Source: Negativicutes bacterium
Lineage (GTDB): Bacteria > Bacillota > JAAYKD01
DNA: 33,356 bases
Direction: 5' to 3'
Assembly (NCBI GenBank): GCA_021372785.1
Contig: JAJFTT010000052.1
Span: 1-33,356, forward strand
Positions 1-33,356 of the stretch are shown in pieces (the stretch's first letter is position 1; every line of letters starts with the position of its first letter). Below the pieces are notes generated by a model that did not search any database, was not told the DNA's origin, and saw nothing but the letters and a program-made list of their open reading frames with translations. The translations under genes and the position numbers were made by a program.

Positions 1-2
1 AT

Positions 3-77
3 TACATCCAAGGAAGCAAAATCAGCTCTTATGATTCTGCTACCCTCAGCGAAATCGATACGCTGATCCTCTATTAA
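3..77 (+). CDS. Possible C-terminal tail of a gene entering from the left edge
   Basis: One plus-strand frame is open from the window edge to a TAA and would encode a 24-residue polar tail ending in DTLILY. A second frame is also open to base 66, so the assignment is weak. No start codon or motif lies inside the window and no function can be given. Confidence 0.22.
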   Translation, partial: YIQGSKISSYDSATLSEIDTLILY

Positions 78-130
78 GTAAGGTATGTAAATCACAGCAA
101 TGAATTTTAAAGTGGAACCCATACGAAGCA

Positions 131-162
131 CTAGCCGCAGCGAATCAGTTTGCTACGGCTAG
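131..162. other. Imperfect inverted repeat between convergent genes
   Basis: CTAGCCGCAGC (131-141) pairs with GCTACGGCTAG (152-162) with one wobble or mismatch around a 10-base loop. No clear T-tract follows on the plus strand, so it may be a weak or Rho-assisted end signal for the partial gene at the left edge. Confidence 0.3.
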
Positions 163-181
163 CGCACAGACAAGCTGCTTC

Positions 182-233
182 AAAAAATGATCAGCCCTAT
201 TACTGCCGATATGACGCAGTAACAGGGCTGATC
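182..233 (-). terminator. Rho-independent terminator of the ABC-F gene
   Basis: Read on the minus strand, an 18-bp stem with one mismatched or wobble pair (189-206 with 216-233) has a 9-base loop and is followed by a T-rich run (ATTTTTTG). The stem begins directly after the ABC-F stop codon, so it is the natural transcript end of that gene. Confidence 0.85.
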
Positions 234-1826
234 TTATTCATGTAGATTCAATTCCAAATATTCATCATAAGACATTTTTCTGTCGATGATGCCATCCGGC
301 GTAATTTCAATGATGCGGTTGGCAATAGTTTGCACAAATTCATGATCATGTGAGGCAAAAAGGAGAGTGCCAGAAAAGTTAATCAAGCCATCGTTGAGTG
401 AGGTGATCGATTCCAGATCCAGATGATTGGTCGGCTCATCCAGTAGGAGAACATTGGCATTGCTGAGCATCATCTTGCATAGCATACAGCGGACTCGCTC
501 GCCGCCGGAAAGAACGCTTGCTTCTTTTTGAGATTCTTCGCCGGAAAACAATAATCTGCCCAGATAGCCTCTGATGAAGCTTTCTGCCTGTTCCACGGAA
601 AACTGACGCATCCAATCAACAAGATTGAGCGGAACGTTTTGAAAGAACTCGGTATTGTCCTTGGGGAAGTAAGCTTGGGAAGTTGTTACCCCCCATTTGA
701 ATTCACCACTGTCTGCCGTCAGCTCGTTCATCAGAATTTTAAACAGGGTCGTTTGCGCTTGTTCATTCGTCCCAACAAAAGCAACCTTATCGCCTTTATC
801 CAGCTTAAAGCTGATCTGATTCAAAAGCATTTGGCCGTTCATCGTTCCCGTCAGGTTAGCCACATTTAACAGTTCGTTGCCGGCTTCTCTTTCAGGTTTG
901 AAACCTACGTAAGGATATTTTCTGGAGGAAGGTTTGATATCTTCAATCGTCAGTTTCTCCAGCTGCTTTTTTCGGGAGGTGGCTTGTTTTGATTTGGAGG
1001 CGTTGGCGCTGAAGCGATCAATAAAATCCTGTAAATCTTTGCGCTTCTCTTCCGCTTTTTTGTTTTGATCACGCTGCATTTGCAGTGCTAACTGACTGGA
1101 ATGATACCAAAAATCATAATTACCATTGTAAATTTGTATTTTGCCATAATCAACATCGGCGATGTGCGTGCATACTTTATTAAGAAAATGTCGGTCATGT
1201 GAAACCACAATGACGGTGCTTTCAAAATTGGAGAGGAAATTTTCTAACCAGGCGATCGCTTTCAGATCCAGATGGTTGGTTGGTTCATCCAACAGCAAGA
1301 TGTCTGGTTGACCAAATAAAGCCTGAGCCAACAAGATTTTTATTTTTTCATCACCATTCAATTCTTTCATCAGCTTGTGATGCAGCGATTCTTCTAAACC
1401 CAGTCCAGTCAGGAGTGATGCCGCTTCCGGTTCTGCCTCCCAGCCATGCAGTTCATCGAATTCAAATTCCAATTCGGCAGCTTTGATTCCGTCTCCATCA
1501 GTGAATTCTGCTTTTCCGTAGATCAGATCTTTTTCTTGCATGATTTGAAAAAGCCTTGCGTGTCCCATGATAACCGTTTGCATGACTTCATACTCATCAA
1601 ATTTAAAATGATCCTGTTTTAGAACCGCTAAGCGCTCACCGGGGGTGATGAGGACTTCACCTTGGTTTGGTTCAATTTCTCCCGTCAATATCTTGAGAAA
1701 TGTAGATTTCCCGGTTCCATTGGCACCAATTAAGCCGTAACAGTTGCCATGTGTAAATTTGATATTCACATCATCAAACAATTTGCGGCCGCCGTATCTT
1801 AAACTCACATTGCTTGTACTTATCAC
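234..1826 (-). CDS. ABC-F family ATP-binding protein (YbiT/YkpA-like)
   Basis: This is a soluble ABC-F protein with two nucleotide-binding domains and no membrane segment. The family acts on ribosomes as translation factors or antibiotic-protection proteins. Domain 1 has Walker A GANGTGKST (residues 34-42), the divergent signature LNGDEKIK and Walker B LLLDEPTNHLD. A charged linker follows at about 240-300. Domain 2 has a standard signature LSGGERVR and LLLDEPTNHLD, but its Walker A reads GTNEQAQTT (352-360), with the catalytic lysine replaced by glutamine. About 530 residues matches the YbiT/YkpA group. I chose the GTG at 1826 because AAGGTGG lies 8 bases upstream and the family usually begins near MISxSNVSLRYG; a GTG at 1838 is the alternative. 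The gene is monocistronic. Its exact substrate group is uncertain. Confidence 0.93.
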   Translation of the reverse strand: MISTSNVSLRYGGRKLFDDVNIKFTHGNCYGLIGANGTGKSTFLKILTGEIEPNQGEVLITPGERLAVLKQDHFKFDEYEVMQTVIMGHARLFQIMQEKDLIYGKAEFTDGDGIKAAELEFEFDELHGWEAEPEAASLLTGLGLEESLHHKLMKELNGDEKIKILLAQALFGQPDILLLDEPTNHLDLKAIAWLENFLSNFESTVIVVSHDRHFLNKVCTHIADVDYGKIQIYNGNYDFWYHSSQLALQMQRDQNKKAEEKRKDLQDFIDRFSANASKSKQATSRKKQLEKLTIEDIKPSSRKYPYVGFKPEREAGNELLNVANLTGTMNGQMLLNQISFKLDKGDKVAFVGTNEQAQTTLFKILMNELTADSGEFKWGVTTSQAYFPKDNTEFFQNVPLNLVDWMRQFSVEQAESFIRGYLGRLLFSGEESQKEASVLSGGERVRCMLCKMMLSNANVLLLDEPTNHLDLESITSLNDGLINFSGTLLFASHDHEFVQTIANRIIEITPDGIIDRKMSYDEYLELNLHE

Positions 1827-1876
1827 TGATCCATCCACCTTATAATTTATAGTTTCAAATTTAACTGAACTTTTAT

Positions 1877-1885
1877 ATTATATCA
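1877..1885 (-). promoter_or_regulatory. Extended -10 promoter of the ABC-F gene
   Basis: On the minus strand TGATATAAT matches an extended -10 (TGnTATAAT), about 45 bases upstream of the chosen start codon. No good -35 is visible. The -35 region would fall inside the first copy of the 51-bp repeat, so the repeat insertion may have changed this promoter. Confidence 0.5.
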
Positions 1886-1889
1886 CACT

Positions 1890-1991
1890 CTAACCAATTA
1901 ATCTACCTGTGCCAACACCCCCGTCCCCCTGGTACACGCGCTAACCAATTAATCTACCTGTGCCAACACCCCCGTCCCCCTGGTACACGGG
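1890..1991. repeat. 2 x 51 bp tandem repeat containing a G/C-rich 25-base core
   Basis: Copy 1 (1890-1940) and copy 2 (1941-1991) differ at a single base (1939 versus 1990). Each contains a 25-base core (1908-1932 and 1959-1983) rich in runs of C, with near-complementary ends TGTGCC and GGTACA that could fold as a short hairpin. The same 25 bases occur inverted at 33327-33351. The composition differs from the surrounding sequence. The ATPase remnant starts directly at the right end of copy 2. It resembles dispersed intergenic repeats of Bacillota genomes, but the family is not identified. Confidence 0.85.
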
Positions 1992-2836
1992 TACTGGCAT
2001 ACCTTGCCAAGATTGAAAAGGAATCGAATCACCCCTTAACGAAAGCTGTGGTAGAATCAATCGGAGCCGCAGATTTCTATCCTGTGCAAGAAACCAATGC
2101 GGTGAAAGGCAGCGGTATTATAGCGAAGGTAGCCGGTCATCGGGTCGCGGTCGGCAATCTCGCACTGATGCGGCGGGAAAATGTACAGTTCAATGAAAAA
2201 GCGAGCACCGATCTGGTGCGTTTGGTACAAAGCGGCAGTTCACTCGTGCTGATGGCGCTGGATGGTGAATTAGCAGTTCTCATGGGTATTCGTGACCAGA
2301 TTCGCCCGGGTGTGAAAGCGGATCTTGAAAAGCTGAAAGAATTAGGTGTGAAGAACCTGATTGTGCTTTCGGGAGATCATCAGGGAACCGTTGATTTGGT
2401 TGCCCGTGAACTTGGCTTGACAGAAGCCCATGGTCACATGCTGCCGGAAGATAAGGCGGCCTATATTAAAATGCTGCAGTCCAAAGGGCAAATTGTGGCT
2501 TTTGTGGGCGATGGAGTCAACAACAGTCCTTCTCTGGCTTTGGCGCAAATTGGTATTGCCATGGGCAGTGGGACAGATATTGCGATTGAAACCTCCGATG
2601 TTGTCCTGATGAACTCAGATTTCAGCCGGTTGCCTCATGCTCTCGGCTTAACCAAAGCGATAGCGCGTAACATGCGGCAAAATATTATCATCGCAGTGGG
2701 CGTTGTCTTCTTCTTGCTGGCCAACGTTTTCTTCAGCGAATGGATGAACATGTCCATAGGGATGCTGGTCCACGAAGCGAGTATCTTAGCCGTTATTTTC
2801 AATGGCATGAGGCTGCTACGCTACGCAATAAATTAA
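1991..2836 (+). pseudogene. 5'-truncated heavy-metal P1B-type ATPase
   Basis: Recognisable protein begins at about 1991 in the same frame as the GTG-initiated ORF at 2048. It starts with the nucleotide-binding-domain motif ESNHPLTKAV and continues through LSGDHQGT, GDGVNNSP and GIAMGSGTD to two C-terminal membrane segments ending NGMRLLRY. The metal-binding N-terminus, the first six membrane helices, the actuator domain and the DKTGT phosphorylation loop are all missing, so it cannot pump metal. HEAS in the last helix recalls the HEGxT motif of P1B-4 pumps, but the metal cannot be assigned. The hinge reads GDGVNN where the family has GDGxND. Homology stops at the edge of the 51-bp repeat, which points to a deletion, rearrangement or assembly join there. 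An HMA-domain gene follows after 39 bases. Confidence 0.85.
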
Positions 2837-2875
2837 CAATTCTAAACCGAACTAACCATTAGCAAGAAAGGAAAA

Positions 2876-3114
2876 TTGAAAAAGCAAAAAGCAACGGTTC
2901 AATTAGCAAGCTTAACCTGTCCGTCGTGTGCATTGAAATTGAAAGTGCTGTAAAATTACTGAATGGCGTGGAAAAAGAAAGTGTCAGCGTATCGTTTAAC
3001 TCAAGTAAGGTTAAACTGAATTTTGATCAGGAAAAGCTGGCAATCGGAGAAATCGAGCGGGCGATCACCGCGCTTGGCTATGAAGTTAAAAAATTTCAAG
3101 TGAAAGTGAAATAA
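2876..3114 (+). pseudogene. Frameshifted heavy-metal-associated (HMA/CopZ-like) domain protein
   Basis: A TTG start after AAGAAAGG begins a peptide with the metal-binding motif LTCPSCA, then runs into a TAA at 2951. The rest of a typical HMA fold (KIESAVKLLNGVEKESVSV to ALGYEVKK) continues in another frame, from about 2935 to the TAA at 3112-3114. Adding one A to the AAA at 2936-2938 would restore a continuous protein of about 79 residues, the usual size of a CopZ-like copper or heavy-metal chaperone. It lies 39 bases behind the truncated P1B ATPase and probably formed a metal-handling operon with it. This is either a real inactivating deletion or a homopolymer sequencing error. Confidence 0.8.
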
Positions 3115-3141
3115 GCGGTCAAAGCCAAAACGGTATTTTGC

Positions 3142-3168
3142 GGAACGGTCTCAACCGTTCCTTTTTTT
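3142..3168 (+). terminator. Rho-independent terminator after the metal-handling remnants
   Basis: GGAACGGT (3142-3149) pairs perfectly with ACCGTTCC (3154-3161) around a 4-base loop and is followed by seven T. It lies 28 bases after the HMA stop codon. Confidence 0.9.
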
Positions 3169-3313
3169 ATAGCTTCGCATCCGGAAAACATCTTCATCCG
3201 CTCGGTACGGTACTGTGCTTATGATTAGTCAATCTCGGTTTGAAGAAAGTTAAAACATGGATTACCTATCAAATGAAGAGGCAAAAGCACAGCGAATTGC
3301 GTTTGATTATCTC
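3169..3313. other. Short intergenic region between convergent units
   Basis: No supported gene. An ATG at 3257 opens a 50-codon frame to 3409 (MDYLSNEEAKAQRIAFDYLL at its start), but most of it lies antisense to the end of the alkylation-repair gene, it has no good ribosome binding site, and I do not recognise it. Confidence 0.4.
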
Positions 3314-4015
3314 TTAGTGCTTCATAAGTTGATATTTTTGTTCACTGCTGAATTTTTCCGCAGCATATCTAAAAGCGATTTTGGGCATTTGGGGTTTGTT
3401 TATGAGTAAATATTCATAGACAGCTTTCGGTTCAACCTGAGAGAATACCTTGAGCATCCAGCCATAACCTTTTAATACGAGATAGTGTGAATCATTCCTT
3501 AACAGATCGGAAATGAGGAAAGGGTTAAAACCATGATATTTCTGATGTTTAATCGGATAGATCAAGACCACAGCGGCGGCACGCCTGACACTAAACTTAG
3601 GATGCTCCGTCCATTTTAATACGGATTCGAATAAATTATTGTTTTGGCTCAGCAAAGAACCAAAAGCATGCGTACAGAAATCATCACAATCACTCCAATC
3701 GGAGACATAATGCATCAGCCAGGATTCAAAGACAGAGAAAGTATTAGTGTCATAGGAATTTCGGATTCTGTAGGCCCAATCATAGGCAATGATGCCGAAC
3801 GCCCATTCACGCTCGTTTAGCAGCTGTTCACAGAGCGCTAAGACATGACCCAAACTCTTGTCCTCTAACACCTGATAGAGAGAGAAAGAGATCGCCCGTA
3901 TGCTGCCTATTGTTAAGTGCGGACTGATCGATGCACTCTGAATTCTGTTTCCGGCTTCTCTTACGATATCAAACAAATTGATCACTGCTTTCTTTGCGTT
4001 AATAAGATGGATCAT
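3314..4015 (-). CDS. AlkD-like DNA alkylation repair protein
   Basis: The predicted product (233 residues from the ATG at 4015) is an all-helical HEAT-like repeat protein of the DNA alkylation repair family, whose characterised members are glycosylases removing bulky or N3/N7-alkylated purines. Visible family features are AYDWAYRI, the acidic WSDCDDFCTHAFG stretch, FSVRRAAAVVLIYP with the conserved arginine pair, DSHYLVLKGYGWMLK with the conserved tryptophan, and the C-terminal MPKIAFRYAAEKF. The frame stays open to 4186, but the extra 57 residues are unlike the family and the length from 4015 fits, so I chose that start. The ribosome binding site (AGAAGAACC) is weak. It stands alone, convergent with the metal-handling remnants. 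Substrate specificity is not known. Confidence 0.88.
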   Translation of the reverse strand: MIHLINAKKAVINLFDIVREAGNRIQSASISPHLTIGSIRAISFSLYQVLEDKSLGHVLALCEQLLNEREWAFGIIAYDWAYRIRNSYDTNTFSVFESWLMHYVSDWSDCDDFCTHAFGSLLSQNNNLFESVLKWTEHPKFSVRRAAAVVLIYPIKHQKYHGFNPFLISDLLRNDSHYLVLKGYGWMLKVFSQVEPKAVYEYLLINKPQMPKIAFRYAAEKFSSEQKYQLMKH

Positions 4016-4115
4016 TGAGGTTCTTCTAATCTTAGCATAAGAGGAACAGATGTTCAAGATCGTATAAGGTTGATAGGAAGGCAAAGGAAATTCGCAGAGA
4101 AAACAGCTGCTTTCC

Positions 4116-4143
4116 TTGAATAAACTGTAAAATCTGGTATAAT
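4116..4143 (+). promoter_or_regulatory. Promoter with extended -10 upstream of the diguanylate cyclase
   Basis: TTGAAT (4116-4121), 16 bases, then TATAAT (4138-4143) preceded by TGG, which makes an extended -10. No other strong plus-strand promoter was seen before the GGDEF gene at 4464, so this would give a leader of roughly 310 bases. Confidence 0.6.
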
Positions 4144-4200
4144 CATCAGTATAACCTGGGCGCAGGGCAGACGGAACCGGAAGCAAACCCCGGAAAAACA

Positions 4201-4230
4201 GGATCGCTTAATAAACCGGATCGCTTAATA
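4201..4230. repeat. Short direct repeat in the leader
   Basis: GGATCGCTTAATA occurs at 4201-4213 and again at 4218-4230, a period of 17 bases, just before a small ORF. It may be a slippage duplication or a paired protein-binding site. Confidence 0.7.
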
Positions 4231-4232
4231 CA

Positions 4233-4376
4233 ATGGAAATCAGCGTAGACGAACCGGATGTGCTTGGATATGACAGCAAGACAGGCGAATATCGTTTTTT
4301 CATTGTTCTGTGGAAAGTTCTGTCGGATACAGAAGTCTTTGCTGGGACCGGAGGGCTCCCGGATCTTTGCATATGA
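4233..4376 (+). CDS. Small ORF of 47 codons in the leader, function unknown
   Basis: ATG at 4233 to TGA at 4376 encodes an acidic peptide beginning MEISVDEPDVLGYDSKTGEY. The composition looks protein-like, but no good ribosome binding site precedes it and no family is recognised. It lies between a strong promoter and the diguanylate cyclase. It could be a leader peptide, a gene fragment or chance. The remaining leader (4377-4463) holds no further gene. Confidence 0.25.
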   Translation: MEISVDEPDVLGYDSKTGEYRFFIVLWKVLSDTEVFAGTGGLPDLCI

Positions 4377-4463
4377 CAGGAGTGCGGATTCCTATTGCTC
4401 CGGCAGAGGGTTCCGCAGTCCTTTGATCGTTTAACAATAGTATGAAAATGAGGAGTTGAATTT

Positions 4464-5357
4464 ATGGAACGACATATCATCGAATTTTTGAACAGCCCTG
4501 CGCTATTTGCTAAAATCAGTGATCTCACACGCATTGTTGATCCGCTGCAAAAAACGGTGACCGAATATAAAGATCGCGTGGCTGTGATTGACGAAGCGCA
4601 CTGTTTTGATTTCTGGGACAAAAACAAAATTTGTGACAACTGCATTTCTATGAGGGCTTTTAATGATAATATAACCTATACAAAAATCGAATACACAAGA
4701 GATAAGACATACTTGATTACCGCGGTTCCGTATCATTTAACCGACAGAAGAATTGTTATCGAGCTGCTCAAGGACATTACCCAAAGTGTCCTTTATGATG
4801 TTGGTACGGACACTGTTTTGGAGCAGATCGGAATTCACGCGCTGATCGATAATCTGAACAAACTTGCTTTTAGTGATTCATTAACCGGCCTTTATAATCG
4901 TCGATTTCTCATGGAAAAACTTCCGGTTGATTTACTGAATTCGATTTTATCAGCTGCGGAATTATCGATTATAATGGTTGATATCGATCATTTTAAAAAA
5001 ATTAACGATACATACGGTCATCTTGGCGGAGACCATATACTGAAACATGTCGCTGCAACTTTATCCGGTTGTTTGACCGGAACCAGCGACTGGATCGCTC
5101 GATTTGGAGGGGAAGAATTTGTGATTTGTATGCCGGGGGTCAATCTTGAGGCGGCAAAAGCAACTGCGGAATCCATGCGCGAATTACTGGAACACTCCGG
5201 CATTCGCTATCAGGAAGCAGAATTTAGCGTCACTGCCAGTTTTGGAATTTCTAATTTAAAATCGGCAGGACAGGAGAGCGCCGAGGATTTGATCAGGCGT
5301 GCTGATGAAAAATTATACTTAGCCAAAAGCAAGGGGCGAAACAGGGTTGAGTTCTAA
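4464..5357 (+). CDS. Diguanylate cyclase with N-terminal cysteine-containing sensor region
   Basis: The product (297 residues) should make cyclic di-GMP from two GTP. The GGDEF domain covers about residues 130-297: DSLTGLYNRR, the metal-binding MVDIDHFKKINDTYGHLGGD, and the active-site loop RFGGEEF (GGEEF at 215-219). The inhibitory I-site RxxD reads GTSD, so product feedback at this site is probably lost. The first 120 residues look PAS-like and contain C47, C57 and C60 (CFDFWDKNKICDNC), a candidate metal, heme or redox site. There is no membrane segment, so the enzyme should be cytoplasmic. GAGGAG lies 8 bases before the ATG. It appears to be transcribed alone from the promoter near 4116 and ends at a hairpin terminator. 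The sensed signal is unknown. Confidence 0.92.
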   Translation: MERHIIEFLNSPALFAKISDLTRIVDPLQKTVTEYKDRVAVIDEAHCFDFWDKNKICDNCISMRAFNDNITYTKIEYTRDKTYLITAVPYHLTDRRIVIELLKDITQSVLYDVGTDTVLEQIGIHALIDNLNKLAFSDSLTGLYNRRFLMEKLPVDLLNSILSAAELSIIMVDIDHFKKINDTYGHLGGDHILKHVAATLSGCLTGTSDWIARFGGEEFVICMPGVNLEAAKATAESMRELLEHSGIRYQEAEFSVTASFGISNLKSAGQESAEDLIRRADEKLYLAKSKGRNRVEF

Positions 5358-5380
5358 ATCATAGTTTACTATGATTTTTT
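5356..5380 (+). terminator. Rho-independent terminator of the diguanylate cyclase
   Basis: AAATCATAG (5356-5364) pairs with CTATGATTT (5369-5377) around a TTTA loop and runs into a T-tract. The stem begins within the stop codon of the GGDEF gene. Confidence 0.85.
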
Positions 5381-5687
5381 GCAACGATTCTGTTTGTAGA
5401 TGAGCAAACCATAAACTAATAGTCGGCGAAAATATCTTCCCTGCAAATTTCATAGGCAGTTTATTTTACGATGCGGCCAGAAGCTGCAAAAGTAATTGGG
5501 TTAATTCCGGAATAGAAGCACTTCCGGATCAAACCGCAGAAGGAATTGGATTGCCGCCTCTCTAATGTAAGGTATATCAAGGGAAAAGAACAGAAATTGA
5601 TCGGTTAACGCAGCGCTAGGCGGATCAAATGAGATATCATTGCCAAAATAGCAGCTGCCAAACGATCCTACAAAAGGGGTAAAAAGA
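5381..5687. other. 307-base intergenic region without a clear gene
   Basis: No start-to-stop ORF of note. One plus-strand frame is open from about 5397 to 5564 without a start codon, and might be a gene remnant. A small inverted repeat CCGGAA/TTCCGG lies at 5507-5527, and TTGATC/GATCAA flank about 5597-5630. The promoter of the HAD gene must lie here, but I see no convincing one. Confidence 0.5.
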
Positions 5688-6551
5688 ATGTCTGAAAAGC
5701 CTGTAATCGCATTGCTTTATGACTTTGATAAAACACTCTGTACAAAAGATATGCAGGAGTACAGTTTTATTCCGGAGGTGAACATGGAACCAGCTGCTTT
5801 TTGGCTGGAATCCAATGGCTTAGCGAAAGAGCAGAAAATGGATCGCATTCTGGCTTCGATGTATTTGATGCTGCAAAAAGCAAAGAAAGCCGGCGAACCG
5901 GTTTCACGGGATAACTTTGTTACCTTCGGCAGCGCTTTACAATTTTTCCCGGGGGTGGAGAGTTGGTTTGACCGCATCAATCGTCTGGGGGAAACCATGC
6001 AGATGACTGTTGAGCATTACATTATCTCCTCCGGTTTACGTGAAATTATCGAAGGTTCCAGTATTTATCCGCATTTTCGGGAGGTGTTTGCCAGTGAATA
6101 TTATTACGACGAAAAAGGTGATGCTTGCTGGCCAAAAAACATGGTCAATTATACCACCAAAACGCAATTTTTATATCGGGTCAACAAAGGTGTGCTCGAT
6201 GTCTCCAATGATGACGATCTGAACAAATTTAAGGCGCAGGAAGAACGTGCAGTGCCTTTTCGTAATATGATTTATATTGGTGATGGCTTAACCGATGTGC
6301 CATGCATGCATTTGGTCAAAGAAAACGGCGGTTATTCCATTGCCGTTTATCAGAAGGGGCGAAGAGAAGCGGTGGAAGAACTGCTGACGCATGAACGAGT
6401 CGACTTTCTTGTCCCGGCGGATTACTCTGAACACTTTGAGCTGGATGAAATTGTTCAGGATATCATTCGCACCATGGCAATGGTGGAAGGTTTAAAACGG
6501 AAGAACCAGGAGCAGCTGATGCAGATTCGATCAAAACCGAAAAAGAGTTAA
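5688..6551 (+). CDS. HAD-superfamily phosphatase-like hydrolase
   Basis: This 287-residue cytoplasmic protein carries the four HAD motifs: DFDKTL near residue 13 (nucleophile and acid aspartates), ISSG in motif II, a lysine in NYTTKTQFLYR for motif III, and GDGLTDVPC for motif IV. The arrangement resembles phosphoserine-phosphatase-like HAD enzymes with a helical cap between motifs I and II, but the substrate cannot be told from the sequence. The C-terminal tail is charged (KRKNQEQLMQ). AAGGGG lies upstream of the ATG. A decayed GGDEF fragment begins at the base after its stop codon, so any former downstream partner is gone. Confidence 0.9.
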   Translation: MSEKPVIALLYDFDKTLCTKDMQEYSFIPEVNMEPAAFWLESNGLAKEQKMDRILASMYLMLQKAKKAGEPVSRDNFVTFGSALQFFPGVESWFDRINRLGETMQMTVEHYIISSGLREIIEGSSIYPHFREVFASEYYYDEKGDACWPKNMVNYTTKTQFLYRVNKGVLDVSNDDDLNKFKAQEERAVPFRNMIYIGDGLTDVPCMHLVKENGGYSIAVYQKGRREAVEELLTHERVDFLVPADYSEHFELDEIVQDIIRTMAMVEGLKRKNQEQLMQIRSKPKKS

Positions 6552-6888
6552 TATGCGGATGTCAACGGATTGCATGAGTATAATAATCAATTCGGACAGA
6601 TCAAGGAGATGCAATTCTGAACCGGGTGGCGCCTTTATTGAATCAGCATTTTGGGGAAGAAAAAGTGTTTCGTGCCGGCGGAGATGAATTTGTCATCAAA
6701 GCGGAGAATAAAACAGAAGAATCGCTGAAAAAGGCGACCGAGGCGTTTGAAGCAGAGCCAAAGCAATCCGATATTTCAGTGGCTTTGGAGTTGGAGTAGC
6801 GAAGTGAGGAATTAACATTGCAGAAATGCTGAAAGCGGCAGACACCAAAAGGTTGGACAGCAAGTATCATTATTATAGTGAAAAATGA
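6552..6888 (+). pseudogene. Remnant of a GGDEF (diguanylate cyclase) domain
   Basis: Three plus-strand frames together spell a GGDEF domain: ADVNGLHEYNNQFG, then VAPLLNQHFGEEKVFRAGGD with EFVI following, then FGVGVAK and NIAEMLKAADTKRLDSKYHY to a stop at 6886-6888. At least two frameshifts and in-frame stops (after QIKEMQF and at KSEEL/VAK) separate the parts, and the sequence before DVNG, including the xLTGLxNRR part, is absent. The product cannot be an active cyclase. It directly abuts the HAD gene stop, which suggests a deletion. It is not a copy of the intact GGDEF gene at 4464, because the motifs differ in wording. Confidence 0.88.
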
Positions 6889-6910
6889 GCAGTTTCTGTG
6901 ACGAACAAAA

Positions 6911-6947
6911 AAGTGGAAAATCAGGCAGATGGCATGGCTTTTCACTT
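6911..6947 (+). other. Hairpin upstream of sbcD
   Basis: AAGTGGAAAA pairs with TTTTCACTT across an 18-base loop with one bulged G. A short T-run follows. It may be the leftover terminator of the GGDEF remnant or a leader structure of sbcD. Confidence 0.35.
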
Positions 6948-6968
6948 GTCACTTTTGGGGAGGATCTT

Positions 6969-8120
6969 ATGAAATTACTGCATCTGGCTGATCTGCATCT
7001 GGGTAAGCGGGTCAACGAATTCGACCTGATCGAAGACCAACGCAATATCCTGCAGCAAATTCTGCAGATTATTGAGCGGGAACAACCGGAAGTCATCCTG
7101 ATTGCCGGTGATCTCTACGACAAAAGCCAACCATCGATAGATGCGGTGGAATTGATGGATGAATTTCTTACCACTCTGATTATGCTTGACCGACAGGTCT
7201 TTCTGATCAGCGGTAATCACGATTCACCGGAACGCTTGGGATTCGGCAGCCGAATCCTACAGAAAAATCATCTGACCATCGCCGGCGTTTTCAATGGCCG
7301 GCTGGATCATTATGTACTGACAGATGAATACGGACCGCTCAACCTTTACTTATTGCCCTATCTCAAACCGGCATTGGTCCGGCCTTATTTTGAAAGCAAA
7401 ATCGAAACTTATGACGATGCAGTCCGTGCCGTATTGACCGCGAGCCAAATCGACCCGCAGGAACGTAATCTGCTGTTGGCACATCAGTTTGTTACGGGTG
7501 GCATGCAAGCGCCGCAGCGCTCCGATTCGGAGAGCGTTGCGGTGGGCGGCTTGGATCAGATTGGAGCGGAGCTCTTTGCAGGGTTTGATTATGTCGCCTT
7601 AGGCCATCTGCATGGCCCGCAGCAAATCCTGCGGGAGAGTATTCGTTATGCCGGGTCACCGCTGAAGTATTCTTTTTCGGAAGCACGGCAGCGCAAATCG
7701 GTTACCTTGCTCGAATTGCGGCAAAAAGGCAGCCTGGTTATGCGCTCGGTTATGCTGCAGCCCCTGCATGATATGCGGGAGATCAGAGGACCGCTCAGCG
7801 AATTGCTGAAAATCGGCCAAAGCGAGGGACCCGCCGCGCAGGATTACCTGCATGTCACCCTGACAGATGAAGACGAACTTTATGATGCCGTTGGGCAGCT
7901 GCGCCGGGTCTACCCCAATTTAATGATGCTGGATTTTGATAATTGCCGCACGCGCGGCACGGCGGCTGCCGCAGCCAGCAATGCGGCAAATGTCAATTTA
8001 AAAAACCCGCTGAGTCTGTTTGCGGAATTTTACCAATTGCAGAATAATCAAACCTTAACGACAGAACAACTGCAGCTCATGGAAAAGATTTTTCGTCAGG
8101 CAGGAGGCGAATCCGTATGA
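6969..8120 (+). CDS. sbcD: Exonuclease SbcD (Mre11-like nuclease subunit)
   Basis: SbcD (383 residues) is the metal-dependent nuclease of the SbcCD complex, which cuts hairpins and protein-blocked DNA ends during replication repair. Calcineurin-type phosphoesterase motifs are visible in order: HLADLHLGK at the N-terminus, AGDLYD, SGNHDSPERL, LLAHQF and LGHLHGPQ. The C-terminal capping domain follows from about residue 270. The frame is open upstream to 6885, but MKLLHLADLHLG at 6969 is the family start and GGGGAGG lies 5 bases before it. It overlaps sbcC by ATGA, so the two subunits are probably translationally coupled. Confidence 0.96.
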   Translation: MKLLHLADLHLGKRVNEFDLIEDQRNILQQILQIIEREQPEVILIAGDLYDKSQPSIDAVELMDEFLTTLIMLDRQVFLISGNHDSPERLGFGSRILQKNHLTIAGVFNGRLDHYVLTDEYGPLNLYLLPYLKPALVRPYFESKIETYDDAVRAVLTASQIDPQERNLLLAHQFVTGGMQAPQRSDSESVAVGGLDQIGAELFAGFDYVALGHLHGPQQILRESIRYAGSPLKYSFSEARQRKSVTLLELRQKGSLVMRSVMLQPLHDMREIRGPLSELLKIGQSEGPAAQDYLHVTLTDEDELYDAVGQLRRVYPNLMMLDFDNCRTRGTAAAAASNAANVNLKNPLSLFAEFYQLQNNQTLTTEQLQLMEKIFRQAGGESV

Positions 8121-11100
8121 GACCGCTCAAAGTCGTCATGTCTGCTTTTGGTCCATATGCTGCCAGAACGGAACTTGATTTGCAGGCTTTTGGCGGGCAG
8201 GGTCTTTTTTTAATCAGCGGTGATACCGGCGCCGGTAAAACCACGGTTTTTGATGCCATCGCTTTTGCTTTGTTCGGAGAAGCCAGCGGTTCTACCCGCA
8301 GTGTGGATTCTCTGCGCAGCGATTTTGCCGAAGCCGACTGCAAGACGTATGTGGAATTGCTCTTTGTCCATAAAGGAAAAGCATATACCATCAAGCGAAA
8401 TCCCAGCTATTTACGTCCGAAAAAGCATAAAAATGGTTTTACGACAGAAAACGCAGAGGCAGTGCTGACCATGCCGGACGGCGGCATCATTACAGGCGCC
8501 AGGGAAGTCACCGCAAAAATCACAGATTTGCTGGGAGTCGACTACAAACAATTTAAACAGATCGCCATGATTGCCCAAGGCGAATTCCTGCAGTTATTAC
8601 TGGCCGACAGCAGAACACGCGGTGAGATTTTCCGGCGGGTTTTCAACACGGAAGTATTTCAGACCGCTCAGGAACTCCTGAAGGAGAAAGAAAAAGCGGC
8701 CAGGCGTCATTGTGAGAGCAATCAGCAAAGTATTTTGCAGTATATGGCAGGGATTCTCCTGACCGAAGAGGCAGAAAACCAACCGCTGGCGGCGCTGCAG
8801 GCAAGACAGGATGTCTACAGCGCAGAGGATGTGCTAAGCTTGCTGCAGGAACAGAATGCCAGCGATACGCGGCTGCAAGAGCAATTGCTGCAGGAGAGCA
8901 GAAAAAATGAACAAGCCATGGCTTTATTGATTGCTCAAAGAACCGAGGCTGAATTCATCAATCAAGCTTTTATGGACCTGTACAATGCAGAAGCGCGTCA
9001 GAAGGAATTAGCGGCCGAGGAGACCGATATTTTGCTGCGCAAGCAAGAATTGCTGGTAGCTGAGCAAGCGCTTCGCCTGGTGCGGCCATTACAGCTTGAT
9101 TTCCTGCGGGAAGAAAAACTCTCAGCTGATTTAAAGCAGAGCGTGGAAGAGCTGTCTGCCGTAGTGGCAAGTCAATGGACGCAAACGGAATATCTGCGGC
9201 AAATTTACCAGACAGAAAAGAGCAGAGAACCGCAGCGGGAGCAATTGATGGCTGTTTTGGATCAGCTGGAAAAAACACTGCCGCAATATGATGCGGTCAG
9301 TAAATTAAAACAAAAAATGCAGCAGCTGACTGCAAATAAGAAGCAAATTCAAGAAGATTTGCAGCGGCTGCAGCAAAACCAGCAGAGTGTGCTCGAGCAG
9401 AAAAGCGCTTTCCAGGTTGAATTGGATCAATTGGTATCGGCGGAAGTTGAGCTGGCGCGCTGCGAACAAGAGACACAGCTGCTGCAAAACAGAGAAACGG
9501 ATTTACGGCAGCTGCAAATAAAATTGCTGAAATTCAAAGCCCTGCAAGCGGAATCTGAGCAGCTGCAGCAGCGGTATCTGGCGGCAGAAAAGCTCTTCCA
9601 GCAAGCGGAGGCCGATTATAATCAGAAAACGAGTGCATTTTTTCGGGAACAGGCAGGGATTCTGGCAGCTACTCTGGAAGACGGAAAGGCTTGCCCTGTT
9701 TGCGGTTCCTTGCAACACCCACAAAAGGCAGTGGCTTCCCAGGGAGCACCCGGCGAAACGGAATTGAATCAAGCAAAGCAAAAAAGTCAAAACAGCCGCG
9801 ACAAAATGCAGACAGCCAGCGAAGCGGCGGCTGCGAAGCGGACGGAAATGCAGTCGCTGCAGGAATTTTTGCTTCAGGATGTACAACGCTGTACGGCGGA
9901 AGAAGCGGATTTTCTGTCGCAAGCACAGCTGATGGAACATACCGGTTTGGCGCTGACCGCTTGCCGGGAGCAAACAGCGAAGAATCAAGAGCTGAGGCTG
10001 CGTCTGCAAAAAGCGGTGGAACGCAAAGCGCTGTGCCGGAAGAATCTGATCCTATTGGAAAAGACCAATACGGAGAATACGGCACTTATGGCAGAAAAGG
10101 AACAGTTGCTGCAGGGGCTCGCTACCGAATTAGCTGCTATCTTTGGCGAACTGAGCGTTCTGCAGGCTGCTCTTGTTTTTGCTTCCCGTGAAGAGGCGGA
10201 AGCAAAAGCAGTCCTCTGGCGACAGGAAGTGACTCAACTCAAGACCGCTGTGCAAGCAGCAGAAGATAATTTCAATCAGGCGCAGGCAGAATGGCAGAGT
10301 CAGCAGGCGGTGCTGGCAGATCAAAGAGTCCGTGCCGCAGCGGCGCAAGTACAGAGCGCCGAAACCGCCGCAATCTACCGGAAGAAACGGGCGGAATGCG
10401 GTTTTACCGATGAACAAAGCTATCTGCAAGCCCTGCGGACAGAAGCAGAAATCAAAGCAATTCGGGAAAGTATTGAGCTCTATCAGAATGAGCAAAAGCA
10501 TCTTCAGCAGGAATTGCTCCGGCTGTCTCAAGCTACCAAAGGTAAAGCGAAGCAGGATCTCAGCGTCCTGGAACGTGAAAAAGCGTCTTTGAGCGTACAG
10601 AAAAATGCGATCGACAGCAAAGCGAAAACGGTCACGACGCGTTCCGGAGTCAATCAGACCGCAGCGATGGCTTTAGCGAAAGCGCTGCAAGAGCAGCGCT
10701 TCTGTCAAGCGGAATATTTATTGATCTCGGATCTTTCCAAAACGGCAAATGGCAATCTGGTTGGCAAGCAGAAAATAGCATTTGAACAATATGTGCAGTT
10801 CGCTTATTTCAACCAGATTTTAGCGGAAGCAAATAAAAGACTGCGTCTGATGTCCGGCAATCGCTTCGAATTGTTCCGCAGCGAGGAAAACGGCAATTTA
10901 CACACACTGACAGGTTTGGAAATTGATGTTTTGGATCACTATACCGGAAAATTGCGCTCGGTAAAATCCTTGTCCGGCGGCGAGTCTTTCAAAGCTTCCC
11001 TGGCATTGGCTTTGGGCTTATCCGATGTGATCCAGAGTTATGCCGGCGGCGTGGAAATTGATACGCTGTTCATTGATGAAGGTTTTGGTGCGTTGGATGC

Positions 11101-11260
11101 GGAATCGCTGGAACAGGCGATTCAAACGCTGAACAACCTGGCGATGGGTAACCGATTGGTCGGTATTATTTCTCATGTCAGCGAATTGAAAGAACGGATC
11201 GATCAACAAATCATCATCAAAAAAAGTCATACCGGCAGCAGCATCAGCATCAAATGCTGA
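8117..11260 (+). CDS. sbcC: Exonuclease SbcC (Rad50-like SMC ATPase)
   Basis: SbcC (1047 residues) is the ATPase subunit that, with SbcD, processes DNA ends and cruciforms. The N-terminal half of the ATPase head has Walker A GDTGAGKTT (35-43) and the Q-loop region IAMIAQGEFLQLLL. Two long glutamine- and glutamate-rich coiled-coil arms flank the zinc-hook CPVC (526-529), which dimerises two molecules through zinc. The C-terminal head has signature SLSGGESFKASLALALGLSD near 950 and Walker B DTLFIDEGFGALD near 983. The start overlaps the sbcD stop (ATGA). Length and domain order are normal. No terminator was seen directly after it. Confidence 0.96.
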   Translation: MRPLKVVMSAFGPYAARTELDLQAFGGQGLFLISGDTGAGKTTVFDAIAFALFGEASGSTRSVDSLRSDFAEADCKTYVELLFVHKGKAYTIKRNPSYLRPKKHKNGFTTENAEAVLTMPDGGIITGAREVTAKITDLLGVDYKQFKQIAMIAQGEFLQLLLADSRTRGEIFRRVFNTEVFQTAQELLKEKEKAARRHCESNQQSILQYMAGILLTEEAENQPLAALQARQDVYSAEDVLSLLQEQNASDTRLQEQLLQESRKNEQAMALLIAQRTEAEFINQAFMDLYNAEARQKELAAEETDILLRKQELLVAEQALRLVRPLQLDFLREEKLSADLKQSVEELSAVVASQWTQTEYLRQIYQTEKSREPQREQLMAVLDQLEKTLPQYDAVSKLKQKMQQLTANKKQIQEDLQRLQQNQQSVLEQKSAFQVELDQLVSAEVELARCEQETQLLQNRETDLRQLQIKLLKFKALQAESEQLQQRYLAAEKLFQQAEADYNQKTSAFFREQAGILAATLEDGKACPVCGSLQHPQKAVASQGAPGETELNQAKQKSQNSRDKMQTASEAAAAKRTEMQSLQEFLLQDVQRCTAEEADFLSQAQLMEHTGLALTACREQTAKNQELRLRLQKAVERKALCRKNLILLEKTNTENTALMAEKEQLLQGLATELAAIFGELSVLQAALVFASREEAEAKAVLWRQEVTQLKTAVQAAEDNFNQAQAEWQSQQAVLADQRVRAAAAQVQSAETAAIYRKKRAECGFTDEQSYLQALRTEAEIKAIRESIELYQNEQKHLQQELLRLSQATKGKAKQDLSVLEREKASLSVQKNAIDSKAKTVTTRSGVNQTAAMALAKALQEQRFCQAEYLLISDLSKTANGNLVGKQKIAFEQYVQFAYFNQILAEANKRLRLMSGNRFELFRSEENGNLHTLTGLEIDVLDHYTGKLRSVKSLSGGESFKASLALALGLSDVIQSYAGGVEIDTLFIDEGFGALDAESLEQAIQTLNNLAMGNRLVGIISHVSELKERIDQQIIIKKSHTGSSISIKC

Positions 11261-11265
11261 GAACT

Positions 11266-11745
11266 GTTTCGGATTGGCAGCATCCCGCGATCCGGTGATA
11301 GGTATTATCCCATGCGGGAGAATCCGTCCATTTCAAGGCTTCGGGCATGATGTCCATCGTAATTGCACTCACCTGCCTGCCAAAATAGAGGTATTGTACA
11401 AAAGCCATGGCAAAATCAATCTCTTTGGTGTGATTATTTCTACGGAGATCTGCGCGGGGAAGCTTGGAAAGCGACGGAATTGCTGCGCAGGCTCCGCTCT
11501 GATCAAGCAGGTGTTCTGATTGACATCCGTCCGCAAGTCAGTGGGGAAGGTTTTGTTGCTTTGCTCAGCCGGGGGCCAGGTGCTTGTCAGGGCATCGCGA
11601 ACCAGGCGGGGCGACGATGCCCTGGGAAATTCGTAATTGGGTGACCAGTCTTCAGGCGGATGTGATATTTGTTTCACCCGGTGATGATCTCCGTTTGCCG
11701 GAATCTGTGGGTACCGTCATTGAAGTTGAATTGAAAAGCAGATAA
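11266..11745 (+). pseudogene. Frameshifted remnant of an unidentified protein gene
   Basis: Between sbcC and ftsZ, protein-like stretches appear in three plus-strand frames in succession: PAKIEVLYKSHGKINLFGV (about 11383-11439), then GEAWKATELLRRLRSDQAGV followed by LIDIRPQVSGEGFVAL (to about 11575), then MPWEIRNWVTSLQADVIFV to ELKSR with TAA at 11743-11745. No single frame is long enough for a protein and stops separate the parts, so I read it as a decayed gene with at least two frameshifts. The last segment loosely recalls the C-terminal part of WYL-type regulators, but this is only an impression. No ribosome binding site was found. Confidence 0.5.
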
Positions 11746-12006
11746 TTGTAGATTTTTTGTTAACGCAGAAGGGATTCCTTCTCTCCATATAGAAGTTAAC
11801 AAAATGCTGTGGTGGGTTTTTAGAGAACAAAGTAAAAAAAGGCAGGTCAGCTGAATCACCGCCTGGTTCTGAACCGGAAAACAATAATTTACCGGTTCCG
11901 CTGCAGTAAAACAACACAGCAATACTTTGGGGATAACAAGGAAATGCGGCTTGTCCGCAAGCGAAACGGGATATTTTCAGAGACTGAAGGCAGAGGAGTG
12001 TTAACC
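11746..12006 (+). other. ftsZ leader region with inverted repeats
   Basis: No gene. TTGTTAAC (11757-11764) is repeated inverted as GTTAACAA (11795-11802), and GAACCGG (11871-11877) pairs with CCGGTTC (11892-11898) around a 14-base loop. Neither has a T-tract. The frame upstream of ftsZ is open from 11944, but its extra residues do not resemble FtsZ. I see no convincing -35/-10 pair for ftsZ. Confidence 0.4.
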
Positions 12007-13101
12007 ATGTTGGAAGCTCAATTTGATATGCATGAAATTACCAAAATAAAAGTAGTCGGTGTAGGCGGCGGCGGCAGCAATGCCGTGGATCGTATGATTT
12101 CTGCCGGTTTAAAAGGGGTTGAATTCATTGCCATCAATACCGATGGGCAGGTTTTATCGCATTCCCTGGCCGATCAAAAGCTGCAGATCGGCTTCAAGCT
12201 GACGCATGGTCAGGGGGCTGGCGGCAATCCGGAAATTGGTTTTCAGGCCGCCGAAGAAAGCCGCGACGAAATTCAGCGTATTCTCAAAGGCGCCGATATG
12301 GTCTTTATCACTGCCGGGATGGGTGGCGGTACCGGAACCGGCGCCGCTTCTGTTGTAGCGGAAGTATCGAAGGATATGGGTGCTTTAACGATCGGGGTGG
12401 TCACCAAGCCGTTTGCGTTTGAAGGACGTCGGCGCGCTACGCAAGCCGAAGCCGGCATCAGCCATTTAAGAGAAAAAGTGGATGCGCTGATTACAATTCC
12501 CAATGAACGGCTGATCAAAGTGATCGATAAAAAAACCTCTTTGCTGGATGCTTTTAAGATGGTAGATGAAGTGCTGCGCCAGGGAGTCCAGGGGATCTCT
12601 GAATTGATTATCGTGCCGGCCATTATCAACCTCGATTTTGCCGATGTTTCCACCATTATGCGCAACTCCGGTTCCGCCATCATGGGAATCGGCTATGGTC
12701 AGGGTGAAGGGCGCGCAACGGAAGCTGCTAAGATGGCAATTTCTTCACCGCTGCTGGAAATGTCAATTCAAGGCGCCCGCGGTGTTTTATTGGATATCGC
12801 CGGAGGACCTGATTTTACTTTATTTGAAACTGATGAAGCTGCCGCCATCATCGCCGAAGCGGCAGACCCGGAAGCGAATATTATCTGGGGTGCCCGCATT
12901 GAAGAAAAATTGAAAGATCAGGTCCGGATTACAGTGGTGGCTACCGGTTTTGATCAGTCGATGCCCAAGACACCTTATTTTGATAAGAACAGCCGCATAG
13001 AAGTGCAGACCCAAAAGGGGTTTGCCGCTAAAAATGTTGCTCCGATAACGGAGGAAGCACTGGCTGGATTAAGTGTGCCGCCCTTCCTGCAGAAGAAATA
13101 G
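12007..13101 (+). CDS. ftsZ: Cell division protein FtsZ
   Basis: FtsZ (364 residues) is the tubulin-like GTPase that forms the cytokinetic ring. Visible are [15 protein letters not shown] at the N-terminus, the tubulin signature GGGTGTG (106-112), [12 protein letters not shown], the T7 catalytic loop [11 protein letters not shown], and a short linker of about 40 residues leading to the C-terminal anchor peptide [10 protein letters not shown] that binds SepF or FtsA. Two otherwise conserved positions differ: GTGAAS for the usual GTGAAP and NTDGQ for NTDAQ. AGAGGAG lies 8 bases before the ATG at 12007; an upstream in-frame ATG at 11944 is less likely. No ftsA or ftsQ is present upstream, where decayed sequence and sbcC lie. 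A terminator follows. Confidence 0.97.
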
Positions 13102-13116
13102 CTTTTACAAAATCAG

Positions 13117-13153
13117 AAAAATTCCTCGGGCTGTCAGGCTGCGGGGAATTTTT
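13117..13153 (+). terminator. Rho-independent terminator after ftsZ
   Basis: AAAAATTCCTCG (13117-13128) pairs with CGGGGAATTTTT (13142-13153) with one T-G wobble and a 13-base loop. The T-tract forms part of the stem, so it may work on both strands. Confidence 0.8.
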
Positions 13154-13254
13154 AGTTTGGCGATGGAACTTATTTTCACTCAAAAAAGGAATTGAAGCGG
13201 AGGATGTCGTATTTAAAAAGAGCAGATATGCTTCTTTGGAGAGGGGGAACAGAG

Positions 13255-13722
13255 ATGAATTGTCCGTTTTGTAATACGGCTGATAGTAAAGTGATCGATT
13301 CCCGCCCGATTGAAGAAGGAACCGCTATCCGGCGCCGCAGGGAGTGTATTCGTTGCCTCAGACGGTTTACCACGTATGAGAAAGTAGAGGAAATGGCCAT
13401 GGTGGTAGTGAAGCGGGATGGCGGCCGTGAAGTCTTTGATCGTAATAAAATCTTAAACGGCTTACTGAAAGCATGCGAGAAGCGCTGTATCCCCATGGAT
13501 ACGCTCAACGAAATGGTCAATGATATTGAACTGGAGCTGCGCAATTCACTCAAGCAGGAGATTCCCAGCCGTGTGATCGGCGAAGCAGTGATGTGCCGCC
13601 TGAAAGAAGTGGATTCGGTCGCTTATGTGCGGTTCGCATCGGTCTATCGCCACTTTGAGGATATCGATCATTTTATTCTGGAACTGGAAAAATTAAACGG
13701 TGAAAAGAAAACGGAAGCATAG
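13255..13722 (+). CDS. nrdR: Transcriptional repressor NrdR
   Basis: NrdR (155 residues) represses ribonucleotide reductase genes in response to bound ATP or dATP. The N-terminal zinc ribbon uses C3, C6, C31 and C34 (MNCPFC and ECIRC), followed by the family sequence LRRFTTYEKVE and an ATP-cone domain from about 49 to 139 starting MVVVKRDGGREVFD. GGAGAGGGGG precedes the ATG at 13255; the open frame extends upstream to 13192, but the extra residues are not family-like. No nrd genes are in the window. It follows the ftsZ terminator and runs into the HlyD-like gene 13 bases downstream, so it probably heads that transcript. Confidence 0.96.
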   Translation: MNCPFCNTADSKVIDSRPIEEGTAIRRRRECIRCLRRFTTYEKVEEMAMVVVKRDGGREVFDRNKILNGLLKACEKRCIPMDTLNEMVNDIELELRNSLKQEIPSRVIGEAVMCRLKEVDSVAYVRFASVYRHFEDIDHFILELEKLNGEKKTEA

Positions 13723-13735
13723 CGGTGATTGAGTG

Positions 13736-15013
13736 ATGAAGAAGACACGCAAAACCCGTTCATCCAGGAGACGGTTAGCCAAAAAACGCCGCCGTTTCGT
13801 TCTGAAAGTTTTTATCTGCTTGTTGACAGCCGTCGGACTTTTTTTTCTCATCCGGGGCGGCATCACACTTTATCGCAGTTTTAATCTGAAAATGATGCGC
13901 AGCGAGCAATTCAGCGAAACAAAACTGATTGTCTCACATCCAAGCGAAGGCGTTATTTTGCGTGATGAAACAGTTGTGGTATCGCCTTACAGCGGTAAAT
14001 GGCAGGCTCTGTGCGCAGAGGGCAGCAGTCTTACCGTTGCGGGGCAAGCTGCAGAGATTTACGATTATGCTGCCATTCGTAAGTATGAAGATGCCTTGCA
14101 GAAAATAGCGGAAAATCGGCTCCATGATTTAAACAGCTTCCAGTCCAAAACAGAGTATTATACAAAAACAATACAGGAAGTTGATACTGACATTGCCAAT
14201 TTGACAAAGCAGAAATCGTCCGATAAGGTCAGGAATGATCCGGATGCACTCAGTCGGATCGACAAGCAGATTGAAACCTTAGAGGCAAATAAACTGACCT
14301 TACAGGCAGAGAAAGAAGCCCTTTCGGATAACCGGGCAACCTGGGATGCCGAAGAAGCACTGATCCAAACCGCTTTGAAAAAAGATGCAAAGATTGTTAC
14401 AACACCTTATGAAGGGATCGTCAGTTTTATCTGTGACGGATACGAGGGATTGCTTTCCACAACCAGCGTCGGCTCGATCACCTTGCAGGATCTGAAATCG
14501 TTCCGGAATGCATCCGTTGTGCTGCATCAAAGAGAAGAAGAAATTACAGCGGGTCATCCGTTGTTTAAAGTGATCAAAACGCCATGGTATTGGTGCACAG
14601 CTTACGAAAATAATTATGGGCTGCAATTGCAGGCGGGTGATACGGCCACGCTGCTTTCATCGCTGGGCAATCAGATTAAGACCACTGTAGAGAGCATTGA
14701 GCTGCTGGAAACAGCTGCAATCGTCACGTATCGCTTCGATCAATTGCTGCCGGAGGCACTCTCCGATCGCTTTCAGAGTATGGCACTGATTGAAACCACT
14801 GCAACAGGTTACGATTTGCCATTGGCTGCCATTGTCAGCAAAGGCAAAATCAAAGGCGTTTATTGCGTGGAGAGCGGTGTTGTTACCTTTCAAGCGGTGG
14901 AAGTATTGCAGGAACGAGATGCGAGAGCTTATGTAAGCGGTTTGAGCGGGACAAAAGAAATTATTCTCAACCCGCGTTTCGCGATAGAAGGGATTCTGGT
15001 AAGCGGTGAATAA
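13736..15013 (+). CDS. Membrane-anchored HlyD-like coiled-coil protein in the division cluster
   Basis: The product (425 residues) has a strongly basic N-terminus (KKTRKTRSSRRRLAKKRRR), one membrane segment at about 22-44 (VFICLLTAVGLFFLI), and then an extracytoplasmic part. That part has a barrel-like region near VVSPYSGKW, a coiled coil at about 105-205 rich in K, E, D and Q, and C-terminal beta-rich segments. This layout matches HlyD-family adaptor proteins, but no transporter partner is nearby. In several Bacillota such a gene sits before yggS-sepF, so a role in envelope or division-linked processes is possible but not shown. ATG at 13736 and GTG at 13733 are both possible starts, and the ribosome binding site is weak. 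The stop overlaps yggS by 8 bases. Confidence 0.75.
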   Translation: MKKTRKTRSSRRRLAKKRRRFVLKVFICLLTAVGLFFLIRGGITLYRSFNLKMMRSEQFSETKLIVSHPSEGVILRDETVVVSPYSGKWQALCAEGSSLTVAGQAAEIYDYAAIRKYEDALQKIAENRLHDLNSFQSKTEYYTKTIQEVDTDIANLTKQKSSDKVRNDPDALSRIDKQIETLEANKLTLQAEKEALSDNRATWDAEEALIQTALKKDAKIVTTPYEGIVSFICDGYEGLLSTTSVGSITLQDLKSFRNASVVLHQREEEITAGHPLFKVIKTPWYWCTAYENNYGLQLQAGDTATLLSSLGNQIKTTVESIELLETAAIVTYRFDQLLPEALSDRFQSMALIETTATGYDLPLAAIVSKGKIKGVYCVESGVVTFQAVEVLQERDARAYVSGLSGTKEIILNPRFAIEGILVSGE

Positions 15014-15701
15014 CTTGAGTAGTATACAAGAAAACGTAATTCAAATTCAAGCGGAAATTGAGGCAGCCTGTCGCAGGGCGAATCGTGCAGCCAATGCAGT
15101 TACACTGATCGCGGTCAGTAAGACAGTCGGTCCGGAGGCAGTGCAGCAGGCAATCGAGGCCGGTCTGAATCACTTCGGTGAAAATAAAGCACAGGAATTC
15201 GTCGTTAAGGCGGCAGCTTTTCCTGATGCGCATTGGCATTTTATCGGTCATTTACAAACCAATAAGGTCAGGGGGATCGTGCATCAGGCAGAATTGATTC
15301 ATTCTCTCGATCGCCTGGATTTGGCAGCGGAAATTCAGAAACGCGCCGGCGGGGCTCCGGTGCATTGCCTGCTGGAAGTGAATGTCGCGGCAGAAAGCAG
15401 TAAATTCGGTCTAAAATTAGATGAAGTTACAACATTCTGCCACAGTTTAAGCCGATTTCCCGCTATAATGGTGGATGGATTGATGACCATTGCTCCCGCT
15501 GCCGGTACGCCGGAGGAGATACGCTCGGTGTTCCGCTGCCTGCGGCAGAAAAGGGAGGAACTGCAGGCGTTGCGGTTGGCGCAAATTCCGTGTTTTTGGT
15601 TATCGATGGGGATGACCAACGATTATCCAATTGCGATAGAAGAAGGAGCGGATTTTGTCCGCATTGGCACCGGTATTTTTGGTAAACGTTCTTCGCAATA
15701 G
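15006..15701 (+). CDS. PLP homeostasis protein, YggS/YlmE family
   Basis: This 231-residue protein belongs to the YggS/PLPBP family, which binds pyridoxal 5'-phosphate on a single alanine-racemase-like barrel and balances cellular PLP and amino-acid pools. The PLP lysine is K39 in IAVSKTV. Other family stretches are FGENKAQEF, WHFIGHLQTNKV, LLEVNVAAESSKFGL, GLMTIAP, SMGMTNDYPIAIEEGADFVR and the end IGTGIFGKR. The GTG start lies inside the end of the HlyD-like gene, giving an 8-base overlap. Its place before sepF is the usual ylmE position in Gram-positive division clusters. Confidence 0.94.
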   Translation: MNNLSSIQENVIQIQAEIEAACRRANRAANAVTLIAVSKTVGPEAVQQAIEAGLNHFGENKAQEFVVKAAAFPDAHWHFIGHLQTNKVRGIVHQAELIHSLDRLDLAAEIQKRAGGAPVHCLLEVNVAAESSKFGLKLDEVTTFCHSLSRFPAIMVDGLMTIAPAAGTPEEIRSVFRCLRQKREELQALRLAQIPCFWLSMGMTNDYPIAIEEGADFVRIGTGIFGKRSSQ

Positions 15702-15723
15702 ACAAAGGAAAGGAATGATTTGA

Positions 15724-16311
15724 ATGGCTGGCATCTTAAGTAAATTCTGGAATATGATCGGCTTGGGTGATGAAGAGGAATTGGAGGACGATTTCGAAGA
15801 GGAAAGCGAAGTCGTGGCCCCGATAGCTCAGCCGTTGGAGAAAAGATCGGAAGGCGTCAGGATTTTAAGTAAGACGGGCAATCCTGCACCGACACCGCCA
15901 GTCGGCAATGGCAATTCCGGCAACAATCTTTCAATCGGCAATAATGTTCTTACCAATAACGTGGTGTCCATGCCACCGAAAGGAAATACGATGATGAACG
16001 GAAATGAAAACTCCCGCCTGGTCGTCTATGCTCCCAATCGTTTTGAGGAAGTACAGGTTTTAGTCGATCATATGAAAGCGGATCGACCGGTGATTGTATC
16101 ATTGGAAGGTCTGGATGGCGATCTGGCTCGTTCGATGTTGGATTTCATTTGCGGTGCAACCTACGCTTTAGAAGGAAGTATGCAAAAAGTCAGCGGCAAT
16201 ATTTTCCTGGTAGCTCCCAGAGATGTGGATGTTTCTTCGAATTTAAAGGAAGCATTGCTGGCACGTGATTCCTTGGTTCGCAAACATGATGAAAAGGGAG
16301 AAATGTCATGA
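15724..16311 (+). CDS. sepF: Cell division protein SepF
   Basis: SepF (195 residues) binds the FtsZ C-terminal tail and tethers FtsZ filaments to the membrane. The N-terminal amphipathic membrane anchor (MAGILSKFWNMIGLG) is followed by an acidic stretch (DEEELEDDFEEE), then a low-complexity linker at about 50-97 rich in G, N and P, and the SepF core from about 98 (RLVVYAPNRFEEVQVLVDHM, RPVIVSLEGLD, ARSMLDFICGATYAL, NIFLVAP). AAAGGA precedes the ATG. The stop overlaps the yggT start by ATGA. Confidence 0.95.
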   Translation: MAGILSKFWNMIGLGDEEELEDDFEEESEVVAPIAQPLEKRSEGVRILSKTGNPAPTPPVGNGNSGNNLSIGNNVLTNNVVSMPPKGNTMMNGNENSRLVVYAPNRFEEVQVLVDHMKADRPVIVSLEGLDGDLARSMLDFICGATYALEGSMQKVSGNIFLVAPRDVDVSSNLKEALLARDSLVRKHDEKGEMS

Positions 16312-16565
16312 TCGGTCGTCTGCTCTCAACCCTGATCGAAGTGGTGAAATGGGTCATTCTGGTGCGCTTGTTTGCCGACTTATTTGTCCGTCCCCCCAAA
16401 AAAGACTGGCTGCTGACGCTGGAAAGATGGACAGAACCGTTGCTGGCACCGTTCCGCCGTTTCCTGAAACCAATTGAATTTGGCAGCGGCTACATTGATC
16501 TTTCGCCTGTGATTTTATTTTTTGTGCTCAGCTTGCTGCAAAGCCTTGTTTCCTGGCTATTTTAA
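16308..16565 (+). CDS. YggT family membrane protein
   Basis: An 85-residue protein with two predicted membrane helices (about 6-24 and 62-84) and between them the family loop WTEPLLAPFRRFLKP. YggT (YlmG) proteins are small membrane proteins of division clusters, linked to envelope or nucleoid organisation without a settled biochemical function. ATGA overlap with sepF indicates coupling. The usual S4-domain gene ylmH is absent downstream; divIVA follows after 40 bases. Confidence 0.92.
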   Translation: MIGRLLSTLIEVVKWVILVRLFADLFVRPPKKDWLLTLERWTEPLLAPFRRFLKPIEFGSGYIDLSPVILFFVLSLLQSLVSWLF

Positions 16566-16605
16566 TTTGCTTTCAGGTTCATCGACAAAAAAAGGAGGAG
16601 TCCCC

Positions 16606-17088
16606 ATGCTGAGTCCGATGGATATTCATAATAAAGAGTTTAAAAAAGCACTGCGTGGTTATGATGAAGCCGAAGTGGATGCTTTTTTGGATGAAGTGAT
16701 TCAGAATTTTGAAAGTCTCTATCGTGAAAACACAGCTCTGAAAGAGAAGCTTTCCGAATGCAGCGAACGAGTGGACAGCTTCCGGGGCATGGAAGAAACC
16801 TTACAAAAATCGATTGTGGTGGCGCAGGAAGCGGGAGACTCTTTAAAAATGAATGCCAGGCGTGAAGGAGAGCTGATCGTTCGCGAAGCCGAGATCAAAG
16901 CCGGCAAGATCATTGACGAAGCAATGAACCGGGCGCAGAAATTAATAGCGGAGCATGACGCCGTGCGTAAGGACGCGGTTGTTTGCCGGGCACGTTTAAA
17001 AACGGTACTGCAGGCACAGCTGGAATTACTGGAAAGCGCCGAATGGCAATTCCCTATGAATGATGAAATCAAACAAATCAAATCATAA
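16606..17088 (+). CDS. divIVA: Cell division initiation protein DivIVA
   Basis: DivIVA (160 residues) binds curved membrane at division sites and poles and recruits division or growth proteins. The N-terminal lipid-binding domain is clear: MLSPMDIHNKEFKKALRGYD, then EAEVDAFLDEVIQNFESLY. It is followed by a long coiled coil with repeated acidic and basic residues to about 150. AAAGGAGGAG lies 5 bases before the ATG at 16606; the frame stays open upstream to 16522 but overlaps yggT without family sequence. It closes the division cluster. Confidence 0.95.
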   Translation: MLSPMDIHNKEFKKALRGYDEAEVDAFLDEVIQNFESLYRENTALKEKLSECSERVDSFRGMEETLQKSIVVAQEAGDSLKMNARREGELIVREAEIKAGKIIDEAMNRAQKLIAEHDAVRKDAVVCRARLKTVLQAQLELLESAEWQFPMNDEIKQIKS

Positions 17089-17095
17089 ACAACGT

Positions 17096-17125
17096 GTGAC
17101 ACAGCATAGCACAGTGCTGTGTCAC
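17096..17125. other. Perfect 11-bp hairpin after divIVA
   Basis: GTGACACAGCA (17096-17106) pairs exactly with TGCTGTGTCAC (17115-17125) around an 8-base loop, 7 bases after the divIVA stop. No T-tract follows on either strand, so it may stabilise the transcript 3' end, act with Rho, or be a symmetrical protein-binding site. Confidence 0.6.
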
Positions 17126-17206
17126 TGCAAAAACGAAGCCGGAGAATGGTCATGACCATTCCGCAGATTCATCTCTGAATTTTTCTCTGAAAGGTGTCGA
17201 ACAATT

Positions 17207-17896
17207 TTGGCTGAAAAAGTAATCGGTATTATCGGTGGTATGGGACCGGAAGCCACCGCAGATCTCTATTTAAAAATCATACACAATACGCCGGCTGATA
17301 CTGACCAGCAGCATCTGCATGTTTTGATTGACAGCAATACGAAAATTCCCGATCGGACAGCCGCAATCATGCACGGCGGGGAAGACCCGGCTCCCTTTAT
17401 TGCTGAAACCGGCCGCAACCTCTTTCGTGCCGGCGCCGATTATTTGGCGATTTCCTGCAATACAGCGCATTACTATTATGATGCTGTACAGGCCGCTGTT
17501 CCGATTCCGGTCCTGCATATGCCAAAAATCTGCCTTGAGTATATCCAAGAGAATTATCCCAATCTAACCTGCTGCGGACTCTTAGCCACCAGTGCCACGA
17601 TTGAAACCGGTTTGTACCAGAGTTTAGCCGAGAAGGCCGGCTTGGAAATGCTGCCTTCTCTGCCGGAGATTCAAGCAAATCTTGTGATGGAAGGCATCCG
17701 GAAGATCAAAGCCGGCCGCAAAGAAGAAGGCGGCGGATTGCTGAAAGCGGCTGCCAATGCTTTGATCGAACGCGGTGCGGAAGTTATCATTGCCGGTTGT
17801 ACAGAGATCCCGTTGGTTTTACAAAACGGGTCCCTTCGTGTTCCTGTGGTGGATCCAACTCTGATTATGGCGCTGAAAATTATTGAAATGAGATAA
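17207..17896 (+). CDS. Aspartate/glutamate racemase family protein
   Basis: The 229-residue product belongs to the PLP-independent Asp/Glu racemase family, which interconverts L- and D-amino acids with two cysteines. Both are present: C84 in AISCNTAHY and C198 in IIAGCTEIPL. The N-terminus IGIIGGMGPEATADLY and the loop IDSNTKIPDRT are typical of the YgeA/RacX aspartate racemase branch, not the MurI glutamate racemase. The TTG start follows AAAGGTG by about ten bases. D-amino acids made here could serve the cell wall. A terminator follows, so it is probably expressed separately from lspA. Confidence 0.92.
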   Translation: MAEKVIGIIGGMGPEATADLYLKIIHNTPADTDQQHLHVLIDSNTKIPDRTAAIMHGGEDPAPFIAETGRNLFRAGADYLAISCNTAHYYYDAVQAAVPIPVLHMPKICLEYIQENYPNLTCCGLLATSATIETGLYQSLAEKAGLEMLPSLPEIQANLVMEGIRKIKAGRKEEGGGLLKAAANALIERGAEVIIAGCTEIPLVLQNGSLRVPVVDPTLIMALKIIEMR

Positions 17897-17925
17897 TTTT
17901 TTCCAATCAAAGGTTTCTCACGATT

Positions 17926-17955
17926 TCCCCGGTATTCTCCGGGGATTCTCTTTTT
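17926..17955 (+). terminator. Rho-independent terminator after the racemase gene
   Basis: TCCCCGG (17926-17932) pairs with CCGGGGA (17939-17945) around a 6-base loop, followed by TTCTCTTTTT. Confidence 0.85.
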
Positions 17956-17983
17956 ATTCATATTGGTTTTTTGGAGGAGTCAA

Positions 17984-18448
17984 ATGGATTTGCTGATCGC
18001 CTTGCTTATTTTGCTCAGTGACTTTTTCAGCAAACAATGGGTTTTGGCCAATCTGGTTTACGCAGCGGCAACCCGCTTTCTGCCGGGTTTACTGCAGTTT
18101 CGCTATGTCTGGAATACCGGGGCAGCTTTCAGTATTCTGACCGGTCAGCGCTGGTTTCTTGTCGTCATAGCGTCGCTGGCAGCCGCGGCGTTGTTGCTGT
18201 TCCGCAGAAAAATTACCGGTGACAAGCCCCTGATGCGCGTGATCTGGGGTTTGGTTTTTGGGGGAACTGTCGGTAATTTGATCGATCGAATCCGTTTTGG
18301 CTATGTGATCGATTTTTTAGAATTCGATTTCATTACTTTTCCTGTGTTCAATATTGCTGATTCTGCTCTGGTGATCGGTATGGGGCTCTATCTCAGCCTG
18401 ACTGTCTATGAGATATATAAGGAAGGGAATACAAATGGAGCTGTATGA
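17984..18448 (+). CDS. lspA: Lipoprotein signal peptidase LspA
   Basis: LspA (154 residues) is the membrane aspartyl protease that removes signal peptides from lipidated prolipoproteins. Four hydrophobic helices are visible, with the conserved blocks WNTGAAFSI, GGTVGNLIDRI (catalytic D101) and FNIADSALVIG (catalytic D126). GGAGGAG lies 5 bases before the ATG at 17984, which excludes the longer frame from 17963. The gene overlaps the downstream pseudouridine synthase by 14 bases, the classical lspA-rluD order. Confidence 0.96.
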   Translation: MDLLIALLILLSDFFSKQWVLANLVYAAATRFLPGLLQFRYVWNTGAAFSILTGQRWFLVVIASLAAAALLLFRRKITGDKPLMRVIWGLVFGGTVGNLIDRIRFGYVIDFLEFDFITFPVFNIADSALVIGMGLYLSLTVYEIYKEGNTNGAV

Positions 18449-19445
18449 TCAAACAACGGACGGCAGAGAAATTCTACGTTTTATTGTTCCCGCAGAAGCG
18501 TGCGGCGAACGCCTGGATAAATGGCTGACCGCCATGACGGATATGACACGATCGCATATTCAATTGTTGTTGAAAGAGGAATTGGTGACGGTAAATGATT
18601 TGGTAAAACCCGCTCGCACTGTCCTCAAAGGCGGTGAAGAGGTTTTGCTGATTCTTCCCGAGCCGGAACCATTGGAATTGCTGGCGGAAGATATTCCGCT
18701 TGCGATTGTTTACGAGGACGATGCCTTATTGGTGATCAATAAGCAGAGAAATCTGGTGGTGCATCCCGCCGTGGGGAATTGGACTGGCACTTTGGTAAAT
18801 GGTCTAATGGCTCATTCTAAAGTCTGGCCTGGCATCAATGGCACCATGCGGCCGGGCATCGTACACCGATTGGACAAAGATACCAGCGGATTGCTGGTGG
18901 TAGCCAAGACCGAATTGGCTCAAAATTCACTCAGCCAACAGATCAAAGACAGAACCGCCAAACGCATGTACTTAGCATTGACCTGGGCTAATTTTAAAGA
19001 GGAAAGCGGCATAATCAACGCTCCCATCGGGCGTCACCCGATCAATCGTTTGAAAATGGCGGTAGTGGCCAACGGCAGACAAGCGCAGACAGCCTATAGC
19101 GTGCTGCAGCATTTTCCGCAAATGGATTTGCTGAAAGTGCAGCTGCTGACCGGCAGAACGCATCAGATCAGAGTGCACATGGCTTACGCACACCATCCCG
19201 TCGTGGCAGACCCGCTCTATTCTGCCAGGGAGCAACATTGGGGTTTAGAGGCGCAGGCGTTGCATGCCTATCGGCTTGGCTTCTTTCATCCATGCTCAAA
19301 CGAATGGCTGGAATTCACCGCCCCGCCGCCGCAGGATTTCCGAGACGTTTTAACAAAGCTGGGCAGACCTTGGACAGAAGGAGGGGAAGCAGATGGCAAA
19401 CTCGACTTTATTATTGGACGAGATACAAATCCGGCGAATCATTAA
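18435..19445 (+). CDS. RluD-like 23S rRNA pseudouridine synthase
   Basis: This 336-residue RluA/RluD-family enzyme isomerises uridine to pseudouridine in RNA, most likely 23S rRNA. An S4 RNA-binding domain (ERLDKWLTAMTDMTRSHIQ) occupies the first 90 residues. The catalytic domain has VVHPAVGNW, HRLDKDTSG with the catalytic D147, and LLTGRTHQIRVHMAY. The ATG at 18435 is preceded by GGAAGGG. The C-terminus extends 53 bases into pyrR, a long overlap. Exact target positions in rRNA cannot be inferred. Confidence 0.94.
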   Translation: MELYDQTTDGREILRFIVPAEACGERLDKWLTAMTDMTRSHIQLLLKEELVTVNDLVKPARTVLKGGEEVLLILPEPEPLELLAEDIPLAIVYEDDALLVINKQRNLVVHPAVGNWTGTLVNGLMAHSKVWPGINGTMRPGIVHRLDKDTSGLLVVAKTELAQNSLSQQIKDRTAKRMYLALTWANFKEESGIINAPIGRHPINRLKMAVVANGRQAQTAYSVLQHFPQMDLLKVQLLTGRTHQIRVHMAYAHHPVVADPLYSAREQHWGLEAQALHAYRLGFFHPCSNEWLEFTAPPPQDFRDVLTKLGRPWTEGGEADGKLDFIIGRDTNPANH

Positions 19446-19935
19446 TCGCCTGGCGCATGAAATCATCGAAAAAAACGGCGGTTGTGCCAATTTGGTTTTT
19501 GTCGGTATTAAGCGGCGCGGTCTTCCTCTGGCCCAACGTTTAGCCGAGGTGATGGAGCGTGTGGAGGGGATTCGGATAGCCTGTTACGAAATCGATATTA
19601 CACCGTATCGCGATGATCATAAGAAGCAACCTTTGCAGGGTTCTGAGCTGACCGCGGCCGAGATCACCGGCAAAACCGTGGTTTTGGTGGACGATGTACT
19701 GCATACCGGCAGAACGGTACGGGCCGCTTTGGATGGCGTGATGAAGTGGGGCAGACCGGAGCGCATCCAACTGGCCGTACTGATCGATCGTGGTCATCGG
19801 GAATTGCCCATCAGGCCGGACTTTGTCGGTAAAAATATCCCCACCTCTAAGCTGGAAAATATAGAAGTGGAGATCACGGAGATCGACGGCAAAGACCAGG
19901 TGATCTTGCGTAAACCAGGCGATGGATCGACGTAA
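19393..19935 (+). CDS. pyrR: Bifunctional pyrimidine regulator / uracil phosphoribosyltransferase PyrR
   Basis: PyrR (180 residues) binds UMP and the pyr mRNA leader to attenuate pyrimidine genes and has weak uracil phosphoribosyltransferase activity. The PRPP-binding loop VVLVDDVLHTGRT lies at about 97-109, with FVGIKRRGLPLAQRL near the N-terminus and AVLIDRGHRELPI near 135. GGAGGGG precedes the ATG, which lies 53 bases inside the upstream gene. No pyrimidine biosynthesis gene or recognisable PyrR-binding leader follows here, so its targets are elsewhere. Confidence 0.96.
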   Translation: MANSTLLLDEIQIRRIINRLAHEIIEKNGGCANLVFVGIKRRGLPLAQRLAEVMERVEGIRIACYEIDITPYRDDHKKQPLQGSELTAAEITGKTVVLVDDVLHTGRTVRAALDGVMKWGRPERIQLAVLIDRGHRELPIRPDFVGKNIPTSKLENIEVEITEIDGKDQVILRKPGDGST

Positions 19936-20003
19936 AGGGGATCCATTCAACACGGGCAAGACCGTTCCTTGCCATAGGTTTTTCCACCTGTCCAATTCAC
20001 GCG

Positions 20004-20032
20004 TTGACAGAATACGCCGCATGCCGTTACTT
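20004..20032 (+). promoter_or_regulatory. Possible promoter of rqcH
   Basis: A consensus TTGACA (20004-20009) is followed 17 bases later by TTACTT (20027-20032), a poor -10. It lies in the only gap of size before rqcH. Support rests mainly on the perfect -35. Confidence 0.35.
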
Positions 20033-20055
20033 TATTTTGGAAAGGAGGTAGTCTT

Positions 20056-21795
20056 TTGGCCTTGGAAGGTTTGTCGATCCGTGCCTTAACGGAAGAACTC
20101 AATGCAAAATTGACTGATGCCCGGGTTGATCGCATCTATCAGCACAATGCAACCGAAATGACCTTGGAATTGCGCGCACTTAAGGTTTCATATAAACTGC
20201 TCTTATCCATTCATCCCCAGTTTGCCCGCGTGCAATTCAGCGATCTGAAACGAAAAAATCCCCAGACACCGCCCGCATTTTGCCAATTGATCCGTAAAAA
20301 ATTGGAAGGCGCTCATATCATCGAAATCAAACAGCCAAAGTATGAACGGTTGATCCGCTTTACCTTTGCCGCTTTGGACGAGTTGGGCAATCCGATCAAA
20401 CTTTATCTGATGGTGGAGCTGATGGGTAAAAACAGCAACCTCATCCTGCTCAATCAGGACCTGAAAATCCTCGACGCCATCAAGCATGTTTCCTCCGATC
20501 AGAATCGCTACCGTGAAATCCTGCCCGGCCGCATTTATCGCACGCCTCCCGAACAAATAAAACAACCGCCGGAAGCCTGGCTGCCTCCTACCACGGATGA
20601 GGAACTGTCACTTTCGGTTTTGGATTGGCTGCGTCGCCATTTGGACGGAGTCGGTCCGGCTACACTGAAACAGCTGCTGCAGGCAGCGGCGATCGATCCC
20701 GATCGGCTGAGCGCTTTTCTGCAGCCGCAGGATTGGCAGCATCTGCAAGCCTTAAGCCAAAAAGCCATGGCGGAACGACGGCCCGGCATGCTTTATCTAT
20801 CCGGTTCGGCGCTTGCCCCCAATCTCAGCGCGATTGCTTTTCCGCCAAACAAGGCGGAAGGCCGTTGGCTGAGCGCTTCACAGGCGATTGGCCTTTTTTA
20901 TGATCATGCCGATCAGGAATTAAAACTCAATCAGCTGCGTAACCGGGTCACTTCGGTTGTGCAGGCGGCTATCAACAAAGCGCAGCGCAAACTGTGTGGT
21001 TTAGAGGAAGATTTGCAGGCCGGCAAAGCAGCGGCTCAATATCGTCTCTGGGGGGAATTGCTCAAAAATACGCCGGACCCGGGTACTAAAAGCGCCGAGA
21101 TTCAGGTCATCAATTACTACGATGAAAACTTGGCGGAATTAACGATTCCGCTCGATTATAAACTCTCACTGGCGCAGAATGCGCAAAATTATTTTAAACA
21201 CTACAGCAAAGCCCGTAAGGGTGAAAAAGTGATTCTCGAACAAATCGGCTTAATCACTTCGGAAATAGAGTATCTGACGTCGGTGCTTTTGGCAGCCAAA
21301 CAAACCGGGGAAACGGGTGTACTGACAGAAATCATCGAAGAATTGCTGGAGCAAGGTTTCCTGGCACGCGAGCGTCAACCGGGCAATCAGAAGAAGAAAC
21401 CAAAGCAGCCGACCGTAGCTCCTTTGCACCTGCTGATTCAGGGGATTCCGGTTTCTGTGGGACGTAATAACCTGCAGAATGATTATTTAACGATGGAGCT
21501 GGCCGAAGCCAACGACTGCTGGCTGCACAGCAAAGGCATTCCCGGTTCGCATGTGGTGATTCATCAGGCGAAACCGGATGCAGCCGTGATTGAAAAGGCC
21601 GCGGCGCTGGCTGCCTGGTTCAGTCAGGCGCGCAGCAGCAGTTATGTGGATGTGGATTATACATTGCGGCGCTATGTCAAAAAGTTTAAAGGCGCCAGAC
21701 CCGGCTCGGTTCATTATACGCAGCAAAAAACAATTTCCGTCGCTCCGCGTTCACCCGAACAGCTTGCGACGGAATCTGACACTGAAATTAGGTAA
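20056..21795 (+). CDS. rqcH: Ribosome quality-control protein RqcH (NFACT family)
   Basis: RqcH (579 residues) binds stalled large ribosomal subunits and adds alanine tails to nascent chains to mark them for degradation. Older annotation calls the family fibronectin-binding proteins. The N-terminal NFACT-N domain begins MALEGLSIRALTEELNAKL, a helical and coiled-coil middle spans about 290-430, and the C-terminal NFACT-R domain includes VGRNNLQNDYLTM, DCWLHSKGIPGSHVVI and VDVDYTLRRYVKK. The conserved D97-R98 motif of the family reads E97-R98 here (KYERLIRF). The TTG start has AAAGGAGGT 6 bases upstream. It is followed 83 bases later by yicC. Confidence 0.93.
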   Translation: MALEGLSIRALTEELNAKLTDARVDRIYQHNATEMTLELRALKVSYKLLLSIHPQFARVQFSDLKRKNPQTPPAFCQLIRKKLEGAHIIEIKQPKYERLIRFTFAALDELGNPIKLYLMVELMGKNSNLILLNQDLKILDAIKHVSSDQNRYREILPGRIYRTPPEQIKQPPEAWLPPTTDEELSLSVLDWLRRHLDGVGPATLKQLLQAAAIDPDRLSAFLQPQDWQHLQALSQKAMAERRPGMLYLSGSALAPNLSAIAFPPNKAEGRWLSASQAIGLFYDHADQELKLNQLRNRVTSVVQAAINKAQRKLCGLEEDLQAGKAAAQYRLWGELLKNTPDPGTKSAEIQVINYYDENLAELTIPLDYKLSLAQNAQNYFKHYSKARKGEKVILEQIGLITSEIEYLTSVLLAAKQTGETGVLTEIIEELLEQGFLARERQPGNQKKKPKQPTVAPLHLLIQGIPVSVGRNNLQNDYLTMELAEANDCWLHSKGIPGSHVVIHQAKPDAAVIEKAAALAAWFSQARSSSYVDVDYTLRRYVKKFKGARPGSVHYTQQKTISVAPRSPEQLATESDTEIR

Positions 21796-21878
21796 ACCTC
21801 CACATCTGGGAGAAATACGGAAAGGAGACTGATCTCTCCTTGTCGAATATTTACCTATTACAGGTATGGAGGCATAAG

Positions 21879-22760
21879 ATGCTGGTAAGTATGACTGGTT
21901 TTGGCCGCAGCGAATCCAAAGAGGGAGTGCGAAAACTAAGCGTAGAACTTAAGTCTGTCAACAATCGTTTCTTAGATATTTCACTGCGCTGCCCGCGGGA
22001 TTTGAATAGTTTGGAAGAAAAAATCCGTCAGACGATCTCAGGTTTTGCCAGGCGCGGACGCATTGATTGTTCTGTCTCCTATCAATACAGCGGGGAGGAC
22101 GCTTATGAAATTCAGGTCAACCTGCCTTTGGCCTTAGCCTATCAAAAAGGAGCCGCTGTTTTAGCGGAAGCCTCTGCCTTACAGGAAACGGTCACGCTGT
22201 CACAACTGCTGACTCTGCCGGATGTGGTCCGGGTTGAGCGCCGCAATGAAGATGTGGCAGTCATCTGGCAGGAATTAGAGCTTTTACTGCGCCAGGCACT
22301 CAGCGAGTTTGCTGCGATGCGCGCTCAGGAAGGGCTGCGTTTGGAGGAGGATTTCCGTTTGCGTCTGATGATGATCCAAACGATGTCGCAAAGCATTCTG
22401 GAAAGAGCTCCCTTGGTTGTAGCAGAATACAGTCAAAAGCTGCAAGCCAAAATGCTGGAACTGCTGAACGGGGTGCAGGTGGAAGAAACCCGATTGCTGA
22501 CCGAAGTGGCGATGATGGCGAACCGCAGTGATATCACCGAAGAACTGGTCCGTTTGGCCAGCCACGTACAGCAGTTTTATCAACTATTGGATGACAAGAC
22601 AGAACCGGTCGGCAAAAAGCTGGATTTTTTGCTGCAGGAAATGAATCGTGAAGTCAATACCATCGGCTCCAAAGCGAGTGATTTTGAAATTGGAAAAAAC
22701 GTAGTCAACCTGAAAGCAGAGCTGGAGAAGATGCGGGAACAAATTCAAAACATAGAGTAA
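21879..22760 (+). CDS. YicC-family endoribonuclease
   Basis: A 293-residue member of the YicC family, whose characterised members are endoribonucleases. The family start [11 protein letters not shown], the [16 protein letters not shown] block and the C-terminal DUF1732 part with [19 protein letters not shown] and [11 protein letters not shown] are all present. TGGAGG precedes the ATG at 21879; an open frame begins upstream at 21840 but its residues are not family-like. It is followed after 20 bases by remA, then gmk and rpoZ, the usual Bacillota order, so the four genes are likely one operon. Confidence 0.95.
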
Positions 22761-22780
22761 AATGCCGGCGGAGGGTTTTT

Positions 22781-23068
22781 ATGAGTGAGAACAGAATGGT
22801 GAACATTGGCTTTGGTAATTTCGTATCGACCGGAAAAATCATTGCAATTGTCAGTCCGGAATCGAACCCGATTAAGCGCATCGTGCACGAAGCCCGAGAA
22901 AAAGGCATGGTGATTGACGCGACTTACGGCAGGCGAACCCGCGCCGTTGTCATCACCGACAGTGATCATATTATTCTTTCGGCAGTCCAGCCGGAAACAA
23001 TTGCCAATCGTCTGGATGCCAAAGAAGAGCGGGAAGAAGATGACGAAGAGAGGATACCTGCAAAATGA
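22781..23068 (+). CDS. remA: Regulator RemA (DUF370 family)
   Basis: RemA (95 residues) is a small ring-forming DNA-binding regulator known from Bacillus as an activator of biofilm matrix genes; in other Bacillota its targets are less known. The family core [20 protein letters not shown], then [15 protein letters not shown] and [20 protein letters not shown], is intact. The C-terminus is very acidic ([11 protein letters not shown]). GGAGGG lies 5 bases before the ATG. Its stop overlaps the gmk start by ATGA. Confidence 0.94.
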
Positions 23069-23691
23069 AGCGTGGTGTTTTATTAGTCCTTTCGGCTCCA
23101 TCCGGTGCCGGCAAAGACACTGTTTGCGATGCTTTGCTCAAGGAACTGCCTGATTTAGTTTATTCCGTTTCTGCCACAACACGCCCCAAACGTCACTATG
23201 AAGTAGAAGGCAAGAGCTATTTCTTTATGAAGCGTGCAGAATTCGAGAAAAAGCTGGCGGAAGGCGGTTTTCTGGAACATGCAGATTATTTAGGGCATCT
23301 CTACGGTACACCGCGGGCTTTTGTGGAAGAACAGCTTGCAAACGGCAAGTCTGTCATTCTCAAGATTGAAACAAAAGGAGCCGCCAAAGTGATGGAAACG
23401 GTGCACGACGGCGTCTTCATTTTCCTGGTTCCGCCAACTTTCGCGGATTTAGCCGAACGTTTAAACCATCGCGCCTCTGAATCCAGCGAAGAAATTCAAA
23501 AAAGGCTGCAAAAAGCCAAAGATGAACTGGCGACCGGTCAGAAATACGAATATGTTGTGGTCAACGATACCGTGGCGCATGCGGTTGAGCAGATCAAAGC
23601 CATCCTATTATCGGAACAACTCAGATGGCGTAATATGTGCGACCTGGAGATATTTTCGCATGCCAACCCCATCCCCCCATGTAATGACTAG
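23065..23691 (+). CDS. gmk: Guanylate kinase
   Basis: Guanylate kinase (208 residues) converts GMP and ATP to GDP and ADP in purine nucleotide synthesis. The P-loop [10 protein letters not shown] lies at 10-19, followed by [20 protein letters not shown] for GMP binding, [14 protein letters not shown], and the lid region [17 protein letters not shown]. The block usually reading VILEIDVQGA is [10 protein letters not shown] here. The C-terminus (from about 190, [13 protein letters not shown]) is not family-typical but total length is normal. It overlaps remA and precedes rpoZ by 15 bases. Confidence 0.95.
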
Positions 23692-23706
23692 ATAGGAGTA
23701 ATGAAA

Positions 23707-23946
23707 ATGAGCCGGATCCCCTCTGATGAAATTTATAAACACGCCGACTGCAAATATACCGCTTGCATCATCACAGCCAAACGGGCCAGAGAATTGCAGA
23801 AATCACAACCGAAAGATTCTTCCAACAAGCCGCTGCTGCAAGCTTATGATGAATTGATGGGCGGGGAATTGACTTATCGCCGCATGAATCCCGAAGAATT
23901 AGCTGCGGCGGAAGCCGGCAAGGGCAGAGACGAAGCGTTACTCTAA
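23707..23946 (+). CDS. rpoZ: RNA polymerase omega subunit
   Basis: Omega (79 residues from the ATG at 23707) helps assemble RNA polymerase by holding the beta-prime subunit. The family block YTACIITAKRARELQ is clear, and the N-terminal SRIPSDEIYKHADCKY fits. AGGAG (23694-23698) lies 8 bases before 23707 but only 2 before the ATG at 23701, so I prefer the later start. The gmk-rpoZ order is conserved. The usual next gene coaBC is absent; a strong bidirectional terminator follows about 80 bases downstream. Confidence 0.92.
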   Translation: MSRIPSDEIYKHADCKYTACIITAKRARELQKSQPKDSSNKPLLQAYDELMGGELTYRRMNPEELAAAEAGKGRDEALL

Positions 23947-24022
23947 AAGCGGTCTGGCGATTGCGCAAGCGGTGCCGCCGGAGAAAAAGCAGGGCAGTCT
24001 ACGAATCAGCCGAATTTTCCGC

Positions 24023-24054
24023 AAAAAAGCAGGGGAGTGATCCTCTGCTTTTTT
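24023..24054. terminator. Bidirectional Rho-independent terminator between rpoZ and the ComB-like gene
   Basis: AAAAAAGCAGGGGA (24023-24036) pairs with TCCTCTGCTTTTTT (24041-24054) around GTGA with one wobble. T-tracts stand at the 3' side in both directions, serving the two convergent genes. Confidence 0.92.
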
Positions 24055-24069
24055 ATGATGAATGCACAG

Positions 24070-24765
24070 TTAATTTACAGTGATCTTTTCCACATAGCTG
24101 CTGCCGTTGGCATCCCGCAATACCTTTAAGGCAAAGGGAAAACTGTCGAACTCGGTAGCCAGATAAAAATCCTGCGGCGGCGAAAAGGCAATATTTTCCG
24201 GTTCAAAGAAACGAGCACCGCTGCCTTTGCGCAGGATTTCGATGGCAGCCTGCCGGTCATAAGAACGATTTTCCAATAAACTTTGCATATATTCGGCGCA
24301 GAAGGTGTCTTCCTCAGCGGGATACAGGTTTTCTTGCCCCATACAGACCAGGCTGACCTGCGCCGGATTCCGCCGACGGATATAGTCTGCATTTGCTTTG
24401 GCATTGGTCAAAGCGCCGACCAAGATTTCCTCTGCCCAAACGGCGGCGCCAATGCCTTGCGTGCCGGCACTGGTAGAATGGATTAGGGTTTTGCCCTGCA
24501 GATCCTGCAGACTGATTTCATAAGGTGAATTGCCGAAATCGAAACCCGGCATTTTTCTGGAATGACGTTCGCCGGCCAGCAGCCAGTCGGCATGCGCCGC
24601 CTTTAGTGCCAAAGCATCTTCGATGGCTGCCACCGGGTAGATGCGTTGGATTCCCTGGCGAAATGCCTGACATTCTACAGTATAGGCCCGGAATACATCA
24701 ATGATCACGACAATGCCTTTTGCCTGCGCCGCACCCGCAGTCAATTGTAAAATCTCGATGTTCAT
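24070..24765 (-). CDS. ComB-like 2-phosphosulfolactate phosphatase family protein
   Basis: The 231-residue product matches the ComB family, whose archaeal member removes phosphate from 2-phosphosulfolactate in coenzyme M synthesis. Seen are VVIIDVFRAYTVECQAF near residue 20, LLAGERHSRKMPGFDFGNSP near 65, and LIHSTSAGTQGI near 100. In many Clostridia the gene occurs without other coenzyme M genes and its substrate is unknown; no such gene lies nearby here either. I chose the ATG at 24765, preceded by AGGAGG 7 bases upstream; the open frame to 25014 runs into the divergent tilS region and is not family-like. Confidence 0.88.
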   Translation of the reverse strand: MNIEILQLTAGAAQAKGIVVIIDVFRAYTVECQAFRQGIQRIYPVAAIEDALALKAAHADWLLAGERHSRKMPGFDFGNSPYEISLQDLQGKTLIHSTSAGTQGIGAAVWAEEILVGALTNAKANADYIRRRNPAQVSLVCMGQENLYPAEEDTFCAEYMQSLLENRSYDRQAAIEILRKGSGARFFEPENIAFSPPQDFYLATEFDSFPFALKVLRDANGSSYVEKITVN

Positions 24766-24988
24766 GCTGCTGCCTCCTGTAAACCCGATAAAACGCTTTT
24801 GCCGGGTTGATTGTTTTGCCATACTATTTTCTGGAAAGAAGAGAAAAATCCTGCCTGGTTTTAAGGTAAAAAAACATTCTTCTGCTTCCCTTGCTGAAAA
24901 CAAGAAAAATAGGCGACTCTTGAGCAGCGGCGGCAGGAAAATTGCGCGGAGATTGAGAATTATAGATGTATTTGGAGTGTGAAGAACA

Positions 24989-26368
24989 ATGATCCAAAGA
25001 ATCAGAGCAATCATAGAGACAAATCAACTGTTCGATAAGGGAGAGAGGCTGCTGATTGGCGTTTCGGGCGGTCCTGACTCCCTTTTTCTGCTTCTCGTGT
25101 TGCATGCTCTAGCAACGGATTTTCAGTGGCAGCTTGCCGTTGCTCATCTCAATCATGGTCTGCGCGGGCAGGAAGCCTGTGAGGAAGCGGCATTTGTGCG
25201 GCAATGGGCAAAGAAATTGGAGCTGCCGTTTTTTTATCAGCGTAGAGATATTCGGCCATTGGCTCAGGTCAGAAAATTAGGAGAAGAGGAAGCCGGCCGA
25301 TCTGCCCGTTATGCCTTTTTTCAGAAAGCGGCAGCCGAGTTTCAGGCTACGGCGCTTGTGCTGGGCCATCAAGCAGATGATCAGGTGGAGAATTTTTTCC
25401 TGAGGCTGCTGCGCGGCAGCGGTTCCGTGGGCCTATCGGCAATGCCGTTCACGCGGCCGTTGACGGATCAGCTTCGTCTGGTGCGTCCCTTAGTCTCGAT
25501 CAGCCACGCCGAAATCATCGCCTGGCTGGAAGAACATCAGATCATCTATTGTCTGGATCCTTCCAACAACAGTAATATTTACCAGCGAAACCAAATCCGC
25601 CATCGCTTATTTGGGCAGCTGCGCGAAATCGCACCTGCTTTTGAACAGCACATCCTGCATACACAGGAATTGTTGGCGGCAGATGAAGCCTACCTGCAGG
25701 CGGCAATGGAGAAGGCTGCGGCAGAGTTGCCGCGCGATCCTTTTGGTTTCTGCTCGATGGCGGCGGCTGATTATTTGCAACTGCCTCTGGCCCTGCGTTC
25801 GCGCTGGCTGCGGCAGCAATTCTTCCTGCTTAAGCAAGGAGAAGAAAATCTGCAATATCGGCATCATCAGGAAATCGAACGGCAAATCAGAGCACAAACC
25901 AGTTCCTGGCAATATTCTCTGCCGGGAAAAGTAATTTTCCGGCTCAGCTGCGGCAGATTATTTCTCCTGCCAGGCGAGACGGCACCGGTGCAGCTCGATT
26001 TGACCTACAGGCTGCCGCCGGCAAACCAGTGGCCCTGCAGCAAGAGTCTGACCGGTTGTGGCACACTGATTTTTGACCCGCTGCCGGCATCCATGCGCAG
26101 ACAAGCCGGTGTGCTGGGCGAGCAGGCCTTGCGGCTGCCCTTTCATTTACGCACTTGGCGAAAGGGAGATCGGATTGCTCTGTCGAATGGTGGTCATAAA
26201 AGTGTGGCTGACTTCTGGCAGGAAAATGCTATCCCGCTGCCCTGGCGTTTTCGGTATCCGCTGTTTTTGCTGGGTGAGACGATTGTATTTATTCCCGGAC
26301 TTTATACAGCGCTTGCTCTGCAGCCACAGGATGCGGAAAAACCGGTTTATCGTATTCTTCTGCAATAG
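24989..26368 (+). CDS. tilS: tRNA(Ile)-lysidine synthase
   Basis: TilS (459 residues) attaches lysine to cytidine 34 of the minor isoleucine tRNA with ATP, so that AUA is read as isoleucine; it is essential in most bacteria. The ATP-pyrophosphatase loop SGGPDS lies at 26-31, followed by VAHLNHGLRGQEA, GHQADDQVENFFLRLLRGSG and the C-terminal domain with LRTWRKGDRIALSNGGHKS. GGAGTG lies about ten bases before the ATG. It is divergent from the ComB-like gene across a 223-base region. The tilS-hpt-ftsH order is conserved across Bacillota. Confidence 0.95.
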   Translation: MIQRIRAIIETNQLFDKGERLLIGVSGGPDSLFLLLVLHALATDFQWQLAVAHLNHGLRGQEACEEAAFVRQWAKKLELPFFYQRRDIRPLAQVRKLGEEEAGRSARYAFFQKAAAEFQATALVLGHQADDQVENFFLRLLRGSGSVGLSAMPFTRPLTDQLRLVRPLVSISHAEIIAWLEEHQIIYCLDPSNNSNIYQRNQIRHRLFGQLREIAPAFEQHILHTQELLAADEAYLQAAMEKAAAELPRDPFGFCSMAAADYLQLPLALRSRWLRQQFFLLKQGEENLQYRHHQEIERQIRAQTSSWQYSLPGKVIFRLSCGRLFLLPGETAPVQLDLTYRLPPANQWPCSKSLTGCGTLIFDPLPASMRRQAGVLGEQALRLPFHLRTWRKGDRIALSNGGHKSVADFWQENAIPLPWRFRYPLFLLGETIVFIPGLYTALALQPQDAEKPVYRILLQ

Positions 26369-26393
26369 ACATAAAATTGTCAAGTATCGGCAC

Positions 26394-26422
26394 TTATCAG
26401 AGCGTAGAAATTATGTTACAAT
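26394..26422 (+). promoter_or_regulatory. Promoter of hpt-ftsH
   Basis: TTATCA (26394-26399), exactly 17 bases, then TACAAT (26417-26422). It lies in the gap between tilS and hpt and probably drives hpt and the following genes. Confidence 0.6.
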
Positions 26423-26427
26423 AATAC

Positions 26428-26441
26428 ATTACAGCTGTAAT
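26428..26441. promoter_or_regulatory. 14-bp palindrome at the predicted hpt start site
   Basis: ATTACAGCTGTAAT is a perfect palindrome beginning 5 bases after the predicted -10, so it covers the transcription start. The position and dyad symmetry fit a repressor operator. The regulator is unknown. Confidence 0.5.
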
Positions 26442-26476
26442 ATCGCCTCAGGAGTGAGAGGAGAGGAAAAACACCT

Positions 26477-27031
26477 ATGAATTTAGAAGATAACATCGAG
26501 CGTATTTATCTCAGTGCTGAGATTCTGGCAGCTAAAGTAGAGGAAATTGGCAAGCAAGTCAGTGACTTTTACGCCCCGGATGACGAATTGGTTGTGGTCG
26601 GAGTACTGAACGGGTCTTTTTGCTTTATGGCGGATCTGGTGCGAAAAATCAAACAGCCGGTGACCGTGGAATTTTTCGGCTGTTCCAGTTATGGTAAAAG
26701 CACGGAAACCAGCGGCAATCTGAAAATCACCAAAGATCTGGATCATGATATCAACGGAAAAAATGTCCTGATCGTGGAAGATATTATCGATACCGGATTA
26801 ACGCTGCTCCGCATGAAAGCTTTACTGAGCAAAAGGAATCCCAAATCGCTCCGGGTCGCTGTGCTCCTGGATAAGCCCAATCGCCGCAAAGTAGAGGTTA
26901 AAGGCGACTTCACCGGCTTTGAAATTGAAGATTACTTCGTAGTCGGTTATGGTTTGGACTATGCGGACAAATATAGAAATCTGCCTTACATTGGCATCTT
27001 AAAACCAGAGGCGTATGCATTGCAAAGCTAA
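26477..27031 (+). CDS. hpt: Hypoxanthine phosphoribosyltransferase
   Basis: Hpt (184 residues) salvages hypoxanthine and often guanine with PRPP to form IMP and GMP. The PRPP loop VLIVEDIIDTGLT lies at about 97-109. Other family parts are VVGVLNGSFCFMADLVRKI, SSYGKSTETSG and the C-terminal DYFVVGYGLDYADKYRNLPY. AGGAGAGG precedes the ATG. The gene follows tilS by 108 bases that contain a promoter and palindrome, and ftsH starts 42 bases later. Confidence 0.96.
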   Translation: MNLEDNIERIYLSAEILAAKVEEIGKQVSDFYAPDDELVVVGVLNGSFCFMADLVRKIKQPVTVEFFGCSSYGKSTETSGNLKITKDLDHDINGKNVLIVEDIIDTGLTLLRMKALLSKRNPKSLRVAVLLDKPNRRKVEVKGDFTGFEIEDYFVVGYGLDYADKYRNLPYIGILKPEAYALQS

Positions 27032-27073
27032 CCAAGAGAACAAGCGATTTTTGAGATTGAGAGGAGTATCCAT

Positions 27074-28924
27074 TTGAAAAAGTTATTACGTTCAGCACCG
27101 CTTTATTTGCTGATTATCCTCATTACCGTCGCCGTGTTGAATTTCTTTCTGGCGGAACAAACACAGCCGTTAACGCTGGAATATAATACGTTTCGGGAAT
27201 ATCTGAGCAACGGTCAAATCAGCGCAGTCGTTCAGAACGCTCAGGAAATCAAGGGCAGTTTAACTGACGGCAGTACGTTTACCACCGTGATACCGAAAGC
27301 GGACGAAGAGGTGGTCAATAAGCTGATTTTAGAAAATACAGCCAAATATGAAGTGGAACTGCCACCGGAAACACCCTGGTGGACCGGTCTACTCAATACC
27401 TTATTTATGTTTGGCTTGTTCATTGCTTTCTATTATTTCTTTATGCAGCAAAACAACGGCGGCGGTAATAAAGTGATGTCGTTTGGTCACAGCCGTGCCA
27501 AACTGCAGCAAGGCGGCGCCAAGCAAATCACCTTTAAAGACGTCGCCGGTTACGAAGAGGTGAAGGAAGAACTGCAGGAAATCGTGGAATTCCTGCGGCA
27601 GCCAAAACGCTTTGTCGATATGGGTGCCCGCATTCCCAAAGGGATTCTGCTCTATGGCCCGCCGGGAACCGGTAAAACCTGGATGGCCAAAGCGGTGGCT
27701 GGGGAAGCAGGGGTTCCTTTCTTCAGCATCAGCGGCTCCGACTTTGTTGAGATGTTTGTCGGTGTCGGTGCCTCGCGTGTCCGTGATTTGTTCGAAACCG
27801 CTAAAAAGAGCGCTCCCTGTATCGTTTTCATCGATGAAATTGATGCGGTCGGACGGCAAAGAGGCGCCGGGTTGGGCGGCGGGCACGATGAACGTGAGCA
27901 AACCCTTAATCAACTGTTGGTGGAGATGGATGGTTTTGAAGCCAACGATGGCATCATCATCCTTGCCGCTACCAACCGTCCCGATATTCTAGACCCCGCT
28001 TTACTGCGACCGGGCCGTTTTGATCGTCAGGTGGCGGTGGATCGTCCCGATGTCAGTGAAAGAGAAGCGGTTCTGCGGGTGCATGTCCGCAACAAACCAT
28101 TGGCGGAGGACATTAATTTAAAGATTATCGCGCGCTCCACGCCAGGCTTTACTCCAGCCGATCTGGAGAACCTGGTCAATGAAGCCGCTCTGCTGGCGGC
28201 AAGGCGGGACAAAACAAAAATTGAAATGTCCGATATGGAAGAAGCCATCAATCGGGTGATTGCCGGTCCGGCCAAAAAATCGCGGCTGATGAGCGAAAAA
28301 GAAAAGAAACTCAGCGCCTACCATGAAGCGGGACATGCCATTGTAGCGCATTATTTGAAGGATTTTGATCCCGTACATCTGGTAACCATCGTACCTCGCG
28401 GGCGGGCGGGCGGTTTTACTTCCGTAGTGCCGGAAGAAGATCGCTATTATGTGACAAAGAAAGATATCTATAATTCCATCGCCTATGCCTTAGGCGGACG
28501 GGTGGCAGAAAGCATGGTCTTTGGTGAAGTATCTACCGGAGCCAGCAACGATTTGGAACGCGTGACCGATATGGCGCACCGTTTGGTGACGGAATATGGG
28601 ATGAGTGAAAAACTCGGGCCGATGACCTTCGGCAACAAGCAGCATGAAGTCTTCCTGGGCCGAGATCTCTCGCAGGGGAGAACCTACAGTGAAGAAGTGG
28701 CTGCCGTGATCGATGAGGAAGTGCGTTTGGTGGTGGATACCTGTTACAAACAGGCGACCGAACTGCTGCAGATGCACCGGGCGAAATTGAATCTGCTGGC
28801 GGAAACCTTAATGGAAAAAGAAACTGTCAAGGGCGAGGAACTGAACGCTTTGTTTGCTCAGATCGCTGTCTTAGCCGAGAGCGGTCTCGAGACAGCCCGG
28901 AGAGAGGATGAAACAATTGAGTGA
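27074..28924 (+). CDS. ftsH: ATP-dependent zinc metalloprotease FtsH
   Basis: FtsH (616 residues) is the membrane AAA+ protease that degrades unstable and misassembled membrane and cytosolic proteins. Two membrane helices (about 8-27 and 105-123) flank an extracytoplasmic domain. The AAA module has Walker A GPPGTGKT (195-202), Walker [15 protein letters not shown] and the second region of homology [19 protein letters not shown]. The protease domain has HEAGH (417-421) with the third zinc ligand in [13 protein letters not shown]. The TTG start is preceded by GAGAGGAG. It overlaps the next gene by 17 bases. Length is normal. Confidence 0.97.
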
Positions 28925-29549
28925 TTTACTTGATCTCAGCGTCAATGATTTTTTGCAGGAATTGTCGTCTGATTCACCTGCTCCCGGCGGCGGTTCCGTC
29001 TCCGCTTTTGCCGTAGCCATGGCAGCTTCTTTAGCTGAAATGGTTGCAAATCTAACTTTAGGCAGAAAAAAATACGCCGAAGTCAGCGCAGAAATGATGG
29101 AATTGCAGGCGCTGGCAGCGAACTATGCCTTAACAGCCAAAGACCTGGTTGTTTTGGACAGCGAAGCCTACAGGCAGGTCATGCAGGCTTATCAGCTGCC
29201 CAAAGAAACAGCGGCAGAGAAAAACGCGCGTCGGGCAGCGATTTTGGCTGCCACCAGAAATGCCATCGAGGTACCCAAACAGACAGCCTCACTCGCTTAT
29301 GAAGTCATGAAACTGGTGCAGGTTGCTTTAGCCAAAGGCAACCGCAACACGGCAAGCGATGGGTTGGTTGCTTCCTATTTGGCGTTAGCGGGCTGCAAAG
29401 GAGCGATTGCCAATATCAGGATCAATCTGACCGGACTAAAAGAGGCCGGCGAAGCGGCAGAGTATGATCTGTTTTGTCAGGATCTGCTGCTGAATATGGA
29501 AGCTTTGGCGCTGCAAGCGGAAATCCTGGCGAAACCTACTTTGGGTTAA
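28908..29549 (+). CDS. Cyclodeaminase/cyclohydrolase family protein (FchA-like)
   Basis: This 213-residue helical protein matches the formiminotransferase-cyclodeaminase C-terminal family, which includes methenyltetrahydrofolate cyclohydrolase FchA of acetogenic and purine-fermenting Clostridia. The folate-binding loop SPAPGGGSVSAFAVAMAASL lies at about 23-42 and TLGRKKYAEVSAEM follows. The function is either opening of methenyl-THF to formyl-THF or deamination of formimino-THF; no formiminotransferase is fused or adjacent, which favours cyclohydrolase. Its ATG lies 17 bases inside ftsH, suggesting coupled translation. Confidence 0.88.
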   Translation: MKQLSDLLDLSVNDFLQELSSDSPAPGGGSVSAFAVAMAASLAEMVANLTLGRKKYAEVSAEMMELQALAANYALTAKDLVVLDSEAYRQVMQAYQLPKETAAEKNARRAAILAATRNAIEVPKQTASLAYEVMKLVQVALAKGNRNTASDGLVASYLALAGCKGAIANIRINLTGLKEAGEAAEYDLFCQDLLLNMEALALQAEILAKPTLG

Positions 29550-29594
29550 CGCGAATCCAGCCACAGAAAAATTCTCACAAAAGGAGAGAGCCAG

Positions 29595-31310
29595 ATGAAA
29601 ATGTCAAAAATGTTTGGCCGGACAATCCGCGAAGTTCCCGCCGAAGCCGAGATAGACAGCCATAAACTCCTGCTGCGCGCAGGGTTAGTCCGGAAGATGG
29701 CCGCCGGTATCTATCAATATGACCCGCTGGCCTGGCGCTCAATGAAAAAAATTCAGGAGATCCTCCGTTCGGAGATGGACGGCGTGGGGGCGCAGGAAAT
29801 CAATATGCCGTTGGCACAGCCGGCCGAATTGTGGCAGGAATCGGGGCGGTGGTACAGTGTCGGACCCGAAATGGCCCGCTTTAAAGACCGCGGCGGCCGC
29901 GATATGGTCTTAGCCATTACGCACGAGGAAGCAGTCACCGATCTGGTGCGCAACGAAATTAACAGTTATAAGCAATTACCGCTGGTTTTGTATCAGATTC
30001 AGATGAAATTTCGCGATGAAGCCCGCCCGCGCGCCGGTTTGATTCGGGTGCGTGAGTTTTATATGAAGGACGCTTACAGCTTTCATCAATCGGAAGCAGA
30101 TTTGGATGCTTATTATGAAGTGATGACACAAGCCTATTTCCGTATTTTCCATCGGGCGGGTTTGAATGTGATTACAGTCAAATCGGACAACGGCAATATC
30201 GGCGGTAAAGTCTCACACGAGTATATGTATGTCACCCCCATAGGCGAAGACAGCCTGATTTTATGTGACCAATGCGGTTATGCGGCGAACCAGGAAGTTG
30301 CCGAAACAGGCAGCTGGACGATTCCGCAGGCTGAACCGCTGCCGCTGCAGGAGGAACATACCCCGGGCTGCAAAACAATCGCCCAGGTTGCCGAAGTTCT
30401 GGCAGCCGAAGCGCAGGATTGCATGAAGGCGCTCTTCTATGTTTCCAAAGGCTCTCTGCTGATGGTTGTCATTCGCGGCGATCTGGAACTGAATGAGCTG
30501 AAACTGAAAAAAGTCTTGGATGATGCCAACGTCCGCTTAGCTACGGAAGAAGAAGCAATCTGCGCCGGCATTGTGCCGGGTTATGCTTCACCGCTGGGAT
30601 TCACAGGCAGGATTTTAGTGGATGCCTCAATTGCAGCAGGTAAAAACTGGATTGCCGGTGCCAATCAAACGGACTATCATCTGCGCAACGTCAATCTGCC
30701 GCGCGATTTTAGCGGGGAGGGACCGTATGATTTAGTTTCGGTCAAAGCAGGAGCACTTTGCCCTATTTGTGGCAGCCCTTTGCGGGAAGCGCGCGGGGTG
30801 GAGGTCGGCAATATCTTTAAACTGGGCACCAAGTATTCTTCCTCTATGAAAGCGACATTTCTGGATGAAAACGGTGAAAATCTGCCTTTGGTGATGGGCT
30901 GTTACGGCATCGGTTTGGGTCGTTTGCTTTCATGCATCATTGAAGAACATCACGATGAGGCCGGTATTATCTGGCCGATGACTGTTGCACCATATCATGT
31001 CTGTCTGTGTTCGGTCGGCGGCAACCCGGATGTGGTGGCCAAAGCGGATCAGCTCTATCAGGAAATGCTGGCTGCCGGGATTGAAGTGTTATATGATGAC
31101 CGCGACTTGCGTCCCGGAGTAAAATTCAACGATGCGGATCTGATTGGTCTGCCGATCCGTATGATTGTTTCCGCCCGCAGCCTGGCTGCCGGTCAGGTGG
31201 AGCTGAAGGAGCGCAAGAAACAGGAAGCAGTGCAATTGCCTCTGCAGGAAGCAATTCCATTCATTCGGAATTTGATTCAAACAGAATTGGTCTCCTGGAA
31301 AAATCAATAA
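29595..31310 (+). CDS. proS: Prolyl-tRNA synthetase (bacterial type)
   Basis: ProRS (571 residues) charges tRNA(Pro) with proline. Class II motifs are visible: motif 1 around YQYDPLAWRSMKKIQ, motif 2 with FRDEARPRAGLIRVREFYMK, and motif 3 with VMGCYGIGLGRLL. The bacterial editing insertion (about 225-400, containing VYFSKG-like FYVSKGSLLMVVIRGDLELN) should clear mischarged alanine. The anticodon-binding domain follows from about 465. AGGAG lies 8 bases before the ATG. Length matches the E. coli-type enzyme, not the short archaeal-type. No T-box leader fits in the 45-base gap upstream. Confidence 0.97.
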   Translation: MKMSKMFGRTIREVPAEAEIDSHKLLLRAGLVRKMAAGIYQYDPLAWRSMKKIQEILRSEMDGVGAQEINMPLAQPAELWQESGRWYSVGPEMARFKDRGGRDMVLAITHEEAVTDLVRNEINSYKQLPLVLYQIQMKFRDEARPRAGLIRVREFYMKDAYSFHQSEADLDAYYEVMTQAYFRIFHRAGLNVITVKSDNGNIGGKVSHEYMYVTPIGEDSLILCDQCGYAANQEVAETGSWTIPQAEPLPLQEEHTPGCKTIAQVAEVLAAEAQDCMKALFYVSKGSLLMVVIRGDLELNELKLKKVLDDANVRLATEEEAICAGIVPGYASPLGFTGRILVDASIAAGKNWIAGANQTDYHLRNVNLPRDFSGEGPYDLVSVKAGALCPICGSPLREARGVEVGNIFKLGTKYSSSMKATFLDENGENLPLVMGCYGIGLGRLLSCIIEEHHDEAGIIWPMTVAPYHVCLCSVGGNPDVVAKADQLYQEMLAAGIEVLYDDRDLRPGVKFNDADLIGLPIRMIVSARSLAAGQVELKERKKQEAVQLPLQEAIPFIRNLIQTELVSWKNQ

Positions 31311-31316
31311 GCAGAA

Positions 31317-31362
31317 TAAAATTGCGTGATTCTTTGCATTGGAGATGAATCACGCAATTTTA
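31317..31362 (+). terminator. Rho-independent terminator-like hairpin after proS
   Basis: TAAAATTGCGTGATTC (31317-31332) pairs perfectly with its complement at 31347-31362 around a 14-base loop. The stem ends in TTTTA and the following bases are T-rich (GGTTTTATTATTTT), so it probably ends the proS transcript. Confidence 0.75.
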
Positions 31363-31384
31363 CATAGGTTTTATTATTTTGCTC

Positions 31385-31414
31385 TTGTTCTCTGAAATTG
31401 TTTGGGTGTATAAT
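31385..31414 (+). promoter_or_regulatory. Promoter of pyk
   Basis: A consensus TATAAT (31409-31414) lies 18 bases after a partial -35 TTGTTC (31385-31390). It would give a leader of about 137 bases before the pyk start codon. Confidence 0.55.
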
Positions 31415-31496
31415 AAAATTATCGGAAGCTCCCATGGCGGCCAAAGGAGCGTAAGGAATCAACGTGTGTACTCCGTAAAAAGAGGTAACCGGACCG

Positions 31497-31511
31497 AACC
31501 ATCAGATGGTT
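31497..31511. promoter_or_regulatory. 15-bp palindrome in the pyk leader
   Basis: AACCATCAGATGGTT has two 7-base arms around a central A. It lies about 80 bases after the predicted -10 and 46 bases before the start codon, where it could bind a repressor as a roadblock. An additional GCTCC/GGAGC inverted repeat lies at about 31428-31450. Confidence 0.4.
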
Positions 31512-31557
31512 TATCGGTATGACAGTGACAGCAATCGAGAGAGGAAGGAGTCTAGCG

Positions 31558-33306
31558 ATGAGAAAGACAAAAATAGTTGTTACCCTGGGACCGGCGATTC
31601 AAGACCTGGAGATGATGAAGAAGCTTTTTTTGGCCGGAGCCAATATTGTCAGATTAAATTTCTCCCATGGCAACCATGCAGAACATCTGGTCAGAATCAA
31701 TATGGCCCGGCAGGCGGCAAAAGAATTGGGTTTACGGATTCCCATCATGTTGGATAATAAGGGACCGGAAATCCGCATCGGCACCTTTGCCAAGCAAAAA
31801 ATCAGTTTGCAGCAAGGAGATCGCTTCTGCTTGACAACCCGCGCTGTCATCGGCGATCAAACGATGGTAACCGTAGAATACGAGGCGATGCCGCGTGAAG
31901 TAACGGCGGGGAGCATGATTCTGCTGGATGACGGCAACTTAAGCATGCGTGTCATAGAAGTGCAAAACGGCAGCGATATTATTTGTGAAGTACTCAACAG
32001 CGGCGAATTATCCGACCGTAAAAAAGTCAATCTGCCCGGAGCGAAAATTTCCATTCCGGCGGTCAACCCGAAAGATGTAGAGGATATTCTGTTCGGCATT
32101 GAGCATAACCTCGATTTCGTGGCTGCTTCCTTTATCCGTAAGGCGGAAGATGTGCTGGAAATCCGCAGGATCATTGAGGATGCCGGCGGTAATATGAAGA
32201 TTATTGCCAAAATCGAAAGTCAGGAAGGTCTCGATAACCTGAGCGATATTTTGAAAGTCACCGACGCTTTGATGGTTGCCCGCGGGGATTTGGGGGTGGA
32301 AGTACCGTCGGAGCAAGTGCCGATTGCGCAGAAGGAAATGATCCGCCTCTGCAATCAGAAGGCAATTCCGGTGATTACCGCCACTCAGATGCTGGATTCC
32401 ATGATCCGCAATCCGCGGCCTACCCGCGCCGAGGCCAGTGATATCGCCAATGCGATCCTGGACGGCACCGACGCCATCATGCTGTCCGGCGAAACGGCCA
32501 GCGGCAAATATCCGCTGGAATCGGTGCAAACGATGGCGCGGATTGCGGAGAAAACAGAATCTGCCTGGCCGATGAAGTTGAATTGGCAGAATAACCGCCT
32601 GACGACAGAGGTCTCTGTTACCGATGCCATCAGCCATGCCGTTTGCCAAAGCGCCAATGATCTAAAAGCCGATGCGATTATTACGGCCACTTCCTCGGGC
32701 AGCACAGCACGCAATGTAGCGAAATATCGTCCGCAGGCGCGTATTATTGCCGTCACATCGCATGAAGCCACAGCCAATCAGCTTTGCCTGGTTTGGGGTA
32801 TCACGCCGTTGGTAGTACCGAATATGCCCGATACGGACTCCATGGTAAATGAAGCCGTTGGAACGGCTCTGGATGCCGAATGTATTGCTAACGGTGACCT
32901 GATCATTCTGACGGCAGGCGTACCGGTCGGCATACCGGGCAGCACCAATATGATGCAGATCGTCACAGTCGGTGATATACTGGTACGAGGCGTTTGTATT
33001 GGCGAGTGCAATGTGGTTGGCAGAGCGGTGGTTGCTTTCTCTCCGGAAGAAGCGGAAGCCAAGATGCACCAAGGCGATATCCTGATCACCAAGAGCGTCG
33101 ACGGAGATTACCTGCCCGCCATCAAAAAGGCTGCCGCACTGGTGACAGAAGAAGGCGGTTTATCCTCTTCCGGAGCCATCTTTGGGTTGAACCTGAATAT
33201 ATTGGCCATGGTTGGCGCAGAAAACGCCACCTCCTTTATCAAGACCGGCCAGGAGATTACGGTCGATCGGTACGGACGTATTTTCCGCGGTAAAGTCAGA
33301 GCGTAA
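31558..33306 (+). CDS. pyk: Pyruvate kinase with C-terminal PEP-utilising-like domain
   Basis: Pyruvate kinase (582 residues) converts phosphoenolpyruvate and ADP to pyruvate and ATP. Visible are KIVVTLGPA at the N-terminus, LDNKGPEIR (its glutamate is typical of potassium-dependent enzymes), IIAKIESQEGL with the catalytic lysine, VARGDLGVEVP and ATQMLDSMIRNPRPTRAE. After about residue 475 the extra domain found in Bacillota enzymes follows, related to PEP-utilising mobile domains; its usual TSH motif is SSS here (536-538). AAGGAG lies 8 bases before the ATG at 31558, so I prefer it over the in-frame ATG at 31519. It stands alone behind its own promoter. No pfk gene is adjacent in the window. 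Confidence 0.96.
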   Translation: MRKTKIVVTLGPAIQDLEMMKKLFLAGANIVRLNFSHGNHAEHLVRINMARQAAKELGLRIPIMLDNKGPEIRIGTFAKQKISLQQGDRFCLTTRAVIGDQTMVTVEYEAMPREVTAGSMILLDDGNLSMRVIEVQNGSDIICEVLNSGELSDRKKVNLPGAKISIPAVNPKDVEDILFGIEHNLDFVAASFIRKAEDVLEIRRIIEDAGGNMKIIAKIESQEGLDNLSDILKVTDALMVARGDLGVEVPSEQVPIAQKEMIRLCNQKAIPVITATQMLDSMIRNPRPTRAEASDIANAILDGTDAIMLSGETASGKYPLESVQTMARIAEKTESAWPMKLNWQNNRLTTEVSVTDAISHAVCQSANDLKADAIITATSSGSTARNVAKYRPQARIIAVTSHEATANQLCLVWGITPLVVPNMPDTDSMVNEAVGTALDAECIANGDLIILTAGVPVGIPGSTNMMQIVTVGDILVRGVCIGECNVVGRAVVAFSPEEAEAKMHQGDILITKSVDGDYLPAIKKAAALVTEEGGLSSSGAIFGLNLNILAMVGAENATSFIKTGQEITVDRYGRIFRGKVRA

Positions 33307-33326
33307 ATAACGAGCCAAAGAGCGAG

Positions 33327-33351
33327 CCAGGGGGACGGGGGTGTTGGCACA
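33327..33351. repeat. Inverted copy of the 25-base repeat core
   Basis: These 25 bases are the exact reverse complement of the core at 1908-1932 and 1959-1983. The flanks differ: here GAGCCAAAGAGC precedes it. It lies 21 bases after the pyk stop and 5 bases before the window end. Confidence 0.9.
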
Positions 33352-33356
33352 AATTT

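Follow-up and report, generated by a model that had tools for sequence, protein, structure and literature searches.

A dispersed family of hairpin repeats with a constant loop, linked to a Y1-type transposase gene, in a Negativicutes bacterium

What is the 51-bp sequence that stands twice in tandem near one end of this stretch of DNA, directly beside a broken gene, and whose core returns inverted at the other end? The window analysed here is the whole contig C52 (33,356 bp) of a source genome of 2,096,002 bases in 74 contigs. Its relevant features are listed below.

234..1838, minus strand: intact ABC-F ATPase gene, on the far flank of the tandem repeat from the ATPase remnant
1890..1940, no strand: tandem unit, copy 1, 51 bp, made of CTAACCAATTAATCTACC, the REP hairpin and GCG
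1908..1936, minus strand: REP hairpin unit, with GGGGACGG on the minus strand and the stem TGTACCAG/TTGGCACA (one mismatch and one wobble)
1941..1991, no strand: tandem unit, copy 2, 51 bp, one base different from copy 1
1959..1987, minus strand: REP hairpin unit of the second tandem copy, its right edge abutting the truncated ATPase gene
1985..2836, plus strand: heavy-metal P-type ATPase remnant (C-terminal part only; ORF 2048-2836), starting at the repeat edge
31519..33306, plus strand: pyruvate kinase gene with a PEP-utiliser domain, directly followed by the third REP copy
33323..33351, plus strand: third REP hairpin unit, just past the pyruvate kinase stop codon (33306) and 5 bp from the contig end

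A first-pass annotation, made from the letters alone, had described two tandem copies that differ at one base and an inverted copy of their core at 33327-33351, exactly as we find them. The tandem copies occupy 1890-1940 and 1941-1991 and are identical but for the base before the last (ACACGCG versus ACACGGG), and the 25-mer TGTGCCAACACCCCCGTCCCCCTGG occurs without mismatch at 1908-1932 (+), 1959-1983 (+) and 33327-33351 (-). The full repeat unit is a 29-nt hairpin, TGTGCCAA-GGGGACGGGGGTG-TTGGCACA when read in the GGGGACGG direction, whose canonical form has an 8-bp stem and a 13-nt loop and which is imperfect in the window copies. An alignment of 29 copies shows almost no change in the loop and the right arm; it is the left arm that varies between places, chiefly five and six bases ahead of GGGG. 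Stems of the window copies are slightly degraded, and with TGTACCAG as their left arm these copies fold only weakly as single hairpins. The imperfect terminal complementarity noticed in the core is the decayed form of a perfect 8-bp stem, and the loop is the conserved element. Before the third window unit stands an echo of half a unit (acgagccaaa, about 33310-33319). Such truncated tandem echoes of the left half precede many copies (for example gaaccagggtgaaccagGGGGACGG; window 33310-33330, L037:2490-2512, L039:2350-2371, L034:6640-6670); around RAYT genes, 19 of 133 instances have an upstream echo of their left half and nine a downstream echo of their right half. A 17-bp tandem repeat at window positions 4196-4230 (2.1 copies of AAACAGGATCGCTTAAT) is unrelated to the REP unit.

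The core is dispersed far beyond the window, as the annotation had supposed, so the outcome that it named as refuting a dispersed family, a core present nowhere else in the genome, does not hold. We found 14 exact copies of the 25-mer in the source genome and 28 with at most three mismatches, while the reversed-pattern control gave none; the shorter core GGGGACGGGGGTGTT gave 29 matches with at most two mismatches, against three in its control. Nine copies lie within about 110 bp of the ends of seven contigs (C19, C20, C25, C30, C52, C54 and C74), where about 0.2 would be expected by position (28 x 2 x 74 x 110 / 2,096,002). This accumulation indicates that the window ends at an assembly break in the repeat, and copies at the ends of seven of the 74 contigs support the earlier suggestion that the family breaks assemblies. 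Closely spaced doublets facing each other occur at three places in the source genome, one with a folding energy of -41 kcal/mol (z -11.8). Extragenic position was judged by eye for some copies; several overlap gene 3' ends, where many copies sit, and some supply the last codons and the stop of a gene. A CRISPR array was rejected, as the copies are mostly scattered and a spacer pattern was not seen.

The first-pass annotation had also proposed that a Y1-type transposase gene would carry the same repeat beside it, and such a gene exists. The source genome holds four Y1-type genes or fragments, one of which is a full-length RAYT of this type (C36:146747-147490, minus strand). It is bracketed by the repeats in inverted orientation, with one copy on the 5' side and two directly at the 3' end, where the RAYT stop codon falls within the repeat. 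The protein matches Pfam Y1_Tnp (E 1e-12), and its best NCBIfam match is the REP-associated tyrosine transposase family (NF047646) at 77.7 bits, below the cut-off of 80. It has an HxH motif (H63, H65) and a tyrosine (Y120) in RYIHQNP; among 17 homologues, both histidines are invariant and the tyrosine nearly so. The C-terminus contains a conserved S-RQIARxTGI stretch. Pfam helix-turn-helix matches to it are weak and none is above its cut-off, and the C-terminal helices are confident in a homologue model. By its domain anatomy, the protein resembles the RAYTs of group 1, or TnpAY1 subclass 2.1. The only sequence-related solved structure in the PDB is 4ER8, TnpAREP bound to a REP hairpin. A model of the Desulforamulus putei homologue (L074; 51% identical; mean pLDDT 92), which has extra C-terminal helices, likewise has 4ER8 as its top PDB fold match (E 5e-8; TM-score 0.78 by target). 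The RAYT is thus predicted, as modelled on this homologue, to have a TnpAREP-like fold. In E. coli TnpAREP, GTAG is read by W94, E100 and H101 (PMC6006769); a conserved FQxR[FY]xSExVE stretch of the present proteins has F, S and E in their place.

We collected homologous RAYTs from the genomes of relatives and from 80 named genome loci, mostly of Bacillota with a few from other phyla. The collection was made with an alignment as query, since the single RAYT protein as query gave no match; a plasmid search returned 12 distant RAYT matches. In an unbiased count of 8-mers within 250 nt on each side of the 80 loci, GGGGACGG was the commonest on the 5' side (36 of 80 loci, sense) and ranked in the first three on the 3' side (35 of 80, antisense), compared with four to nine of the 80 loci in control segments 1000-1500 nt away. 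Of the 95 loci with full flanks, 89 have the more general motif GGGAC[AG][GT] within 250 nt, oriented as expected, on one side or both, and 63 have it on both, whereas the rate in far segments is 9% per segment-strand. It usually lies in the loop of a hairpin whose stem differs from locus to locus. Arm pairing across loci averages 5.12 bp, against 3.51 +/- 0.13 bp when the right arms are shuffled (maximum 3.96 in 500 shuffles), and the arms on the two sides of one locus share 7.2 of 10 bases, compared with 3.2 of 10 between different loci. Neither GT[AG]G nor CGTC was found at the hairpin foot in any of 80 hairpins with arms of at least 6 bp around RAYTs.

Three loop classes (GGGGACGG, GGGGACGT and GGGGACAG) were mapped onto a tree of 100 RAYTs, in whose loci AG is counted 13 times, GG 52 times and GT 12 times. 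The class changes 10 times on the tree, against 23.3 +/- 1.2 times after shuffling (minimum 19). Arm identity declines with RAYT distance from 6.5 to 2.6 of 8 bases, and the difference between close and far pairs is 2.26, compared with 0.02 +/- 0.28 when shuffled. Thus, the loop is conserved, while the stem changes by lineage, stays complementary and tracks the RAYT tree; as the loci share ancestry, these tests show tracking rather than cause.

The same association is seen genome-wide. Across the 199 genomes of the phylum that were scanned, GGGGACGGTTCT was counted 1191 times and its reversed control about 75 times. At least two copies are present in 47 of the 62 genomes with a homologous RAYT and in 12 of the 137 without one (Fisher p 2.5e-21, a value that overstates independence because the genomes are related). 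Seven genomes in which no RAYT was detected hold at least five copies each, which may reflect RAYT loss or missed genes. The motif is present 100 times in genome G197 and 96 times in genome G063, where the control gives none. The 3.2-Mb genome G035 has 29 RAYT matches, mostly fragments, and 130 copies of GGGGACGGTTCT (L051, L069, L207). In G063, the inverted pairs of neighbours no more than 1.2 kb apart are all '+-' (27 pairs) and never '-+'; 12 of these pairs are spaced 45-55 bp, and some of those at 800-1000 bp bracket RAYT genes. The G063 copies have a mean stem pairing of 6.37 bp, against 3.44 +/- 0.18 bp shuffled, and group by stem into several families that share one loop, among them TGCGACA, TTGTCAAT, ATGCAAGT and GTGGACAA. 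The window copies are ordinary members of this RAYT-linked, REP-like family.

We infer, with a probability of about 80%, that the repeats are a REP/REPIN family of hairpins and paired hairpins that a cognate RAYT has spread. The cognate enzyme would be the single-strand-DNA HUH transposase encoded at C36:146747-147490(-). The repeat would fold into a hairpin on the lagging-strand template. In this hairpin the RAYT would recognise a constant tag in the loop, which takes over from the GTAG at the 5' foot of canonical REPs, and an address in the stem that is specific to the lineage. The enzyme would then cut beside the hairpin through its tyrosine, and single or paired hairpins would be copied to new sites, mostly intergenic or at gene 3' ends. 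In the window, one copy may have been locally duplicated in tandem beside the gene that is missing its first half; another ends the contig because the assembly cannot bridge the repeat. If the stem is a RAYT-specific address, several families that share the loop but differ in stem can coexist in a single genome. More broadly, the group-1-type RAYTs of Bacillota, with a few relatives in other phyla, probably have their own REP class, with the loop tag GGGAC[AG][GT] and a fast-changing, co-evolving stem; it would have been overlooked until now because its constant tag lies in the hairpin loop, not at the foot.

We looked for direct traces of mobility between congeners. Of 11 doublet sites of G063 sought in its congener G188, seven could be aligned and none was a clean empty site; most are filled by a complete repeat or part of one, one holds a larger insert, and in one a doublet with different arms and a different spacer lies between the same flanks. 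At one site shared by two congeners (L265 and L295), doublets with other stems and spacers lie between conserved flanks, which suggests that one repeat family was replaced by another. In the absence of a clean empty site from this one congener comparison, mobility is inferred; from the annotation's proposal of dispersed palindromes mobilised by a RAYT, the dispersal and the RAYT linkage stand, whereas active mobilisation is a likely explanation.

Could the RAYT and the repeats that bracket it instead form an autonomous mobile element (TIRtron or IS200-like), with the dispersed hairpins as its MITE-like remnants? In its favour, the RAYT gene is enclosed by repeats arranged '+-' like the short doublets, as if a gene had been placed within a REPIN; some genomes contain more than one RAYT copy or fragment (29 matches in G035, nine in G063); and such genes have been named TIRYT (Di Nocera 2013, PMC3733652). 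However, the source genome has one full-length RAYT for about 28 repeats, a set of identical RAYT copies was not found there, and the matched RAYTs of G063 belong to divergent families, each with its own stem, rather than being recent copies of one another. IS200/IS605 elements have many near-identical transposase copies and ends that are not inverted, unlike the single full-length gene and the inverted bracketing repeats seen here. We regard such an element as unlikely. It is very unlikely that the repeats accumulate for a function of the host, as hairpins that end transcription or stabilise mRNA or as sites bound by proteins, and that their link to the RAYT is incidental. The many copies at gene 3' ends, including those that give the last codons and stop, and the very stable fold of paired copies would suit such a role, but it fails to explain the oriented bracketing in most of the 95 loci, the co-occurrence with RAYTs and the co-variation of stem and RAYT, and a conserved T run after the hairpin is absent.

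The broken gene beside the repeat bears on a third explanation, an assembly artefact: two contig ends that do not belong together would have been fused through the tandem repeat, and the truncated ATPase would be the product of this misjoin. The annotation was right that the gene is broken: ATPase homology begins at 1985, directly at the repeat edge, and covers profile positions 279-560 of 560, so that a C-terminal part is cut exactly at the repeat. An intact homologue in genome G010 has 620 aa and is 68% identical. The N-terminal half was sought across the rest of the source assembly and not found, which, like the seven contig ends that break in the same repeat, would be expected of an artefact. 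The remnant, however, is without the phosphorylation site DKTGT and reads GDGVNNSP in place of the GDGVNDSP of the intact homologue, as expected for a decaying gene, and this favours a real pseudogene over a misjoin. Unique flanking bases inside the 51-bp tandem unit also speak against a misjoin, and the repeat family is real regardless. An artefact here is hardly credible in our judgement. The repeat may have caused the ATPase deletion; as a sign that the family drives rearrangement, which the annotation had raised, the truncated gene is suggestive only.

Our preferred reading, a REP/REPIN family spread by its RAYT, can be compared with known systems. Di Nocera et al. (2013, PMC3733652) described TIRYTs, RAYT-like genes between inverted repeats that contain GGGGWSAS. 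There as here, inverted repeats with a G-rich octamer flank a RAYT-like gene; TIRYT repeats are sometimes multicopy and paired, and the GGGGACAG loop class fits GGGGWSAS exactly. The GG and GT classes do not fit it, and the commonest class here, GGGGACGG, departs from it at position 7. Moreover, the octamer lies here in the loop of a self-complementary hairpin with a lineage-specific stem, and dispersed copies are numerous. This suggests that TIRYT inverted repeats, at least in Bacillota, are hairpins with a loop-borne tag and members of dispersed families.

Quentin et al. (2018, PMC6006769) placed 20 of 26 TIRYT genes in subclass 2.1 and found no REP-like sequences near subclass 2.1 genes by automatic or manual search. 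The RAYTs studied here share with that subclass, especially 2.1.2, the HUH core, the Y-x-x-x-NP motif and a patchy spread over many phyla, and they may also share its helical C-terminal extension resembling a helix-turn-helix or Bac_DnaA_C. They differ in the hairpins that accompany most homologues (89 of 95 with the loop motif), with a loop tag and without a GTAG foot. Canonical GTAG REPs and REPINs of group 2 and 3 RAYTs (PMC3116915, PMC8266576) are likewise dispersed palindromes of 20-40 nt, often form inverted doublets, flank a Y1 transposase gene and comprise a separate family for each RAYT; here, a constant loop replaces the constant foot (GT[AG]G in 0 of 80). CGTC REPs (Di Nocera et al. 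2013) recall the loop octamer, which contains CGTC on its other strand. However, CGTC is in those repeats an unpaired terminal tag and the repeats are not transposase-linked, whereas the present ones are RAYT-linked and have a CGTC foot in 0 of 80. We searched openly licensed papers for the 12-mer GGGGACGGTTCT and its complement; none that dealt with repeats came up, which is weak evidence. A constant loop with a lineage-specific, co-varying stem and no GTAG foot appears to be undescribed in that literature.

The published classification leaves the largest RAYT subclass without REP partners, so that another function is conceivable for it. Should hairpins tagged in the loop be those partners, REP copying would include this subclass too, and the pairing of a constant loop with a stem that can be exchanged would provide a clean, testable model of how a single-strand transposase chooses its substrate. 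Such repeats can be found simply, by searching for the loop octamer and then testing stem complementarity, and they explain assembly breaks in such genomes.

Contig C54 of the source genome (L034) carries further elements. A second palindrome family, GGGAACGGTCTTGACCGTTCC (L034, for example at 6426, 14860 and 19316, and L043:2138-2290), is followed by degenerate C/T-rich tracts. It was rejected as part of the same family, as its sequence is different and is without the GGGGACGG loop. These palindromes are part of composite modules that end in a REP; because all of them end in the repeat, no empty site was obtained from them. Amid the repeats and modules lie a Wadjet-like operon with JetD_C and DUF6063 domains (L034:6697-14353) and an AbiE-like pair (L034:15878-17640), which together are a possible defence island. 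Repeat-encoded C-terminal tails such as QGDGGVGT (L034:6697-11121(-), L034:15878-16663(-) and L033:5479-6054(-)) are found on a 1474-aa protein of the Wadjet-like operon, an AbiEii-like protein and a hemerythrin-domain protein.
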